This document shows positions 1-64,000 of a DNA stretch of 64,000 nt, one piece after another. Origin of the DNA: an uncultured Lachnospiraceae bacterium (GTDB taxonomy: Bacteria; Bacillota; Clostridia; Eubacteriales; Anaerofustaceae); assembly GCA_944381375.1 (NCBI GenBank), contig CALWKX010000014.1, forward strand, positions 1 through 64,000, read 5' to 3'. Under the pieces are notes generated by a model, which saw only the letters and a list, made by a program, of their open reading frames with translations, had not been told where the DNA came from and made no database searches. Numbering within the stretch: position 1 is the stretch's first letter; each line of letters opens with the position of its first letter. Position numbers and translations under genes: made by a program.

Positions 1-144
1 TTTTACAATATTCGCTATTACGGAAACATTAACGTCAACGATATCTCCCACATAACCGTAATCATTTTCACCATCTTCGTGCTTTACGGCTTTGATAAGA
101 CCACCGTCAAGACCGCAAAGACCGACAGCGTGACCACCAATGTC
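1..144 (-). CDS. argB: Acetylglutamate kinase, internal fragment
   Basis: The minus strand reads an open frame containing GGHAVGLCGLDGGLI and then YGYVGDIVDVN, which is the central part of acetylglutamate kinase (second step of arginine synthesis, N-acetylglutamate phosphorylation). The fragment runs off the left window edge towards its C-terminus. On its N-terminal side the similarity stops near position 141, exactly where the ferredoxin fragment on the other strand begins, so neither gene is whole at this point. The call rests on motif recall only. The breakpoint may be an assembly chimera or a real rearrangement. Confidence 0.6.
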
Positions 145-275
145 CTTACGGAGCCCTAATGCAAAGCGAAAATGGCGCAATGCAGAAGTGTGAACTTTGT
201 TTGAGCAATATTTCTTCCAAACCGGCATGCGTCGAAGGCTGCCCGAATAAAGCAATAATATATGAGGAGAGGTAA
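141..275 (+). CDS. 4Fe-4S ferredoxin subunit, C-terminal fragment
   Basis: The plus strand encodes CPYGALM, then KCELCL and ACVEGCPNKA, ending in a TAA stop at 273-275. These are the Cys patterns of a two-cluster 4Fe-4S ferredoxin of the HycB/CooF type. The gene lacks its 5' part because the sequence upstream of about 141 belongs to an argB fragment on the opposite strand. It ends 5 bases before the FAD oxidoreductase, within the same operon. In split, archaeal-type glutamate synthases such a ferredoxin protein sits between the FMN-binding synthase subunit and the NAD(P)H oxidoreductase, which matches the genes downstream. Confidence 0.7.
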   Translation, partial: CPYGALMQSENGAMQKCELCLSNISSKPACVEGCPNKAIIYEER

Positions 276-280
276 ATAAA

Positions 281-1513
281 ATGAGTAAATTCGTAATTAT
301 CGGCAATGGCACTGCTGCAGTAGGGTGCATAGAAGGTATACGCAGTTTGGATAAAGATTCATCTATTACTGTAATATCCAATGAAATTTACCATACATAT
401 TCAAGACCTCTTATCTCTTATCTTTTATGCGGTAAGACAACTTTGGAGAAAATGAAATACCGTCCTGAAAGCTTCTATGTTGATAACAATGTAAAGTTAA
501 TTAAAGGCAAAAATGCGCTCAAAGTAGATAATGAGAAAAAATGCGTAGTAATAGAAGAAAATGAAAAAATAAAATACGATAAATTGCTTATTGCAACTGG
601 CGCTTCGCCTTTTATCCCTCCGACTAAAGGCTATGATGATGTTAAGCACAAATTTGCATTTTTGTCTTTGGATGATGCAATTACACTTGATAAGCATATA
701 AACAAATCATCTAAGGTGTTAATTATAGGCGCCGGTCCTGTAGGGCTGAAATGCGCGGAAGGAATTAAAGATAAAGTAAGCAAAATCACTGTTGTTGATA
801 TGGCTGACAAAGTTCTTCCTGCTATGCTCGATAAAACATCAGCAGCGATTGTCCAAAAGCATCTTGGCGCAAATGGTATTAATCTTATATTGAACGATTA
901 TGTAGAATTTTTCGATAAAAACACAGCGCATCTGAAAAGCTCTGTTGTCGTTGAGTTTGATGTGCTTGTAACTTGCGTTGGAGTAAAAGCCAACACATCG
1001 CTTTTGGTTGAGAGCGGCGCTGAAATCGAACGCGGAATTATCGTAAACGAGAAAAGTGAGACGTCAGTCAGAAATATTTATGCTGCGGGTGATTGCACAC
1101 AGTGTATTGACATTACAACGGGTGAAAGCAAATGTCTTGCACTTTTACCTAATGCTTATATGCAGGCTCATGCCGCCGGTGTAAACATGGCTGGCGGCGA
1201 GGAAATATTCGATAAAGCTATCCCGATGAATTCGCTTGGTCTGTTCGGACTGCATATTATAACAGCCGGAAATTTAAAAGGGAAAGAACATATAATAAGC
1301 GATGAGAAAAATTACAAAAATCTTGTAACAGATAATGGTTTGCTTAAAGGGTTTATTCTCGTTGGAGATGTAAACCGTGCAGGCATCTATACTTCGCTTA
1401 TTCGAGAGAAAATTCCTCTCAATACAATTGATTTTGAGCTCATTATGCAAAAGCCGCAGCTTATGGCTTTCACGAGAAAAGAGCGTATAAAAAAGCTTTC
1501 AGCTGTTCAATGA
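281..1513 (+). CDS. FAD/NAD(P)-dependent oxidoreductase of split glutamate synthase
   Basis: A 410-residue pyridine nucleotide-disulphide oxidoreductase. The FAD-binding GNGTAA loop is at residues 8-13, ATGASP at 105-110, the NAD(P) loop GAGPVG at 150-155 and the second FAD motif AAGDC at 268-272, all in the usual order. No redox-active CxxxxC pair is present, so it resembles NirB/rubredoxin-reductase-like enzymes rather than thioredoxin or lipoamide reductases. The start follows a good ribosome site (GAGGAGAGG). Its place between a ferredoxin and a GltB-type GXGXG subunit suggests that it passes electrons from NAD(P)H to an archaeal-type glutamate synthase; this role is inferred from context. 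Confidence 0.8.
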   Translation: MSKFVIIGNGTAAVGCIEGIRSLDKDSSITVISNEIYHTYSRPLISYLLCGKTTLEKMKYRPESFYVDNNVKLIKGKNALKVDNEKKCVVIEENEKIKYDKLLIATGASPFIPPTKGYDDVKHKFAFLSLDDAITLDKHINKSSKVLIIGAGPVGLKCAEGIKDKVSKITVVDMADKVLPAMLDKTSAAIVQKHLGANGINLILNDYVEFFDKNTAHLKSSVVVEFDVLVTCVGVKANTSLLVESGAEIERGIIVNEKSETSVRNIYAAGDCTQCIDITTGESKCLALLPNAYMQAHAAGVNMAGGEEIFDKAIPMNSLGLFGLHIITAGNLKGKEHIISDEKNYKNLVTDNGLLKGFILVGDVNRAGIYTSLIREKIPLNTIDFELIMQKPQLMAFTRKERIKKLSAVQ

Positions 1514-1525
1514 AAGGAGAAGAAG

Positions 1526-2251
1526 ATGTTTCATATAAATGCTGAAAATATATATTATAAAATACTTAATGATAAAATAAGAGCTTCGAAAGACGATAAA
1601 ATAACCCTCGATAATTGTTTGGGACAGCGATACATAGGCTGCGCGCTCAAAAATAAAATACTTACGATAAACGGCACTGCTGGCAACGGGCTTGCTTTTT
1701 ATTTGGATGGAGCCGATATCATAGTTAACGGAAACGCGCAGGATGCATGCGGAGACACGATGAATGACGGCACTATCATCATAAACGGTTCTTCGGGCGA
1801 CGCCACAGGATATGCTATGCGCGGAGGAACTATTTATGTAAGAGACAATGTAGGTTACAGAGCTGGTATTCATATGAAAGCCTATAAAGACAAAAATCCT
1901 GTTCTGATCGTTGGCGGCAAAGCGGGAAGCTTTCTGGGAGAGTATCAAGCGGGAGGCTTGATAATACTTTTGGGCCTTGGGTGTGAAAACGAAATTCCCG
2001 TGGGCCGCTTTTGCGCCACAGGTATGCACGGGGGAAAAATATATTTAAGGACAAAGCATCTTCCGTGGGATCTTCCGGTGCAGGTTTCAGTCTCGCTTGC
2101 AAATGATGAAGATATGAATATAATAAAACCATATGTGGAAAGTTTTTGTAATAAGTTCGATAAAGATATTAACCAAATAATCAAAGATAATTTTTATGTA
2201 TTATCTCCAAATACGAAAAACCCCTATAAGCAGTTTTATGTTAAAAATTAG
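1526..2251 (+). CDS. Glutamate synthase alpha-subunit GXGXG domain protein
   Basis: A 241-residue protein made of the repeated right-handed beta-helix of the C-terminal GltB domain (GXGXG). Repeated glycine motifs are visible, for example GTAGNG, NGSSGDATG and GGKAGSFLGEYQAGG. In large bacterial GltB this domain is fused to the amidotransferase and FMN domains; in archaeal-type enzymes each is a separate gene. It starts 12 bases after the oxidoreductase behind GAAAGGAGAAG and is followed by glutamine synthetase. The FMN and amidotransferase subunits are presumably to the left of the window. Confidence 0.85.
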   Translation: MFHINAENIYYKILNDKIRASKDDKITLDNCLGQRYIGCALKNKILTINGTAGNGLAFYLDGADIIVNGNAQDACGDTMNDGTIIINGSSGDATGYAMRGGTIYVRDNVGYRAGIHMKAYKDKNPVLIVGGKAGSFLGEYQAGGLIILLGLGCENEIPVGRFCATGMHGGKIYLRTKHLPWDLPVQVSVSLANDEDMNIIKPYVESFCNKFDKDINQIIKDNFYVLSPNTKNPYKQFYVKN

Positions 2252-2287
2252 CGTTATCTTATAAAAGAAGGCAGAGGTGTTAATACA

Positions 2288-3523
2288 GTGTTGGATAAAA
2301 AAGAGATTATGGAGTTCATAACTGAAAACGATGTTAAATTCATAAGGCTGGCATTTTGCGATATTTTCGGCAACTTGAAAAATATATCAATTATGCCATC
2401 CGTTCTGGAAAAAGCTTTTGATAGCGGCATATCTTTCGATGCTTCTTCCATTATGGGTTTTGGCGATGAAGTTAAATCGGAACTTTTTTTAAAGCCGGAT
2501 CCTTCAACACTTACTTTTTTACCATGGAGACCCTCGCATGGCAGGGTTGTAAGATTTTATTGCGATGTGCTTACGCCGGATAAAGAATCATTCGCTTTGG
2601 ACGCCCGAGCTATGCTCAAGCGCGCTGCCGATACAATGCATAAAGAAGGATATAGTATAAATTTCGGAGCCGAATTGGAATTTTATCTTTTTAAAATGGA
2701 CGAAAACGCTAACCCTACGAGTGAACCTTTTGATGATGCCGGTTATATGGATGTTGCTCCTGCGGATAAAGGGGAAAATGTTCGCCGTGAAATCTGCCTT
2801 ACGCTCGAAGAAATGGGAATGCGTCCTGAAAGATCCCATCATGAATGTGGGCCGGGACAAAACGAAATTGATTTTAAATATGATAAAGCTGTTATTTCTG
2901 CGGATAACGTCATCACTTTTAAAAGTGTGGTAAGCACTATAGCATACCGTAACGGTCTTTACGCAACTTTTGCTCCGAAACCATTAGAGGCGAAAGAGGG
3001 CAGCGGATTTCATATAAATATGTCAATTAGAGATTTAAACGGTTATCAGGCGCCTAAAAAAATTACAGAAAGCTTTATGGCGGGGATTCTGAAATACATT
3101 TCAGATATGACATTATTCATGAATCCAAGCGTTGAATCATACAAAAGACTCGGAAAATATAAAGCGCCTAAATACATTACATGGTCAGAGCAAAACCGTT
3201 CTCAGCTTATACGCATACCTTCGGAAGACGGTGATTATTCAAGGCTGGAATTGCGTTCTCCTGATTGTCTTGCAAATCCTTATATCGTATACTCGCTTTT
3301 AATATATGCGGGACTTGAAGGCATCAAAAAATCAATGATTCCGCCATTGCCTACCAATAAAAATCTATTTAATATTTCTGAAAAAGAGGCCCGTGAATAC
3401 AAAAAGCTTCCTGAATCGCTAAAAGAAGCAGTCAAAGCAGCCGAGACGAGTGATTTTTTGCAAGGTTTAAAGGATCATCAGTTATTTGCCGCATATCAAA
3501 GATTCTGTCAAGATAAAAAGTAG
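2288..3523 (+). CDS. glnA: Glutamine synthetase (type I, short form)
   Basis: Makes glutamine from glutamate, ammonia and ATP. The 411-residue protein carries the N-terminal beta-grasp domain (residues 14-95), the metal-binding Glu residues of GAELEFYLF (128-135), GPGQNEIDF (188-196) and the GSGFHINMSI loop (238-247), and an arginine-rich LIRIPSEDGDYSRLELR segment near 310-330. It is somewhat shorter than the common 440-residue GlnA. The start is a GTG preceded by AGAGGTG; a TTG one codon later is possible. Placed behind glutamate synthase subunits, it would complete a GS-GOGAT ammonium assimilation operon. Confidence 0.93.
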   Translation: MLDKKEIMEFITENDVKFIRLAFCDIFGNLKNISIMPSVLEKAFDSGISFDASSIMGFGDEVKSELFLKPDPSTLTFLPWRPSHGRVVRFYCDVLTPDKESFALDARAMLKRAADTMHKEGYSINFGAELEFYLFKMDENANPTSEPFDDAGYMDVAPADKGENVRREICLTLEEMGMRPERSHHECGPGQNEIDFKYDKAVISADNVITFKSVVSTIAYRNGLYATFAPKPLEAKEGSGFHINMSIRDLNGYQAPKKITESFMAGILKYISDMTLFMNPSVESYKRLGKYKAPKYITWSEQNRSQLIRIPSEDGDYSRLELRSPDCLANPYIVYSLLIYAGLEGIKKSMIPPLPTNKNLFNISEKEAREYKKLPESLKEAVKAAETSDFLQGLKDHQLFAAYQRFCQDKK

Positions 3524-3532
3524 GAGCCGGAT

Positions 3533-4120
3533 ATGAAACCGTTAAAATCTCTGCGGCGAGTTCTCATAGTTGCAAGCAGTGAAAAAATTCTCAGCTTTTT
3601 ATCAGACGTGCTCGATTCTAAGGAATTCGCTCCTTTCCTTTATGTGCAAAATGCGAATGAAGCGCGCAGGCTCCTTATCAATAACGATTTCGATCTTGTT
3701 ATCATAAATGCGCCGCTGCAAGATGAATCCGGAGAAGATCTTGCATTGTTTGTAAGCGAAAGATTAAACTGCGGCGTAATGCTATTGGTAAAAGCCGAGG
3801 TGTTCGACGCCGTATGTTCCAAAGTTGAAGATTTCGGCGTATTTACTTTAGCAAAACCGCTCAGCAAGCAGTATTTTTATCATGCATTAAAACTTGTTGT
3901 TGCGGCGAGTAATCGAATGGAGATATTCAGACAAGAAAATAAACGGCTTAATATCAAGCTGGAACAAATGCGCGTTATTTCCAGGGCAAAATGTGCATTG
4001 ATTGAATATTTGAATATGAACGAATTTCAGGCGCACAGATATATAGAAAAGCAGGCTATGGATATGAGGATTACGAAGCTTCAGGTGGCGGAGGAGATTC
4101 TTAAGTCTTACGATCCTTAA
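3533..4120 (+). CDS. ANTAR-domain response regulator / RNA antiterminator
   Basis: A 195-residue protein with a receiver-like N-terminal half (about 1-120) and an ANTAR domain (about 135-190, with the pattern [20 protein letters not shown]). ANTAR proteins bind paired hairpins in nascent leaders and prevent termination, often in nitrogen metabolism genes. The receiver is degenerate: the expected acidic residues are only partly present, so phosphorylation is uncertain. It starts 9 bases after glnA behind GGAGCC, so it is co-transcribed and probably regulates this nitrogen operon or others. The target hairpins would lie in a leader outside the window. Confidence 0.85.
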
Positions 4121-4148
4121 AAAAATAAAACTTAAGAAGGTAAACAAA

Positions 4149-5759
4149 ATGTCTAAATACATATTCGTAACAGGCGGCGTTGTGTCGGGACTGGGCAAAG
4201 GCATTACGGCCGCTTCTTTAGGAAGGCTTCTGAAAGCAAGAGGGCTGAAAGTCGCGGCGCAGAAGCTTGATCCTTATATTAATGTAGATCCGGGTACAAT
4301 GAATCCATATCAGCATGGTGAAGTATTTGTAACGGAGGACGGAGCCGAAACAGATCTTGATTTGGGGCATTATGAGCGTTTTATTGATGAGAATTTGAAC
4401 AAGTATTCGAATCTCACAGCCGGCAAGGTTTATTGGAACGTGCTGAACAAAGAACGCAGAGGCGAATATCTCGGTCAAACTGTACAGGTTATACCTCATA
4501 TTACTAACGAGATAAAAAATTTTATATATGCGGTTGGCAAAAAAACAAACGCCGATATTATCATAACGGAGATAGGAGGAACAACCGGAGATATAGAAAG
4601 CCAGCCTTTTTTAGAAGCAATACGGCAGATTTCCTATGAAGCAGGCAGGGGAAATTCATTGTTTATTCATGTTACCTTAGTGCCTTATCTCACAAGTTCT
4701 GGAGAGCATAAGTCAAAGCCTACTCAACATTCCGTAAAAGAGCTGCAGTCTATGGGCATATCGCCTGATATTATTGTGCTGCGCAGTTCGGTTTCGCCTA
4801 TAGACCAATCGGTCATTAATAAAATTTCGTTGTTTTGCAATGTTAAAAGAGATTGTGTCATTGAGAATGTAACTGTGCCTGTTTTATACGAAGCCCCTTT
4901 GATGCTTGAAAAAAAGCATTTCTCCAACATAGTGCTAAGAGAGCTTGAAATTGAAGCGCGCAAAGCTGATATGGGAGAGTGGGAGTCGCTTATCCAAAAA
5001 ATCAAACAGCGCAGTAAGACAGTTAATATTGCGCTCATAGGCAAATATGTAAAACTGCATGACGCTTATTTGTCTGTAGTTGAAGCTCTTAATCATGCCG
5101 GTTACGCATTGGGAACGTATATAAATATCATATGGATTGATTCTGAGCAAATAACGAGTGCAAATGTGAACAAACTTCTTAGTGAAGCCGACGGCATTCT
5201 TATTCCTGGTGGTTTTGGAAGCCGAGGCATCGAAGGAAAAATAATCGCCGCAAAGTTTGCACGTGAAAACAAATTGCCTTATTTCGGGATTTGTCTTGGC
5301 ATGCAAATAGCTGTAATAGAATTTGCGCGTAACGTATTGGGGTTAAAGGCTGCAAACTCACGTGAATTTGATGAAAACAGCCCATACAAAGTAATTGATT
5401 TCATGCCGGGACAGAATGACGGAATTAATAAAGGAGGCACGCTTCGGCTTGGCCGGTATCCTTGCAGAATTAAAAGCGGCAGCGTAATGAGTCGTTGTTA
5501 TGGAAAAGAGGAAATTTCTGAGCGTCATCGGCATCGCTATGAGTTTAACAATGAATATCTTGATGAATTTGTTAAAGCCGGCATGAATATAAGCGGGACA
5601 TCTCCTGACGGGCGTATAGTAGAAACGGTCGAACTTGAAGACAGAAAATTTTTTGTTGGAGTTCAGTTCCATCCGGAGTTCAAAAGCCGGCCCAACAAAC
5701 CCCATCCATTGTTTTATGGATTTATAGAGGCTTCCTTAATATTTAAGAAAAATAAATAG
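4149..5759 (+). CDS. pyrG: CTP synthase
   Basis: Converts UTP to CTP using ATP and glutamine. The 536 residues have the normal two-part layout: the synthase domain begins [18 protein letters not shown] (P-loop), and the class I glutamine amidotransferase domain follows from about residue 290, with the nucleophile Cys382 in GICLGMQ and the HPE motif of QFHPEF near the C-terminus. The start has the ribosome site AAGAAGG. It sits 28 bases after the ANTAR gene and may be read from the same transcript. In Bacillus pyrG is commonly controlled by G-addition attenuation; no C-rich leader is seen here. Confidence 0.97.
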
Positions 5760-5801
5760 TTCAGTTTATATCAAGCAATTTATTTAGTTAAAAATGTATT
5801 A

Positions 5802-5838
5802 GGCGAATAAATCGTTGTTTATCAGCGTTTTATTCGCC
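5802..5838. terminator. Hairpin between convergent pyrG and ZIP gene
   Basis: A perfect 10-bp inverted repeat (GGCGAATAAA at 5802-5811 and its complement at 5829-5838) with a 17-base loop lies between two convergent genes. There is no long T-run on either side, so it is a possible bidirectional terminator of modest strength. Confidence 0.5.
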
Positions 5839-5851
5839 GTAAATATTCTTC

Positions 5852-6652
5852 TTAGGCAAATGCTGTGTCAAGTATAGTCATAATCAAAAATCCTGTAATG
5901 AAGCATAAAACGTAAATTTCTTTTTTCCCGCATCTGCCGTTGTCCGGCAGTAATTCCCCCATTACTACATATATCATCGCTCCTGCTGCGAAGGACAGCA
6001 TAAATGGCAATATTTTTCTGGTAACAGAACAAAGCAATGCTCCCAGTACCCCTGCTAAAGGTTCAACTGCCGCGCTGAGCTGTCCGTAGAAAAAAGCTTT
6101 TGAGCGAGGCATCCCTTCGCTTATGAGCGGCGCGCTTACAGCTACTCCTTCAGGAAAATTTTGAATTCCTATGCTTAATGCCAGCATCATTGCTGCCGCC
6201 AGACTTGTTTGCTCAAATCCCAGCGCGATACTTGCAAAAGCTACTCCGACTGACAGCCCCTCCGGTATATTATGCAATGTAATCGAAAGCATAAGCATTG
6301 CGCTTTTTTTTCTGTCTCTGAAGCTGTTTGAAGGAAAGGATTTACATAATTTACAGGCAAAATATCTATCCGCAGCAAATAGAAAAGCGGATCCTGTTAA
6401 AAAACCTGCGGCAACTATAATCCAGCTTTTCATCCCCATATCCTGAGCCATATTTTGCGCAGGAAGTAATAAAGAATAAAAAGACGCGGCTGTCATAATG
6501 CCTGCCGAGCATCCGATTATAGCATTAAAAAAAGATTCAGGCCATTTCCTGATAAAAAAAACTGTAGCTGCGCCTGCTGCCGTGAGTGCATAAGTAAAAA
6601 GCGTCGCTATAAGCGCTTGTATAACATAGTTTAATTCAGCAAATTCGGTCAT
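5852..6652 (-). CDS. ZIP family metal transporter
   Basis: A 266-residue integral membrane protein with about eight hydrophobic segments. The ZIP signature is clear: HNIPEG in the fourth transmembrane helix and NFPEG in the fifth, which form the binuclear metal site in bacterial ZIP proteins. Such proteins move zinc, iron or other divalent cations into the cytoplasm. In the second motif the His of the usual HNFPEG is replaced by Gln (QNFPEG). It is a single gene, convergent with pyrG. The metal cannot be assigned from sequence. Confidence 0.85.
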   Translation of the reverse strand: MTEFAELNYVIQALIATLFTYALTAAGAATVFFIRKWPESFFNAIIGCSAGIMTAASFYSLLLPAQNMAQDMGMKSWIIVAAGFLTGSAFLFAADRYFACKLCKSFPSNSFRDRKKSAMLMLSITLHNIPEGLSVGVAFASIALGFEQTSLAAAMMLALSIGIQNFPEGVAVSAPLISEGMPRSKAFFYGQLSAAVEPLAGVLGALLCSVTRKILPFMLSFAAGAMIYVVMGELLPDNGRCGKKEIYVLCFITGFLIMTILDTAFA

Positions 6653-7014
6653 ATTATATTCCTGGTTTTAGAGTATTCCATTACATAATATGCAAGGCCG
6701 AATAAGTGTGAATCTCAAAACTCCCGTATTGCAAACTTTGCGCTTTCAGCAGTACGTTATTAATGCGCACGTTAAATTCCACTCTCTTTCGCAAATAAGG
6801 AAAGCATGGCGTTTTTTTCAGATTATTTCCCAGGAAACCAAAAATTAGTTTAAGGCAAAAACAATTTGTCGCCATTTTGTCATTCATTTATTAAAATTTT
6901 ATAAGAATTATCGATTATTCTTGATTATTAATAAAAACATGCTATTATATCTTAGTCATTAAAGGTTTACGTATCAAGAGGGGAAAATTACGTGCCGGAA
7001 AAGGAACGATATCT
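6653..7014. other. AT-rich intergenic region with promoter for the glycosyltransferase
   Basis: This 362-base gap between divergent genes holds the promoter TTGATT (6921-6926) / TATTAT (6943-6948), 16 bases apart, for the glycosyltransferase. A 68-codon open frame on the minus strand here has no recognisable protein features or ribosome site and is not called. Nothing else was seen. Confidence 0.55.
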
Positions 7015-8316
7015 ATGTTGGATTATACATTTCTTAATGTAGTAAAGTATATGAATGTCGCAATAGCGATTTTATTTACTTTGGGTTATTTTTATCAAAT
7101 AGTTTACACTGTAATAGGGTTTATAAAGAGAAATAAGTGGAAAGAAACTGAAGCGAAAAAACAACATAAATTCGCTGCTTTGATTTGTGCCAGAAACGAA
7201 TCTGAAGTTATAGAGGAAATTATTGAGAGTCTGAAAAACCAGAATTATCCGAAGCAGCTTTTGGATATTTACGTTCTGGCCGATAACTGTACGGATAATA
7301 CGGCCAAACTGGCCGCAGACAGCGGCGCTATTGTGTATGAGCGCACAAATAAAGAAAAAGTGGGCAAAGGATATGCTCTTGATTATCTTTTGAAAATGAT
7401 AAGACTGGAGCATTATCAGGAAGGATACGAAGGCTATTTCGTTTTTGATGCTGATAATATCGTTGACAAGAACTTTGCCCGTGAGATGAATAAAGTTTTT
7501 GACAAGGGCTACGACGTTATTACTTGTTACCGCAATTCAAAAAATTTCACAAAGAATTGGATTACGGCAGGCTACTCTACATGGTTTTTGCGCGAAGCCC
7601 GTTATTTGAATTTTCCGAGATATTTGCTTGGAACAAATTGCGCTATCTCCGGAACGGGCTTTACCGTAAGTGATAAGATCATACGTGAAAACGGCGGTTG
7701 GCCGTTTAGTACCATGACGGAAGATATCGAATTTACAGCTAACTGCGCAGTAAATAATCACCGTATAGGCTACAGCGATAAAGCAGTTGTTTACGATGAA
7801 CAGCCGGAGACTTTTCATCAGTCGTATATTCAAAGACTGCGTTGGTCTAAAGGATTCTACCAGGTAAACGTTAGATACAGTTTAGATCTTTTTAAAAAAA
7901 TATTTAAGGGGGGGCGACGCGGACATACCTGTTATGATATGTTCATGACTATAGCTCCGGGAATGCTTTTGTCTCTTTTGATAATAATGTTCAATGTTGT
8001 TATCGGTATTTCGTGCTTTAGCGCAACTCCTTATATGACTTATTTGATAAGAAGAGAAGTCGTGCATTTTATATTGATGAGCATACTTAATTTATACCTG
8101 GGATTTTTCTTTATAGGAGCCATTACAGTAGTAACGGAATGGAAATACATTAAAGCTTCAAATTTCGATAAATTAAAATACCTTCCTGTCTTTCCGTTGT
8201 TTATGGCAACATACATACCTATTGCCGTGATAGCATTATTCCAGAAAGTGGAATGGAAGCCGATAAAACATACGTCAACGAGAAAAGTTGCCGCCGGTTA
8301 CCGCAGCAAACAATAA
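7015..8316 (+). CDS. Membrane glycosyltransferase, GT2 family
   Basis: A 433-residue processive-type glycosyltransferase. An N-terminal membrane segment (about 10-32) precedes a GT-A domain with CARNE, the metal-binding DAD at 145-147, a TED acceptor motif near 230 and QRLRW at 273-277; three to four membrane segments follow from about residue 310. The layout resembles poly-N-acetylglucosamine, cellulose or hyaluronan synthases and their relatives. The sugar and product are unknown. It stands alone with its own promoter and a strong terminator, so it probably works without dedicated partner genes nearby. The ribosome site (AAAAGGAACG) is weak. Confidence 0.85.
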   Translation: MLDYTFLNVVKYMNVAIAILFTLGYFYQIVYTVIGFIKRNKWKETEAKKQHKFAALICARNESEVIEEIIESLKNQNYPKQLLDIYVLADNCTDNTAKLAADSGAIVYERTNKEKVGKGYALDYLLKMIRLEHYQEGYEGYFVFDADNIVDKNFAREMNKVFDKGYDVITCYRNSKNFTKNWITAGYSTWFLREARYLNFPRYLLGTNCAISGTGFTVSDKIIRENGGWPFSTMTEDIEFTANCAVNNHRIGYSDKAVVYDEQPETFHQSYIQRLRWSKGFYQVNVRYSLDLFKKIFKGGRRGHTCYDMFMTIAPGMLLSLLIIMFNVVIGISCFSATPYMTYLIRREVVHFILMSILNLYLGFFFIGAITVVTEWKYIKASNFDKLKYLPVFPLFMATYIPIAVIALFQKVEWKPIKHTSTRKVAAGYRSKQ

Positions 8317-8324
8317 AATAATCA

Positions 8325-8362
8325 TTGGGGCGTCATGCGAAAGAAGAACGCCCCATTTTTTT
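8325..8362 (+). terminator. Intrinsic terminator of the glycosyltransferase gene
   Basis: An 8-bp stem (TGGGGCGT at 8326-8333 pairing with 8348-8355) is followed by a run of seven T. Confidence 0.9.
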
Positions 8363-8413
8363 AATGATTATTGTTATGCTTAAAACAGATTGATTTTAAA
8401 TTATGGCTTCAGA

Positions 8414-9106
8414 TCAGTCAAAATATAGTTGATCTTTGTTCAGCACCAAATTGTAACTTTTGTCAATTCGTTTGTATATTTCCTTTATCGGTACGCTTCC
8501 GTCAAGGCAAATAGTGTACCAATGTTTTTTGTTCATATGATATCCCGGCAGATAAATTTTGCCGTCAACAATCAGATTTATTTTATCCGGTCTTTCCTTT
8601 AGGTCAATAATCTCAATAGTTCCATCTTCGTTTATTCCTATTTTTCGCTTTTCAACAGTAAGCAAAGCCGCATACCATTTTTGCGTTTTTGTTTCTCGGA
8701 ATATAGCGTTATTCGGGGACTTATCCCATAGATATTCTGCTTCTGAGCAGTACTTGCTTTTTATGTACTTAATTACGAGTTTCGCATACTCGCTTTTAAA
8801 TAAATTCGGTTCATAGCATTTTTCGATAATATCATTCAAAATATTATCACATTCAGCACGGATTTGTCCGACAAATGAACCGACAGCGTTTTTTACTCCA
8901 ACAAGCATATACTCATCATTCGTATTCTTATCTGTAACTTCGAGATTTGTCATGCCGCTTTCTGTAACATAAATACTTAAACGGAACATGCCTTCTTTGA
9001 TATCAGTTGAAAAGGTGTAGCAATTTTTATGTTTTATAAAACCGTATTGAATCAGCTTTTTTATATTAGGCTTTTTATTAGAAACCGCTTTTTCATTTGT
9101 CCACAT
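8414..9106 (-). CDS. MmcQ/YjbR family protein
   Basis: A 230-residue protein. Its C-terminal half (about 115-225) shows the MmcQ/YjbR (CyaY-like fold) pattern: FRETKTQKWYAAL, IIDLKERPD, a glycine-rich turn and YHMNKKHWYTICLDG. Proteins of this family are small DNA-binding-like proteins of unclear role. The N-terminal half is an additional region seen in some clostridial members. It is an isolated gene with weak context; no ribosome site of note. The function is unknown beyond the family. Confidence 0.75.
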   Translation of the reverse strand: MWTNEKAVSNKKPNIKKLIQYGFIKHKNCYTFSTDIKEGMFRLSIYVTESGMTNLEVTDKNTNDEYMLVGVKNAVGSFVGQIRAECDNILNDIIEKCYEPNLFKSEYAKLVIKYIKSKYCSEAEYLWDKSPNNAIFRETKTQKWYAALLTVEKRKIGINEDGTIEIIDLKERPDKINLIVDGKIYLPGYHMNKKHWYTICLDGSVPIKEIYKRIDKSYNLVLNKDQLYFD

Positions 9107-9195
9107 AATTTATCAGGCCTCGTAAATTTCGAAGTAAAAATATAAAGATTTGCTTATGCAGGAGGAGTTCAAACATTTAACTTAATTTTTCGCAA

Positions 9196-9231
9196 TAAAA
9201 AAGCTTTAAGGATAACCCTAAAGCTTTTTTG
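9196..9231 (-). terminator. Intrinsic terminator of the lipoprotein gene
   Basis: A 12-bp stem (9197-9208 with 9219-9230, core AAGCTTTA) is flanked by A and T runs, so it can act in both directions. It lies directly after the stop codon of the lipoprotein gene. Confidence 0.8.
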
Positions 9232-9235
9232 TTGA

Positions 9236-9832
9236 TTACTCGAATATTATAAAGAAATCGTTGCCGAATGTATTATCGGTATAGTATTCATAAAACTCTA
9301 TCATGAAAGGACCTTGAGTATTTTCAGGTAATTCGAATACATAGTCCGCATTGAATTTTTCATTGTCTTCCATCGTATAAGTGCTGCCCAGATCTTCACC
9401 ATCGCTGAACATGGCAATTTCCGTAGCATAGCTTAGATAGTCTGCATCAAGATCCCATGCGAGCCAGAAGTCATTGTAATACATGTCTACAGGATCGTCG
9501 AATGTATTTTTCATGGTTATATTTGCTACAGCCAGTATATTGCCTTCTGATGGTGTGAGTCCCTCATATTCATCAACGAATTCAACGCTGTGCACGCAGA
9601 AATTGAACCATGCTGTTTCTACGGTATCTTCCAGAAAAGCTATTTGATAACCGTCTACTTTTCTTCCATCGTCCGTAGTGGTATAATCTTCTACTCCGTC
9701 AGTTTTTGTATAACCCGCTACTTCATCGACATGGCTGCCGCTTCCCAGCTTGTCGCCGCCAAATAAGCTGCAAGCGCTAAGACTGATTGTCATAATAATT
9801 GCTGTAAGCAGCAATACAACTTTTTTCTTCAT
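9236..9832 (-). CDS. Secreted lipoprotein, DUF4352-like
   Basis: A 198-residue protein with a lipoprotein signal peptide: MKKK, a hydrophobic stretch and the lipobox LSAC, with Cys21 as the lipidation site. The mature part is acidic and rich in Tyr/Asp. It carries a beta-sandwich-like segment (ILAVANITMKNTFDDPVDM) typical of DUF4352-type extracellular domains. It probably sits on the outer face of the membrane. A good ribosome site (AGGAG) precedes the start. The function is not known; the gene is monocistronic with its own promoter and terminator. Confidence 0.75.
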   Translation of the reverse strand: MKKKVVLLLTAIIMTISLSACSLFGGDKLGSGSHVDEVAGYTKTDGVEDYTTTDDGRKVDGYQIAFLEDTVETAWFNFCVHSVEFVDEYEGLTPSEGNILAVANITMKNTFDDPVDMYYNDFWLAWDLDADYLSYATEIAMFSDGEDLGSTYTMEDNEKFNADYVFELPENTQGPFMIEFYEYYTDNTFGNDFFIIFE

Positions 9833-9875
9833 TTGTTTCTCCTCATAGATTTTAATCTGTCTGTAATCTCTTTAT

Positions 9876-9904
9876 ATTCTACAATTTTTTATAATGTTTG
9901 TCTA
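9876..9904 (-). promoter_or_regulatory. Promoter of the lipoprotein gene
   Basis: On the minus strand TAGACA (9899-9904) and TAGAAT (9876-9881) are 17 bases apart. The -35 box lies in one arm of a 9-bp inverted repeat (9900-9908 and 9930-9938, GTCTACATT and its complement) that could be an operator. Confidence 0.55.
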
Positions 9905-9992
9905 CATTAAGATGAAAATTAGCTCAAATAATGTAGACGTATAGATAAAAAACATGTTTGAACTCTAATAAAAATTAGTTATTTTTCAATAC

Positions 9993-10056
9993 GTTTAAAT
10001 TGCAGACATCAATGCTAAGTTGCGACGCCAATCAGGCGTTGTCGACTAATTTAAAC
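9993..10056. repeat. Nested inverted repeat upstream of the E2-like gene
   Basis: A perfect 9-bp outer stem (GTTTAAATT at 9993-10001 with 10048-10056) encloses a second G+C-rich hairpin (GACGCC near 10024 with GGCGTT near 10035). It is not followed by a T-run. It may be a leader structure or a remnant repeat; the role is unknown. Confidence 0.4.
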
Positions 10057-10118
10057 TTGTACTTCCATAATTGGCAGAAAAAATATATAATATATAACAT
10101 ATTGATTGAGGTGAGTAT

Positions 10119-10994
10119 ATGGCAAAACATAAAAGACGTTTCGGCGACAGAAAGGACGGGTATCTGCTAAGAAATCTGGATCCTATGCATTTTATAGTTC
10201 CTTTGATTTATCCGAACCGATGTGATAACGAAGCATACATATCGGAGAGAATTGATCTGAGGGCTATCGAAGCATATTTAGAAAAGAAGAATAAATCTAA
10301 AGAAGACGATTTCCATTATACATTATTTCACGTTATAGTAGCGGCAGTATTGAAAACAATAATGCTTCGTCCCAAGATGAATCGTTTTATCGCAAACAAA
10401 AATATATATCAGCGCTACAGATTAAGCGCATCATTTGTTGTAAAGAAAACCTTCAATGATGAAGGAGAAGAGGCTCTCGCTTTTATATATGCGGAAGACG
10501 AGGATAATATCGATACAATACATGATAAAATAAAAGCGCAAGTGCATGATTGCCGGGGAGAAAGTCTTGATCGTTCAACAGAGAGCATGGATATTTTAAA
10601 TAAAATGCCTCGTTTTTTATCAAAATTTTTAGTATGGATAATAAGGCGTCTTGATGTGCATGGATGGTGTCCTCAGTTTCTTATAGGTTCTGATCCGTAT
10701 TATTCATCCGTTATATTATCAAATTTAGGATCAATCAAGCTAAAATGCGGATATCACCATTTGACTAACTGGGGTACTAACTCTGTATTCTGCGTTATAG
10801 GAGAGAGGAAATATTCACCTGTATTTGATAAAGACGGCTGCGCAACAATGCTGCCGACAGTTGATTTGGGTCTTACTATAGATGAGCGCATAGCCGATGG
10901 TTATTATTATTCGAAAACGATACGTCTTTTGAAAAAGCTGCTTGAAGAACCTGAATTGTTGGAAAAACCGATGAATGAGGCAGTTGAATATTAA
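10119..10994 (+). CDS. Stand-alone 2-oxoacid dehydrogenase E2-like acyltransferase, catalytic His absent
   Basis: A 291-residue protein of the chloramphenicol acetyltransferase/E2 catalytic-domain fold without lipoyl or peripheral-subunit-binding domains. The C-terminal active-site motif, normally DHRxxDG, reads DERIADG at residues 255-261, so the catalytic His is replaced by Glu256. TLFHVIVAAVLKT (68-80) and SVILSNLGSI (197-206) correspond to other conserved parts of the fold. No E1 or E3 genes are near, so it is unlikely to be part of a dehydrogenase complex. The start has the ribosome site GAGGTGAG. The substrate is unknown; a non-catalytic role is possible. Confidence 0.7.
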   Translation: MAKHKRRFGDRKDGYLLRNLDPMHFIVPLIYPNRCDNEAYISERIDLRAIEAYLEKKNKSKEDDFHYTLFHVIVAAVLKTIMLRPKMNRFIANKNIYQRYRLSASFVVKKTFNDEGEEALAFIYAEDEDNIDTIHDKIKAQVHDCRGESLDRSTESMDILNKMPRFLSKFLVWIIRRLDVHGWCPQFLIGSDPYYSSVILSNLGSIKLKCGYHHLTNWGTNSVFCVIGERKYSPVFDKDGCATMLPTVDLGLTIDERIADGYYYSKTIRLLKKLLEEPELLEKPMNEAVEY

Positions 10995-11028
10995 AAATGG
11001 TTCGGATGAAAATCCGAACCATTTTTTT
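10993..11028 (+). terminator. Intrinsic terminator after the E2-like gene
   Basis: An 11-bp stem (ATGGTTCGGAT at 10997-11007 with its complement at 11012-11022) is followed by a T-run. Confidence 0.9.
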
Positions 11029-11089
11029 ATGTATCGCTCATAAATTATGCAGTTGAGCAAATAATATAAAAAAAACAAGGAGAATTAGT

Positions 11090-11863
11090 ATGGCTGCATC
11101 TGTGCATAAGGGGGCGATATCATTCGGACTCGTTCATATACCGATAGCTTTGTATACTGCCACGCAAGATATAGATATACAGTTTAATCAGCTTCACAAG
11201 CAGGATAATTCCAGAATCAGATATAAAAAAGTATGTTCTCATTGCAACTCGGAAATCAAAGCAAATGATATTATCAGAGGGTTTGAGTATGAAAGTAATA
11301 AATATGTAGTAATTACGGACGAGGAAATGGAGAGAATCAAAACGGAAAAAGACCGCTCGCTGAATATTATACACTTTACGGATTTAAAAAGTATACGTCC
11401 AATTTATTTCGACAGATCATATTATGCTGTGCCGCAAACAGGAGGTGAAAAAGCATATGAATTATTACGTCTTGCGATGCTTAAGGAAAACAAGGTGGCA
11501 GTCGCCAGATCAGTATTATCAACAAAAGAAGCTATGCTTATAATTGTACCTGCAAAAGAAGGCCTTTTAGTGCATACTATGTATTTCCACGAAGAAATTA
11601 AAGATATGCCTAAAGATTTTGTTCATCCAAAAGTCACTAAAGAAGAACTCAGTATGGCAAAATCATTAATATCATCTATGGTGCGCCCATATCAGCCTGA
11701 ACTTTATCATGATGAATATCAGCAGCGATTGAGAAGTCTGATACAGGATAAAATACAGGGCAAGCAAATTGTAGCGCCTAAAGAAGAAAAGACAGTAAAT
11801 GTTATGGATTTAATGCAGGCGCTCAAACTCAGTTTGGAAAATGAAAAGAGAAAGACAGGATGA
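11090..11863 (+). CDS. ku: Ku protein (non-homologous end joining)
   Basis: A 257-residue bacterial Ku homologue that would bind DNA double-strand ends as a homodimer and recruit the ligase. The N-terminus (KGAISFGLVHIPIALYTAT) and the segment YYAVPQTGGEKAYELLRLAM are characteristic of the family. A Cys pair in VCSHCNSE (about residues 48-53) is common in Ku of this type. The ribosome site is AAGGAG. Its stop overlaps the ligase start by the ATGA arrangement, so the two proteins are translationally coupled. A short Lys-rich C-terminal tail follows the core. Confidence 0.93.
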   Translation: MAASVHKGAISFGLVHIPIALYTATQDIDIQFNQLHKQDNSRIRYKKVCSHCNSEIKANDIIRGFEYESNKYVVITDEEMERIKTEKDRSLNIIHFTDLKSIRPIYFDRSYYAVPQTGGEKAYELLRLAMLKENKVAVARSVLSTKEAMLIIVPAKEGLLVHTMYFHEEIKDMPKDFVHPKVTKEELSMAKSLISSMVRPYQPELYHDEYQQRLRSLIQDKIQGKQIVAPKEEKTVNVMDLMQALKLSLENEKRKTG

Positions 11864-12795
11864 TTAAGCGCATTTATTCTCCTATGCTTATTGGTGCGCA
11901 AAGTAAAATTTTTGATGATAAAAATTATGTATATGAATTGAAATACGATGGGGTTAGAGCTGTCGCATATCTTGATGCTTTAGAATCGGAAACACATATT
12001 ATCAATAAAAGAAATGTACGCGCGGATCAAATTTATCCGGAACTTAAGGATATGCATTTGAGCGTTCAGAAAAGTTGCGTTCTTGACGGGGAAATAATCG
12101 TTTTGAATCACGGAATTCCTGATTTTACGGCTGTGCAGAAAAGAAGCCTTCTTACGAATCCCGTAAAGATAGAAATAGCTTCTGTAAATACACCGGTTAC
12201 GTTTGCCGCTTTCGACATATTGGAGTATAATGACGAGCCACTGATTTCAATGCCCTTAATTGAACGTAAAAAGATATTAAAGGAGAATGTATCTTCTGGC
12301 AATGGATTGATTATAAGCGATTTTATACAAGGGGATGGTGAAAAGCTTTACCATCTTGCAGAGCAGTATGGTCTTGAAGGGGTAGTCGCCAAACATATTG
12401 AAAGCATATATACACCTTCGAGGCGCACGAATGAATGGATTAAAATAAAAAATATGCCGGATGATGATTTTGTTGTATGCGGATATATAAGAAAAAATAA
12501 TGGCTTAATAAGTTTGGTGCTGGGTCAATATATCAATTCCTATTTAACTTTTATGGCTCATGTCAGCATCGGTATAAGCAATGAAGCATTTCGTTTAATT
12601 GAAAGACTTCCTGTGAGTGATAAATGCCCGTTTACTGTATTGCCGCGAGGACATGAAAATGCTGTATGGCTGAAAAAAATGCCTGTATGCAAAGTATCTT
12701 TTATGCAGCGCACTGCTTCAGGGAAACTCAGGCAGCCGGTTTTCCGTGGGCTAAGGGATGATAAGTTTGCCGAAGACTGTGTGTTTCGAGGATGA
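11860..12795 (+). CDS. ligD: ATP-dependent DNA ligase (LigD-type, ligase domain only)
   Basis: A 311-residue ATP-dependent ligase. Motif I is ELKYDGVR, with the adenylated Lys28; DGEIIV, FDILEYN and the later GLEGVVAK and WIKIKN motifs complete the nucleotidyltransferase domain, and an OB-fold-like segment follows from about 205. There is no polymerase/primase or 3'-phosphoesterase domain, so this is a minimal end-joining ligase. The ATGA overlap with Ku ties both to one mRNA. Gap filling and end cleaning would need proteins encoded elsewhere. Confidence 0.92.
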   Translation: MIKRIYSPMLIGAQSKIFDDKNYVYELKYDGVRAVAYLDALESETHIINKRNVRADQIYPELKDMHLSVQKSCVLDGEIIVLNHGIPDFTAVQKRSLLTNPVKIEIASVNTPVTFAAFDILEYNDEPLISMPLIERKKILKENVSSGNGLIISDFIQGDGEKLYHLAEQYGLEGVVAKHIESIYTPSRRTNEWIKIKNMPDDDFVVCGYIRKNNGLISLVLGQYINSYLTFMAHVSIGISNEAFRLIERLPVSDKCPFTVLPRGHENAVWLKKMPVCKVSFMQRTASGKLRQPVFRGLRDDKFAEDCVFRG

Positions 12796-12798
12796 AGC

Positions 12799-12921
12799 GG
12801 GCGCGCAGCGTGACGGCAAAAATAAAGCAGAAAATTCTTTCTGCTTTATTTTTTGCCGTCTAAGGCATAAAGGCTATGCCTTTATGCCTTAGCAAACTTC
12901 GTTTGCATACGCTGCGCGCCC
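12799..12921. repeat. Three-armed palindromic (cruciform) element
   Basis: A perfect 13-bp outer stem (12799-12811 with 12909-12921, core GCGCGCAGCG) encloses three adjacent hairpins. Arm A is 21 bp with one bulged base (12813-12833 / 12838-12859). Arm B is a perfect 14 bp (12861-12874 / 12878-12891). Arm C is 6 bp (12892-12897 / 12901-12906). Almost every base is paired. It follows the ligase stop directly and no second copy was seen in the window. It could be a small non-autonomous repeat, a structured RNA or a strong terminator. Confidence 0.8.
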
Positions 12922-12952
12922 TGATTTTGTCTTTATATTAAATATTATGAAT

Positions 12953-12990
12953 AAAAAAGCAGATATACATTTCAGTATATCTGCTTTTGT
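12953..12990 (-). terminator. Intrinsic terminator of rplL
   Basis: A perfect 14-bp stem (12955-12968 with 12975-12988, core GCAGATATAC) is bounded by A and T runs. It lies just after the rplL stop codon on the minus strand. Confidence 0.9.
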
Positions 12991-13000
12991 TTTTTTAATA

Positions 13001-13369
13001 TTATTTAATCTCAACTTTACCGCCGACTTCTTCTATCTTAGCTTTGATAGTATCAGCTTCCTCTTTAGATACACCCTCTTTTAATGTGCTCGGAGCGTTA
13101 TCAACAAGGTCTTTGGCTTCTTTAAGAGCAAGACCAGTAAGTTCTCTTACAGCTTTAACAACCTTGAGTTTTTCAGCGCCTGCTTCCGCAAGAACTACAT
13201 TAAAGTCAGTCTTTTCTTCAGCAGCAGCTTCCACTCCCGGAACCGCAACTGTAGCAACGGCGGCAGCCGCGCTTACTCCGAATTCTTCTTCTAATGCTTT
13301 AACGAGCTCACTAAGCTCAAGAACTGTCATTGCCTTTACTTCATCAATTATCTTTTGAAAATCAGCCAT
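13001..13369 (-). CDS. rplL: Ribosomal protein L7/L12
   Basis: A 122-residue acidic stalk protein of the 50S subunit that recruits translation factors. The N-terminal dimerisation segment, an Ala/Val-rich hinge ([10 protein letters not shown]) and the C-terminal domain ([24 protein letters not shown]) are all typical. It follows rplJ by 26 bases and ends at a strong terminator. Control is expected through the L10 leader upstream of rplJ. Confidence 0.98.
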
Positions 13370-13395
13370 TTTTATTATCCTCCAAAATTAGTTAA

Positions 13396-13905
13396 TTAAG
13401 CCGAAGCTTCCTTTTGTTCTTTAATAGCGTTAATAACACGTGCAAAGCTTGCTATAGGCGCGTTCAGGCTGCCAAGCATTTTTGCAAGCAGCGTTTCTTT
13501 TGATGGCAGTTGAGAGATTTTCATAATCGTGTCAGTATCAGCAACTGTCTTGTCAATTACGCCGCCTTTAATATTAAGCGTTTGCAGTCTGTTGTCCTTT
13601 ACAAATTCAGCAATAAGTTTCGCCGGAGCTACTACGTCAGATTCGCAAAACGCAACAGCCGTAGGTCCTTCAAAACAAGAAGATAATTCTTCGTATCCTG
13701 CCTGTTTAGCTGCGAAATTCATAAACGTGTTTTTGTAGATCTTATAATCAACGCCCATTTGTCTTGCTTTGGCTCTTAGAAGAGTTACCTGCTCGACGGT
13801 GATTCCCTTATAATCTACTAACACGAAGGACTGCGCCGCTTTCATCTTGTCCGCTATTTCTTTAACAATTTCCTTTTTTTGATTCAAAATAGCTTCTGAA
13901 GACAT
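13396..13905 (-). CDS. rplJ: Ribosomal protein L10
   Basis: A 169-residue protein that anchors L7/L12 dimers to 23S rRNA. It shows the family features (SFVLVDYKGITVEQVTLLRAK; VDYKIYKNTFMNFA; GPTAVAF) and a C-terminal helix for L12 binding. The start has the strong ribosome site AGGAGG. The 165-base gap upstream holds an L10 leader, through which L10-L12 represses its own synthesis. Confidence 0.98.
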   Translation of the reverse strand: MSSEAILNQKKEIVKEIADKMKAAQSFVLVDYKGITVEQVTLLRAKARQMGVDYKIYKNTFMNFAAKQAGYEELSSCFEGPTAVAFCESDVVAPAKLIAEFVKDNRLQTLNIKGGVIDKTVADTDTIMKISQLPSKETLLAKMLGSLNAPIASFARVINAIKEQKEASA

Positions 13906-13929
13906 TTTTACCTCCTGTCAGTTTATAAA

Positions 13930-14042
13930 TTAAAAGCTCCTTTGACCTTATGAGGGCAAGGAGCGTTAAATTAAAATTGACTCTTTGCACCTCGACAGGG
14001 TATTTAAGCGTGTTCACGCACCTGTTGTCTTCGGTACTTTTA
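13930..14042 (-). ncRNA. L10 leader (ribosomal protein autoregulatory element)
   Basis: Read on the minus strand, the leader has the order expected of the Firmicutes L10 leader: a CCGAAGACAACAGGTGC segment near 14016-14033, TTAAATACCCTGTCGAGGTGC near 13989-14006, then the terminator hairpin built from GCTCCTT and AAGGAGC (13935-13963) followed by T residues. L10(L12)4 binding to the upstream part favours the terminator and lowers rplJL expression. The recognition rests on the conserved blocks and on position directly before rplJ. Confidence 0.85.
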
Positions 14043-14070
14043 TTTCAGCGTAAGTATTCTATCAGTTAAT

Positions 14071-14760
14071 TTACAGTTTTGCAACATTTATTTTTACACC
14101 AGGGCTCATTGTGCTGGCAAGAGCAACACTTTTGAAGTATTGTCCTTTAGCAGCCGCAGGTTTTGCTTTCTTGATAGCTTCAAGCAAAGCGTTTGCATTT
14201 TCTATAAGAGCTTCTTTAGTAAAGCTTGCTTTCCCTATAGGACAATGAATGATATTGGTTTTGTCAAGTCTGTATTCTATCTTTCCTGCTTTAGCTTCCT
14301 TGACGGCTTTGCCTACTTCCATCGTTACTGTTCCGGTTTTTGGATTCGGCATTAATCCTCTTGGTCCGAGTATTCGTCCGAGTCTGCCCACTAAGCCCAT
14401 CATATCAGGCGTTGCGATGACTGCGTCGAAATCAAGCCAATTCTGCTTTTGAATCTTTTCTACCATATCTTCAGCGCCTACGAAGTCAGCTCCCGCAGCT
14501 TGCGCATCGTTTGCTTTTTCGCCTTTTGCAAATACTAAAACGCGAACAACCTTACCTGTTCCGTTTGGAAGAACAATTGCTCCTCTTACTTGCTGGTCAG
14601 CATGACGCGAGTCAACGCCAAGACGAATGTGCATTTCTACTGTCTCATCGAATTTTGCGCTTGCCATTTTCTTAACAAGCTCTATGCTTTCATCAATATC
14701 ATAGAGTTTGTTTTTTTCAACCATTTCTTTTTTTGCTAAATAATTCTTTGCTTTTTTCAT
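14071..14760 (-). CDS. rplA: Ribosomal protein L1
   Basis: A 229-residue protein of the L1 stalk of the 50S subunit. The sequence shows the family blocks: [38 protein letters not shown] and GTVTMEV. It follows rplK by 46 bases. L1 often represses its own operon, but no L1-binding mRNA motif was resolved here. Confidence 0.98.
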
Positions 14761-14806
14761 GTTAATCCTTTCGTGGTTTTACGCCTCCCACTCTAACGGC
14801 GAAATA

Positions 14807-15232
14807 TTATTTTTCTACATTAACTCCCATGCTTCTGGCTGTCCCTTCTACCATGCGCATTGCGCCTTCAAGGTCGGCAGCGTTAAGATCCGGAAGCTTT
14901 GTTTTTGCAATTTCTTCTACCTGCGCCTTTGTCAGCGTCGCTACCTTAACTTTATTAGGCGTACCGGAAGCTGTCTCAATGCCGAGCGTCTTTTTTATAA
15001 GAACTGCGGCTGGAGGTGTTTTTGTAATGAATGAAAATGTATTGTCTTGATATACAGTAATTATAACAGGAATTATCAATCCCGCCTGCTTTTCTGTTTT
15101 AGCATTGTATTCCTTGCAGAACTGCATTATGTTTACGCCATGTTGTCCGAGCGCCGGCCCTACAGGAGGAGCAGGCGTCGCCTTGCCTGCAGGAATCTGC
15201 AATTTAATTATGCCCGTAACTTTTTTTGCCAT
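14807..15232 (-). CDS. rplK: Ribosomal protein L11
   Basis: A 141-residue protein of the GTPase-associated centre of the 50S subunit, needed for RelA/Rel activation on the ribosome. The N-terminal [20 protein letters not shown] and the C-terminal rRNA-binding part are intact. It lies 20 bases after nusG. Confidence 0.98.
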
Positions 15233-15252
15233 GATTCAAATCCTTTCGAATA

Positions 15253-15807
15253 TTATTGAATTTTTGTTATCTGAGAAAAATCCAGCTCCACGGGGGTTTC
15301 TCTTCCAAACATGGAGATGTTCACTTTCAGCTTGCGTTTCTCCGTGTGAATCTCTTCAACAAGACCCTCAAAGTTTTCAAAAGGTCCGTTTGTTACTCTG
15401 ATATAGTCTCCGACTTTCAGATCTATCGCCGGCGCTTTCTCCCTTATTCCCAAATTTGTAAGCTCTTCCTGTGTTAAAGGAACCGGCTTGGAGGCAGGAC
15501 CAACAAATCCTGTAACACCCCTTGTATTTCTGACTACGTACCATGATTCGTCAGTCATATACATCTTTATGAGAACATAGCCGGGAAAAATTTTCTTGCT
15601 TACGATCTTGCGCATTCCGCTTTTTGTCTCTTCCACATTATGCAGCGGTACTACAACTTCAAGAATAACGTTTTCCATGTTTTTGCTCATTACCGTTGCT
15701 TCAATGTTTGCCTTGACCTTATTTTCGTATCCGGAGTAGGTATGCGCTACATACCATTTCGCGCCGTTTTCTTCCTTATCTTTTATATTCTCATCCGATA
15801 AAACCAT
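15253..15807 (-). CDS. nusG: Transcription elongation/antitermination factor NusG
   Basis: A 184-residue NusG with the NGN domain (WYVAHTYSGYENKVKANIE; FPGYVLIKM; VRNTRGVTGFVG) and a C-terminal KOW domain (DYIRVTNGPFENFEGLVEEI). It binds RNA polymerase and acts in pausing, Rho function and coupling to ribosomes. Its start overlaps the end of secE by 17 bases, so the two are translationally linked. Confidence 0.98.
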   Translation of the reverse strand: MVLSDENIKDKEENGAKWYVAHTYSGYENKVKANIEATVMSKNMENVILEVVVPLHNVEETKSGMRKIVSKKIFPGYVLIKMYMTDESWYVVRNTRGVTGFVGPASKPVPLTQEELTNLGIREKAPAIDLKVGDYIRVTNGPFENFEGLVEEIHTEKRKLKVNISMFGRETPVELDFSQITKIQ

Positions 15808-16030
15808 CTATCAAACCCTTTAATAATGAAAATATAGTATCCATCGCAAATACAAACGCTCCGAAAACGATTACAACGAGAATAACAATCCACGTATTTT
15901 TTAAAAGCTCTTTTCCTGTCGGCCATGAAACCTTTTTTAGCTCTTTATAGGAGCTGACAATATAATTTGCGAAAGACTTTGCCCAGCGGATAAGAAAAAA
16001 CTGCTTTTTTACTGGTTCTTTATTAGCCAT
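15791..16030 (-). CDS. secE: Preprotein translocase subunit SecE
   Basis: A 79-residue single-span membrane protein: a basic N-terminus, the amphipathic SYKELKKVSWPTGKELLKNT motif characteristic of SecE, and one membrane helix (about 50-72). It clamps SecY in the translocon. It sits in the standard rpmG-secE-nusG order. Confidence 0.96.
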   Translation of the reverse strand: MANKEPVKKQFFLIRWAKSFANYIVSSYKELKKVSWPTGKELLKNTWIVILVVIVFGAFVFAMDTIFSLLKGLIDGFIG

Positions 16031-16042
16031 TGAATTTCTCCG

Positions 16043-16192
16043 TTATTTTGTTTCTTTGTGCAAGGTCTGTTTCCTGCAGAAAGGACAATACTTTTTCAGT
16101 TCAAGCCTTTCCTTAGGCTTGTCTTTGTTTTTCATAGTATCATAATTTTTCTGCTTGCATTCCGTGCACGCGAGCGTTATCTTAACTCTCAT
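16043..16192 (-). CDS. rpmG: Ribosomal protein L33
   Basis: A short gene of 49 codons. The protein begins [19 protein letters not shown] and has a second Cys pair in YCPFCRK, forming the zinc-ribbon type of L33. The ribosome site is TGGAGGTG. It opens the secE-nusG-rplKA transcript from a good promoter (16261-16288). Confidence 0.97.
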
Positions 16193-16227
16193 GCCAACAC
16201 CTCCAATGTCGCGTATAATTTGTCACA

Positions 16228-16253
16228 CTAAAAAAAGGCTTTTGCTGCCTTGA
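16228..16253 (-). terminator. Attenuator-like hairpin in the rpmG leader
   Basis: Between the promoter and rpmG the minus strand reads AAGGC, a 7-base loop, GCCTT and then a T-run. It looks like a short terminator inside the leader and could attenuate the rpmG-secE-nusG transcript. The 5-bp stem is weak, so this is tentative. Confidence 0.35.
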
Positions 16254-16260
16254 TGATGTT

Positions 16261-16288
16261 ATTATAACACAACAGTATGGAAATGCAA
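16261..16288 (-). promoter_or_regulatory. Promoter of rpmG-secE-nusG-rplKA
   Basis: On the minus strand TTGCAT (16283-16288) and TATAAT (16261-16266) are 16 bases apart. Confidence 0.7.
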
Positions 16289-16303
16289 CAATTATTTTCG
16301 ATT

Positions 16304-16331
16304 TTGCTTCTGAAAAATATTGTGCTATAAT
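16304..16331 (+). promoter_or_regulatory. Promoter of the CAAX protease gene
   Basis: TTGCTT (16304-16309) and TATAAT (16326-16331) are 16 bases apart. Because the -10 box lies at 16326, a start codon at 16320 is not usable and the protein begins at 16359. Confidence 0.65.
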
Positions 16332-16358
16332 AATACACATTATTTAGCAGGAGATAAC

Positions 16359-17222
16359 ATGAAAAATAAACGCAGAGGTTTTTTTTATATTATAACGCCT
16401 CTTTTGATATATATCGGTATTAATATCGCAGTATCCATATCTTTTGTAATGTGGGCTCAGCTCAGAATCTTTGTGGATTCTTCGGTTACAAGCGCTCAGG
16501 AGTTTTATGATAAAGTATATGAAATTATTATTAATTCACAAATGTTGATTATGCTTGTAACAAACTTTGTTTGCATTTTGGTTTTTGCTCTTATGTTTGC
16601 TTTTTCAGACAGAAAACGCCATGATGCACTGTATGTTAATAAGCTGGGATTTAAAGGCGTATTGTCCGCTGTTATATTAGGCGCGGCATGTTATTTGCTT
16701 GTGTATACAATTATTATTTTGCTTGATCCGTTTATCCCGGAAATAATACAGCAAAACAACGATATGATAAATTCATATTTGACTGTTGATTGGCTGAGTA
16801 TATTTGTAATAACAATAACTTCCCCTGTATGTGAGGAGCTTTTATTCAGAGGACTTTTGTTTAACAGAATCAGAGAAACAAGATCGATTCCTAATGCAGT
16901 TATCGTATCCGGCATTGTCTTCGGCTTAATGCATATGCCTAATTATTTGCAAATGATTTATGCTGCATTTTTAGGTATGGCTATGGCATGGGCTTATTTC
17001 AAATATGAAAATATATTGGTTCCTGTGATAATGCATATAGTTTTTAATGCTTTTAATTTTATTCCTGTCTCGTATTTGATATCGACGGATATTGGTCTTT
17101 GCATATATTGTGTTATTGTTGTTGTTTTGGCAGCAGCAGCATTTAATATACTGCGAAAAAAACCACATGCTTCGTTGAAAGAAATAAATACTGATAGTAA
17201 TGATATATCTCCTTATTTGTAG
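16359..17222 (+). CDS. CPBP/CAAX family intramembrane metalloprotease
   Basis: A 287-residue membrane protein with about seven to eight hydrophobic segments. The Abi/CPBP motifs are present: EELLFRG (glutamate pair plus Arg), a His in GLMHMPN and the terminal HIVFNAFNF. These form the intramembrane metal site. The start ATG at 16359 is preceded by AGGAG and lies downstream of a promoter that excludes the longer frame. Family members range from prenyl-protein proteases to bacteriocin self-immunity proteins; nothing nearby points to a bacteriocin. Confidence 0.85.
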   Translation: MKNKRRGFFYIITPLLIYIGINIAVSISFVMWAQLRIFVDSSVTSAQEFYDKVYEIIINSQMLIMLVTNFVCILVFALMFAFSDRKRHDALYVNKLGFKGVLSAVILGAACYLLVYTIIILLDPFIPEIIQQNNDMINSYLTVDWLSIFVITITSPVCEELLFRGLLFNRIRETRSIPNAVIVSGIVFGLMHMPNYLQMIYAAFLGMAMAWAYFKYENILVPVIMHIVFNAFNFIPVSYLISTDIGLCIYCVIVVVLAAAAFNILRKKPHASLKEINTDSNDISPYL

Positions 17223-17241
17223 CATTTATAGTATGATTTAA

Positions 17242-17270
17242 TTGAAAAATATGGACATTTGAACTATAAT
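17242..17270 (+). promoter_or_regulatory. Promoter of rel
   Basis: TTGAAA (17242-17247) and TATAAT (17265-17270) are exactly 17 bases apart. The -10 box overlaps the TTG start codon of the longest open frame (17259), which rules that start out. Confidence 0.75.
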
Positions 17271-17306
17271 AAAGTATTAATAGTTGCTCGAAAGGAGAAG
17301 CTGGTC

Positions 17307-19448
17307 GTGTCAAGCATACAAGACGTATTGGATACCATAACTAAATATAATCCGACTGCAGATACCGATCTTGTGATGCGCGCTTATGAGTATGCTGAAC
17401 GCGCTCATGCCAACCAGCGCAGAATAAGCGGCGAGCCTTATATTACGCATCCTGTTGAGATTGCTCAAATTTTGGCAAATCTTAAGATGGATACTGCCAC
17501 CATCGCGGCAGGATTGCTGCACGATGTAATAGAAGATACCGCCCATTCATATGCTGAACTCGAAAAGGAATTCGGCAAAGAAGTTGCGGATCTTGTAGAT
17601 GGAGTTACAAAAATAGCAAAACTTGAATATTCTTCAAGCGAAGAGCAGCAGACGGAATCCTTTAGAAAAATGTTTGTCGCTATGGCCAATGATATCAGGG
17701 TGATAATCATTAAACTTGCGGACAGACTTCACAATATGCGCACTCTTGGTGTGATGCGTATTGATAAACAAGTTAAAAAGTCAAGAGAGACTCTTGATAT
17801 TTATGCTCCGATTGCGCACAGGCTGGGAATTTCGAAAATTAAGTCAGAGTTCGAAGATTTGGCATTCAAATATTTAAGTCCCGAATCTTACCGTGATTTG
17901 GCTTCAAAGATAGCGCAAAGCCGTAAAGAACGCCAGCAGTATATAGATGATGTTATAAAGATTCTTAAAGAATGTCTTGATAGAGAAAATATTAAATGTG
18001 AGATAGAAGGCAGACCCAAGCATTATTACAGCATATTTAAAAAAATGCTCAGAGGCAAAAGCTTCAGCGAAATTTACGATATCATAGCTATCCGTGTATT
18101 AGTAGATACAGTGAATGATTGCTATGCGGCTTTGGGGTGGGTTCATACGCTATGGAAGCCGATACCAGGAAGAATCAAAGATTATATAGCAATGCCCAAG
18201 CTCAATATGTACCAGTCGCTGCATACTTCTGTAATAGGCCCGGGAGGCAAGCCTTTCGAGATACAAATACGTACGCATGAAATGCATAAAATCGCCGAGT
18301 ACGGCGTTGCCGCACATTGGAAATATAAAGAAGGCAAACAGGGCAGCGACGAGCTTGGTCAAAAACTCAGATGGCTTTGGGAAATAAAGGAACTGGAACA
18401 GGAATCCGAATGTAGCGATGATTTTGTTGAACTCGTAAAAAAAGAGCTTTATTTGGACGCTGTTTTCGTATTTACTCCTAAAGGTCGTGTTATAGAGCTG
18501 CCTATGGGCGCCACATCAATCGATTTTGCCTACCGTATTCATACGGATGTGGGGAATAAATGTGTCGGCGCAAAGATTAACGGGAAATTAGCTCCGCTTA
18601 CACAAAAACTTAAAAACGGAGATATAGTTGAAATCGTTACATCCGCAACGTCAAAAGGACCAAGCAGAGATTGGCTTAATGTAGCCGTCAGCCCTCATGC
18701 GAAAAGCAAAATTAGGGCCTTCTTCAGAAAAGCGGATAAAGAAGAAAATATCCAGAAGGGTTTAAATGCTTTTGAAAGAGAGATACTGCGTGATAAACTC
18801 GAATTCGACGATATTGTAAACAGCAAATATGCAGATTTTGTGTTTGAGCGTTTCAATGTTAATAGCTGGGAGGATTTGTATTCAGCTATAGGGTATGGCG
18901 GCATAAGACCGAATTATGTGCTGCAAAAAATAAAAGAACACTTTAAAAATGATTTTCCCGAAGAAGAAGTATCTCCTGTCCTGCACAGCTTAAAACAAAC
19001 GGATAAAAGCAAAATGGTGCTTGTGCAGGGGCATGATGATCTTGCAGTGAAGTTTGCCAAATGTTGCATGCCCGTGCCCGGAGATAATATTATCGGCTAT
19101 ATTACACGCGGAAGAGGTATAACGGTACATAGGGCGGATTGCATTAACATTGTCAACAGCGATGACAAGAACCGGCTTATCGACGTCAGTTGGGTTAAAG
19201 AAAATACCGAAGAAAAATTTATATGCGGTATCGTAATTAAAGCTACGGACAGACAGAGGCTTATAAGCGATATAAGTACAGTAATAGGAAATGAAGGCAT
19301 TAATATTACGCGCGTTCAGGCTAATGCTGCAAAAGACGGTATGGTTATGATTAATGTTGATGTAATAGTAAATAATGTTCAAAGAGTGGAAAAACTCGTC
19401 GGTAAGCTTGCGGGCGTTAAAAATGTACTGAGCGCATATAGGACATAA
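17307..19448 (+). CDS. relA: Bifunctional (p)ppGpp synthetase/hydrolase
   Basis: Makes and degrades the alarmone (p)ppGpp. The protein (713 residues from the GTG at 17307) has the HD hydrolase domain (ITHPVEIAQIL; GLLHDVIEDT; RLHNMRT), the synthetase domain (GRPKHYYSIFKKM; IAIRVLVDTV; MYQSLHTSV), a TGS domain (VFVFTPKGRVIELPMGAT), a helical region with a conserved CCMPVPGD and a C-terminal ACT domain. The start is chosen by the ribosome site AAAGGAG and by the promoter at 17242-17270. It is the long, ribosome-associated Rel type usual in Gram-positives. Confidence 0.96.
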   Translation: MSSIQDVLDTITKYNPTADTDLVMRAYEYAERAHANQRRISGEPYITHPVEIAQILANLKMDTATIAAGLLHDVIEDTAHSYAELEKEFGKEVADLVDGVTKIAKLEYSSSEEQQTESFRKMFVAMANDIRVIIIKLADRLHNMRTLGVMRIDKQVKKSRETLDIYAPIAHRLGISKIKSEFEDLAFKYLSPESYRDLASKIAQSRKERQQYIDDVIKILKECLDRENIKCEIEGRPKHYYSIFKKMLRGKSFSEIYDIIAIRVLVDTVNDCYAALGWVHTLWKPIPGRIKDYIAMPKLNMYQSLHTSVIGPGGKPFEIQIRTHEMHKIAEYGVAAHWKYKEGKQGSDELGQKLRWLWEIKELEQESECSDDFVELVKKELYLDAVFVFTPKGRVIELPMGATSIDFAYRIHTDVGNKCVGAKINGKLAPLTQKLKNGDIVEIVTSATSKGPSRDWLNVAVSPHAKSKIRAFFRKADKEENIQKGLNAFEREILRDKLEFDDIVNSKYADFVFERFNVNSWEDLYSAIGYGGIRPNYVLQKIKEHFKNDFPEEEVSPVLHSLKQTDKSKMVLVQGHDDLAVKFAKCCMPVPGDNIIGYITRGRGITVHRADCINIVNSDDKNRLIDVSWVKENTEEKFICGIVIKATDRQRLISDISTVIGNEGINITRVQANAAKDGMVMINVDVIVNNVQRVEKLVGKLAGVKNVLSAYRT

Positions 19449-19463
19449 TACATGGAGGCGATT

Positions 19464-20000
19464 ATGAACAAAGCGTATCTTGTAATTGATATGAGTAATG
19501 ATTTTGTGGACGACAACGGAAGTTTAAGCGTAGGCAAGAAAGCGCAGGCAATTGTCCCCGCAGTGCTTAGGCGCATAAATAAATTTTACAATGATAATGA
19601 TTATATTATTTTTTGTATGGATAATCATACAAAAGGGGATAAGCATTTTGAACTTTGGCCTGAGCATTGTATAAAGGATACTTGGGGCGCTCAGTTATAC
19701 GGCGATATAGGCAAATGGTATGAAGCGCGCAAAAAGGAAGATAATGTCATTTATATCCCAAAAACGGAATATGATGCTTTTTATAAAACAGATCTTGCGG
19801 CAGTACTTATTCAGAATGACGTCAAGGACGTGTATTTAAGCGGAGTATGTACCGATATATGCGTTTTTAATACAGCGTACGGCGCATATAAAAACGGTTT
19901 TAAAACATATATTTCACCGGATGAGTGCGCTACATTTACTGATAATCAGAATTTGTTTATACAGCATATGAACGCAATTTACAAAACGGAGATCATTTAA
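19464..20000 (+). CDS. Cysteine hydrolase of the isochorismatase/nicotinamidase family
   Basis: A 178-residue protein from the ATG at 19464, which follows GGAGG with good spacing; the upstream ATG at 19452 contains that ribosome site. The catalytic triad is recognisable: Asp in VIDMSNDF, Lys in IPKTEYDAFY and Cys in SGVCTDICV. The pattern fits nicotinamidase or a related amidohydrolase that would recycle nicotinamide to nicotinate for NAD. It sits between rel and uppS, overlapping the uppS start by one base (TAATG). Confidence 0.85.
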   Translation: MNKAYLVIDMSNDFVDDNGSLSVGKKAQAIVPAVLRRINKFYNDNDYIIFCMDNHTKGDKHFELWPEHCIKDTWGAQLYGDIGKWYEARKKEDNVIYIPKTEYDAFYKTDLAAVLIQNDVKDVYLSGVCTDICVFNTAYGAYKNGFKTYISPDECATFTDNQNLFIQHMNAIYKTEII

Positions 20001-20710
20001 TGGAAAAATCAAATATTTTGCCTACCCATATCGGAATCATTATGGACGGTAACGGACGATGGGCGCAGAAAAGAGGAATGCTCAGAAGTATTGGACACCG
20101 CTATGGTACAGAAACGATAAAGCCGGCTATATCTTTTTGTTCCGGAAAAGGTATAAAATATTTGACATTGTATGCTTTCTCAACAGAAAATTGGAAAAGG
20201 CCTTCTTACGAAGTTGATACTCTCATGTCTTTGATAAGCGAATATCTTACCAAAGAGACAGCGGAAATGAAAGCAAATAACGTAGTTCTGCATTTTATAG
20301 GCGATATTGATAAAATACCTCAAAAAGCCCGCGCGACTATATCGTGGGCGGAAAAAGAAACATCAGAAAATAATGGTTTAAATGTCAATATCGCATTAAA
20401 CTACGGCGGACGCGCGGAAATAGTGATGGCGGCAAAAAAAATAGCTTCATTATCAAAACAGGGAGCCGTCAGCGAAGATGATATAAATGAAGGTCTTATT
20501 TCTTCATTATTATATACGGCAGGTATTCCCGAACCGGATCTGATAATCAGAACGGGCGGAGAAAAAAGATTGTCTAATTTTCTGATATGGCAAAGCGCCT
20601 ATTCCGAGCTTTATTTTTCAGATGTTTTATGGCCGGACTTTAAAGATGATGAATTTGAAAAGGCGCTCGATTATTATGCATCAAGAAAAAGAAGATTCGG
20701 AGGACTTTAA
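20000..20710 (+). CDS. uppS: Isoprenyl transferase (undecaprenyl diphosphate synthase)
   Basis: A 236-residue cis-prenyltransferase that builds the C55 carrier lipid for peptidoglycan. Conserved features are MDGNGRW (15-21), with the catalytic Asp16, TLYAFSTENWKRP and the C-terminal RTGGEKRLSNFLIWQSAYSE. It begins the uppS-cdsA-rseP-ispG cluster and is followed by cdsA after 2 bases. Confidence 0.97.
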   Translation: MEKSNILPTHIGIIMDGNGRWAQKRGMLRSIGHRYGTETIKPAISFCSGKGIKYLTLYAFSTENWKRPSYEVDTLMSLISEYLTKETAEMKANNVVLHFIGDIDKIPQKARATISWAEKETSENNGLNVNIALNYGGRAEIVMAAKKIASLSKQGAVSEDDINEGLISSLLYTAGIPEPDLIIRTGGEKRLSNFLIWQSAYSELYFSDVLWPDFKDDEFEKALDYYASRKRRFGGL

Positions 20711-20712
20711 TA

Positions 20713-21507
20713 ATGAAGCAGCGTGTTATAACTGCTGTTGTTGCGCTTAGCATGCTTGCCGTTATAGTCTTGTTAGGTGAGTGGGCAGTTTTTGTTTTAT
20801 GCTTAATTTTCAATGCTATGGCTTTGTATGAATACGTAAAAACAGTTAAGCGTAACGCCAAAACTGCAGATTATATTTTAATGATTGCTGCGGGAAGCGC
20901 TCTTTTGTTTGTCGGAGCTTTTTTTGAAAAATATCTTTTGTACGCCCTGGCGGCTGCACTTATATTAGTTTTTATAAGAAATCTTTTCGGCGTTCCGGAC
21001 GAGGCCCATGCTGTAAACAGTGTTTGGGGAATAGTGTATATTTCGTTGTTTTTGTCATTTGCGGCAGCGATGATATTTAACGATATTGGCATGTATTTTT
21101 GTCTGGTTGTCATAATTGATACAGTAATATGCGATACAATGGCTTATTTCGGCGGATATCTTTTTGGTAAGCATAAACTTTGCAAAGCTGTAAGCCCCAA
21201 AAAAACCATAGAAGGAAGCGTGTGCGGATTTATTTTTGCTGTTTTGGGATTTTTCGCTGCTTATTATTTGCCTGATTATCTTTCGCTTCCCGAATTTGAT
21301 TTATGGGTATATATTGTTTGCGGAATTTTGATAGGAGTTTTTTCTCAGTTCGGCGATCTGTCGGCTTCGCTGATAAAGCGTAAATATCAAGCGAAAGACT
21401 ATGGTAATTTGCTTCCGGGTCATGGCGGAGCTTTAGACAGAATCGACGGAATGTTGTTCTCTTTAGCTTCTGTGTATATTTTTCTCAACGTATTTGTACA
21501 ATTATAA
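20713..21507 (+). CDS. cdsA: Phosphatidate cytidylyltransferase
   Basis: A 264-residue multi-span membrane enzyme that makes CDP-diacylglycerol from phosphatidate and CTP. The C-terminal signature (KRKYQAKDYGNLLPGHGGALDRIDGM) and the earlier SPKKTIEGS are both intact. In many Bacillota dxr follows here; in this window cdsA is followed directly by rseP. Confidence 0.96.
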   Translation: MKQRVITAVVALSMLAVIVLLGEWAVFVLCLIFNAMALYEYVKTVKRNAKTADYILMIAAGSALLFVGAFFEKYLLYALAAALILVFIRNLFGVPDEAHAVNSVWGIVYISLFLSFAAAMIFNDIGMYFCLVVIIDTVICDTMAYFGGYLFGKHKLCKAVSPKKTIEGSVCGFIFAVLGFFAAYYLPDYLSLPEFDLWVYIVCGILIGVFSQFGDLSASLIKRKYQAKDYGNLLPGHGGALDRIDGMLFSLASVYIFLNVFVQL

Positions 21508-21534
21508 GGTAGAATAAACTATTGGAGATTTGAT

Positions 21535-22608
21535 ATGAGTACGGTAATTACGATTATAGTTACAATCCTTATTTTCGGGGTGTTAATTGTTGCGCATGAA
21601 TATGGACATTTCCTTGTTTCAAGGCTGTGCGGAGTTGTAGTGGAAGAATTCTCTGTAGGTATGGGTCCGCTTCTTTGGAAAAAAGTAAGAAACGGTACCC
21701 AGTATTCTATTCGGGCAATTCCCATAGGCGGATTTTGCAGGCTAAAAGGAGAGGACGAGGACGAAGAGGATAGATCAAGCAGCGATGAAACCGTTGTGTA
21801 TATTTCCGAAGATAAAATCACAAGTGATGAAGGAAGTATTCTTAAGGCAAGTCCACTTAAGCGTATATTTATTTTTGCAGCCGGCGCTTTAATGAATTTT
21901 ATGACGGCTGTGCTTATTTTTTTCGTTTTGATGTTATTTTCCGGTACGGACGCTTCTACAACGATAGCAACATTCACGGATAATTCTCCGGCTTTAGCCG
22001 CCGGTATGGAAGTAGGCGACAGAATCGTAAGCATTGACGGAACTGAAATAAAGCAGTGGGAGGATATTTCGAGCGTTGTAAAATACGGCACAGGTGAGAG
22101 TCTTTCCATAACTGTCGAAAAGCAAAACGGAGAAATTCAAACATATAATGTCACTCCGTATTTTGACGAAGAAACAAACTCATATCTTATAGGTATTACT
22201 CCGAAGGCAAAAACTAATGTTTGGCATGCCTTTATAAGATCATTTGAAATGCTTTGGACATATATAAAGCTTATTATTCAGGTGTTTATAGGTTTGTTTA
22301 CGGGTAAATACGGGCTTGACGCAATAAGCGGGCCTATAGGGGCCGCCGTTATGATAGGTCAGTATATTCCGCAGGGACTGATATACATTCTGAGCATAGC
22401 CGCATCTATATCCGTAAGTCTTGGGGTGTTCAATCTTCTTCCGATACCCGCATTGGATGGCAGCCGTATATTATTTGCGCTGATAGAGCTTATTAAAGGC
22501 TCTCCCGTAAATAAAAAAGCGGAAGGTGTTGTTCACTTTTTCGGATTTGTAGCTTTGATGGCTCTTGCGGTATTTATAGCATATAAGGATATAGTAACGT
22601 TTTTCTGA
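21535..22608 (+). CDS. rseP: RIP metalloprotease (site-2 protease)
   Basis: A 357-residue intramembrane zinc protease. The HEYGH motif (residues 21-25) gives two zinc ligands and the catalytic Glu; NLLPIPALDGSR in the C-terminal part gives the third ligand. A PDZ domain lies between (about 145-225). Such enzymes release anti-sigma factors or signal peptide remnants from the membrane. The start has GGAGATTTGAT as ribosome site. Confidence 0.95.
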   Translation: MSTVITIIVTILIFGVLIVAHEYGHFLVSRLCGVVVEEFSVGMGPLLWKKVRNGTQYSIRAIPIGGFCRLKGEDEDEEDRSSSDETVVYISEDKITSDEGSILKASPLKRIFIFAAGALMNFMTAVLIFFVLMLFSGTDASTTIATFTDNSPALAAGMEVGDRIVSIDGTEIKQWEDISSVVKYGTGESLSITVEKQNGEIQTYNVTPYFDEETNSYLIGITPKAKTNVWHAFIRSFEMLWTYIKLIIQVFIGLFTGKYGLDAISGPIGAAVMIGQYIPQGLIYILSIAASISVSLGVFNLLPIPALDGSRILFALIELIKGSPVNKKAEGVVHFFGFVALMALAVFIAYKDIVTFF

Positions 22609-22610
22609 TA

Positions 22611-23681
22611 ATGGCAAAGAATACAAGAGAAATTAAAATAAAAAATATAAATATAGGCGCCGAAAATCCTGTTGCAGTGCAGACTATGCTGAAAGAGCCT
22701 ATAACGGATGTAAAAGCCTCGATTGATAAGATAAACCGGCTTTCGTTGATAGGCTGCGATATTATTCGCGCAGCAGTCCCCGATGAAAAAAGCGCATCAT
22801 GTATAAAAACTATCGTTGAGAACACTGATATGCCTTTTGTTGCTGATATACATTTTGATTATCGACTGGCAATAAAATCGATAGAAAACGGCGCTTCCAA
22901 ACTCAGAATAAATCCCGGCAATATAGGAGGAGATGAAAAACTCAGAGAAGTTGCCGCATGCTTGCGTGAATATGATATCCCTGTAAGGATAGGCGTAAAC
23001 GGAGGCAGTCTGGAAAAAGATATTTTAAAAAAATATAAGCGTCCTACAGCCGAAGCTCTTTGTGAGAGCGCCTTCAGAAGTATTGAAAGGTTGAACAGGT
23101 TTAATTACGATAATATAGTCGTTTCAATCAAATCAAGCGATGTTGTTACAACAATTCAGGTGAACAGACTTTTTTCTTCAAAATATGATTATCCGCTTCA
23201 TTTGGGAGTTACAGAAGCTGGCGCCGAACTGTGCGGTATTGTACGCTCTTCGGTAGGTATAGGCGCTCTATTGATTGACAGCATAGGAGATACTATCAGA
23301 GTGTCTTTAACAGGAGAACCTGAAGAAGAAATCGAAGCGGCAAAAGAGATACTTTCTTCATGCAATCTTATAAGACAAGGAGTAAGGGTGATATCGTGCC
23401 CAACGTGCGCGCGCTGCAAAACGGATACGCTGTCAATTGTAAAGCAGATCAAAGTGAACACTTGCGGCATTAAAATTCCCATAACGGTAGCGGTTATGGG
23501 CTGCGCCGTGAACGGACCAGGGGAAGCGAAAGACGCGGATATGGGTATTGCGTTCGGCAATGGAATAGGCGTTATTTTTTCGAAAGGGGAAAGGATTAAA
23601 TCTGTAAAGACAGAAAACGCAGTCAGCGCGTTGTGTGAAATGATAAGGGATTTTGTTAAAGATTATGAAACTTCTTTATGA
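22611..23681 (+). CDS. ispG: 4-hydroxy-3-methylbut-2-enyl diphosphate synthase (flavodoxin/ferredoxin)
   Basis: A 356-residue MEP-pathway enzyme that reductively converts MEcPP to HMBPP. It has the TIM-barrel part with RINPGNIG and the C-terminal 4Fe-4S domain with CPTCARC and CAVNGPGE, which supply the cluster ligands. It starts two bases after rseP. The presence of ispG next to uppS links isoprenoid supply with carrier lipid synthesis. Confidence 0.97.
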   Translation: MAKNTREIKIKNINIGAENPVAVQTMLKEPITDVKASIDKINRLSLIGCDIIRAAVPDEKSASCIKTIVENTDMPFVADIHFDYRLAIKSIENGASKLRINPGNIGGDEKLREVAACLREYDIPVRIGVNGGSLEKDILKKYKRPTAEALCESAFRSIERLNRFNYDNIVVSIKSSDVVTTIQVNRLFSSKYDYPLHLGVTEAGAELCGIVRSSVGIGALLIDSIGDTIRVSLTGEPEEEIEAAKEILSSCNLIRQGVRVISCPTCARCKTDTLSIVKQIKVNTCGIKIPITVAVMGCAVNGPGEAKDADMGIAFGNGIGVIFSKGERIKSVKTENAVSALCEMIRDFVKDYETSL

Positions 23682-24405
23682 TATACATACGCATACAAAT
23701 TATTCTCACGGCAAATCAACAATAGAACAAATGGTTCAAAGCGCCAGAGAAAAAGGACTCGAAGCAATATATATAACTGAGCATGCGATGAATCATCATT
23801 ACGCAAAACATTTGAACAGTGAGAAATACCTCGAAATGAAATGCGAAATAGAAAGACTTCGTCAAAAGTATGACGATATAAAGATATTCTTCGGTACAGA
23901 AGCAAATTTTATATCTACTGACGGAAGTCTTGATATTCCGGACAGCGATATAGAAATTTATGATGTAATCCTTGCTGGATTTCACGTTATGTGCAGAATG
24001 AAAAGCTTTAAAGATTTTTTAAAGCTTAAGCTTATGGCTCTATTGGTAAATAAACTTAAATTCGGATTCTTGTCGAAGCTTTCGGAGAAATATTGTACTC
24101 AGGCAGTGATGAACGCGCTTGATAGATATGATATCAGGATGATCACGCATCCAATGAGCAACTATCGCTTTGATCTTAGAAAAGTTGCGGAAAAATGCGC
24201 CCAAAAGAATACAATTCTTGAAATAAATAACAATCGCAGATTACTTAACTGCGAATATATAAAATCAATTAAAGACATAGACGTAATGTTTGCTGTAGGA
24301 AGTGACGCTCATAACAAAAATGATGTCGCTAAAGTTGACGAAGCTGTTTTAATAGCGTTGGAAAGCGGCGTTATCGATAGAGTTGTGAATATAAGCGTAA
24401 ATTAA
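23665..24405 (+). CDS. PHP-domain phosphoesterase
   Basis: A 246-residue PHP protein from the ATG at 23665, overlapping the end of ispG by 17 bases. Metal-binding motifs are visible: DIHTHTNYSHG at the N-terminus, ITEHAMNHH, an internal ITHPM and the C-terminal GSDAHN. It resembles histidinol-phosphatase-like and YcdX-like hydrolases. The substrate is unknown. The TTG start 12 bases upstream is less likely because MKLLYDIHTHT is the usual beginning. Confidence 0.85.
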   Translation: MKLLYDIHTHTNYSHGKSTIEQMVQSAREKGLEAIYITEHAMNHHYAKHLNSEKYLEMKCEIERLRQKYDDIKIFFGTEANFISTDGSLDIPDSDIEIYDVILAGFHVMCRMKSFKDFLKLKLMALLVNKLKFGFLSKLSEKYCTQAVMNALDRYDIRMITHPMSNYRFDLRKVAEKCAQKNTILEINNNRRLLNCEYIKSIKDIDVMFAVGSDAHNKNDVAKVDEAVLIALESGVIDRVVNISVN

Positions 24406-24486
24406 ACTCTGTAATATGTTATTACCAAATATTTCAATGATTATTATCTTTATCTAAGCGCACAATATATGCGGAGGTGATAATTG

Positions 24487-24702
24487 ATGAAGATCGTTAA
24501 GGTCAAAAAAGGAAAAGACGGTAATATCACGCAGGTTATGTTCGATAACGGTCAAGTGGCTTCTATAAATAAGGCGATTAAAATGGCTTCCAAAATAGAA
24601 GGCGTCAATGTAGGACGTGCACGAAACGGCAGAGCTACACTTCGCTCTAATCCTGACGGTAATACAAAGAAAAATCTTAACAATTTGCCGGAATTTGACT
24701 AA
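24487..24702 (+). CDS. Small DUF3892-like protein
   Basis: A 71-residue protein (MKIVKVKKGKDGNITQVMF...) with the short beta-rich pattern of DUF3892, including INKAIKMASKIEGVNVGRAR. A GGAGGTG ribosome site precedes it, with 7-base spacing to the ATG at 24487; a TTG one codon earlier is the alternative. It has its own short transcript ending at a bidirectional terminator. The function is unknown. Confidence 0.7.
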   Translation: MKIVKVKKGKDGNITQVMFDNGQVASINKAIKMASKIEGVNVGRARNGRATLRSNPDGNTKKNLNNLPEFD

Positions 24703-24713
24703 TTTAGAAAAGA

Positions 24714-24744
24714 ATAAAGAGCGTCATTTAATGACGCTCTTTTC
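24714..24744. terminator. Bidirectional terminator between DUF3892 gene and guaB
   Basis: A near-perfect palindrome AAAGAGCGTCATT / AATGACGCTCTTT (24716-24742) ends in T on the plus strand and A on the other side. It lies between two convergent genes. Confidence 0.9.
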
Positions 24745-24750
24745 ATATAT

Positions 24751-26241
<1,491 letters not shown>

Positions 26242-26264
26242 CTATAATATCAAAAAATAAAAAA

Positions 26265-26294
26265 ATTTTAAAGACAATGTTTAATGTTTGTCAA
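26265..26294 (-). promoter_or_regulatory. Promoter of guaB
   Basis: On the minus strand TTGACA (26289-26294) and TAAAAT (26265-26270) are 18 bases apart. No purine riboswitch could be recognised in the short leader. Confidence 0.7.
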
Positions 26295-26381
26295 AAAATT
26301 TTGCATAATGCCTTAAAAACTTTTGTTTTGCTTACGAAACAGCATTTTGTAAATTATTTCATTCGATTAATTATGCAATAA

Positions 26382-26412
26382 TAAAAAAGAACCTTAATTT
26401 AAGGCTCTTTCA
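26382..26412 (-). terminator. Intrinsic terminator of the HU gene
   Basis: An imperfect stem (AAAGAACCTTAA / TTAAGGCTCTTT, 26387-26411) with an A-run on the plus strand, which is a T-run on the transcript. Confidence 0.75.
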
Positions 26413-26419
26413 TTATTAA

Positions 26420-26692
26420 TTATTTAACTGCGTCTTTAAGAGATTTCCCTGCTTTGAAACTGGGAGCTTTTGATGCGGGTATGGAGATTTTTTCTTTTGT
26501 TCTGGGGTTGACTCCTTCACGCGCCGCTCTTGTTTTTGTTTCAAAAGTACCGAATCCGACCAAAGATACTTTTTCGCCTTTAGCAAGTGCTTCGGTTACC
26601 GTTTCAGTAAAAGCCGCTATCATATTTTCCGCATCTTTTTTAGTAAAACCGGTCTTTTCCGCAATGGCTGAAATCAGCTCAACTTTATTCAT
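26420..26692 (-). CDS. hup: DNA-binding protein HU
   Basis: A 90-residue nucleoid protein from the ATG at 26692, which follows AGGAGGATATT. The protein begins MNKVELISAIAEKTGFTKKDAE and contains VGFGTFETKTRAAREGVNPRT, the DNA-bending arm. The longer frame to 26731 would run through the promoter -10 box and is rejected. HU next to a YabN-type gene is a common Bacillota order. Confidence 0.97.
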   Translation of the reverse strand: MNKVELISAIAEKTGFTKKDAENMIAAFTETVTEALAKGEKVSLVGFGTFETKTRAAREGVNPRTKEKISIPASKAPSFKAGKSLKDAVK

Positions 26693-26720
26693 TAATATCC
26701 TCCTAACAGAAAGTAAGTAT

Positions 26721-26749
26721 ATAATACACATTTAGATATTGCTTAGCAA
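26721..26749 (-). promoter_or_regulatory. Promoter of the HU gene
   Basis: On the minus strand TTGCTA (26744-26749) and TATTAT (26721-26726) are 17 bases apart. Confidence 0.65.
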
Positions 26750-26758
26750 CACCTTTTA

Positions 26759-28192
26759 TTAAAAACCGCATTTTTTTATTGCTTCCCAATACTCATTCAA
26801 TTTAGTATTTCCAATATTCTCCATTTTTTCGCCGTTTTCGCAGCACAATTGTTCTGTTTTTTCAAATCTTTTCAAGAATTTTGCGCTTGCTTTTTTTAAT
26901 GCGTCCTCTGCGTTCACATCAGCCAGTCTTATAGCGTTAACTGCCGCAAAAAGCAAATCGCCTGCCTCTTCGTTGATTTTTTCCTTGTTGCCTGATTGTA
27001 ATGCTGATATGAATTCTTTCAGTTCCTCTGGGATTTTATTTATTGCCTCATCGACTCCATTAAAATCCATTCCTGCTTTAGAAGCCTTTTTCTGAAGCTT
27101 CTGAGCATATATTAATGCCGGAAGGCTTTTTGCAATGGCCTGCAATTGCTGGGTATGGGTTTTGTAGCTATGCTCCTCGGCTTTAATCTCATCCCACATT
27201 TTATAATAATCTTTCGGAAGATCGATATCTGCAAATACATGAGGATGCCGGCGTATCATTTTTTCGGAAACAATTTTAATTACATCCGATATACGGAACT
27301 CCGCGTTTTCTTCTGCTATTACGCTGTGAAGGGCTATCTGTAAAAGCACGTCGCCAAGTTCTTCGCACATATTATCCGTATCAGAGTTTTCTATTGCATC
27401 CACTGTTTCGTACGCCTCTTCGATAATATATGGAATGAGGCTCTTGTGCGTTTGGGCTTTATCCCAAGGGCAACCGTTTTCGCTTCTGAGCTTGCGGATT
27501 ATATTCATAAACGCATAAAAATCTTTAGTATCGGAATTTTCATACGGTACAACTACACAGCTCAAATGATTTATTTCATCACAACGGTCAAGCTCGTAAA
27601 GTTTGATATTTGATATCTTCTGATTATTTGCAGATGCCGCCGTTACGAGATATATCTGTTTGTCGTCCTCATACTTTTCCATCAGATAAAGCTTCACATC
27701 GGAGGCTATGTCTTTGTCATATACCTGGCATATTACGTTTGTGGTCGTCGTATCTACAGTTTGTTCGTCCAACCTCAGTGCGTCTATAAGTTTGAACGAA
27801 TTAGCTGCATCCGTTTTTAAGGCGGCAAAAATGCCGTCGAGAAAGCTGACAGACGGAACTATTTCCACAGGGCAGCAAGCTTTTTTCAGTATATTAACGA
27901 CGCTCTTTTCAGCAAAAACTGCGCTTCCGGGAACTATGTATGATACTACAGCTTCTTTTGAAGCTAAAACCGTGTCCGCGATAGCTTCGTACAAGCTGTC
28001 GAAATCTTCATATTTGTTATAGTAATCGTCGAAAGAAGTATAATTTATAGAATATTCGCGGAGTATTTCGGCTGCAGGGTGGTGCATAGTGCGCACGTAT
28101 ACTTTGTCGCTTTGTTTCAGCGTCTCAAGCGTTCTGAGTGTAATTTCTCCCTTTTCGGCGCAGCCGAAGCCCAGTATATAAAGTTGTTTCAT
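26759..28192 (-). CDS. yabN: YabN-type fusion: tetrapyrrole methylase-like domain plus MazG pyrophosphohydrolase
   Basis: A 477-residue two-domain protein from the ATG at 28192. Residues 1 to about 210 have the SAM-dependent tetrapyrrole methylase fold (YILGFGCAEKGEITLRTLE; VSYIVPGSAVFAEKS). The rest is MazG, with two EExxE-type helices (LIPYIIEEAYETVDAI, CEELGDVLLQIALHS; and EELKEFISAL, NEEAGDLLFAAVN) that bind Mg and hydrolyse NTPs to NMPs. The upstream extension to 28288 overlaps the reductase gene and has no support. It starts 2 bases after the aldo/keto reductase stop, so both are co-transcribed. The methylase-like half has no assigned substrate in this family. Confidence 0.9.
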   Translation of the reverse strand: MKQLYILGFGCAEKGEITLRTLETLKQSDKVYVRTMHHPAAEILREYSINYTSFDDYYNKYEDFDSLYEAIADTVLASKEAVVSYIVPGSAVFAEKSVVNILKKACCPVEIVPSVSFLDGIFAALKTDAANSFKLIDALRLDEQTVDTTTTNVICQVYDKDIASDVKLYLMEKYEDDKQIYLVTAASANNQKISNIKLYELDRCDEINHLSCVVVPYENSDTKDFYAFMNIIRKLRSENGCPWDKAQTHKSLIPYIIEEAYETVDAIENSDTDNMCEELGDVLLQIALHSVIAEENAEFRISDVIKIVSEKMIRRHPHVFADIDLPKDYYKMWDEIKAEEHSYKTHTQQLQAIAKSLPALIYAQKLQKKASKAGMDFNGVDEAINKIPEELKEFISALQSGNKEKINEEAGDLLFAAVNAIRLADVNAEDALKKASAKFLKRFEKTEQLCCENGEKMENIGNTKLNEYWEAIKKCGF

Positions 28193-28194
28193 TT

Positions 28195-29325
28195 TTACCT
28201 TGTCAGATGATTTATTGTATTTTTTATTAATTCCGGTATGTCGAGCTGCTGAGGACATACGCTTTTGCAGGCTTCGCACTCTATGCATTCTGAAGCGTTT
28301 TTGTGAAAACGTTCAAGCTGTACTTTGTTGAATTCAGGGCTGTTGTACATTACTGCATTGTTATATAGTTCAAATACTCCTGGTATGTCTATGTGCACAG
28401 GGCATCCTTTTACGCAATACCTGCATGCTGTACATGAAATTATATTTTTACTGTTTACATAATCCTTGAATTCTTTTATAAAAGCCTTTTCGTTTTCACT
28501 TTGCATTCCTTCTTTCATCATGGATGCTGTTTTTATATTTTCTTTTACTTGAGCCATTTCGCCCATGCCGCTTAGAACGCACATGATTTCTTTTCTGTCA
28601 AAAAGAAAATTTAAGGCTATTCTTGATACAGGGGTATTTTCCAGATTGTGTTTTTTCTTTAATTCATCAACCTGATCGTCTTTTACAGATAATATTTGTC
28701 CGCCTTTGAGCGGTTCCATGATGATTACGGGTATATTTTTCGAGTATGCATATTCAAGCCCTTTTATTCCGGCCTGATATTCAGTGTCCATAATATTCAG
28801 TTGAATTTGCGTGAATTCCCATGGATAATCATCCAATATTTGTTTAAATCCCTCATATGAAGTATGAGTGGAAAATCCGATATGCGCTATTTTACCGCTT
28901 GCTTTGGCTTTTTGAATAAATTCCAATATGCCGAGCTGTTTAATTTTTGCCCATTTTTTTTCATTCATGTTGTGAAGCAGATAAAAGTCAATTTGTTCAG
29001 TGCCGAGTCTTTTAAGCTGCGTATCCAAAAGTTTGTAAGGATCAAAACCGTCAAGATTAAACAATGGTAGTTTTGTTGCAATCTTAACCTTGTCTCTGAT
29101 TTTGTTGCTGTTTAGTATTTTGCCCACTATTGTTTCAGACATTTCATTGTGGTAAACATAAGCGGTATCAAAGTAATTAACTCCATTTTCATAAGCGTAC
29201 ATGAACATTTCTTCGGTAGCTTTCTGGTCGATGTTAGCGGGATTAGCATCAAATACAGGAAGTCGCATAGCTCCGAAACCTAACTGTGATATTTCTATTT
29301 TATTATTGAATTTTCTGTATTCCAT
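28195..29325 (-). CDS. Aldo/keto reductase with C-terminal 4Fe-4S ferredoxin domain
   Basis: A 376-residue fusion. Residues 1 to about 275 form an aldo/keto reductase barrel with the catalytic Asp/Tyr of FDTAYVYHNE, a Lys in IATKLPL and a His in YLLHNM. The C-terminal part has two ferredoxin motifs, CTACRYCVKGCP and CIECEACKSVCP, enough for two 4Fe-4S clusters. This architecture is common in anaerobes. Its electron partners and substrate are not known. It has a proper ribosome site (GGAGGGG) and leads a two-gene unit with yabN. Confidence 0.9.
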   Translation of the reverse strand: MEYRKFNNKIEISQLGFGAMRLPVFDANPANIDQKATEEMFMYAYENGVNYFDTAYVYHNEMSETIVGKILNSNKIRDKVKIATKLPLFNLDGFDPYKLLDTQLKRLGTEQIDFYLLHNMNEKKWAKIKQLGILEFIQKAKASGKIAHIGFSTHTSYEGFKQILDDYPWEFTQIQLNIMDTEYQAGIKGLEYAYSKNIPVIIMEPLKGGQILSVKDDQVDELKKKHNLENTPVSRIALNFLFDRKEIMCVLSGMGEMAQVKENIKTASMMKEGMQSENEKAFIKEFKDYVNSKNIISCTACRYCVKGCPVHIDIPGVFELYNNAVMYNSPEFNKVQLERFHKNASECIECEACKSVCPQQLDIPELIKNTINHLTR

Positions 29326-29406
29326 TTTCCCCTCCGATGTTATTTAATTAATTATAATCAAACAATAACTTATAAGCAATAAATCTAATTGAAACTTGTT
29401 TTGTTC

Positions 29407-29440
29407 TTGACAATGATATTTTGTGAATGTAAAATATCAT
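29407..29440 (+). promoter_or_regulatory. Promoter with overlapping palindromic operator, rpoZ operon
   Basis: TTGACA (29407-29412) and TAAAAT (29430-29435) are exactly 17 bases apart. A perfect 10-bp inverted repeat, ATGATATTTT (29413-29422) and AAAATATCAT (29431-29440) around an 8-base centre, fills the spacer and covers the -10 box, as expected of a repressor site. Confidence 0.7.
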
Positions 29441-29464
29441 CAACTTAATTGTTAAGGAGATATT

Positions 29465-29695
29465 ATGAAAGCTAATCAAACGGATAGCCTTATAGAGCCG
29501 TCGATAGATGATCTTCTCAAAAAAGTAGAAAATAAGTATATTCTATCATTGCTCGCTGCTAAGCGCGCCAGAGAGCTGTTTGACGGAGATGAGCCAATGA
29601 TTGATACATTTTATATAAACAAAGTCACTACAGCGATTCACGAAATAGACGAGGGTAAAATTAAGTACCTTAAACAAGACGAGCGCACTGTGTAA
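29465..29695 (+). CDS. rpoZ: RNA polymerase omega subunit
   Basis: A 76-residue protein with the omega core: IEPSIDDLLKKVENKYILSLLAAKRARELF. It supports assembly of the beta-prime subunit and is involved in the (p)ppGpp response in some bacteria. The ribosome site is AAGGAGA. It precedes priA as in many Bacillota, although gmk, usually found just upstream, is absent here. Confidence 0.93.
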   Translation: MKANQTDSLIEPSIDDLLKKVENKYILSLLAAKRARELFDGDEPMIDTFYINKVTTAIHEIDEGKIKYLKQDERTV

Positions 29696-29705
29696 GTGTG
29701 CTTTT

Positions 29706-32165
29706 GTGTTTTATAATAAACTTATGTATGCAAAAGTATGTATCGATTCAAATATAGCTGCTCCGGAACGCATTTACGAATATAAAATTCCCGATGATAT
29801 CAAGGACGTTTTAAAACCCGCAATGCGAGTAAGCGTGCCTTTCGGTAAAAGTAATAAAACTTCAAGCGCTTTTGTGGTGGAAATATCTGATACTTGCGAA
29901 TTTGAAGATGATAAGCTGAAAAGTATAGCAGGTCTTATAGATACTGAGCCTGTAACAACGCAGTATCTTATGCAAATAGCGCGTTTTATACGCGATAATT
30001 ATTTTTGCACATACGCAGAGGCGCTGAAGACGGTTTTGCCGAGTGCCGAAAAAGTCGTGAAAAATATATATTATCATGCTTTGCCATGTAAAAAAGATCT
30101 CAGTAATGATGAAAAAATCATATATAATATTATTGCCTCGAAAGATAAGTGCACAGAACAATACGTCAGGACAAAAGCTTTTCAGGTGCAATCTCCGATT
30201 GCTGTAATTTTGGCCAGACTCGTTGAATTGTCTTTAATAAAAATATCCTATGAATTCACCTGGGCCAGCAAAGAGCAATTTGATGAATTTGTCAGTCTGG
30301 CATCTGATAATCCGATAGAAGATTATCTTATGATAATAGGCGCTAAGGCTGAAAAACAGCAGCAGATTATAAAATACCTGTTTGATAAAGGCGGTTGCGT
30401 AAAAAAAGAAGTTATTGCAAAAGAATTGTCATGCACTAATGCTGTGCTGGATAACCTTGAGCAGATCGGTCTTATAGAAATTGAGGCTAAAAGCAAAGTA
30501 TACGATTATTTTGATTCATTTTACGATGATCAGCCTTTGCATGTTGAATCAACTCCCGATCAAAAGCAAGTAATAATGCATTATAATGAAAAATGCAATG
30601 AAGGTATAAGAAAATTCCTGCTTAAAGGCGTGACGGGAAGCGGGAAGACGCATGTTTTTTTTGAAATGATTGACGCGATGCTCAAACAGGGAAAACAGTG
30701 CTTGCTTTTGGTGCCGGAAATATCACTTACCCCTCAGATGATGAAGCGTGTCAGACAGCGTTTTTCAAATAACGTAGCAATTATGCATTCAAGGCTCAGC
30801 GCGGCAAAACGCTACGCAGAATTTCTCAAAATCAAAAGAGGAGAGGCAAATATTGTGCTGGGCGCGCGTTCGGCGTTGTTTATGCCTTTTGAAAACTTAG
30901 GTTTGATTGTAATAGATGAAGAACATGAAACATCCTATAAATCAAGTCAATCTCCGCGTTATAACGCTATAGAGGTTGCAGAAAAGATATCGGAGATTAC
31001 AGGGTGCAATCTGGTTTTGGCAAGCGCTACGCCTTCAAGCGAAACTTATTATAAAGCAATGTGCAAGGATTACGAACTCCTCACTCTTGATAAGCGCATA
31101 AACAATATACCCATGCCCATAATTACCATAGCCGATATGCGAAAAGAGCTGAGATCAGGCAACAGAACACCTGTAAGCCGTTTGCTTGCCGAAAATATTT
31201 CAAAAACTTTATCAAACGGCGAGCAAGCGCTTTTATTCCTCAACAGGAGGGGTTTTAATACTTATGTTTTTTGCAGAAACTGCGGCGAAATCGAAAAATG
31301 TCCGAATTGCGAGGTATCTTTAACTTATCATAAAGCATCGGAAAGTCTTGTGTGCCATTACTGCGGATATAAAAAAAGCGTACCCTCAATATGTCCTTCG
31401 TGCTCAAGCGATAAAATAAGATTTATGGGAACAGGTACGGAGAAAATACAGCAGGCTGTAAAAGATTTGTTTCCTCAAGCGAAAATATTAAGGCTTGATT
31501 CTGATATTGCAAGACGTAAAGGCGCTTATGAAAACGTTCTTGGTGAGTTTTCCAAAGGCAACGCGGATATTCTGATAGGTACGCAAATGATAGTTAAAGG
31601 TCTTGATTTTGATAACGTTACCCTTGTTGGGATTATGCTCGCCGATGCTTCATTAAATTTCCCGGATATTAATGCAGCAGCCCGTACTTTTCAGCTTACC
31701 TCGCAAGCGGCGGGAAGGGCAGGCAGAAGAAGTAAACAGGGCAGGGTAATAATGCAGACTTATACCCCTGAAAACGAAACGCTTGTATATTGCTCCAATA
31801 ATGATTATGAAGGCTTTTACAGCTATGATATATCACACAGAATGCGTATGGATTATCCGCCTTTCAGTGAGATAATCGGAGTTTTTGTTGCCAATGAAGA
31901 TCAATATGCAGCTGTTTCTGACTGCGAGAAAATATATAACAGGTTAAATACTATCGTAAAACAGGACAATTATGGTAAAATAAAACTGTACGCTCCGACT
32001 CCGGCTTTCATTCAGAAGCTGAAGAACAAATATATTTATCATACTTTGGTAAGATATGAAACCGAAAGCGGTTTTAAACGCGATTTTCGTACGGTATATG
32101 ATGAAATAAAACGCAGCGTAAAATCTAATGTTTTTGTTGAAATAAATCCAATAACGCTTTTATGA
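29706..32165 (+). CDS. priA: Primosomal replication restart helicase PriA
   Basis: A superfamily 2 helicase of up to 819 residues that reloads the replisome at stalled forks. The N-terminal DNA-binding domain is followed by Walker A (GVTGSGKTHVF), the DEEH box, and a zinc-binding insertion with eight Cys (CRNCGEIEKCPNC, CHYCGYKK, CPSC). Helicase motifs V-VI (GTQMIVKGLDFDNV; QAAGRAGR) follow. The start is uncertain: GTG at 29706 or ATG at 29724 (MYAKVCIDSN), neither with a clear ribosome site; I favour the ATG. Confidence 0.95.
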   Translation: MFYNKLMYAKVCIDSNIAAPERIYEYKIPDDIKDVLKPAMRVSVPFGKSNKTSSAFVVEISDTCEFEDDKLKSIAGLIDTEPVTTQYLMQIARFIRDNYFCTYAEALKTVLPSAEKVVKNIYYHALPCKKDLSNDEKIIYNIIASKDKCTEQYVRTKAFQVQSPIAVILARLVELSLIKISYEFTWASKEQFDEFVSLASDNPIEDYLMIIGAKAEKQQQIIKYLFDKGGCVKKEVIAKELSCTNAVLDNLEQIGLIEIEAKSKVYDYFDSFYDDQPLHVESTPDQKQVIMHYNEKCNEGIRKFLLKGVTGSGKTHVFFEMIDAMLKQGKQCLLLVPEISLTPQMMKRVRQRFSNNVAIMHSRLSAAKRYAEFLKIKRGEANIVLGARSALFMPFENLGLIVIDEEHETSYKSSQSPRYNAIEVAEKISEITGCNLVLASATPSSETYYKAMCKDYELLTLDKRINNIPMPIITIADMRKELRSGNRTPVSRLLAENISKTLSNGEQALLFLNRRGFNTYVFCRNCGEIEKCPNCEVSLTYHKASESLVCHYCGYKKSVPSICPSCSSDKIRFMGTGTEKIQQAVKDLFPQAKILRLDSDIARRKGAYENVLGEFSKGNADILIGTQMIVKGLDFDNVTLVGIMLADASLNFPDINAAARTFQLTSQAAGRAGRRSKQGRVIMQTYTPENETLVYCSNNDYEGFYSYDISHRMRMDYPPFSEIIGVFVANEDQYAAVSDCEKIYNRLNTIVKQDNYGKIKLYAPTPAFIQKLKNKYIYHTLVRYETESGFKRDFRTVYDEIKRSVKSNVFVEINPITLL

Positions 32166-32176
32166 CGGAGGGAATT

Positions 32177-32668
32177 GTGGCATTAAGAACAATAAGACTT
32201 ATAGGGGACGATATATTAAAAAAGAAAAGCCGTGAGGTTGAAAATATTGACGACAGAATCAGAATGATTCTTAATGATATGGCCGATACAATGTACGCAG
32301 CCAATGGTCTTGGATTGGCGGCGGTGCAGGTTGGAATATTGAGAAGGCTTGTCGTTATAGATGTAGGAGAAGGCCTCATCAAACTCGTTAATCCTGTAAT
32401 AACATATAAAGAAGGCGAAGAAACGGATATCGAAGGCTGCCTTAGCTTGCCGGGTTATCAAGGGCAGGTAAAACGTCCGGCGCTTGTAAGAATGAATGCG
32501 CTTAATGAAAACGGTGAAAAAATAAATATAGAAGCTACAGGGCTTCTTAAAAAGGCCATTTGTCATGAACTGGATCATCTTGACGGAATTGTATATACGG
32601 ATATAGCCGAAAGCATAGTTGATATATCGGATCTGGAAGATACTCAGGAGGATGACAGTGAAAAATGA
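32177..32668 (+). CDS. def: Peptide deformylase
   Basis: A 163-residue metalloenzyme removing the formyl group from nascent proteins. Motifs are GLGLAAVQVG, EGCLSLPG (Cys metal ligand) and HELDHLDG (two His ligands and catalytic Glu). The GTG at 32177 follows GGAGGGAATT with ideal spacing; the ATG at 32162, which overlaps the priA stop, lies upstream of that site. It is coupled to fmt by an ATGA overlap, so deformylation and formylation enzymes are made together. Confidence 0.96.
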   Translation: MALRTIRLIGDDILKKKSREVENIDDRIRMILNDMADTMYAANGLGLAAVQVGILRRLVVIDVGEGLIKLVNPVITYKEGEETDIEGCLSLPGYQGQVKRPALVRMNALNENGEKINIEATGLLKKAICHELDHLDGIVYTDIAESIVDISDLEDTQEDDSEK

Positions 32669-33600
32669 AGTTGATTTACATGGGTACGCCCGAAATAGCA
32701 GTTAAGCCGCTTAAAGCTTTAATTGAGGCAGGCCATGAAGTAGCTCTCGTTGTGACTCAGCCGGATAAGCCTTCTTCACGCAGAGGGAGGCGTATCGAGT
32801 ATTCTCCGGTCAAAAAAACAGCCATTGAAAATGGTATCGAAGTATATCAGCCAGAGCGCGCTTCGGACGAACAAAGCGAGACATTTCTAAAGAGTATAAA
32901 TGCGGATATAATCGTAGTATGTGCGTATGGTCAAATATTGAAAAAGAATATACTGAACCTGACGCAATATGGCTGCATCAATATACATGCTTCGCTTCTG
33001 CCCAGGCTCAGAGGAGCTTGCCCAATAAACAGAAGCATAATAAACGGAGACAGCATAAGCGGCGTTACGATAATGTATATGGACGAGGGTTTGGATACGG
33101 GAGATATGATGATCTCTCAACAAGTTTGTATAACCGAACATATGACAGCAGGACAACTTGAAGATAAACTCAGCGAAATCGGTTCGGTTCTGATAGTTGA
33201 AGCTTTGGACCGTATCAATAAAGGCTGTGCAGCGCGCATTAAACAAGACGATAAGCAGAGCACTTACGCCGAAAAGATTGCAAAAGATGAACTCTATGTG
33301 TCGTTTGAAGATACTGCCTTTAATGTTGTTAATAAGATAAGAGGTCTCGAACCGCACCCTGCTGCGCGCGCGTATTTGAACGGCAGATTACTCAAGCTTT
33401 TCGGCGCCTGTGTTTGTGATTTTTCTTGTGAAGAGCCTTGCGGCACGGTTGTAACCGATAAAAAAAACATATATGTAAAATGTATGGATAAATGCATCAA
33501 TATCAAATATGTTCAGCCTGCAGGTAAGAACATTATGACGTTTGAAGCGTTTCTAAACGGTATTAAAGATAAAAACAATATGAAATTTGGAGGACAATAA
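32665..33600 (+). CDS. fmt: Methionyl-tRNA formyltransferase
   Basis: A 311-residue enzyme that formylates initiator Met-tRNA using 10-formyl-tetrahydrofolate. The N-terminal MGTPEIAVKPLKALIEAGHEV, the catalytic INIHASLLPRLRGACPI and a C-terminal OB-like domain are all present. It overlaps def by four bases and abuts the next gene without a gap. Confidence 0.97.
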   Translation: MKLIYMGTPEIAVKPLKALIEAGHEVALVVTQPDKPSSRRGRRIEYSPVKKTAIENGIEVYQPERASDEQSETFLKSINADIIVVCAYGQILKKNILNLTQYGCINIHASLLPRLRGACPINRSIINGDSISGVTIMYMDEGLDTGDMMISQQVCITEHMTAGQLEDKLSEIGSVLIVEALDRINKGCAARIKQDDKQSTYAEKIAKDELYVSFEDTAFNVVNKIRGLEPHPAARAYLNGRLLKLFGACVCDFSCEEPCGTVVTDKKNIYVKCMDKCINIKYVQPAGKNIMTFEAFLNGIKDKNNMKFGGQ

Positions 33601-34281
33601 ATGTGGTATGATGTTTCATTTATTATAATTATACCTGGAATATTAATTGCTCTATTTGCACAGATCAAGCTTAGCTCTACTTATTCCAAATATAAAAAAA
33701 TACTGAGCGCGAGCGGCTTTACGGGTTATGATGCAGCAAGAAAAATTCTTGATGCAAACGGGCTGACTGACGTTCCTGTAGTACGTCAAGATACGGGTTC
33801 CTTAAGCGATTTCTATAATCCCAAAAACAGAACAGTAAGCCTTTCTCCTGATGTTTATTCAACTGCTAGCATTGCAAGCATAGGAATCGCCGCGCACGAA
33901 TGTGGGCATGCTATTCAGCACAAAGAAGGTTATGCGCTAATGCGTATAAGGAATGCTATCGTTCCTATTGTCAATATTGCTACAAATATTTCATGGATCC
34001 TTATGATAGCGGGTGTTATTTTTCCCTTATTCGATCTTACTTTGATAGGAATTGTGTTTTTCGCCAGCACAGTTATATTTCAGTTAGTGACGCTGCCTGT
34101 TGAAACAAATGCTTCACGCCGTGCACTTGCCGCAATAACTGATTTGGGAATAGTGTCGGAGGAAGAGCATATAGGCGCGCGTAAAGTGCTTAGCGCCGCA
34201 GCGCTTACCTATGTAGCCGGACTTTTGATGGCCATACTTCAGCTTCTTAGGATAATAGCCATATTCGGAAGAAGAAATTAA
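33601..34281 (+). CDS. Membrane zinc metallopeptidase (YugP-like)
   Basis: A 226-residue membrane protein with the zinc-protease motif HECGHAIQH (about residues 99-107) between hydrophobic segments; the N-terminal (1-25), central (115-165) and C-terminal (195-222) stretches are membrane spans. This family regularly sits between fmt and rsmB in Clostridia. Its substrate is unknown. The TAATG overlap couples it to rsmB. Confidence 0.88.
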   Translation: MWYDVSFIIIIPGILIALFAQIKLSSTYSKYKKILSASGFTGYDAARKILDANGLTDVPVVRQDTGSLSDFYNPKNRTVSLSPDVYSTASIASIGIAAHECGHAIQHKEGYALMRIRNAIVPIVNIATNISWILMIAGVIFPLFDLTLIGIVFFASTVIFQLVTLPVETNASRRALAAITDLGIVSEEEHIGARKVLSAAALTYVAGLLMAILQLLRIIAIFGRRN

Positions 34282-35627
34282 TGAATAAAAAAATATCTGT
34301 TGCGCGCATACAAGCATATAAAGCTCTTTGTGAAGTAATAATAAACAAAGCATTCAGCAATATAGCTGTAAATAAGCATATTAATTTATGCGTAAAGAGC
34401 ATTGAAGACAGAAAACTTGCAATCAATATTGTATATGGTACGCTGAAAAAGACTTGTCAGTTGGAAAGAGTCATAAATATGCTTTCTTCTAAGCCATCCG
34501 AAAGCCTTGACGCAAGTGTGAAGGTTATATTGATGATGAGTTTATATCAGCTCATGTATCTTGACAAAATACCTCATTATGCTGTTGTGTGCGATGCAGT
34601 GGAGATGTGTAAAGTATATAAATTTAAAAGTGCGGCATCATTTGTAAATGCCGTGCTGCGCAATGCTCTGCGCAAAAAAGACAAGCTAATCACAAAACAT
34701 TCTGACTTTGACGAAATAATGCTGTATGAATGTAATTTCCCTGTATGGCTCACAAATCTTCTAAAAAAAGATTATTCTAAAAATCGTCTCGTTTCAATTG
34801 CAAAAGCATTCGAGGCGCCTCCTTGTGTGTACATCAGGGTAAATACCTTAAAAATCACTCCAGATCAGCTTTTGAAAAAACTTGAAGATGAAGGTATTGC
34901 GGCTTGTAATACATATGTGCCGAATACATTGAAAATCATGTCCGGCGTGAATATTTTTTCTTCTAAAGCTTACAAAGACGGCGATTTTTACGCTCAGGAT
35001 ATTTCCGGAGTTATAGCAGGTTATGTGCTTTCGCCTGAAAAAAATGATAATATATTAGATATATGCGCCGCGCCTGGAGGCAAGAGCTTTAATGCCGCTA
35101 TTATATCAAAAACTGCAAAAGTGCTTTCCTGCGATATAAACTCTGTAAAGCTTGATATGCTGAAAAGAAGCGCAAGCCAAATGGGATTGTCTAATATTAG
35201 TACTCTTAAACGTGACGCCGTTAGCTGTTTTGATGATCAAAAGTGCTTTTTTGATAAGGTAATATGCGATGTGCCTTGTTCGGGGCTGGGGGTCATAGCA
35301 AGGAAACCCGAGATTTTGTCAAATATAACCAAAACGCATATTGATAACTTGGTATGTCTTCAGAAAAATATATTGTTGCGCGCTTGTGATTATATTAAGC
35401 AAGGCGGAATCATCGTTTATTCTACATGTACCTTGAATAAATCTGAAAACTTCGGCGTAATAGAAAAAATACTAAAAGAGAGAAGCGATGTTTCGCTTAC
35501 TGCAATAAAGCTTGATTTCGAATTAAAAACAGCGCACGAGGAAATGAAACGCGGATTATTGGAGCTTTATCCTGACAAGGATGAGTGCGATGGATTTTTT
35601 ATAGCAAAGCTTACCAAAAACAAGTAA
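34281..35627 (+). CDS. rsmB: 16S rRNA (cytosine-967-C5)-methyltransferase
   Basis: A 448-residue enzyme with an N-terminal NusB-like RNA-binding domain (about 1-140) and a Rossmann SAM domain. The SAM motif is LDICAAPGGKSFNAA; catalytic Cys motifs are DVPCSGLGV and YSTCTLNKSEN. It modifies helix 31 of 16S rRNA. It starts on the stop codon of the metallopeptidase gene. Confidence 0.95.
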   Translation: MNKKISVARIQAYKALCEVIINKAFSNIAVNKHINLCVKSIEDRKLAINIVYGTLKKTCQLERVINMLSSKPSESLDASVKVILMMSLYQLMYLDKIPHYAVVCDAVEMCKVYKFKSAASFVNAVLRNALRKKDKLITKHSDFDEIMLYECNFPVWLTNLLKKDYSKNRLVSIAKAFEAPPCVYIRVNTLKITPDQLLKKLEDEGIAACNTYVPNTLKIMSGVNIFSSKAYKDGDFYAQDISGVIAGYVLSPEKNDNILDICAAPGGKSFNAAIISKTAKVLSCDINSVKLDMLKRSASQMGLSNISTLKRDAVSCFDDQKCFFDKVICDVPCSGLGVIARKPEILSNITKTHIDNLVCLQKNILLRACDYIKQGGIIVYSTCTLNKSENFGVIEKILKERSDVSLTAIKLDFELKTAHEEMKRGLLELYPDKDECDGFFIAKLTKNK

Positions 35628-35644
35628 ATGACCGCATATATAAT

Positions 35645-36685
35645 ATGAAAGATTATCTGATAAACTATGATAAAACAGCGCTTGAATATATTATAACCCA
35701 TGGATACAATCAGCCTGTGTTTCGTGCCGGCCAAATAAACGGTTGGCTGTATAAGGGCGCTGAGATATGCGAAATGCATAATCTGCCTTCAGCGTTTCGT
35801 TTAGCGCTTGCCGATAAATACGAGGCTTTTCCGCTTTCATACAAGTTTGATTTGTATGAAGAAAAAACTGATACAAGGAAATTTATTTTTTCGACGGCTG
35901 ATGGAATTTTTATTGAGAGCGTTGCCTTGAATTATGATCACGGAATATGCGTGTGCGTATCAACTCAGGCAGGCTGCCGAATGGGCTGCGCATTCTGCGA
36001 ATCTGGCAAAGGAGGCCTTATTCGCAATTTAACACCAGGAGAAATGCTTTCCCAAATCATAAGAATAAGTAAAATGTTAGGCCGGCGCATAACAAATATC
36101 GTGCTTATGGGAAGCGGGGAGCCTTTGGATAATTACGATAATGTAAAGGAATTTATACTCCGCGCAAACAGTCCTGACGGCCTCAGCATAAGCATGCGCA
36201 ATATAACTTTGTCTACTTGCGGTATTGTAAGCGGAATAAAAAGACTTATTGAAGATAAGATTTTTGTAAATCTTTCTTTGTCGCTTCATGCTCCTTCGCA
36301 TGAATTAAGAAGTAAAATTATGCCTGTTGAAAAAGCATATAATATAAATGAAGCTATACAGGCATGCAAACAATACCGTAAAGAAAGTTCAAGAAGGATA
36401 ACGCTGGAGTATTGTCTCATAGAAGGTTTCAATGATACTGCTGAATGTGCAAAAGCGCTTTATCAAATTTGTAAAAATACGGATATGCTCATCAATTTGA
36501 TAGACGTAAACAGTACAAAAGGTAAATATACGCGCAATAGTGCGCATTGTATGCGTAATTTTGTTGAAAAGTTGAAAAGTTATAATATTAATTATACAAT
36601 AAGACGAAGACTGGGCAGCAGTATTAATGCTGCATGCGGTCAGCTAAGAAGCGAATACGCAGCAAATCAAAACGGAGGCGCTTAA
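35645..36685 (+). CDS. rlmN: 23S rRNA (adenine-2503-C2) / tRNA methyltransferase, radical SAM
   Basis: A 346-residue radical-SAM enzyme from the ATG at 35645 (MKDYLINYDKTALEYI). The cluster motif is GCRMGCAFC within VCVSTQAGCRMGCAFCESG; VLMGSGEPLDNYDNV and the catalytic Cys near the C-terminus (INAACGQL) follow. The longer frame back to 35585 would run into rsmB and has no ribosome site. It is followed directly by the PP2C gene (TAATG). Confidence 0.95.
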   Translation: MKDYLINYDKTALEYIITHGYNQPVFRAGQINGWLYKGAEICEMHNLPSAFRLALADKYEAFPLSYKFDLYEEKTDTRKFIFSTADGIFIESVALNYDHGICVCVSTQAGCRMGCAFCESGKGGLIRNLTPGEMLSQIIRISKMLGRRITNIVLMGSGEPLDNYDNVKEFILRANSPDGLSISMRNITLSTCGIVSGIKRLIEDKIFVNLSLSLHAPSHELRSKIMPVEKAYNINEAIQACKQYRKESSRRITLEYCLIEGFNDTAECAKALYQICKNTDMLINLIDVNSTKGKYTRNSAHCMRNFVEKLKSYNINYTIRRRLGSSINAACGQLRSEYAANQNGGA

Positions 36686-37419
36686 TGAAAAGCGTGGGTA
36701 AAACCAGCAAAGGATTGGTTCGTAAAAACAATCAGGATAATTACCTGAATCAAACCACAAAAAGCGGACTGCGCATAATCGCCGTAGCGGACGGGCTTGG
36801 CGGCCACAAAGCAGGAGAGGTGGCAAGCAGCTTCGCAGTGGAAGAATTGGCTCAGTATTTTTCGCTTTGGGGAGAAGACAATGTATTTAATCATATAGAG
36901 GAAATAAAAAATTATATTTTTGATATAAACACTCATATCAGAAAAGTAGCCCGCGAAAATGCGGAATATGCCGGTATGGGCACAACTTTGACTGTTTTTA
37001 TCACAAACGGCAAAAATGCAGGAGTGCTGCATATCGGCGACAGCCGGGCTTATCTTATAAACAAAAATGGTATAAAACAAATTACGAAAGACCATTCGCT
37101 GGTTCAGTTTATGATTGACCAGGGACAGATCACGTATGAGGAGAGTCTTACTCATCCTCAGAAGAATATCATTACTAGAGCATTAGGTACTGAAGAAAGC
37201 CTTGAAATTGATTATTATTCTTTCGATATATCGCCTTCGGACAAAGTGCTTTTATGTACGGACGGGCTTACGAACTATATATCGGATGATCAGATATTCA
37301 GCGTTGTTAATTCTTTGGATTTGGATAGTGCCGCCGACAGGCTTATCGAGATGGCAAACGACTGCGGCGGAGCCGATAATATCACTGTGGCTTTGTTAGA
37401 GGTGAATTATGATCGGTAA
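36685..37419 (+). CDS. stp: PP2C-type serine/threonine phosphatase
   Basis: A 244-residue Stp/PrpC phosphatase from the ATG at 36685, which follows CGGAGGCG. Metal-binding Asp residues lie in VRKNNQDN, VADGLGGHKAGE, LHIGDSRAYL and DNITVALLE. It reverses phosphorylation by the kinase encoded next, with which it overlaps by 11 bases. The pair is a standard Gram-positive unit controlling cell-wall synthesis and growth. Confidence 0.96.
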   Translation: MKSVGKTSKGLVRKNNQDNYLNQTTKSGLRIIAVADGLGGHKAGEVASSFAVEELAQYFSLWGEDNVFNHIEEIKNYIFDINTHIRKVARENAEYAGMGTTLTVFITNGKNAGVLHIGDSRAYLINKNGIKQITKDHSLVQFMIDQGQITYEESLTHPQKNIITRALGTEESLEIDYYSFDISPSDKVLLCTDGLTNYISDDQIFSVVNSLDLDSAADRLIEMANDCGGADNITVALLEVNYDR

Positions 37420-39265
37420 AATACTTGACAATAAATATGAAATATTAGAGCTTGTCGGCCAGGGAGGCATGGCTAAAGTATACAAAGCGGTAGATAACAG
37501 ACTCCACCGCAATGTAGCCGTCAAAGTGCTTAAGGATGAGTTTATGGATAATGAACAGTTCCTTAAGAAATTTTTGCGCGAAGCGCGTTCCGATGCGAAG
37601 CTTACGCATCAGAATATTGTTAATGTGTATGATGTCGGCACTGATAACGGTATATATTATATAGTAATGGAATATGTCGACGGCGATACTTTAAAGCGTT
37701 ATATAAGAAACAAAAAACATATTTCAGCTAAAGAAACAGTAGAATTGATACTTCCGATAGCTGCCGGTTTGTCGCACGCCCATAAAAACGGAATAATTCA
37801 CAGAGATATCAAACCTCATAATATTTTGCTTACATCTTCCAAAATTCCGAAAATCGCCGATTTTGGTATAGCAAGAGCTGTTACTTCTTCTTCGATGAGC
37901 GCTACCGAGGAGGCGTTGGGAAGCGTGCATTACGTTTCTCCCGAGCAGGCGAGAGGAGGTTTTCTGGATGAAAGAAGCGATTTGTATTCTATGGGCATTA
38001 TGATGTATGAAATGCTTACGGGCGAACTGCCGTACGATGGCGATTCTCCTGTGGCTATAGCATTAAAGCATGTACAAAATAATGTGCCCAATCCGAAGCA
38101 GAAAATCAAAAACTTGCCTGACGGCTTATGTCAGATAGTATTAAATCTCACAAGACGCAAGCCTGATGACAGGTACCAAAGCGCGGAAGAACTTATAAGC
38201 GATATAAGAAAGCTTTCTTACGATATAAATGCTTCAATTAAGCCGACATATACGCCTAAGGATTATACTTCAGGGAAATCGCCTGAACGCATGATATCGT
38301 CGAAGCAAAATGGTGAAAGTAAGAAGCCGAAATACAGCGTAAAAACAAAGATCATTTTCATAGCGGCAATAGCGGCTTTTGTCGGCACGCTTATATTTGC
38401 TGTGCTAAACGATTATTTTGCAAAAAAAATTGTTGTTCCCGATTTGTCCCCCTATACTTATGATCAGGCCGTGGTTGAGTTGGGAAAACTTGGGCTTGAA
38501 GTGCAGATATCATCAAGACAGTCAAGTAAGGATGTTGAAAAGGATTATATTATATCGCAATACCCTGAAGCGGGCGAAGAAGTAAGGTCGAATACAGTTG
38601 TAAAAGTCGTTGTAAGCAACGGTCCGAACTTAGTGGAGGTGCCTGATGTGGTCGGTTTATTTGAAAGAGAGGCTACAAGTAAATTGACGAATGAAGGGTT
38701 CGTAGTTGAGCAGATCATTTATGAATTCAATGACGAATATCAGGCAAATAAGGTATATAATCAAAATCCTGCTGCAGGTATTGAAGTGAAAGAAGGAACA
38801 GCTATTACATTATATGTAAGCAAGGGTAAAGATACTGTGATTATGCCTCAGCTTACTAATGTAAGTTTGACAGAGGCAAAAACTTTAATATCTCAGAGCG
38901 ATTTGATTTTGGGTGAAATAACTTATGCGGCAAGTTCTGTTTATGCAGAAGGCGTTGTAATTTCTCAAATTCCGAGCGCTTATGCTCAGGTTGATAAAAA
39001 TACAAGAGTAGATTTAGTGGTCAGTCTCGGGCCGGAAAGCGGGAAACAACTTACTTTTAACCTGTCTCATTATACGGCAGGAATGAACTCGGATGTAAAT
39101 GTTAAGCTTTATTTGGAAAACTATACGGGCGGCTATGATTTGGTTTACAATGCTAATCATTCGCGGAATGATAATATCAGGATAAATGTCACCGGCGCCG
39201 GCAGCAAAAGATACACCCTGTACATCAATGATGAATCAAAAGCTTCGGGGAGCGTCAGTTTTTAA
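37409..39265 (+). CDS. prkC: Serine/threonine protein kinase with PASTA domains
   Basis: A 618-residue membrane kinase. The cytoplasmic kinase domain (about 8-270) has GQGGMAKVYKA, the ATP-binding Lys of VAVKVLK, HRDIKPHN and DFGIARA. A single membrane span (about 313-333) leads to three PASTA repeats (starting VPDLSPYTYD, VPDVVGLFER and MPQLTNVSLTE) that sense muropeptides or lipid II. A C-terminal beta-type tail of about 90 residues (LTFNLSHYTAGMNSDV...) follows, longer than in Bacillus PrkC. IreB (50966) is a known kind of substrate. Confidence 0.96.
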   Translation: MIGKILDNKYEILELVGQGGMAKVYKAVDNRLHRNVAVKVLKDEFMDNEQFLKKFLREARSDAKLTHQNIVNVYDVGTDNGIYYIVMEYVDGDTLKRYIRNKKHISAKETVELILPIAAGLSHAHKNGIIHRDIKPHNILLTSSKIPKIADFGIARAVTSSSMSATEEALGSVHYVSPEQARGGFLDERSDLYSMGIMMYEMLTGELPYDGDSPVAIALKHVQNNVPNPKQKIKNLPDGLCQIVLNLTRRKPDDRYQSAEELISDIRKLSYDINASIKPTYTPKDYTSGKSPERMISSKQNGESKKPKYSVKTKIIFIAAIAAFVGTLIFAVLNDYFAKKIVVPDLSPYTYDQAVVELGKLGLEVQISSRQSSKDVEKDYIISQYPEAGEEVRSNTVVKVVVSNGPNLVEVPDVVGLFEREATSKLTNEGFVVEQIIYEFNDEYQANKVYNQNPAAGIEVKEGTAITLYVSKGKDTVIMPQLTNVSLTEAKTLISQSDLILGEITYAASSVYAEGVVISQIPSAYAQVDKNTRVDLVVSLGPESGKQLTFNLSHYTAGMNSDVNVKLYLENYTGGYDLVYNANHSRNDNIRINVTGAGSKRYTLYINDESKASGSVSF

Positions 39266-40146
39266 TGCCTTACGCTATTATAATTAAAGGAGTAGGAAGT
39301 TTTTATCACGTTCTTGAAAAAAGCGGAGAGGTTACCGTTTGTAAGGCAAGGGGTGTATTCAAAAACAGAAACCTTGTTCCTCTTGTAGGCGACAAAGTAT
39401 TTTTTGAGAAAAATTCTCAAGGAGCGCTGATAACCAAAATCCTCCCCCGAACAAGCGTGCTTGAACGTCCGGCTGTTGCAAACGCAACGCTGGGCGTTAT
39501 TGTCTGTACGCTGAAATCGCCTGACATATCGTATTTGACTTTAGATAAAATGCTCATAAGCAACAAAATAAATAATCTCAAAAGCGTACTGTGTCTGAAT
39601 AAATGCGATCTTTACGAAAAGGAACAAATATATTCTTTTACTGATATTTATAAAAAAAGCGGCGCGAAAATTATTGTGCTGAGCGCAAAAACAAAAGAAA
39701 ATGTCAAGAATCTTACTGCATTGCTGAAAGACAATACGTGTGTTTTTTACGGAGTATCCGGAAGCGGCAAGTCAACTTTAATCAATCTAATAACCGGTAA
39801 TAATGAATATGTAAGTGGAAGCTTGAGCGAAAAAACTCAAAGAGGTAAAAATACTACGCGGCATACACAATTGGATTGTGTGAGTGCGGGTACTTATATA
39901 ATGGATACTCCCGGCTTTTCAAGTTTCGATCTTAAAAATGTCTGCCATAACGATTTATGGAAGTATTATGATGAATTTTATGATTATTCTTATTGCAAAT
40001 ACAATACATGCAAGCATATAGGCGAGCCTTCGTGCGCTGTGAAGAGCGCTGTAATGGACGGCAACATAAGTAAGATAAGATATGAAAACTACGTGAAAAT
40101 ATACAATGAGCTTAAAAAATCAGAAGAATCAAAAACAAACAAGTAA
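39265..40146 (+). CDS. rsgA: Ribosome small subunit GTPase RsgA
   Basis: A 293-residue circularly permuted GTPase acting in 30S maturation. The OB fold lies first (1-65), the G4 motif NKCDLY comes before G1 (GVSGSGKSTL) and G3 (DTPGF), and a C-terminal zinc motif (YCKYNTCKHIGEPSC) closes the protein. It starts on the prkC stop codon. rpe and thiamine pyrophosphokinase genes, which often follow, are absent here. Confidence 0.95.
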   Translation: MPYAIIIKGVGSFYHVLEKSGEVTVCKARGVFKNRNLVPLVGDKVFFEKNSQGALITKILPRTSVLERPAVANATLGVIVCTLKSPDISYLTLDKMLISNKINNLKSVLCLNKCDLYEKEQIYSFTDIYKKSGAKIIVLSAKTKENVKNLTALLKDNTCVFYGVSGSGKSTLINLITGNNEYVSGSLSEKTQRGKNTTRHTQLDCVSAGTYIMDTPGFSSFDLKNVCHNDLWKYYDEFYDYSYCKYNTCKHIGEPSCAVKSAVMDGNISKIRYENYVKIYNELKKSEESKTNK

Positions 40147-40211
40147 GTTGTATCGACTTTGTAACAAAATTGTGGTAAAATATATTGATTTTATCCACGG
40201 AGAATAGTTTT

Positions 40212-41264
40212 ATGGAAGATTCAGCTACTAAGAAAAAAATAAAAACAAACGAAGAAGCAGCGCTTGCCGAAACGGATTCAACCACTAATAAAAAATTGTT
40301 GATAATATACATACTCGAAGTTCTTCAAAAGTATTCCGATAAAAATCATTGGCTCACGCAGGCGGATATTATTGAAATGATAAAGCAGGATTACGGAATG
40401 GATTCAGAACGCAAGGCCATTTCAAGGAATCTTAAACTGCTTATCGATCATGGCTATAATATAGAGCGTAACGAAAGCGTAGGAGGATATTGTTTGACTG
40501 AAACGGATTTTTCTCCTGAAGACGTTTTTATGCTGTGGGAAGGGCTGATGGCGTCTAAATATATAAGCGCGGAAGAAATGAAAGGGCTTGTAAACAAGCT
40601 TAATAAATATGCAGGCAGTGAGCTTCGTTTGGGTGAATCATACTATGGAGGAATAATTAACCGCTATACGTACCCTGAAACGCATGTTTATGGGAATCTT
40701 AAGTTTATACTTACGGAGATGGCTGTAAATAAAAAAATATCTTTTAAATACAATAAATATACTTCGCAAAAAACGCTTTGTCCTATTTCCGATTCATCTA
40801 TCAGAGTCAATCCTTATGCTTTGTTGAATGTAGATAATGAGTATTATTTGGCTGCGGCCGTAGAAGGATCAACGCAAATGTCATGCTATAAGGTTGGTCT
40901 CATAAGCGATTTGGAGGTCACTGAATTCTTAAGCGATGATATAACCACAATCATAGGTTATGACAAAGGATTTGAGCCTATGAAATTTGTAAAAGAATTA
41001 ATACCAGGCTATGGCGGTACAGTCACTGATTGTATAGTAAGAGTCAGCGAAGACGTAATAGATGATATTATGGCTGTTTTTGGAGAGGATTTCAAAATTA
41101 TTTCCGGCGAAGACGGATTTCTGACGCTTGATATTACTACTGGCGATGAAAAAATGTACGACTGGGCGATAAGGCATGCTGACGTAAGTGAGGTAATTGA
41201 GCCGGCAGCGCTGCGATTTCGTATTAAAGAATATTTTGACAGAATGTGCTGGAAATACAGATAG
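40212..41264 (+). CDS. WYL-domain transcriptional regulator
   Basis: A 350-residue regulator from the ATG at 40212 (behind CACGGAG). An N-terminal winged helix-turn-helix (about 28-95; ILEVLQKYSDKNHWLTQADIIEMI) is followed by a WYL domain (NPYALLNVDNEYYLAAAVEG) and a C-terminal WCX-type part. Family members sense ligands such as nucleic acid or nucleotides and control DNA-damage, metabolic or defence genes. The palindrome on the lon promoter just downstream makes lon a possible target, which is speculation. Confidence 0.82.
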   Translation: MEDSATKKKIKTNEEAALAETDSTTNKKLLIIYILEVLQKYSDKNHWLTQADIIEMIKQDYGMDSERKAISRNLKLLIDHGYNIERNESVGGYCLTETDFSPEDVFMLWEGLMASKYISAEEMKGLVNKLNKYAGSELRLGESYYGGIINRYTYPETHVYGNLKFILTEMAVNKKISFKYNKYTSQKTLCPISDSSIRVNPYALLNVDNEYYLAAAVEGSTQMSCYKVGLISDLEVTEFLSDDITTIIGYDKGFEPMKFVKELIPGYGGTVTDCIVRVSEDVIDDIMAVFGEDFKIISGEDGFLTLDITTGDEKMYDWAIRHADVSEVIEPAALRFRIKEYFDRMCWKYR

Positions 41265-41291
41265 CAAATTTAACATTATTTTATGTTTTGA

Positions 41292-41319
41292 TAAAAACCC
41301 TTTCAGGGTTTTTTATTTT
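41292..41319 (+). terminator. Intrinsic terminator of the WYL gene
   Basis: A 9-bp stem (41293-41301 with 41305-41313, core ACCCT) with a 3-base loop and a long T-rich tail. Confidence 0.85.
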
Positions 41320-41341
41320 TTGCAATAAGCTTATACTGCCA

Positions 41342-41387
41342 TTGAAAAGCCGGAAATGTTAAGCTATAATATATCGGATATATTATA
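41342..41387 (+). promoter_or_regulatory. Promoter with overlapping palindrome, lon
   Basis: TTGAAA (41342-41347) and TATAAT (41365-41370) are 17 bases apart. A perfect palindrome with 11-bp arms, TATAATATATC and GATATATTATA around a central G (41365-41387), begins at the -10 box and runs past the likely transcription start. This is a good position for an operator. It is neither a CIRCE nor a CtsR site. Confidence 0.7.
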
Positions 41388-41398
41388 ATGAGGTGAGC

Positions 41399-43759
41399 AT
41401 GTTTAAATTCAAATCGCAAAAAACAGATCAGTCTGAAAAACAAAGCAATGAGGTCGAGATAATAAATGTGCCTGTTATTGCAACAAGTGGAATCGTATTC
41501 GGTCCTCAGATAAATACCGCGATGGATATTGAATCGCAGGCTTCTTTGTTTGCTGTGGAAAAAGCGACGAAGTCGGCCGGAATGATCTTAATATGCGATA
41601 AAATTAATTCTGAAGAAAAGATATCAATCGAAAATCTGCGCAGCGTAGGTTGTTTGGCGGATATAAGCAATATTATCAGAATGAGCGAAGAGTCTGTGCG
41701 CATAGGCATCGCAGGCAAAAAACGCGCCGTCATAAAAGAAATCATATCAACAGAGCCTTATATAAATGCAAAGGTTGAAGTTATAGATTATGACGCCATA
41801 GCTATTAATGAAGATATGAAAGCGCATTATAAAGTGCTTTTGGATAAATACAGTGAATTTCTAGATGTCATAAACCGTTCGGATGAGAAATTTTTAGAAA
41901 AGCTTTCAAATGTTCATCCGGAATACGGCACGGATCTGATCAGCGCCAATATTCCCATTAATGTCAGCGAATATTATAATTTGCTCTGTTGTACAGATAC
42001 GTTTGAAAGGCTTAATACTGCGATAGAATATGTAATGATGATAATAAAGGTGGCTAAAATAGAGCTGGACATCGAAAGCCGCCTGGCGGAATCTTTTTCG
42101 GAAGAACAAAAGCAGCGTTATTTGCGTGAAAAAAAATATATAATAAGCAGAGAACTTTCCGAAGATGACGAAGATGAAGAAATAAACGAGGTAAGAAAGT
42201 CAATTGAAAAGCTTCCAATAGGCAATGAGTATAAAGAACGCCTCCTAAAAGAATTATCGCGTCTCGAACTTACGCCGCCTGATTCCAGGGAAGCTTCCAC
42301 CATAATGTCTTATTTTGATTGCATATTGGATTTGCCATGGACGAAAAAACACGGAAGAAATTTTGATATTGCAAAAGCTGTCAAAAAACTGGAAAAAGAT
42401 CATTATGGAATGAAAGATGTGAAAGAACGCATAGTTGAATATCTTTCGGTATTAAAGCTTACTAATAAAATAAAAGGTCCTATTCTTTGTCTTGTAGGTC
42501 CTCCGGGAGTGGGCAAAACTTCGGTTGCAAAGTCAATTGCCGAAGCCACTAACAGAAAATTTGTAAGAGTATCTCTTGGCGGGATGGATGACGAGGCCGA
42601 AATAAGGGGCCATAGAAAGACCTATGTAGGAGCTATGCCGGGACGCATTATAAGCGGTCTGAGACAAGTGCAAAGTAAAAATCCAGTTTTTTTGCTTGAT
42701 GAAATAGATAAGCTCAGTAAAAGCTACAGCGGAGATCCTGCATCTGCACTGCTTGAAGTGCTCGATCCGGAACAAAATTCTAAATTTACCGATGCATATG
42801 TCGAAATTCCGTTCAGTTTGTCCGATGTGCTGTTTATCACTACTGCTAATACGCTCAGCACGATACCGAAGCCTTTGGTAGACCGTATGGAAGTTATCGA
42901 ACTTTCCGGATATACTCCTGATGAAAAGATGGAAATAGCGAAGCATTATCTTATGGACAAACAAATCAAACTGAATGGAATTACCAAAGATAATCTTGAT
43001 TTGTCAGATGAAGTTTTAAGTGAAATAATAAGTTGCTATACGTGTGAATCCGGCGTAAGAGAACTCGAAAGATGTATCGCTTCGTTATGCCGGAAAGCAG
43101 CAAAAAGTATTGTAGTTGATAAAGGAGACTGCCTGAAAGTTACTAAAGAAAATCTTAGAGAATATCTCGGCAAAAAGATTAACAATTATGAAGTTTCGGA
43201 TAATGTCTATTTGAAGGGCGCTGTCAACGGTCTGGCGTGGACTCAGACGGGAGGGGACACTCTTCAAATAGAAGCGGTTACTTCAGAAGGCAGCGGAAAA
43301 CTTGAGCTTACGGGGCATTTGGGCGATATCATGAAGGAAAGCGCTAAAGCTTCTATAGGTTATTTGAGAGGTTTTTCCGAAGATTATGGTATATCTCCTG
43401 ATATATGGCAAAAGTCGGATATTCATATACATGTGCCGGAAGGAGCTGTGCCAAAGGACGGTCCTTCTGCCGGTATTACTATTACAAGCGCGCTTTTATC
43501 AGCGATACTTGACAAGCCTGTATCTCAAAAAATAGCAATGACAGGTGAAATTACGCTTACAGGCAGAGTATTGCCGATAGGCGGCTTGCGTGAAAAGCTT
43601 CTGGCAGCCAAAAGAGCGCAGATTACAAAGGTGATTATACCGAAAGAAAATAAAGAAGATTTGAAGGATGTTCCGGATAATGTAAGAAGCGGTCTGGATA
43701 TATGTTTTGCAGATAAAATGAAAGACGTTTACAAACAGTGCTTCGAGCCGGAGGCGTAA
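41399..43759 (+). CDS. lon: ATP-dependent protease Lon
   Basis: A 786-residue LonA protease from the ATG at 41399 (behind GAGGTG). The N-terminal substrate-binding domain (about 20-210), AAA+ module with [12 protein letters not shown] and FLLDEIDKL, and the C-terminal serine protease domain with the catalytic Ser in PKDGPSAG and Lys in [12 protein letters not shown] are all present. It degrades misfolded and regulatory proteins. engB follows after one base, the order common in Bacillota. Confidence 0.97.
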
Positions 43760-43760
43760 A

Positions 43761-44348
43761 GTGAATGTAACTAACGCTTTTTTGTATTCAAGCGAGGTTG
43801 ATATAAATAAATTCCCTAAGGACGGTCTGTTTGAGATCGTCCTTATAGGTAAATCGAACGTAGGCAAATCAAGCTTTATAAATGCGATGACAAACCGAAA
43901 ATCGCTTGCTCGTACGAGCAGCGCTCCGGGAAAAACACGAACTGCCAATTTTTATATAATAAACGATAGATTTTATTTTGTAGATATGCCGGGGTACGGC
44001 TATGCGGAAGTGTCTAAAAGTCAAAAAGGCTTGTTTGATAAAATAATAAAGGATTATGTAAAAAAACGGAAAACGGACTTTATGGTTCTGTTTTTTCTTG
44101 ACGGCCGTCATCTTCCTACACGCAATGACGTAAAAGCATATAACATGCTTCTTGACGAAGGCATAACTCCTGTTGTAATACTTACAAAAACGGACAAGCA
44201 AAAAAAATACGTCACAGATAAAAATACTGCGCAAATAAAGAAAATTTTAGACATTAAAACAGCTGTGTTTCCTTTCAGTATCAAACAGCCCGAATCTGCC
44301 GAGAATATATGGCGTTTTATTGACGAGATAATACAGCAAACGGATTGA
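43761..44348 (+). CDS. engB: Ribosome biogenesis GTP-binding protein EngB/YsxC
   Basis: A 195-residue small GTPase for 50S assembly. Motifs are GKSNVGKSSFIN (G1), a G2 Thr in SSAPGKTRTANFY, DMPGYGYA (G3) and LTKTDK (G4). It starts with GTG one base after lon. Confidence 0.96.
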   Translation: MNVTNAFLYSSEVDINKFPKDGLFEIVLIGKSNVGKSSFINAMTNRKSLARTSSAPGKTRTANFYIINDRFYFVDMPGYGYAEVSKSQKGLFDKIIKDYVKKRKTDFMVLFFLDGRHLPTRNDVKAYNMLLDEGITPVVILTKTDKQKKYVTDKNTAQIKKILDIKTAVFPFSIKQPESAENIWRFIDEIIQQTD

Positions 44349-44406
44349 AAATAAATCGCAAATAATTTATAATTCGTAAAAACATTATAATAATAGAGGG
44401 ATGCTT

Positions 44407-45675
44407 ATGCTTGACATAAAAAGAATAAGAAAAGAGCCGGAAAAAATAGAAGCGATGCTTAAAAAAAGAGGCGATATATCTTTATCGGAGCTCATCGAAA
44501 AAGACAATGAATGGCGCAGAACAGTTGCGGAAGCGGAAAATAAAAAGGCTATACAAAACCGTGATTCAAAACAAATACCCATTTTGAAGAAAAACGGCGA
44601 AGATATAAGTGCGCTTGCCGCTGAGATGAAGAAGCTTTCTGACGAAATCAGCAGTTTGAATACAAAGGCTTCAGCTTTGGAAGAGCAGATCAGGGATATT
44701 CTGATGGGTATTCCTAATATTCCCGAAGCTAATATTCCCGTGGGGAAAAGCGATGAAGATAACCTTCAAGTAAAAAAAATCGGAGAGCCGAGAAAGTTTT
44801 CGTTTGAGAGCAAACCGCATTGGGATTTGGGTGTGAACTTAAAAATACTTGATTTTGAACGCGCAGCAAAAATCGCCGGGGCAAGATTTGCTATGTTTGT
44901 AGGCGAGGGCGCAATGCTGGAGCGTGCTATCACGAGGTTTATGCTTGAGCTTCATATAGACCAGGGTTATACGGAGGTATTGCCACCTTTGATGGTTAAC
45001 AGAAACAGCATGAGGGGCACCGGACAGCTTCCCAAATTTGAGGAGGACGCTTTCAATCTTAAAAATAATGATTATTTCATGATACCGACGGCAGAAGTCC
45101 CTGTGACAAATATGTTTCGTGATGAAATAATAAGTGTTGATGAAATGCCTTGCCGCTATACTGCCTATACGCCTTGCTTCAGAGCCGAAGCAGGAAGCGC
45201 AGGAAGGGATACGCGCGGTCTTATACGCAATCATCAGTTTGATAAAGTAGAACTCGTAAAATTCGTGCGTCCGGAAACATCTTATGAAGAACTTGAAAGT
45301 CTTACTCTTGACGCTGAAGAAGTATTAAAGCAAATAAAAATACCTTATCGCGTAGTTGAATTATGCACGGGAGATCTTGGTTTTTCCTCAGCAAAAACAT
45401 ATGATATAGAAGTGTGGATGCCGAGCTATAACAGATATGTAGAAATAAGCTCCTGCTCTAATTTTGAAGATTTTCAGGCAAGGCGCGCAAATATACGTTT
45501 TAGAGATACAGATGGTAAAGTAAAATTCGTGCATACTCTTAACGGCTCCGGTCTGGCCGTGGGGCGTACATTTGCCGCAATACTTGAAAACTATCAAAAT
45601 GAAGACGGAAGCGTGAATATACCAGAAGTTTTAGTCCCGTATATGAACGGTAAGGAAAAAATATGCGTAAAATAA
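44407..45675 (+). CDS. serS: Seryl-tRNA synthetase
   Basis: A 422-residue class II synthetase from the ATG at 44407, which has GAGGG at proper distance; the ATG at 44401 touches that site. The N-terminal coiled coil that grips the long variable arm of tRNA-Ser spans about 30-105. Motif 2 is [22 protein letters not shown] and motif 3 [19 protein letters not shown]. Two tRNA-Ser genes lie at 54275-54466. No T-box leader is present in the 58-base gap upstream. Confidence 0.97.
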
Positions 45676-46328
45676 GCACATCAAATGAAAAAAATCATAC
45701 TTTAAGCAAAAAATCAAAGATATCCATTATTGTTGCATCTGTTATAGTTGTTTTAGCTTTGGCGGGATTTTTATATTATTATTTTTTCGGAAATGGAATT
45801 TATAAACAAGTTTCGCATACCAATGAAGTTTTGTCAAATTCAGAAATAGAAGTAACATTCCTTCAAGCTGAATACTTTACTTCGATGCCGGGAGTGGAAT
45901 GTGATGAAAATTATGTATATGTAAGATTATATTATTCCGTTAAAAATATATCTGACAAAGATATAAGTTGGAAAAGTTATCCGTATGTAAGTATTAATGA
46001 ATTCATACAAAGCGCCGGGGGTTATAGAGAAGTAAAAAATACAGAATGTGAATATGATTTTACTGCGCTTCAAACATATGCATTGGCTCTTGAAATTGAT
46101 TTTACCACTATTATAGAAGATTTGCCGGCAGGACAGACTCGCTATGATGCTGATATAATAAAAATCCCTAAAGACGATTTCGAAAATAATTTGTATTTTG
46201 TAATGATAGACAATATTCATGCCATAGTTGAAATTAATGAAGAAAACTCTGATATAATAGATGTTCTCGAAGAAAATCTCAATAAAAATGTTGTTGATGA
46301 CCAACAGGAAAATGAATCAGGCGAATAA
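45663..46328 (+). CDS. Membrane-anchored extracellular protein of unknown function
   Basis: A 221-residue protein: a basic N-terminus (residues 1-22), one membrane span (about 23-46; [23 protein letters not shown] begins it) and an extracellular, acidic, Tyr-rich part with a beta-sandwich pattern ([11 protein letters not shown]-like; [20 protein letters not shown]) similar to DUF4352/DUF5067 domains. It overlaps the end of serS by 13 bases and is probably co-transcribed with serS and trpS. I do not recognise a specific function. Confidence 0.65.
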
Positions 46329-46348
46329 AAGTAAAAAGGGCATTAAAA

Positions 46349-47362
46349 ATGTTTGATAAAGATAAAAAAATAATATACAGCGGAATACAGCCTTCCGGAG
46401 AATTTACAATAGGAAATTATTTTGGGGCTATAAAAAATTGGGTCGCGCTTCAGCATGAATACAATTGCATATACAATTTGGCTGATTTGCATACTATTAC
46501 TGTGCCTCAGGAACCGGCAGCGCTCCGCAGACGCACAGTGGAATGTATGGCAATGTTGATAGCTTCAGGAATCAATCCTGAAAATTCGCTTATATTTTTG
46601 CAGTCCCATGTGGCAGCTCATTCTCAGTTATGTTGGCTTTTGAATTGCTTTACTTATATGGGCGAGCTTTCGCGCATGACTCAGTTTAAAGATAAAAGTT
46701 CAAGGCAAGGCGCTAATATAAGAGTCGGACTTTATGACTATCCCGTGCTTATGGCAGCGGATATATTGCTTTATCAGTCAGATATTGTCCCTGTGGGGGA
46801 TGACCAGCGTCAGCATTTGGAATTGGCAAGAGATATAGCAATACGTTTTAATGCGCAGTATTCTCCGACGTTTAAGGTCCCTGAAGGATATTTCGGCGAA
46901 AAAGGGGCGCGTATCATGAGTCTTGCAGATCCTAATAAAAAAATGTCAAAATCAGACGAAAACAAAAATGCATTTATTCTTATGAAAGATAATAAAGATG
47001 TAATTATATCAAAATTTAAAAAAGCCGTTACCGACTGTGATTCAGAAATACGCTATGATATAAAACAAAAGCCGGGAATATCTAATCTGCTGGAAATATA
47101 TTCCTGCTCCAGATCCATATCAATAAAAGAGGCGGAAGCTGATTTCTGCGGCAAAAGCTACGCTCAATTCAAACTCGCAGTGGGGGAAAGCGTTGCCGAT
47201 GCTTTGGCGCCCATACAATCCGAATTTGAAAGGCTTGTAAAAGAAAAATCATATATCAATAGTATATTTTGCTCGCACGCTCAGACTGCTTCTAATATAG
47301 CTGCAAGAACTCTTAGTAAAACAATGCGCAAAATAGGTTTTTATCAGCTTGAAAAACAATAA
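46349..47362 (+). CDS. trpS: Tryptophanyl-tRNA synthetase
   Basis: A 337-residue class I synthetase. The HIGH equivalent is TIGNYFGA (about residues 21-28) and the KMSKS loop is KKMSKSDE (about 198-205); PVGDDQRQHLELARD lies between. It belongs to the common short bacterial type. It ends just before a hairpin that doubles as terminator and as the ribosome-site region of the next gene. No T-box was seen. Confidence 0.96.
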   Translation: MFDKDKKIIYSGIQPSGEFTIGNYFGAIKNWVALQHEYNCIYNLADLHTITVPQEPAALRRRTVECMAMLIASGINPENSLIFLQSHVAAHSQLCWLLNCFTYMGELSRMTQFKDKSSRQGANIRVGLYDYPVLMAADILLYQSDIVPVGDDQRQHLELARDIAIRFNAQYSPTFKVPEGYFGEKGARIMSLADPNKKMSKSDENKNAFILMKDNKDVIISKFKKAVTDCDSEIRYDIKQKPGISNLLEIYSCSRSISIKEAEADFCGKSYAQFKLAVGESVADALAPIQSEFERLVKEKSYINSIFCSHAQTASNIAARTLSKTMRKIGFYQLEKQ

Positions 47363-47388
47363 AATGTATAAAAAATAAATGTATTGGG

Positions 47389-47418
47389 AAAAATCCTCTT
47401 TAAAAGGAGGATTTTTTT
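47389..47418 (+). terminator. Terminator hairpin that contains the downstream ribosome site
   Basis: A perfect 10-bp stem (AAAAATCCTC at 47389-47398, GAGGATTTTT at 47407-47416) and T-run directly after trpS. Its 3' arm and loop contain AAAAGGAGG, the only ribosome site for the TTG start at 47420. The same RNA can terminate, hide or expose the site. Confidence 0.75.
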
Positions 47419-47419
47419 C

Positions 47420-47989
47420 TTGAAAATTAAGCAATTTCTGAAAAATAATACAATAATTCTTATAGCAGTCTTATGCGTATTATCCTTTAGTATTGGTTAT
47501 TTCGGTTCAATGTTTGCTGAAAAATTGGAAGAAAATCAGACGAAAATTTCTGCTGCATCAGATAATGAAGAATTGATTCAACCGACAACGTCAATAGTTC
47601 TTATCAGGCAATATACTAAAACTGACAGTGTAAACATCAAACAAGTTGAACCTACTTCGGAGATGATTGGTAAAGACATTGATTATATAATAAGTGCTTA
47701 TGAAGGATGGGAAATAGGGAGCTTTTCCAAAGAAAAAATTTCACTATATAAAACTATAGATTCATATCCTCCCGGAACTTTTCTTGTTACGAGTATAATA
47801 AGCCAGGAAGATGGGCAAGAGGTGTTGGCAGTGTATGAATATGATATTGATGGAGTTTTGTCATTAAAAGAAAGTTTTGATACTCCTGTGGAACTGTTGC
47901 CTGAAAGCGAAATAGTGAAAGTGCGCGAGGGAATCATTGTAAACAATGAGGACGAGCTTAGTTCTCTTCTTGAAAATTATGCTGAATAA
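47420..47989 (+). CDS. Membrane-anchored protein with BofC-like C-terminal domain
   Basis: A 189-residue protein from the TTG at 47420. A membrane span near the N-terminus (about 10-32) precedes an extracytoplasmic part whose C-terminal half (AVYEYDIDGVLSLKESFDTPVELLPESEI..., GIIVNNEDELSSLLENYAE) matches the BofC C-terminal pattern. BofC in Bacillus restrains the SpoIVB protease during sporulation; here the role is unknown. The nearer ATG at 47384 would put the start before the hairpin and is less likely. Confidence 0.7.
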   Translation: MKIKQFLKNNTIILIAVLCVLSFSIGYFGSMFAEKLEENQTKISAASDNEELIQPTTSIVLIRQYTKTDSVNIKQVEPTSEMIGKDIDYIISAYEGWEIGSFSKEKISLYKTIDSYPPGTFLVTSIISQEDGQEVLAVYEYDIDGVLSLKESFDTPVELLPESEIVKVREGIIVNNEDELSSLLENYAE

Positions 47990-47998
47990 AATTAGAAT

Positions 47999-48024
47999 GC
48001 AGCCGTAGCTTTTGCTATGGCTGC
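47999..48024. repeat. Short hairpin upstream of alaS
   Basis: An 11-bp stem with one G-T pair (GCAGCCGTAGC and GCTATGGCTGC) and a TTTT loop. There is no T-run after it; the role is unclear. The rest of the 230-base gap holds a weak TTTAAA (48157-48162) / TATAAT (48180-48185) promoter for alaS. Confidence 0.4.
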
Positions 48025-48221
48025 TGATGATGATGCGGAATTTAAAAATGTTTTGCAGATTTTTTTATCATAGCTGTTCTTCATAGAATCTGATGTGAAG
48101 TAAATCAACTTTTCATGCTTAAATTTGTTTTAAAAAGCGAAAGTTTAATTTAAAGCTTTAAATTTTTCGTGTGATAGTTTATAATCTCTATTTAGTATAT
48201 TGGCTAATGTTTGGAGGAAAA

Positions 48222-50858
48222 ATGGAAAAATTCGGTCTTAACGATCTAAGAAGTTTATTTTTAAAGTTTTTCGAATCAAAGGGGCATCTTAAACTGGATA
48301 GCTTTTCTCTTATACCGCATAATGATAAAAGCTTGCTGCTTATTAATTCCGGAATGGCGCCCTTGAAGCCTTTTTTTACAGGACAAGAAACTCCTCCTAA
48401 AAAGCGCGTTACCACGTGCCAGAAATGTATAAGAACGCCGGATATAGATAATGTTGGAAAAACTGCGCGTCATGGCACGTTTTTTGAGATGCTCGGCAAT
48501 TTCTCATTCGGAGATTATTTTAAGCACGAAGCTATAAAATGGGCGTGGGAATTTCTCACTGAGGTTATAAAAATAGACAAAGATAAATTATATGTAAGCG
48601 TATATAAAGATGATGATGAAGCTGCAAAAATATGGCATGATGAAATCGGACTTGAAGATAACCGTATATTCCGAATGGGCAAAGAGGATAACTTCTGGGA
48701 AATAGGGACAGGACCCTGCGGACCTTGCAGTGAAATATATGTAGACAGGGGCGAAAAATATGGCTGCGGCAAGCCGGATTGCCGCGTAGGATGCGACTGC
48801 GATAGATTTGTCGAAGTTTGGAATCTTGTTTTTACACAATTTGACAGAGATGATAAAGGTCACTATTCAAATTTGGAGCACCCCAATATAGATACAGGAA
48901 TGGGGCTCGAACGTCTGGCAGTAGTTGTTCAGGATGTGGATAATATCTTTGAAGTAGATACAATCAGATATATTCTTGACAGCGTATGTTCTATGGCTGG
49001 TTATACATACGGCAGCGATGAAGCAAAAGATGTGTCTGTTCGTGTTGTAACAGATCACATCAGGAGCGTTGTATTTATGCTTTCAGACGGAGTAATCCCT
49101 TCTAATGAAGGGCGCGGATATGTTTTGAGAAGGCTTTTGCGCCGCGCAGTAAGACATGGTAAACTTCTCGGTATCAGCGGCAACTTCATGTGCGATATGA
49201 CCCAAAAAGTCGTAGATACATCAGGTAATGCTTACCCTGCTTTGTCGGAGAATCTCGAAAGTATTCTCAAGGCCGTTGATGTTGAAGAGACGCGTTTTAA
49301 CGAGACTATACAGCAGGGAATGGAACTGATAAAAAATATTGCTGAAAAAGTGAAGGCGAAAAACGGCAAGACTATTCCAGGACATGAGGCTTTTAAACTT
49401 TACGATACGTTTGGTTTTCCTCTTGAATTAACTATCGAATTGGCAGATGAAGAAGGCCTTGAAGTGGACGTCGCTGGTTTTGATGAAGCAATGAAACTTC
49501 AAAAGCTTACTTCCGCCAAAGCAAGAAGTAAATTGGCCGTAGAAAGCTGGCGTGATGTTCTTTCCGAAATAACATCAGGTTTTGCTCCCACAGTATTCAC
49601 AGGGTATGATAAATTAAATGATGAAAGCAGCGTTTTATGTATTGTCAAGGACGCCGAAAGGGTGAAATGCGCACATACTGGCGATGAATGTGTTTTGATT
49701 ACTCTAAACACGCCGTTTTATGCTCAAAGCGGAGGGCAGATCGGCGATATCGGATATATAGGTAATGATTCAACAAATATCAAAGTCACTGATACGCAGA
49801 AATGCGGAGATAAGTATGTGCATTATGTAAGCGTTTTGGATGGCACAATAGCCGAGGGCGATAATGTGATAATGACAGTTGATCAGGCGAATCGTTGGAG
49901 CGTTGAGCGAAATCACAGCGCAACTCATCTGCTGCATAAAGCATTGAAAAAAGAATTAGGCTCTCATGTCAATCAAGCGGGAAGTGAAGTAAGCGCCGAT
50001 AAGCTCAGATTTGATTTTACCCATTATGAACGTCTGACAGAACGTCAGTTGGAAAATATAGAAAATGAAGTAAATTCAGCGATACTTTCAGGATATGATA
50101 TAAATTGGTTTGAAACTGATATTAATGAAGCGAAAAAAATGGGAGCTACTGCTTTGTTCGGTGAAAAGTACGGTCAAACGGTTCGCGTCGTAAAAATGGG
50201 AGATTATTCCATGGAGCTTTGTGGAGGTTGCCACTTGAAAAATACTGCTCTGGCAGGTTTGTTTGTGATTACGTCTGAAAGCTCAGTAGCTGCGGGAATC
50301 AGAAGAATAGAAGCCGTTACCGGTCAAAATGCAATAGAATATGTTAAATCTCTGCGCGCTCAGATAAATAAATGTTCTTTAATTCTTAAAACGAACAATG
50401 ATGATCTGCCTTCAAGGATCAATGATTTAGTAAACGATAATGCGTCTTTGACTAAGCAGCTTGATAAGATAAAAGAACAACAGGCTAAAGATCATGCTTC
50501 ACAGCTTATTGATAATGCTTTTGTCTGTGCAGCAACAAACTGTGTCGTGGCTGAAGTTAACGGGCTTGACGCAGCGCGATTAAGAAAGCTCAGCGACGAT
50601 GTCAAAGAGAGAATTAAAAGCGGTGTTGTAGTGCTTTTCTCAGTGTGTGACGGAAAAGGCATCATTATTGCGAGCGCAACTAAGGATGTTGTTGACTCCG
50701 GTTTTAACTGCGGTTCATATGTAAAGCAAGTAGCTAATTCAGTCGGATCAAACGGCGGCGGCAAACCTGATATGGCGCAGGCAGGGCTCAAAGATATATC
50801 TTTGGCAGGCAAAGCCGCAGCTAATGCACGGGAAATAATCAAAATGATGCTTAACTAA
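48222..50858 (+). CDS. alaS: Alanyl-tRNA synthetase
   Basis: An 878-residue class II synthetase from the ATG at 48222, behind TTGGAGGAAAA. The catalytic domain (LRSLFLKFFESKGHLK; FFEMLGNFSFGDYFK), the tRNA-binding part, the editing domain with HSATHLLHKALK and the zinc ligands of MELCGGCHLKNTALAG, and the C-terminal DHHA1 domain (NGGGKPDMAQAG) are in order. The longer frame to 48171 overlaps the promoter -10 box and is rejected. Confidence 0.97.
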   Translation: MEKFGLNDLRSLFLKFFESKGHLKLDSFSLIPHNDKSLLLINSGMAPLKPFFTGQETPPKKRVTTCQKCIRTPDIDNVGKTARHGTFFEMLGNFSFGDYFKHEAIKWAWEFLTEVIKIDKDKLYVSVYKDDDEAAKIWHDEIGLEDNRIFRMGKEDNFWEIGTGPCGPCSEIYVDRGEKYGCGKPDCRVGCDCDRFVEVWNLVFTQFDRDDKGHYSNLEHPNIDTGMGLERLAVVVQDVDNIFEVDTIRYILDSVCSMAGYTYGSDEAKDVSVRVVTDHIRSVVFMLSDGVIPSNEGRGYVLRRLLRRAVRHGKLLGISGNFMCDMTQKVVDTSGNAYPALSENLESILKAVDVEETRFNETIQQGMELIKNIAEKVKAKNGKTIPGHEAFKLYDTFGFPLELTIELADEEGLEVDVAGFDEAMKLQKLTSAKARSKLAVESWRDVLSEITSGFAPTVFTGYDKLNDESSVLCIVKDAERVKCAHTGDECVLITLNTPFYAQSGGQIGDIGYIGNDSTNIKVTDTQKCGDKYVHYVSVLDGTIAEGDNVIMTVDQANRWSVERNHSATHLLHKALKKELGSHVNQAGSEVSADKLRFDFTHYERLTERQLENIENEVNSAILSGYDINWFETDINEAKKMGATALFGEKYGQTVRVVKMGDYSMELCGGCHLKNTALAGLFVITSESSVAAGIRRIEAVTGQNAIEYVKSLRAQINKCSLILKTNNDDLPSRINDLVNDNASLTKQLDKIKEQQAKDHASQLIDNAFVCAATNCVVAEVNGLDAARLRKLSDDVKERIKSGVVVLFSVCDGKGIIIASATKDVVDSGFNCGSYVKQVANSVGSNGGGKPDMAQAGLKDISLAGKAAANAREIIKMMLN

Positions 50859-50965
50859 AAAAACATTGTATTTTGTCAATTAATTTTCTGTTAATAAAGC
50901 AGTTTATACTTGTTATGTCCGATTATTTGGTGTAAACTGTAACTATAATCAGCGGGGGAGCTTTT

Positions 50966-51232
50966 ATGGAAAAAAATAACATCCAGGACACATTGCATTA
51001 CGATCTTGAGGCGCAAAGAAGCGTTCTTGTTAAAAATACCATGAAAACAGTGATCGGTGCGCTGAATGAAAAGGGTTATAATCCTATCAATCAAATCGTA
51101 GGCTATATAACCAGCGGCGACCCTACTTATATCACTTCTTATAACGGAGCGAGAGCCGCTATGAGAAAAATAGAAAGAGACGATCTTTTGGAAGAAATGG
51201 TTTCTTTTTATCTTAAACATATAGAAGAATAG
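50966..51232 (+). CDS. ireB: IreB family regulatory phosphoprotein
   Basis: An 88-residue UPF0297 protein ([11 protein letters not shown]...; [20 protein letters not shown]). In Enterococcus IreB is phosphorylated by the PASTA kinase on N-terminal Thr residues and tunes cephalosporin resistance; a Thr is present at position 8 here and the kinase is encoded at 37409. A strong ribosome site (GGGGGAG) and TATAAT at 50944 precede it. The order alaS-ireB-ruvX is conserved in Bacillota. Confidence 0.93.
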
Positions 51233-51259
51233 TGTGCAAAGCACATTTATATATTAAAT

Positions 51260-51298
51260 CAATATAAAGCGTAATAACATACGCTTTACTTTATATTG
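51260..51298. repeat. Hairpin between ireB and ruvX
   Basis: CAATATA and TATATTG arms enclose AAGCGTA / TACGCTT, giving a bulged stem-loop. No T-run follows directly. It may be a weak terminator or mRNA processing structure. Confidence 0.4.
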
Positions 51299-51350
51299 AG
51301 CATGCAGTTTTATAAATGGTTGCGGCTCATACGTAAAAAAGGAGATTATA

Positions 51351-51776
51351 TTGTTAAAAGGCAGGATAATGTGTCTTGACCTTGGCCAGCGGCGTACAGG
51401 AGTGGCCGTAAGCGATATGCTTGGATATACGGCTCAGCCTGTGGGTATAATTGAGTCAAAAGGTTTACAACAGGATATAGAAAAGATAAAACAACTTATA
51501 AAGGAAAAGGAAGTGTTTCGTCTCGTTATAGGTTATCCTTTAAATCTTGACGGTTCGGAGGGAGCTAAAGCAAAGGCTGTGAGAGAACAGTACGAGAAGA
51601 TAAAAGAAAGCGTGGATTGTGAAACAGTTCTTTTTGACGAAAGGTTGTCTACAAAACAGGCAGAGCGTATGCTTGATATGGAAAATGTCGGATGGAAAAA
51701 AAGAAAAAATGTGGTTGACGTTATGGCTGCGCAGATAATTCTGCAAAACTACCTCAACGTAACCGATTTAAATTAA
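51351..51776 (+). CDS. ruvX: Putative pre-16S rRNA nuclease / Holliday junction resolvase-like YqgF
   Basis: A 141-residue RNase H-fold protein (CLDLGQRRTGVAVSD at the N-terminus, LVIGYPLNLDGSEG, FDERLSTKQAERML, and a C-terminal DVMAAQIILQNYL with the last catalytic Asp). The start is TTG at 51351, spaced correctly from AAGGAG. The known role in E. coli is maturation of the 16S rRNA 5' end. Confidence 0.94.
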   Translation: MLKGRIMCLDLGQRRTGVAVSDMLGYTAQPVGIIESKGLQQDIEKIKQLIKEKEVFRLVIGYPLNLDGSEGAKAKAVREQYEKIKESVDCETVLFDERLSTKQAERMLDMENVGWKKRKNVVDVMAAQIILQNYLNVTDLN

Positions 51777-51790
51777 AAAGGAGTTATTTT

Positions 51791-52021
51791 ATGGACGAAA
51801 AGATTATTCTTGTGAATGAAGACGGCGAAGAAGTGGAATTTTATATAGATGAACAATTCGAATTCGAAGATAATCTTTATGTGGTTCTCTATGAAAAAGA
51901 AGAGGACGACGACGCTTTGTTGTTCAAAATACTTGAAGACGAAGATGGTGAAATGCAGCTTGTAGAAGTAGAAGATGATGATGAGTTTGAAAGAGTGAGT
52001 GAGTTTTATTTTGAAAATTAA
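51791..52021 (+). CDS. DUF1292 (YrzB-like) acidic protein
   Basis: A 76-residue very acidic protein (EEVEFYIDEQFEFEDNLYVVLYE; DALLFKILEDEDGE). It is DUF1292, which nearly always follows ruvX in Bacillota. The function is unknown. It overlaps the next open frame by 23 bases. Confidence 0.88.
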   Translation: MDEKIILVNEDGEEVEFYIDEQFEFEDNLYVVLYEKEEDDDALLFKILEDEDGEMQLVEVEDDDEFERVSEFYFEN

Positions 52022-53756
52022 CGAAGAACATAATGCAGCCGAGCAAGCGGCAAAACCAAAAAGAGGAAGAAAAAAAACTGGCGCCGCGCATACTAAGAAT
52101 GTCAGCTTCCGTGTAATACCGCTTGGCGGCTTAGGTGAAATCGGTAAAAATTTAACTGTAATAGAATGTGAAAACGATATAATTATAGTGGACTGCGGCA
52201 TAAAATTCCCTGACGAAAATATGTACGGAGTTGATTTTGTTCTGCCTGATTTCAGTTATCTTGACGATAAAATCACGCGTATCAGAGGAATTTTTCTTAC
52301 TCACGGGCATGAGGACCATATAGGAGCAATACCGTATTTTCTAAAAAGAATGGGTGATATCCCCATATACGGAACCAAGCTTACTATAGGGTTGTTAGGC
52401 AATAAGCTTATGGAGCATAAGCTTGAAAATAAATGTACTTTGAATGTAGTGCGGTGTTCAGACGTAGTTAAAGTAGATGGTTTTCAAGTTGAATTTGTAG
52501 CAACTAATCATTCCATACCGGATAGCTGTGCGCTTTATATAAAATGCAAGGGCGGTACAGTCTTTCATACAGGTGATTTTAAAGTGGACCTTACGCCTGT
52601 GGACAACCAGCGTATAAATCTTTCACGAATGGCTCAAATCGGAGATGAAGGCGTTGACCTTTTAATTTCAGACAGTACAAATGCACAGAAACCAGGATTT
52701 ACTCCATCTGAAAGTACAGTAGGTGAATCTTTTAAAATGCTTTTTGCTAAAGCAGGAAGCAAAAGAATCGTCATAGCAACATTTGCAACTAATGTTCATC
52801 GTATACAACAGGTATTTGATGCTGCCAAAGCTTATAAGCGTAAGGTCATAGTAAGCGGACGCAGTATGGTTAATGTTATCAAGGTTGCAAGGGAGCTCAA
52901 ATACCTCAAATTCAAAGACAGTATACTGGTAGATTTAAAAGATGTAAATACTTTGCCTCCGAGTCAAATTGTATTGCTTACGACAGGTTCTCAGGGAGAA
53001 CCTATGAGCGTCCTTGCGAGAATGGCGTCAAATGAACACAGGCTTCTGAAGATCACTGATAATGATTTTGTAATCATTTCCGCTACACCAATACCGGGCA
53101 ATGAAAAAACAGTGGGCTTTGTCATTAATGATCTTATGAAATTGGGCGCTGAAGTTATTTATCAGGGTGCTGGAGACGTTCACGTATCAGGACATGCGTG
53201 TCAGGAAGAGCTTAAACTTATCCAGGCAATAATCAAACCTAAAAATTTTATGCCATGTCACGGCGAGTACCGAATGCTTACGATAAATGCATCTCTGGCA
53301 AAAAAAGTCGGCATAGACCCTGATCATATTTTCGTTATGGAAAACGGAGATGTTCTTGATATTTGCGCAAATAAGGCTTATATAGCAGATAAAGTGCCTT
53401 CAGGAATTACCTTGGTAGACGGTTCTGGCGTGGGGGACGTCGGCAATGCTGTCCTGAAGGAACGCAGAAAACTCAGCGAAGAAGGTCTTTTTATAATAGC
53501 TATAGGTATGTATGATAATGAAGTAGTCGGAACGCCGAAAATTGTTTCAAAAGGTTTTGTATATGTAAGAGAAAACGAACTGCTTATAAAACAGGTAAAA
53601 GATCTGTGTTTAAATATAATCGATGCATATGATCTATCAGAATATGATTTTAATGGTTTGAAAATCGATATTAAAAATGCCGTTGAGAAGCTTCTCTTTG
53701 AAAAAACAAAAAGACGGCCGATAGTTTTGCCGATGATAATTAATATATCGCATTAG
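51999..53756 (+). CDS. rnj: Ribonuclease J
   Basis: A metallo-beta-lactamase/beta-CASP nuclease of 585 residues acting in mRNA decay and rRNA maturation. Metal motifs are HGHEDHIG, ATNHSIPD with HTGDFK, SDSTNA and the C-terminal SGHACQEELKL; a dimerisation tail follows. The N-terminus before NVSFRVIPLGGLGEIGKN is a basic 34-residue extension with KPKRGRKK. The start is GTG 51999 or TTG 52011; no ribosome site decides between them. Confidence 0.95.
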   Translation: MSFILKINEEHNAAEQAAKPKRGRKKTGAAHTKNVSFRVIPLGGLGEIGKNLTVIECENDIIIVDCGIKFPDENMYGVDFVLPDFSYLDDKITRIRGIFLTHGHEDHIGAIPYFLKRMGDIPIYGTKLTIGLLGNKLMEHKLENKCTLNVVRCSDVVKVDGFQVEFVATNHSIPDSCALYIKCKGGTVFHTGDFKVDLTPVDNQRINLSRMAQIGDEGVDLLISDSTNAQKPGFTPSESTVGESFKMLFAKAGSKRIVIATFATNVHRIQQVFDAAKAYKRKVIVSGRSMVNVIKVARELKYLKFKDSILVDLKDVNTLPPSQIVLLTTGSQGEPMSVLARMASNEHRLLKITDNDFVIISATPIPGNEKTVGFVINDLMKLGAEVIYQGAGDVHVSGHACQEELKLIQAIIKPKNFMPCHGEYRMLTINASLAKKVGIDPDHIFVMENGDVLDICANKAYIADKVPSGITLVDGSGVGDVGNAVLKERRKLSEEGLFIIAIGMYDNEVVGTPKIVSKGFVYVRENELLIKQVKDLCLNIIDAYDLSEYDFNGLKIDIKNAVEKLLFEKTKRRPIVLPMIINISH

Positions 53757-53770
53757 GAAGGAGTGCTGAA

Positions 53771-54166
53771 ATGAATATATACGATAAATTGTATGAACTT
53801 ACCAATGCAATCAAACAATCACCCGAATTTAAAGAGTATGCCCAGGCTGCTCAAGTAGTAGATGCCAATCCCACCCATGCGCAAATGGTTAAAGATTTTA
53901 TAGCGGCTCAGGTTCAAATATCTACAATGCAAATGCTTGGTCAGCAACCCGATCAGGAGACAATAGATAATTTTAATACTCTTTACTCCACTGTAACAGC
54001 AGTAAGCAGCATTAATACGCTGCTGCAAGCGCAGATGAGATTTTCTAAAATAATGGATGATATTAATAAAGAAATATCCAATACAATAAGCCTTGATGTG
54101 AGTTTCTTGAAAATTATACCGGACGAGGCTGATAAGTCTAATGAGGATAAGGATATTGACAAGTAG
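53771..54166 (+). CDS. YlbF/YmcA family protein
   Basis: A 131-residue helical protein (YDKLYELTNAIKQSPEFKEYAQA; MVKDFIAAQVQISTMQMLGQQ) of the YlbF/YmcA (DUF964) family. In Bacillus these proteins form a complex that modulates RNase Y and development. Its position straight after RNase J is consistent with a role in RNA turnover, by inference. AAGGAGTG precedes the start. Confidence 0.85.
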   Translation: MNIYDKLYELTNAIKQSPEFKEYAQAAQVVDANPTHAQMVKDFIAAQVQISTMQMLGQQPDQETIDNFNTLYSTVTAVSSINTLLQAQMRFSKIMDDINKEISNTISLDVSFLKIIPDEADKSNEDKDIDK

Positions 54167-54180
54167 ATTGTATTAAAGTG

Positions 54181-54213
54181 AAAAAAAGCAAACTGATAGC
54201 AGTTTGCTTTTTT
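54181..54213 (+). terminator. Intrinsic terminator of the ruvX-rnj-ylbF unit
   Basis: A perfect 13-bp stem (54182-54194 with 54201-54213, core GCAAACT) ending in a T-run. Confidence 0.92.
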
Positions 54214-54235
54214 GATCTGGATTATCTTTTACTAA

Positions 54236-54262
54236 TAAAACAAACGCTTATGATAAGCGGTT
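54236..54262 (-). terminator. Probable terminator of the tRNA-Ser pair
   Basis: A 6-bp stem (CGCTTA 54245-54250 with 54254-54259) that on the minus strand is followed by TTTGTTTTATT, just after the tRNA 3' end. Confidence 0.6.
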
Positions 54263-54274
54263 ATGTTTATAGAA

Positions 54275-54365
54275 TGGCGGAGGAGGAGAGATTTGAACTC
54301 TCGCGACGGTTTCCCGCCCTACACCCTTAGCAGGGGCGCCTCTTCGGCCTCTTGAGTACTCCTCC
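54275..54365 (-). tRNA. tRNA-Ser (anticodon GCU)
   Basis: The minus strand folds as a class II tRNA of 91 bases with encoded CCA. The acceptor stem is GGAGGAG / CTCCTCC with discriminator G, the anticodon loop reads CTGCTAA (GCU, decoding AGC/AGU), a long variable arm (GGGCGGGAAACCGTC region) is present and the T loop is TTCAAAT. Ser identity follows from anticodon, variable arm and discriminator G. Confidence 0.95.
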
Positions 54366-54377
54366 GAATTGAATATA

Positions 54378-54466
54378 TGGCCGAGAGAGTGGGATTCGAA
54401 CCCACGTGAGCTTTCGCCCAAACGGTTTTCAAGACCGCCCCGTTATGACCGCTTCGGTATCTCTCG
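54378..54466 (-). tRNA. tRNA-Ser (anticodon UGA)
   Basis: An 89-base class II tRNA with encoded CCA, 12 bases from the first tRNA-Ser. The anticodon loop is CTTGAAA (UGA, decoding UCN codons), the variable arm is long (TTTGGGCGAAAGCTCAC region), T loop TTCGAAT. The acceptor stem reads CGAGAGA / TCTCTCG, so the first pair is C1-G72 rather than G1-C72; the discriminator is G. Confidence 0.94.
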
Positions 54467-54543
54467 ATAAGTTAAGCAGCGTTTAAATAATATCATCATA
54501 ATATTAAAAAGTCAATAATTAACTGCTTAAATAAATATTTGAT

Positions 54544-55230
54544 TTATATGTTGCTTGTGTAGTTTTTTGCATTAATGAATTCAACATAGGCTTTTTCCTC
54601 TATATCGATATCAAACGGCTTTATGCTATATTCACTGTCCTTGTACAATAAAAGTCTTTTTATAATTTTCTTTGTCAGATGCGGATTCCTTGCCAACAAA
54701 GGGCCCAAAACATAAGTTGCTAAAAAGTTGTTTTCGTATATAAAGTGACGGTCTATCTTTTCTTCGTTTATGTACAAAGCGCCTTGATGGTTTACAAATC
54801 CTATAATTTTTTCATCTGAAAATTCCGTCTTAAGACAAACATCTCCTACAGTACGTTTACCGTGCACAGCATAATAATCCAAAATTCCCAAAGCTTTTGT
54901 TTTTATGTCGGATAAATCTATTATATATTTACCGAACATTTCTATTGCATTTCCTGTAATAAGAAAGAATTTACCTGAATCAAATGCATCTTTTATTTGC
55001 TTGCTATATTGCATGAGATGATTTAAAGCCAAAATAGTTTTTTCTTCACTGCCGCTTCCTATATATATCATGTCCAGTATATTAAAATCAATATTGTCAT
55101 TTATGGAAAGCTTATATATTTTACATTCTATATTTTGACGTTCAAGCTGATATTTCAGCACCTTTATATTTCCTGATTCGCCGTATAAGTTCATTAAATC
55201 ATAATATAAGTAACCTATAGCTATTTTCAT
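54544..55230 (-). CDS. gatD: GatD-like amidotransferase subunit, catalytic Cys and His replaced
   Basis: A 228-residue class I glutamine amidotransferase-like protein of the CobQ/GatD group, paired with a MurT-type ligase. In active GatD the nucleophile lies in ICGGYQ and the His in TYLHGP. Here these regions read ITGNAIEMFG (Thr92 at the Cys position) and ATYVLGPLLARNP (Leu175 at the His position). The fold markers YIGSGSEE (56-63), LGILDYYAV (114-122) and GFVNHQG (144-150) are kept. It therefore should not hydrolyse glutamine in the normal way. It overlaps murT by four bases and would form the MurT/GatD heterodimer. Confidence 0.8.
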   Translation of the reverse strand: MKIAIGYLYYDLMNLYGESGNIKVLKYQLERQNIECKIYKLSINDNIDFNILDMIYIGSGSEEKTILALNHLMQYSKQIKDAFDSGKFFLITGNAIEMFGKYIIDLSDIKTKALGILDYYAVHGKRTVGDVCLKTEFSDEKIIGFVNHQGALYINEEKIDRHFIYENNFLATYVLGPLLARNPHLTKKIIKRLLLYKDSEYSIKPFDIDIEEKAYVEFINAKNYTSNI

Positions 55231-56555
55231 ATATTGTCTCCCAATATTGCTTTAAACGGTTCAACGTAGTCAAAATTCAGTATAGCATATATGTCTGTAT
55301 CGGATGAAAGTATACTTTGCTTGGCTTCTTGCAAGTCCTTAAATACTTTTATCTTATTAGTATCAATTTCCGCATATTTCAGCCTTGCGGCAATGTCGTA
55401 TCTTTGGTCTCCTGCACAGATAATCTCTTTAACTTCAGCTTCTTTTAAAAGCTCAAAACTTATATCATATAGCCATGATATGTCAAAATGTTTATATCGT
55501 CTGGAAATTTCTTTCCAGCCTAAAACTATAATTTTCTCTTTTTTGCTTCTCATCGCAAATAAAATTGCCTGATTGTATGTTGAGGCGTTCTCCGCTTTGC
55601 AGCTTAATATGTGGATGTCTTGCTGATCTTTTTTAAAATGCATATAAAGCTTTTGATCCATAGCTATTTCACAGATACATTTTGCGGTATCGTCTTCATT
55701 AAGACCGCTTAGCGATAAATAAGCGAAAGCCGCTGCAACATTGTAAATATTGAATAAAAGCGTATTGCTTAAATATATAGTGTGCAGCTTGTTTATAACA
55801 ATCGAATTGGACGTGTAGTCGCAGTTAGTTACTGCATAATTGATAACAGGTCGTTTAAAAGAGCATTTTTCACAGTAATAATCGCCAAGACTTTCAATAT
55901 GATAATAATTGTATTTCAGTTTTGCATTGCATATAGGACATAAATAAATATTTAAAGGATCGAATAAATTATTTGTATATGAATATTGCTGCCTTTCAAT
56001 CCCATAATATGATACATTGTATTTATCGTTTAGATTGAAATATCTTAAATAAGGATCATCGCCGTTTAATATTAAATGTACATTATAGTCAATGGCTTTT
56101 AATATTTCATTTAATATAAACTCGCAGTTTCTTTGTCTTGGCGGCTGGTCTCTTGTAATATTGGTAACTATGACATGGGAAGGTTTTATATAAGGAAACA
56201 CATATTTTGCGTATCTTTCGTCCATTTCAAATACGCATATATCCGTATTTACTTTTCCTTTCAGTGTACAGTTTTCAATAAGAGTTGTGATGATGGCGTT
56301 TCTTTCATTAGAACCTTTTGAATTATATGCTACCTTGTATCCGAGATTTTTGTAAACTTCGGCGATGATTTTTGAGGTTGAACCTTTCCCTGATGAGCCT
56401 GTTACTGCGATGATCTTTTGCGGCAGAATAAAATCACTCAGAATATTTTTGTTTAATATGTACGCCGCTTTCCCTGGTATGGCGCTGCCTCTGTTTAGTA
56501 ATTTGCCTAAAAATATGAATATTTTCCCTGTAAAAATACTGATGAATTTTTTCAT
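55227..56555 (-). CDS. murT: MurT-like Mur ligase family protein
   Basis: A 442-residue Mur ligase with the ATP loop VTGSSGKGSTSKII (about 51-64), a four-Cys ribbon (CPIC and CEKC, about 197-225) typical of MurT, and the C-terminal DUF1727 domain with FDISWLYDISFELL. MurT with GatD amidates the second residue (D-Glu) of the lipid II stem peptide. Here the partner lacks amidotransferase residues, so MurT may use free ammonia or have another role. A TATACT box at 56573-56578 precedes it. Confidence 0.85.
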   Translation of the reverse strand: MKKFISIFTGKIFIFLGKLLNRGSAIPGKAAYILNKNILSDFILPQKIIAVTGSSGKGSTSKIIAEVYKNLGYKVAYNSKGSNERNAIITTLIENCTLKGKVNTDICVFEMDERYAKYVFPYIKPSHVIVTNITRDQPPRQRNCEFILNEILKAIDYNVHLILNGDDPYLRYFNLNDKYNVSYYGIERQQYSYTNNLFDPLNIYLCPICNAKLKYNYYHIESLGDYYCEKCSFKRPVINYAVTNCDYTSNSIVINKLHTIYLSNTLLFNIYNVAAAFAYLSLSGLNEDDTAKCICEIAMDQKLYMHFKKDQQDIHILSCKAENASTYNQAILFAMRSKKEKIIVLGWKEISRRYKHFDISWLYDISFELLKEAEVKEIICAGDQRYDIAARLKYAEIDTNKIKVFKDLQEAKQSILSSDTDIYAILNFDYVEPFKAILGDNI

Positions 56556-56572
56556 TTTATTACCTTATCGTA

Positions 56573-56578
56573 AGTATA
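56573..56578 (-). promoter_or_regulatory. Probable -10 box of murT-gatD
   Basis: TATACT on the minus strand, 18 bases before the murT start; the -35 is not clear. The remainder of the 348-base gap up to the lipid kinase gene is AT-rich and holds no gene or repeat that I recognise. Confidence 0.45.
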
Positions 56579-56903
56579 TCATAAACTCTTTTAGAACTTT
56601 AAATTTTTATATTTTTTTGTAATTATTGCTCAGTTGATGTGTGGAAAAATATTCGAAGCATTTCAAAAAAGTGAGGAAGTATTCACAACAACTTATCACT
56701 AACGCTGATAGACAGAGGCAAACAGAAACAGAGATTTAATCTTCTAAAATGATATATTTACATGATCAGAACGATTGTTTTTATGTAATTTAAAACCAGA
56801 GTCTTTCTTTTATACCTGATAATATTGGTGCAAAATTGGAATTTATATTTAAACAGTAAAATGCAATAAAATCGCACTTTTGCAAAAAAGGAGTTGTCAA
56901 AAT

Positions 56904-57761
56904 ATGGGCACGGGGTATGTACTCTACAATCTTAAAGCAGGATACGAGAATACCGTAGAAGATTTAAAATATCTCGATGTAGTTATGGATGCCGATCTGA
57001 AATACATAGATATTGCGAACATCAAGAATTATAAAGTATTTTTATCCGGTCTTGACTCAGAAGATTTTATTATAATTTGCGGCGGAGACGGTACACTAAA
57101 CCATTTCATCAATGACACAGACGGTATCAACTATTCTTGCGAAATACTATATTATCCTCTCGGCACTGGCAATGATTTTGCCGCTGATCTCGGTCATTCC
57201 AAAGGTTGTAATCCTTTTAGTATCACGGAATATATTAAGAATCTGCCATATGCCATTATCAAAGACAAAAAATATCGTTTTATCAACGGCATTGGATACG
57301 GAATTGACGGCTATTGCTGTGAGGTAGGCGATGAACTGAAAAAGACCTCCGATAAAAAGGTCAATTACACAGCTATCGCTATAAAGGGTTTATTATTTCT
57401 CTACAAGCCTACCAACGCTAAAATTACAGTAGACGGAGTAACACATATATACAAAAAGGTGTGGCTTGCGCCTACTATGCATGGCAGATATTATGGCGGC
57501 GGTATGATGCCCACACCGAGCCAAGATCGCCAAAACCCCGAACAGTGTTTATCCACTATGGTATTTCACAGCAGCGGAGAGTTAAAAACTTTGATGATTT
57601 TCCCCTCGATTTTCAAGGGTGAACATATCAAGCATACAGATAAGGTTGAGATTTTAACAGGACACAAAATCACCGTAGAATATGATCGACCGACTGCCTT
57701 ACAGGTCGATGGTGAAACTATTTTGGATGTTACCAAATACACAGCCGTTTCATCGGTATAA
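56904..57761 (+). CDS. Diacylglycerol kinase-type lipid kinase
   Basis: A 285-residue DAGK/YegS-family kinase from the ATG at 56904 (behind AAAGGAG); the TTG at 56880 is upstream of the ribosome site. The nucleotide-binding CGGDGTLNHFIN, PLGTGNDFA and the C-terminal LQVDGE motif are all present. Substrates in the family are diacylglycerol, sphingosine or other lipids. Codon use (more C-ending codons) differs from neighbours and it is followed by decayed DNA of mobile type, so recent transfer is likely. Confidence 0.85.
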   Translation: MGTGYVLYNLKAGYENTVEDLKYLDVVMDADLKYIDIANIKNYKVFLSGLDSEDFIIICGGDGTLNHFINDTDGINYSCEILYYPLGTGNDFAADLGHSKGCNPFSITEYIKNLPYAIIKDKKYRFINGIGYGIDGYCCEVGDELKKTSDKKVNYTAIAIKGLLFLYKPTNAKITVDGVTHIYKKVWLAPTMHGRYYGGGMMPTPSQDRQNPEQCLSTMVFHSSGELKTLMIFPSIFKGEHIKHTDKVEILTGHKITVEYDRPTALQVDGETILDVTKYTAVSSV

Positions 57762-57805
57762 ACGATTGACAAAGAAAAGCGTTGACTATTACGATTGCCG
57801 TATCA

Positions 57806-57842
57806 CGCCATAAGAGTAAATTTAATTTGTTCTTATGGCGTG
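57806..57842 (+). terminator. Terminator-like hairpin after the lipid kinase
   Basis: A 12-bp stem (CACGCCATAAGA and its complement) with an AT-rich loop, 45 bases past the stop codon. No long T-run, so efficiency is uncertain. Confidence 0.6.
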
Positions 57843-57879
57843 GTTCGATTAATAGCAGATTATTTGTGACTTTTTTTAT

Positions 57880-58202
57880 ATGAGATTTTTCGCAGAAAAA
57901 CACCTTGACAAATTCTATCTCAAAAAGCAGTTTTATCAAAATACGCTGCGGATAATGACTTCACAAATCCGGTATTTTCATTTACGACGGCGTTTCAGAT
58001 TGCAGCGATTTTAGAGCGTATGGACTACAGCGGGCATACCGAAAACTTGATTGCGGTAGTAAACTTCACTTTGTACCTGCAAGAGCTTCAATGGCAGACA
58101 AGACCATTACCGCTGTGCAAAGTACAGGTATGAGAAATCCATTTTCCTACCGAACCGCAGACAGAAACAAAAAATACCGAAAAACAGGAAAAGACGGCGT
58201 AG
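57880..58202 (+). pseudogene. Decayed gene remnant of probable mobile-element origin
   Basis: Three frame pieces can be read in a row: RFFAEKHLDKFYLKKQFYQN from 57880, then after a frame change KYAADNDFTNPVFSFTTAF from 57939 onward through ILERMDY to a stop near 58130, and finally EPQTETKNTEKQEKTA with a stop at 58200-58202. The last two share a frame interrupted by TGA. The Gln/Glu/Lys-rich tail is typical of accessory proteins of conjugative elements. The 528-base gap 57762-58289 holds nothing else intact. Confidence 0.5.
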
Positions 58203-58224
58203 TCCTGGGATGAGGCTATGCCGT
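58191..58224 (+). terminator. Terminator of the decayed gene
   Basis: GACGGCGTAG and CTATGCCGTC form a 10-bp stem with one G-T pair, followed by TTTT, overlapping the end of the remnant frame as in an intact gene. Confidence 0.65.
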
Positions 58225-58289
58225 CTTTTCGGATGATAATACTTTTTTGTAACCCAAAAACTTTGTACTTTTCCGCTTTTTTAAGCTTA

Positions 58290-59465
58290 TTAAATTGTTG
58301 GGCCTATAGTGTATATATCCATAGTGTTTGTGTATTTGATACTTTCGCTTTTTGTTGCTTTTCCGGATAATACATCAAGAAGCATATTAAATGCAGTTTC
58401 GCCTATTTCTTCTACTGATTTCGATGCACTCAGTACCTCTCCGGCATTAAGATCCATATCGTTTATCATTCGATTATAAGTCTCAGGATTACCGCAAACT
58501 TTCAGTACCGGCATTATAGGAAATCCCTGAGGAGCGCCTCTCCCTGTGGAAAAGATAACAGCTTGCGCGCCGGCTAAAGCCATGCCTGTAAGCAGTACCG
58601 GTTCGCGTCCCGGCGTGTTCTTTATCCAAAGTCCTTTGCAGCGGTGTGTTGCGATTTCATCGTATTCGAGCACGCCGTCAATTGGCCTTGTACCGGATTT
58701 CATGATTGCGCCCAGGCTTTTTTCTTCTATTGTGGAAAGTCCGCCTTCGATATTTCCAGGAGTAGGCTGTCCTTTACGCATATCCACTCCCAATGATTTG
58801 GCTCTTGTTTCCATTTGATCTACAATGGTTAGAATTTTTTCACCTATCTGGGGAGTTCTTGCACGCTTTGCCAAAATATGTTCAGCCCCGATAAATTCTG
58901 TTGTTTCTCCGAATATTACAGTGGCATTTAGATCTACAAGCTTATCAGACACATAGCCTATTACCATATTGGAGGCAAAACCTGAAGTTGCATCGGAGGC
59001 ACCGCATTTAATACCCATTATGAATTCACTGATGTCGGCAGTCTCTCTTTGAATACCTGTTGATTTCAAAACAAGTTTTTGAGCCAGTCCGACTCCTGCC
59101 GCTATGGCGTTTGTCATTCCGCCAAGCTTTTGAATATTAATTACTTCAACGGGTTTGCCTGTTTTGGCAATTTCTTCTGCGACCTTATTTACGTTCGTCC
59201 CTTCACATCCAAGGCTTACTATAAGAGCTGCCGCTACATTTGGATTTGAGCCCAGTCCGATAAGTGAATTTGTTACTCTGTCAAGATCAGGGCTTAACTG
59301 TGAACAGCCCTGCTGGTGCATGATTGCCGCGGCGCCGAGTGTCTGATTTGCTATAGCCGCTGTTACTTCATTTGCGCAGACAACGCTTGACATAATAGCT
59401 ACATAATTTCGTGATCCGAAAGTTCCGTCAGGTCTTCTGTATCCCTGAAAAGTATATTTTGACAT
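58290..59465 (-). CDS. UxaA-family hydro-lyase, large subunit
   Basis: A 391-residue protein of the altronate/galactarate dehydratase C-terminal family (FQGYRRPDGTFGSRNYVAI; MHQQGCSQL; SLGCEGTN; GIKCGASDATSG). The Cys residues in those motifs are candidates for Fe-S or metal binding. Together with the separate SAF-domain subunit it resembles both split altronate dehydratases and sulfolactate sulfo-lyase SuyB. No uronate or sulfolactate genes are near, so the substrate cannot be assigned. Its start overlaps the small-subunit stop by one base. Confidence 0.85.
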   Translation of the reverse strand: MSKYTFQGYRRPDGTFGSRNYVAIMSSVVCANEVTAAIANQTLGAAAIMHQQGCSQLSPDLDRVTNSLIGLGSNPNVAAALIVSLGCEGTNVNKVAEEIAKTGKPVEVINIQKLGGMTNAIAAGVGLAQKLVLKSTGIQRETADISEFIMGIKCGASDATSGFASNMVIGYVSDKLVDLNATVIFGETTEFIGAEHILAKRARTPQIGEKILTIVDQMETRAKSLGVDMRKGQPTPGNIEGGLSTIEEKSLGAIMKSGTRPIDGVLEYDEIATHRCKGLWIKNTPGREPVLLTGMALAGAQAVIFSTGRGAPQGFPIMPVLKVCGNPETYNRMINDMDLNAGEVLSASKSVEEIGETAFNMLLDVLSGKATKSESIKYTNTMDIYTIGPTI

Positions 59466-59764
59466 TATTGTAAATCTCCTCTCGCTCTCATACTGTCAAG
59501 ATTATGTACATGTACGTGCTCTCCTATTTTGATAGGTTTGCTTGTTTTGCCTATGCTTTCGCCGAATTTGATTATTTCAACTCCCTCTGCAATATCTTCA
59601 AGCGCTACTTTGTGACCGTAGGGTATATCCTGTTTTAGGGTTATTTCACCTATCTTACCGTTTGAGGCTGTAATTGTTATACTGGCACCTGCGTTTGCGC
59701 CTTTTGTAAATACGGTGGCGACATTGTCCTTGTCGCTGATCTTGATTGCAATTAATTGGTTCAT
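59465..59764 (-). CDS. UxaA-family hydro-lyase, small (SAF-domain) subunit
   Basis: A 99-residue SAF-domain protein (NVATVFTKGANAG; ITLKQDIPYGHKVALEDIAEG; PIKIGEHVHVHNLDSMRARGD). In fused enzymes this forms the N-terminus of altronate dehydratase UxaA; in SuyA and split forms it is separate. GGAGGAAG precedes the start. It is co-transcribed with the large subunit downstream and the flavoprotein upstream. Confidence 0.85.
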   Translation of the reverse strand: MNQLIAIKISDKDNVATVFTKGANAGASITITASNGKIGEITLKQDIPYGHKVALEDIAEGVEIIKFGESIGKTSKPIKIGEHVHVHNLDSMRARGDLQ

Positions 59765-59788
59765 TAACTGCTTCCTCCTTTTTTTGTT

Positions 59789-60415
59789 TTAACGGATAAA
59801 ATTAGTTCGTATCCCTGATTCTTTTTCAGGATACGGAATAGATGCTTTCTTGCCGGCTTCAATGCATTTTAAAAGCCAAGCCATATTTCTTGCAAGCGTT
59901 CTCATAGTTTGCAGCCCTTCAAAGTCTTTTTCTGCGTCCTGTGCGCAGTCTCCGTATACCATGTTCCAATACTGCGAAGAAACTATGGGCATATTTGTTT
60001 TTGTAAAATATTTGTTTAGTTGATCGAATGCAGAGCTTGCGCCTCCTCTGCGGCAACAGACAACAGATGCACCCGGCTTGTTTTCAAGCGATTTTGAAGC
60101 ATAAAAAAGTCTGTCAAGGCATGTTGTAAGCGCTCCGCATCCTGAGGAATAGTGGACCGGAGAGCCTATTACAAGCCCGTCGATCTCTTTAACTTTTTCA
60201 ATCAAAATATTGACAACGTCACCGTCCCTTACGCATTTTTCATCATTATTTTTTTTGCATTGCCTGCATCCTAGACATGGGAAAACAGGATCTGTTCCTA
60301 ATTGAAAAATTTCGGTTTCAATCCCTTGCGCATTTAATTCTTTTGCCGCTTCGCTGAGCGCGGTAAAAGTGGTGCCGTTGGCGTGCGGGCTTCCGTTTAT
60401 GAGCAATACTTTCAT
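59789..60415 (-). CDS. Flavodoxin-like NAD(P)H-dependent FMN reductase family protein
   Basis: A 208-residue flavoprotein. LLINGSPHANGTTFTAL is the FMN phosphate loop; CLGCRQCKKNNDEKC (about 49-63) is the Cys cluster seen in iron-sulphur flavoprotein-like NADPH-dependent reductases; GSPVHYSSGCG follows. It is first in a three-gene unit with the hydro-lyase subunits. The ribosome site is GGAGGG and TATAAT lies at 60445-60450 on the minus strand. The substrate is unknown. Confidence 0.8.
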   Translation of the reverse strand: MKVLLINGSPHANGTTFTALSEAAKELNAQGIETEIFQLGTDPVFPCLGCRQCKKNNDEKCVRDGDVVNILIEKVKEIDGLVIGSPVHYSSGCGALTTCLDRLFYASKSLENKPGASVVCCRRGGASSAFDQLNKYFTKTNMPIVSSQYWNMVYGDCAQDAEKDFEGLQTMRTLARNMAWLLKCIEAGKKASIPYPEKESGIRTNFIR

Positions 60416-60444
60416 GGTGAACCCTCCGAATTGAATTTTAATTT

Positions 60445-60450
60445 ATTATA
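60445..60450 (-). promoter_or_regulatory. -10 box of the flavoprotein/hydro-lyase unit
   Basis: TATAAT on the minus strand, 30 bases before the start codon; no good -35 hexamer, so an extended or activator-dependent promoter is possible. Confidence 0.45.
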
Positions 60451-60523
60451 TCATTATTTTGTAAAATTTAAATAATTAACTTAACTGAGTCATCTTGATA
60501 ATATAATTTCAATGCGTATAAAT

Positions 60524-60556
60524 AAAAACGGCATGATTAAAATCAGGCCGTTTTGG
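60524..60556 (-). terminator. Intrinsic terminator of rpsF-ssb-rpsR
   Basis: AAAACGGC (60525-60532) and GCCGTTTT (60547-60554) pair, with an A/T run giving a T-tail on the minus strand. Confidence 0.85.
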
Positions 60557-60571
60557 TAATTTGGATAGCTG

Positions 60572-60826
60572 TTATTCCGTTGTATAAGGAAGCAGCGCAA
60601 TATTTCTTGCAATTTTGACCGCGGTTGTAACTTCTCTTTGATGCTTTGCACATGTTCCTGTTGCTCTTCTGGGAAGTATTTTGTATCTTTCAGAAACATA
60701 TTTTCTGAGTAAAGCTACATCCTTGTAGTCGATATGCTCAATTTTGTTTTCGCAAAAATAACAAACTTTTTTTCTGCGTTTATATGGTTCTTTAGGATAT
60801 TCTTTGTCCTTTTGATTCGTCTGCAT
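60572..60826 (-). CDS. rpsR: Ribosomal protein S18
   Basis: An 84-residue 30S protein ([40 protein letters not shown]). Zn-type Cys residues (CYFC and one C later) are present. It is last in the rpsF-ssb-rpsR order, 21 bases after ssb, and ends 16 bases before its terminator. Confidence 0.97.
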
Positions 60827-60847
60827 AGAGTTTCTCCTTTCCGTTAA

Positions 60848-61279
60848 TTAAAAAGGCACGTCATCGTCGCTAATTTCAGTGAAACCGTCTACAGGCACCC
60901 CGAAAGACTCCGAAGGAGCGAAAGCAGTGTTGTTTTGCTCTCCGGAATATTTTGAAGAGGAGCCGGAACTGAGAAACTGAACTTCATCTGCTACTATTTC
61001 AGTCACATATCTTGTAGAACCGTCTTGAGCTTCATAGCTTCGTGTTTGAATCCTGCCTATAACAGCCGCCATGGAGCCTTTGGAAAGATATTTTTCGCAT
61101 AATTCAGCAGTTTTTCTCCAAGTAACGATAGGTATAAAATCAGTGTCTTTTTCTCCGTCACGGTTTTTAAATGTTCTGTCTACCGCAAGTGTAAAACTTG
61201 CAACGGCAACGCCGGACTGTAAAAACCTCAGTGCGGGATCTTTTGTCAGACGGCCGATTAAAATTGCCTTGTTTAACAT
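60848..61279 (-). CDS. ssb: Single-stranded DNA-binding protein
   Basis: A 143-residue SSB: an OB fold with [19 protein letters not shown] and [20 protein letters not shown], a short flexible Ser/Asn-rich linker, and the acidic tail DDDVPF that recruits repair and replication proteins. It lies between rpsF and rpsR as in most Bacillota. Confidence 0.98.
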
Positions 61280-61295
61280 GTTTCACCAATTAAGC

Positions 61296-61580
61296 TTAAT
61301 TTTCTTGTTTTACTATTATGCCTCTGAGAATATTTTCAGTTATTCTGTATACATGGTTTAATTCATCAAGCGTTTTTGCTTGCGCTTGAAATTTAATGAG
61401 TACATAATAACCTTCGCGCAGTTTTTGGATCTCGTAGGCAAGTCTTTTTTTGCCCCACTCCGCTATTTCAGTAACCGTTCCGCCGGTTTCGATGACATTT
61501 TTAACGCGGTCTATTACTAAAGATATGTCTTCCTGAGCAATATTGGGGTTAATAATGAAAAGCGTTTCGTAATTCGTCAT
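61296..61580 (-). CDS. rpsF: Ribosomal protein S6
   Basis: A 94-residue 30S protein from the ATG at 61580, behind AAGGAGG (MTNYETLFIINPNIAQEDI; GKKRLAYEIQKLREGYYVLI). The frame extends upstream to 61676 but without a ribosome site. An S6-S18 binding leader RNA may exist upstream; I could not confirm its conserved core. Confidence 0.97.
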   Translation of the reverse strand: MTNYETLFIINPNIAQEDISLVIDRVKNVIETGGTVTEIAEWGKKRLAYEIQKLREGYYVLIKFQAQAKTLDELNHVYRITENILRGIIVKQEN

Positions 61581-61679
61581 GATTTTCACCTCCTTATGGA
61601 CTAATAATAGGGGGAATTGTTTATTCCCCAAGGATTCAAAGCAATTAAGTATATCACATGAATACAGCATATACAATAA

Positions 61680-61883
61680 TTAAATTTCATTATTTTTTTT
61701 AACAATGCGTTTTAAATCTTTTTCGAATTTGGAACGCTGCAGCATAACAATGCGGTTGCAGCCTTTGCATTTTATTTTTATGTCCGCTCCTAGTCTTATG
61801 ATTTCCCATTCGTAAGAACCGCAGGGGTGTATTTTTTTCATTATAGCAGTATCACCTAAATCATAACTTCCTTTGATTATCAT
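61680..61883 (-). CDS. DUF951 (YyzM-like) protein
   Basis: A 67-residue protein with LGDTAIMKKIHPCGSYEWEI and GADIKIKCKGCNRIVMLQR. The Cys pattern (C, CxxC) suggests a zinc or RNA site. DUF951 sits regularly next to rpsF and may act in translation, but its role is not established. Confidence 0.9.
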   Translation of the reverse strand: MIIKGSYDLGDTAIMKKIHPCGSYEWEIIRLGADIKIKCKGCNRIVMLQRSKFEKDLKRIVKKNNEI

Positions 61884-61893
61884 ATTGAATCTC

Positions 61894-62550
61894 CTAAAAT
61901 AAAAAACTGATATAAAAATATTTTATGAGAAAAGAATTATTAATCGCTGTTGACAACCCTTCAGCCTGGAAAAAAAGATTGATATAATAAAGGGCCGTAG
62001 AAAAGATTACTGCCAGAATTATCCCTTCTACTGTTCCTATGATAAACCCTCCGATTTTATTGAAGGAGCGTATTACCGGTAGCTGCGCAAATTTATCAAT
62101 AATATATATAAGTATTTTGCCTATTATAAGCGCCGCAATAAATATAATTAAAAAACTTACTATGTTTGCGATAATATCTGCTGCATTTGAAGAAAAAACA
62201 GAACTTGTAGAGCCAAGCGTGTTGTTTGCAGTATCCATAAAGTTTTGCATGAAATTCTGCAAGGACGCAGGTATATTATGCATTTGAGCGGAATTTGCCC
62301 ATGTATCAGCAGAAGCGGAGCCGATAAATAAAGAAGAGATTTTATTTTCTATATTTGTAATTATATTTTGATATAAGGATGTGCTTTTTAGAATACCTGA
62401 TGCCCATGGGGTTAGTGCTTTGGCAACTATTATCGCTGCTATCAGCAGAAAAAATGAAAGAAAACCGCGCACGAATCCCTCGATTATACCTTTTATAGCT
62501 AATACGATAAGAATAATTATTATAACTATATCAATCCATGAAAAATCCAT
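61894..62550 (-). CDS. CvpA family membrane protein
   Basis: A 218-residue membrane protein from the ATG at 62550 (MDFSWIDIVIIIILIVLAIKG), behind AGGTAAGC. Four hydrophobic segments are visible: near 5-25, 30-50, about 130-155 and 175-200. CvpA is tied to colicin V production and envelope homeostasis in proteobacteria; in Bacillota its role is unclear. The extension to 62727 lacks a ribosome site and would cross the mgtE leader. It is first in the unit with DUF951, rpsF, ssb and rpsR. Confidence 0.85.
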   Translation of the reverse strand: MDFSWIDIVIIIILIVLAIKGIIEGFVRGFLSFFLLIAAIIVAKALTPWASGILKSTSLYQNIITNIENKISSLFIGSASADTWANSAQMHNIPASLQNFMQNFMDTANNTLGSTSSVFSSNAADIIANIVSFLIIFIAALIIGKILIYIIDKFAQLPVIRSFNKIGGFIIGTVEGIILAVIFSTALYYINLFFQAEGLSTAINNSFLIKYFYISFLF

Positions 62551-62641
62551 TTGCTTACCTGTCTTTGTTATATAACTATAAGTAATTATATATGATAATT
62601 TCGGCTTTTCAAGTTTATTGCGTAAGGCATAAAGAAAAAAC

Positions 62642-62670
62642 TTGAAAAAGAATATTTTTTTAATTATACT
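62642..62670 (+). promoter_or_regulatory. Promoter of the mgtE leader
   Basis: TTGAAA (62642-62647) and TATACT (62665-62670) are 17 bases apart. The transcript would begin near 62677, giving a leader of about 210 bases before mgtE. The rest of the 338-base gap (62551-62641) is AT-rich and holds only the probable cvpA promoter. Confidence 0.65.
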
Positions 62671-62702
62671 TAATTGGATAAAATAAGAAGGAGGAATAAC
62701 AA

Positions 62703-62810
62703 TTGGATATTTGTGGACGACCTGCAAACAACGATGATGATCATCATAGGCGAAATATATGTTTACTGATAAGATCCGATTGTTTTTCTTCGGTTCTTGT
62801 AAAGATTTAA
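62703..62810 (+). CDS. Small leader ORF upstream of mgtE
   Basis: A 35-codon frame starting with TTG, 8 bases after a full AAGGAGG (62688-62694), the best ribosome site in the region. The peptide (MDICGRPANNDDDHHRR...) has an Asn/Asp/His run at residues 9-15 that could slow or destabilise the ribosome. The run is encoded by a palindromic stretch (ATGATGATCATCAT, 62734-62747). mgtE begins 49-79 bases later without its own clear ribosome site. A regulatory leader peptide is the likeliest reading; expression is not proven. Confidence 0.45.
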   Translation: MDICGRPANNDDDHHRRNICLLIRSDCFSSVLVKI

Positions 62811-62888
62811 TTTCTCCGTTTTCATATTTTCGTCTCGTTTTATGCGCACGTTGAATAAATGCCGCGTCTTTTCCAAAAAATAACTATT

Positions 62889-64000
62889 ATGGAAAGAGTA
62901 AATTTTGATGAATTAATGCTCCTGATTGAGCAAAAAAAATTTCGGGAACTGAAAGACATACTCGAAAATTTAAACGAAGCTGATGTTGCCGAATTTATAC
63001 AGGAGCTGCCGCAAAACGATGCTATTATCGTTTTTCGTTTGCTGCGCAAAGAAATTGCAGCCGAAGTTTTTTCCTTTCTTGATATTGACATTCAGCAGCT
63101 TATAGTGAACGCTGTTACAGACAACGAACTGCAGGAGATCATTGATGAATTGTTCGTTGACGACGCCGTCGATATCATCGAAGAATTGCCCGCTAATGTT
63201 GTAAAAAGAATACTAAAAGGAATTGATCCTAAAAAGCGTAATATAATAAATCAATTTTTAAAATATCACGAAAATTCTGCCGGCGGGATAATGACAGCAG
63301 AGTTTATTAATCTGCGCAAAAACATGAATGTTGCGCAAGCCTTTGAGTATATTCGCAAAAACGCTATAGACAAAGAAACCATCTATACATGTTATGTTAC
63401 TGACAGCAGCAAAATATTGGAGGGCGTGGTAACGGTAAAGGATTTGTTTTTGGCAAATGATGGTGATCTTGTCAAAGATATTATGGATACTGATGTTATA
63501 TCCGCTTATACTTCTGATGATGAAGAAGAAGTAGCTGCTTTATTCAGCAAATATGATTTGTTGAGTGTTCCGGTGGTTGATAAGGAAAACAGACTTGTAG
63601 GCATAGTCACAGTCGATGATGCTGTTGATGTACTTACGACAGAGGCTACGGAAGACTTTGAAATAATGGGAGCCATGCGCCCTTCCGAAAAGCCTTATCT
63701 AAGAACGAATATTTTTACCCTTGCTCGGAATAGAATACCATGGCTTTTGATTCTTATGATATCTGCCATGTTTACGGGTGCTATTTTAACTCACTTTGAA
63801 GAAGCTTTTGCAGCGCTGCCTATATTAGTAACATTTATACCTATGCTTACTGACACGGGGGGCAATTCCGGTTCTCAAGCGTCTACTTTGGTAATTCGAG
63901 GTATGGCTTTAAATGAAATAGCAACAAAAGACTTTTTCAAAGTTTTGGTAAAGGAATTGGGAGTTAGTGTTATCGTTGGATTTGTACTTGCTTTCGTAAA
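62889..64000 (+). CDS. mgtE: Magnesium transporter MgtE, truncated by the window edge
   Basis: The first 371 codons of a Mg2+ channel. The N-terminal superhelical domain (VNFDELMLLIEQKKFRELKDIL; about 1-125), the CBS pair (about 130-255; NSAGGIMTAEF, LLSVPVVDKENRLVGIVTVDD) and the first membrane helices from about 283 (with PMLTDTGGNSGSQAST) are present. The N and CBS domains close the pore at high Mg2+. An ATG at 62859 in the same frame would add ten residues; neither start has a good ribosome site. The gene continues beyond 64000. Confidence 0.94.
   Translation, partial: MERVNFDELMLLIEQKKFRELKDILENLNEADVAEFIQELPQNDAIIVFRLLRKEIAAEVFSFLDIDIQQLIVNAVTDNELQEIIDELFVDDAVDIIEELPANVVKRILKGIDPKKRNIINQFLKYHENSAGGIMTAEFINLRKNMNVAQAFEYIRKNAIDKETIYTCYVTDSSKILEGVVTVKDLFLANDGDLVKDIMDTDVISAYTSDDEEEVAALFSKYDLLSVPVVDKENRLVGIVTVDDAVDVLTTEATEDFEIMGAMRPSEKPYLRTNIFTLARNRIPWLLILMISAMFTGAILTHFEEAFAALPILVTFIPMLTDTGGNSGSQASTLVIRGMALNEIATKDFFKVLVKELGVSVIVGFVLAFV

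What the first reader, a model, noticed from the sequence alone, without database searches (positions are those of the whole stretch)
54544..56555. MurT paired with a GatD that has lost both catalytic Cys and His
MurT-GatD amidates D-Glu in lipid II; GatD supplies ammonia using a Cys-His pair. Here the nucleophile position is Thr92 (ITGNAIEMFG) and the His position is Leu175 (ATYVLGP), while the fold and the pairing with MurT are kept and the genes overlap. MurT itself retains the ATP loop, Cys4 ribbon and the DISW region. The complex may use free ammonia, transfer another group, or be regulatory. It is the strongest candidate in the window for an unrecognised biochemical variant.
Basis: partly seen in the sequence, partly recalled or inferred. 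Interest (0 to 1): 0.65.

Follow-up and report, generated by a model that had tools for sequence, protein, structure and literature searches.

The report
Cell-wall amidase pair without its glutaminase
Two neighbouring genes look like the bacterial enzyme pair that adds ammonia to a cell-wall building block, but the ammonia-making half has lost its active site; the same loss marks a large, old, actively maintained branch of these enzymes, one arm of which sits beside genes for making D-ornithine, so the branch may attach amino acids instead of ammonia.

Summary
Confirmed, with one correction: the window's GatD lacks both catalytic residues, but the nucleophile position is Gly93, not Thr92; the His position is Leu175. 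It is no local oddity. The genome carries three MurT-GatD pairs, all dead, and no canonical pair was found. In a MurT tree 44 pairs with dead GatDs form one clan of three clades; this genome has one paralogue in each. All 82 GatDs at 80 named clade III loci lack both residues. Dead GatDs tested evolve under purifying selection (dN/dS 0.05-0.09) and MurT keeps its ligase residues. Clade III (Eubacterium, Acetobacterium, Anaerofustis) is tied to ornithine racemase: directly after gatD in 13 loci (then arginase in four), in none of 63 canonical loci; present in 39 of 42 carriers versus 3 of 19 other genomes of the order. I infer a ligase that joins an amino acid, D-ornithine in clade III, to D-Glu of the wall precursor: a candidate for the missing bridge enzyme of group B peptidoglycan. 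The window's own pair is clade I, without this link; its amine is unknown and free ammonia is not excluded.

The parts
54544..55230 (-). gatD-like gene, 228 aa, class I GATase fold without catalytic Cys/His
   Evidence: best PDB match S. aureus GatD 6gs2_A, TM 0.86
54952..54954 (-). codon of Gly93 (GGA) at the nucleophile-Cys position
   Evidence: sequence; alignments; model
54706..54708 (-). codon of Leu175 (TTG) at the catalytic-His position
   Evidence: sequence; alignments
55227..56555 (-). murT-like gene, 442 aa, Mur ligase middle and C-terminal domains
55227..55230 (-). 4-nt overlap of murT stop and gatD start
56379..56402 (-). MurT P-loop TGSSGKGS
55863..55940 (-). MurT Cys4 zinc-ribbon region (C206, C209, C228, C231)
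55482..55484 (-). codon of MurT Asp358, equivalent of S. aureus MurT Asp349 (retained in this pair, lost in clade III)
   Evidence: role of D349 in PMC6113224

Best explanation
The pair belongs to an old, functional clan of MurT-GatD complexes that gave up glutamine hydrolysis. Most likely MurT still phosphorylates a carboxyl group of the peptidoglycan precursor (by homology the D-Glu alpha-carboxyl of lipid I/II). The dead GatD is kept because MurT does not work without it. An amine taken directly from solution, most likely an amino acid, attacks in place of GatD-made ammonia. In clade III the amine is probably D-ornithine (or a similar D-diamino acid), giving the 2-position branch of group B peptidoglycan. 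The window pair (clade I) is inferred to use the same chemistry with a different, unidentified amine. Shown: loss of both residues, the clan, purifying selection, and the racemase linkage of clade III. Inferred: the reaction, the substrate and the site of attachment.
For: Dead GatD in all three own pairs and in 82 of 82 GatDs of the named clade III loci. A MurT clan of 44 rows, all with dead partners. dN/dS 0.05-0.09 for dead GatDs of clades II and III. Mur ligase residues retained. Orr directly after dead gatD in 12 named loci and, in a further family, in G372 (murT-gatD-Orr); beside murT on the other strand in L229; arginase next in 4; none in 63 canonical loci. Orr in 39/42 clade III genomes vs 3/19 others in the order, p=4e-9; genus-collapsed 13/14 vs 2/12, p=1.7e-4. 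Alr-like genes abut clade II pairs in G003 and G009 and lie upstream of four clade III pairs. Eubacterium is reported with group B2alpha peptidoglycan (PMC11382707). Published: S. aureus GatD C94G loses glutamine use but supports NH3-dependent ligation at pH 8.5, MurT alone is inactive, and MurT could replace MurE in vitro, implying that it binds L-Lys (PMC3266927).
Against: No biochemistry. The window pair is clade I: no racemase neighbour, and two clade I genomes (G126, G270) lack Orr. It keeps several canonical residues (GatD Arg126, Asn147, His148, MurT Asp358), so NH3 use is easier to imagine there. Orr occurs in 66 of 249 genomes of the phylum, nearly all without a clade III pair, so it has other roles, and many clade III genomes carry Orr unlinked. 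Most Orr hits in this order, and the arginase hit, fall just below NCBIfam cut-offs, so the racemase substrate is assumed.
Confidence: 0.55

Rival explanations
1. The pair is an ammonia-dependent lipid II amidase: GatD is only a structural activator, and free NH3, plentiful in anaerobic gut habitats, is used to make D-isoglutamine.
For: S. aureus MurT with GatD C94G, exactly this substitution, amidates with NH3 at pH 8.5 (PMC3266927). The window pair keeps MurT Asp358 and Gln-pocket residues. In G270, the nearest relative of the window pair, an asparagine-synthase-like gene follows gatD.
Against: At pH 7.5 the C94G complex did not use NH3. It does not explain the Orr/arginase linkage or the coordinated MurT changes of clade III.
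Confidence: 0.3
2. GatD is a pseudoenzyme scaffold or regulator, and the pair no longer catalyses ligation (for example it only binds lipid II).
For: Loss of the whole glutaminase dyad; dead paralogues in three copies.
Against: MurT retains P-loop Lys, Mg-binding Glu, Asn83 and hinge/ribose residues throughout; low dN/dS in MurT too.
Confidence: 0.1
3. The pair is a decaying duplicate of no function.
For: Three copies in a 1.54 Mb genome.
Against: Intact overlapping ORFs, a clan spread over many families, dN/dS below 0.1 in GatD of clades II and III.
Confidence: 0.03

Closest known systems
Lipid II isoglutaminyl synthase MurT-GatD (S. aureus, S. pneumoniae, S. pyogenes)
   Same: Gene order and pairing, both folds (GatD TM 0.86 to 6gs2_A; MurT TM 0.78 to 9sqj), ATP site, Cys4 ribbon
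   Different: GatD Cys and His absent; scores far below NCBIfam equivalog cut-offs (GatD 93 vs 400, MurT 163 vs 800 bits); separate clan in the MurT tree
S. aureus GatD C94G laboratory mutant with MurT
   Same: Same Cys-to-Gly change; GatD still needed for ligation (PMC3266927)
   Different: Engineered single change; here His and, in clades II and III, other residues are lost too, and the state is ancient
MurE and other Mur ligases, including pseudomurein ligases pMurC/pMurE
   Same: Proposed chemistry: ATP activates a peptide carboxyl and a free amino acid attacks; fold similarity to pMurC 6vr7 and MurF/MurE
   Different: No UDP-binding N-terminal domain; pairing with a GATase-fold protein

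Membership tests
Lipid II isoglutaminyl synthase (MurT-GatD) | GatD catalytic cysteine (S. aureus Cys94) | tested here: not met
   Gly93
Lipid II isoglutaminyl synthase (MurT-GatD) | GatD catalytic histidine (His189) | tested here: not met
   Leu175
Lipid II isoglutaminyl synthase (MurT-GatD) | MurT Asp349 facing the GatD site | tested here: met
   Asp358 in FDISW; not met in own copies 2 and 3
Lipid II isoglutaminyl synthase (MurT-GatD) | Folds of GatD and MurT | tested here: met
Lipid II isoglutaminyl synthase (MurT-GatD) | NCBIfam equivalog cut-offs NF045636 / NF045635 | tested here: not met
   93.4 of 400 and 163.1 of 800 bits
Lipid II isoglutaminyl synthase (MurT-GatD) | Glutamine-dependent amidation of D-Glu in lipid II | not testable with these tools
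   needs assay; the C94G precedent predicts none from glutamine (PMC3266927)
Group B peptidoglycan bridge ligase (proposed role, clade III) | Linked to supply of a D-amino acid | tested here: met
   Orr/arginase/Alr neighbours and Orr co-occurrence; not seen for clade I, to which the window pair belongs
Group B peptidoglycan bridge ligase (proposed role, clade III) | Present in organisms with group B peptidoglycan | tested here: inconclusive
   Eubacterium reported B2alpha (PMC11382707); E. barkeri, E. aggregans and Acetobacterium carry it; Erysipelothrix and Microbacteriaceae were not examined
Group B peptidoglycan bridge ligase (proposed role, clade III) | Amino acid attached to the D-Glu alpha-carboxyl | not testable with these tools
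   needs muropeptide mass spectrometry

The most novel reading that the evidence does not exclude
Glutaminase-dead MurT-GatD complexes are amino-acid ligases of lipid II. Clade III adds D-ornithine (or a related D-diamino acid) to the D-Glu alpha-carboxyl and is the unidentified bridge ligase of group B peptidoglycan in Clostridia. Clades I and II, including the window pair, add other amines, so one 1.5-Mb genome could use three such ligases.
Probability: 0.45. Interest if true: 0.85.

Novelty: new variant of a known kind. Interest (0 to 1): 0.7.

Why it matters
MurT-GatD is treated as one enzyme, lipid II isoglutaminyl synthase, and genes are annotated so by homology. Here a whole clan cannot hydrolyse glutamine by the known mechanism, so such annotations are probably wrong for many gut anaerobes. 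If clade III attaches D-ornithine, it would identify an enzyme for group B peptidoglycan bridges, described chemically since the 1970s; I found no paper in the searched library that names one. It would also show a glutamine amidotransferase turned into an amino-acid ligase by losing its glutaminase. Eubacterium and Acetobacterium are culturable, so it can be tested directly.

Tried and rejected
Thr92 as a substitute nucleophile: rejected, it lies one residue before the elbow and is variable (I/V/T and others) in relatives. A rescue Cys/His nearby: none; Cys36 and Cys132 are elsewhere and His148 is a canonical GFENH-type residue. A canonical pair elsewhere in the genome: not found; the third GATase_3 hit is HisH; the genome is 92.65% complete, so a missed pair is possible. 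A conserved operon partner for the window pair: none; neighbours are housekeeping genes and two tRNA-Ser genes. The pattern hit in G505 is not a MurT. Literature searches on group B peptidoglycan, ornithine racemase with peptidoglycan, and GatD pseudoenzymes gave no prior description; the Schleifer and Kandler review is not held. 'of' does not take locus ids, so the order of Emergencia could not be surveyed. The heterodimer was not modelled.

Full report
What is there. On the minus strand, murT (55227-56555) and gatD (54544-55230) overlap by 4 nt. Both match their Pfam families above cut-off, and their nearest solved structures are MurT-GatD complexes. The window GatD has Gly93 where S. aureus has the nucleophile Cys94, and Leu175 where it has His189. 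The AlphaFold2 model of GatD (mean pLDDT 93.4) has strand 88-92 followed by helix 93-99, which puts Gly93 at the elbow; its best PDB match is S. aureus GatD, TM-score 0.86. MurT keeps the residues that matter for a Mur ligase and models well (pLDDT 87.3).

Three dead pairs, no live one. The genome (G000, 1.54 Mb, 92.65% complete) has three MurT_C proteins, each next to a GatD. The second pair lies 37 kb away on the same contig and the third on contig C22. All three GatDs lack Cys and His. The remaining GATase_3 hit is HisH. In the second and third pairs the MurT Asp that faces the GatD site is also lost.

A clan, not an accident. Among 60 relatives, the dead form is the rule in the window's family and in most of two other families; only three genera (g20, g23, g26) carry Cys/His, and g20 also has a dead pair. 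In a survey of 249 genomes of the phylum most GatDs are canonical, with separate losses of Cys in families f24 and f35 and a few others. A scan of named genomes with clade III MurT gave 80 loci (Acetobacterium fimetarium, Eubacterium aggregans, E. barkeri, Emergencia timonensis, E. minutum, Anaerofustis stercorihominis, Mogibacterium, Family XIII and others); all 82 GatDs found there lack both residues as far as they are covered, 71 as Gly/Leu (one is cut before the His position). In a MurT tree of 96 rows, 44 rows with dead partners form one side of a branch (SH-aLRT 99). Inside are clade I (window, G270, G126), clade II (own copy 2 and others) and clade III (own copy 3, Eubacterium, Acetobacterium and others); the least number of changes between live and dead is 5. 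This is a short-search tree with several long branches, so the clan is well supported but not beyond doubt. A class-wide search found clade I in 14 of 291 genomes, all lacking Cys and His.

Still working. For closely related pairs, dN/dS of dead GatDs is 0.05-0.09 (clades II and III). No close relative of the window pair itself was available for this test.

What the amine might be. In 12 named clade III loci the gene directly after gatD (11, plus L201) encodes a protein of the ornithine racemase family Orr (457 bits for L182, cut-off 480); in L229 it lies beside murT on the other strand. In four of the twelve, arginase, which makes L-ornithine, comes next. None of 63 canonical loci has these genes, though flanks there were mostly about 1.5 kb. 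In four other loci an alanine racemase precedes murT, and in two relatives with clade II pairs an alanine-racemase-like gene abuts gatD. At genome level Orr is present in 39 of 42 clade III carriers and 3 of 19 other genomes of the order (p=4e-9; genus-collapsed 13/14 vs 2/12, p=1.7e-4); one of the 42 (G043) is known from a fragment. The phylum background is 66 of 249. Across the class, 8 of 8 true carriers have Orr against 36 of 282 others (most carriers are related). One carrier in another family, G372, has murT, dead gatD and Orr in a row, a thirteenth case of Orr directly after gatD. In the order of G192 the single carrier is one of only two genomes with Orr. Genomes are related, so the p-values overstate the strength; the repeated physical linkage in different families is the stronger argument.

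Fit with known chemistry. Eubacterium is listed with group B2alpha peptidoglycan (PMC11382707); in group B the cross-bridge starts at the D-Glu alpha-carboxyl (established knowledge; 2-4 linkage also in PMC6085368). From memory, not checked here, the Eubacterium limosum wall contains D-Lys or D-Orn in this bridge. Published work gives a direct precedent for the first step: S. aureus GatD C94G cannot use glutamine, yet MurT with this mutant still ligates NH3 at pH 8.5; MurT without GatD does nothing; and MurT could replace MurE in vitro, which implies that it can bind L-Lys (PMC3266927). So a MurT-GatD complex with Gly at the nucleophile is a glutaminase-free ligase with an open choice of amine.

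What this means for the window pair. It belongs to clade I, which shows no racemase linkage; two clade I genomes lack Orr, and the one notable neighbour is an asparagine-synthase-like gene in G270. It keeps more canonical residues than the other clades. Its amine is unknown; an amino acid is my first choice by analogy, free ammonia the main rival.

Literature. I found no description of this clan or of a link between Orr and peptidoglycan in the held library; much of the older wall literature is not held.

Noticed in passing
L198, L218, L230 (Mogibacterium and related MAGs): Two MurT-GatD pairs in tandem, the second with Ser/Val at the Cys/His positions.
   Followed up: no
L123, L124, L139 (family f24); L117, L135, L141: Independent losses of the GatD Cys outside the dead clan, several with His retained, so Cys loss has happened repeatedly.
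   Followed up: partly
L317:2531-6404 (G270): Asparagine-synthase-like gene 8 nt after the dead gatD closest to the window pair; it might be a second wall amidation enzyme.
   Followed up: no
L266:8616-9761 and L267:8816-9877 (own genome): A second alanine-racemase-like gene next to an amino-acid ABC transporter, and the Orr-like gene in a row with nifS- and thiI-like genes.
   Followed up: partly
L224 (Propionibacteriaceae MAG) and L229 (Actinomycetaceae MAG): Clade III pairs with Orr in Actinomycetota bins; either horizontal transfer or binning error.
   Followed up: no
window 54275-54466: Two tRNA-Ser genes (GCT, TGA) 12 nt apart, directly downstream of gatD.
   Followed up: no
window 58290-59764: UxaA-like altronate dehydratase encoded as two adjacent genes (large and small part).
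   Followed up: no
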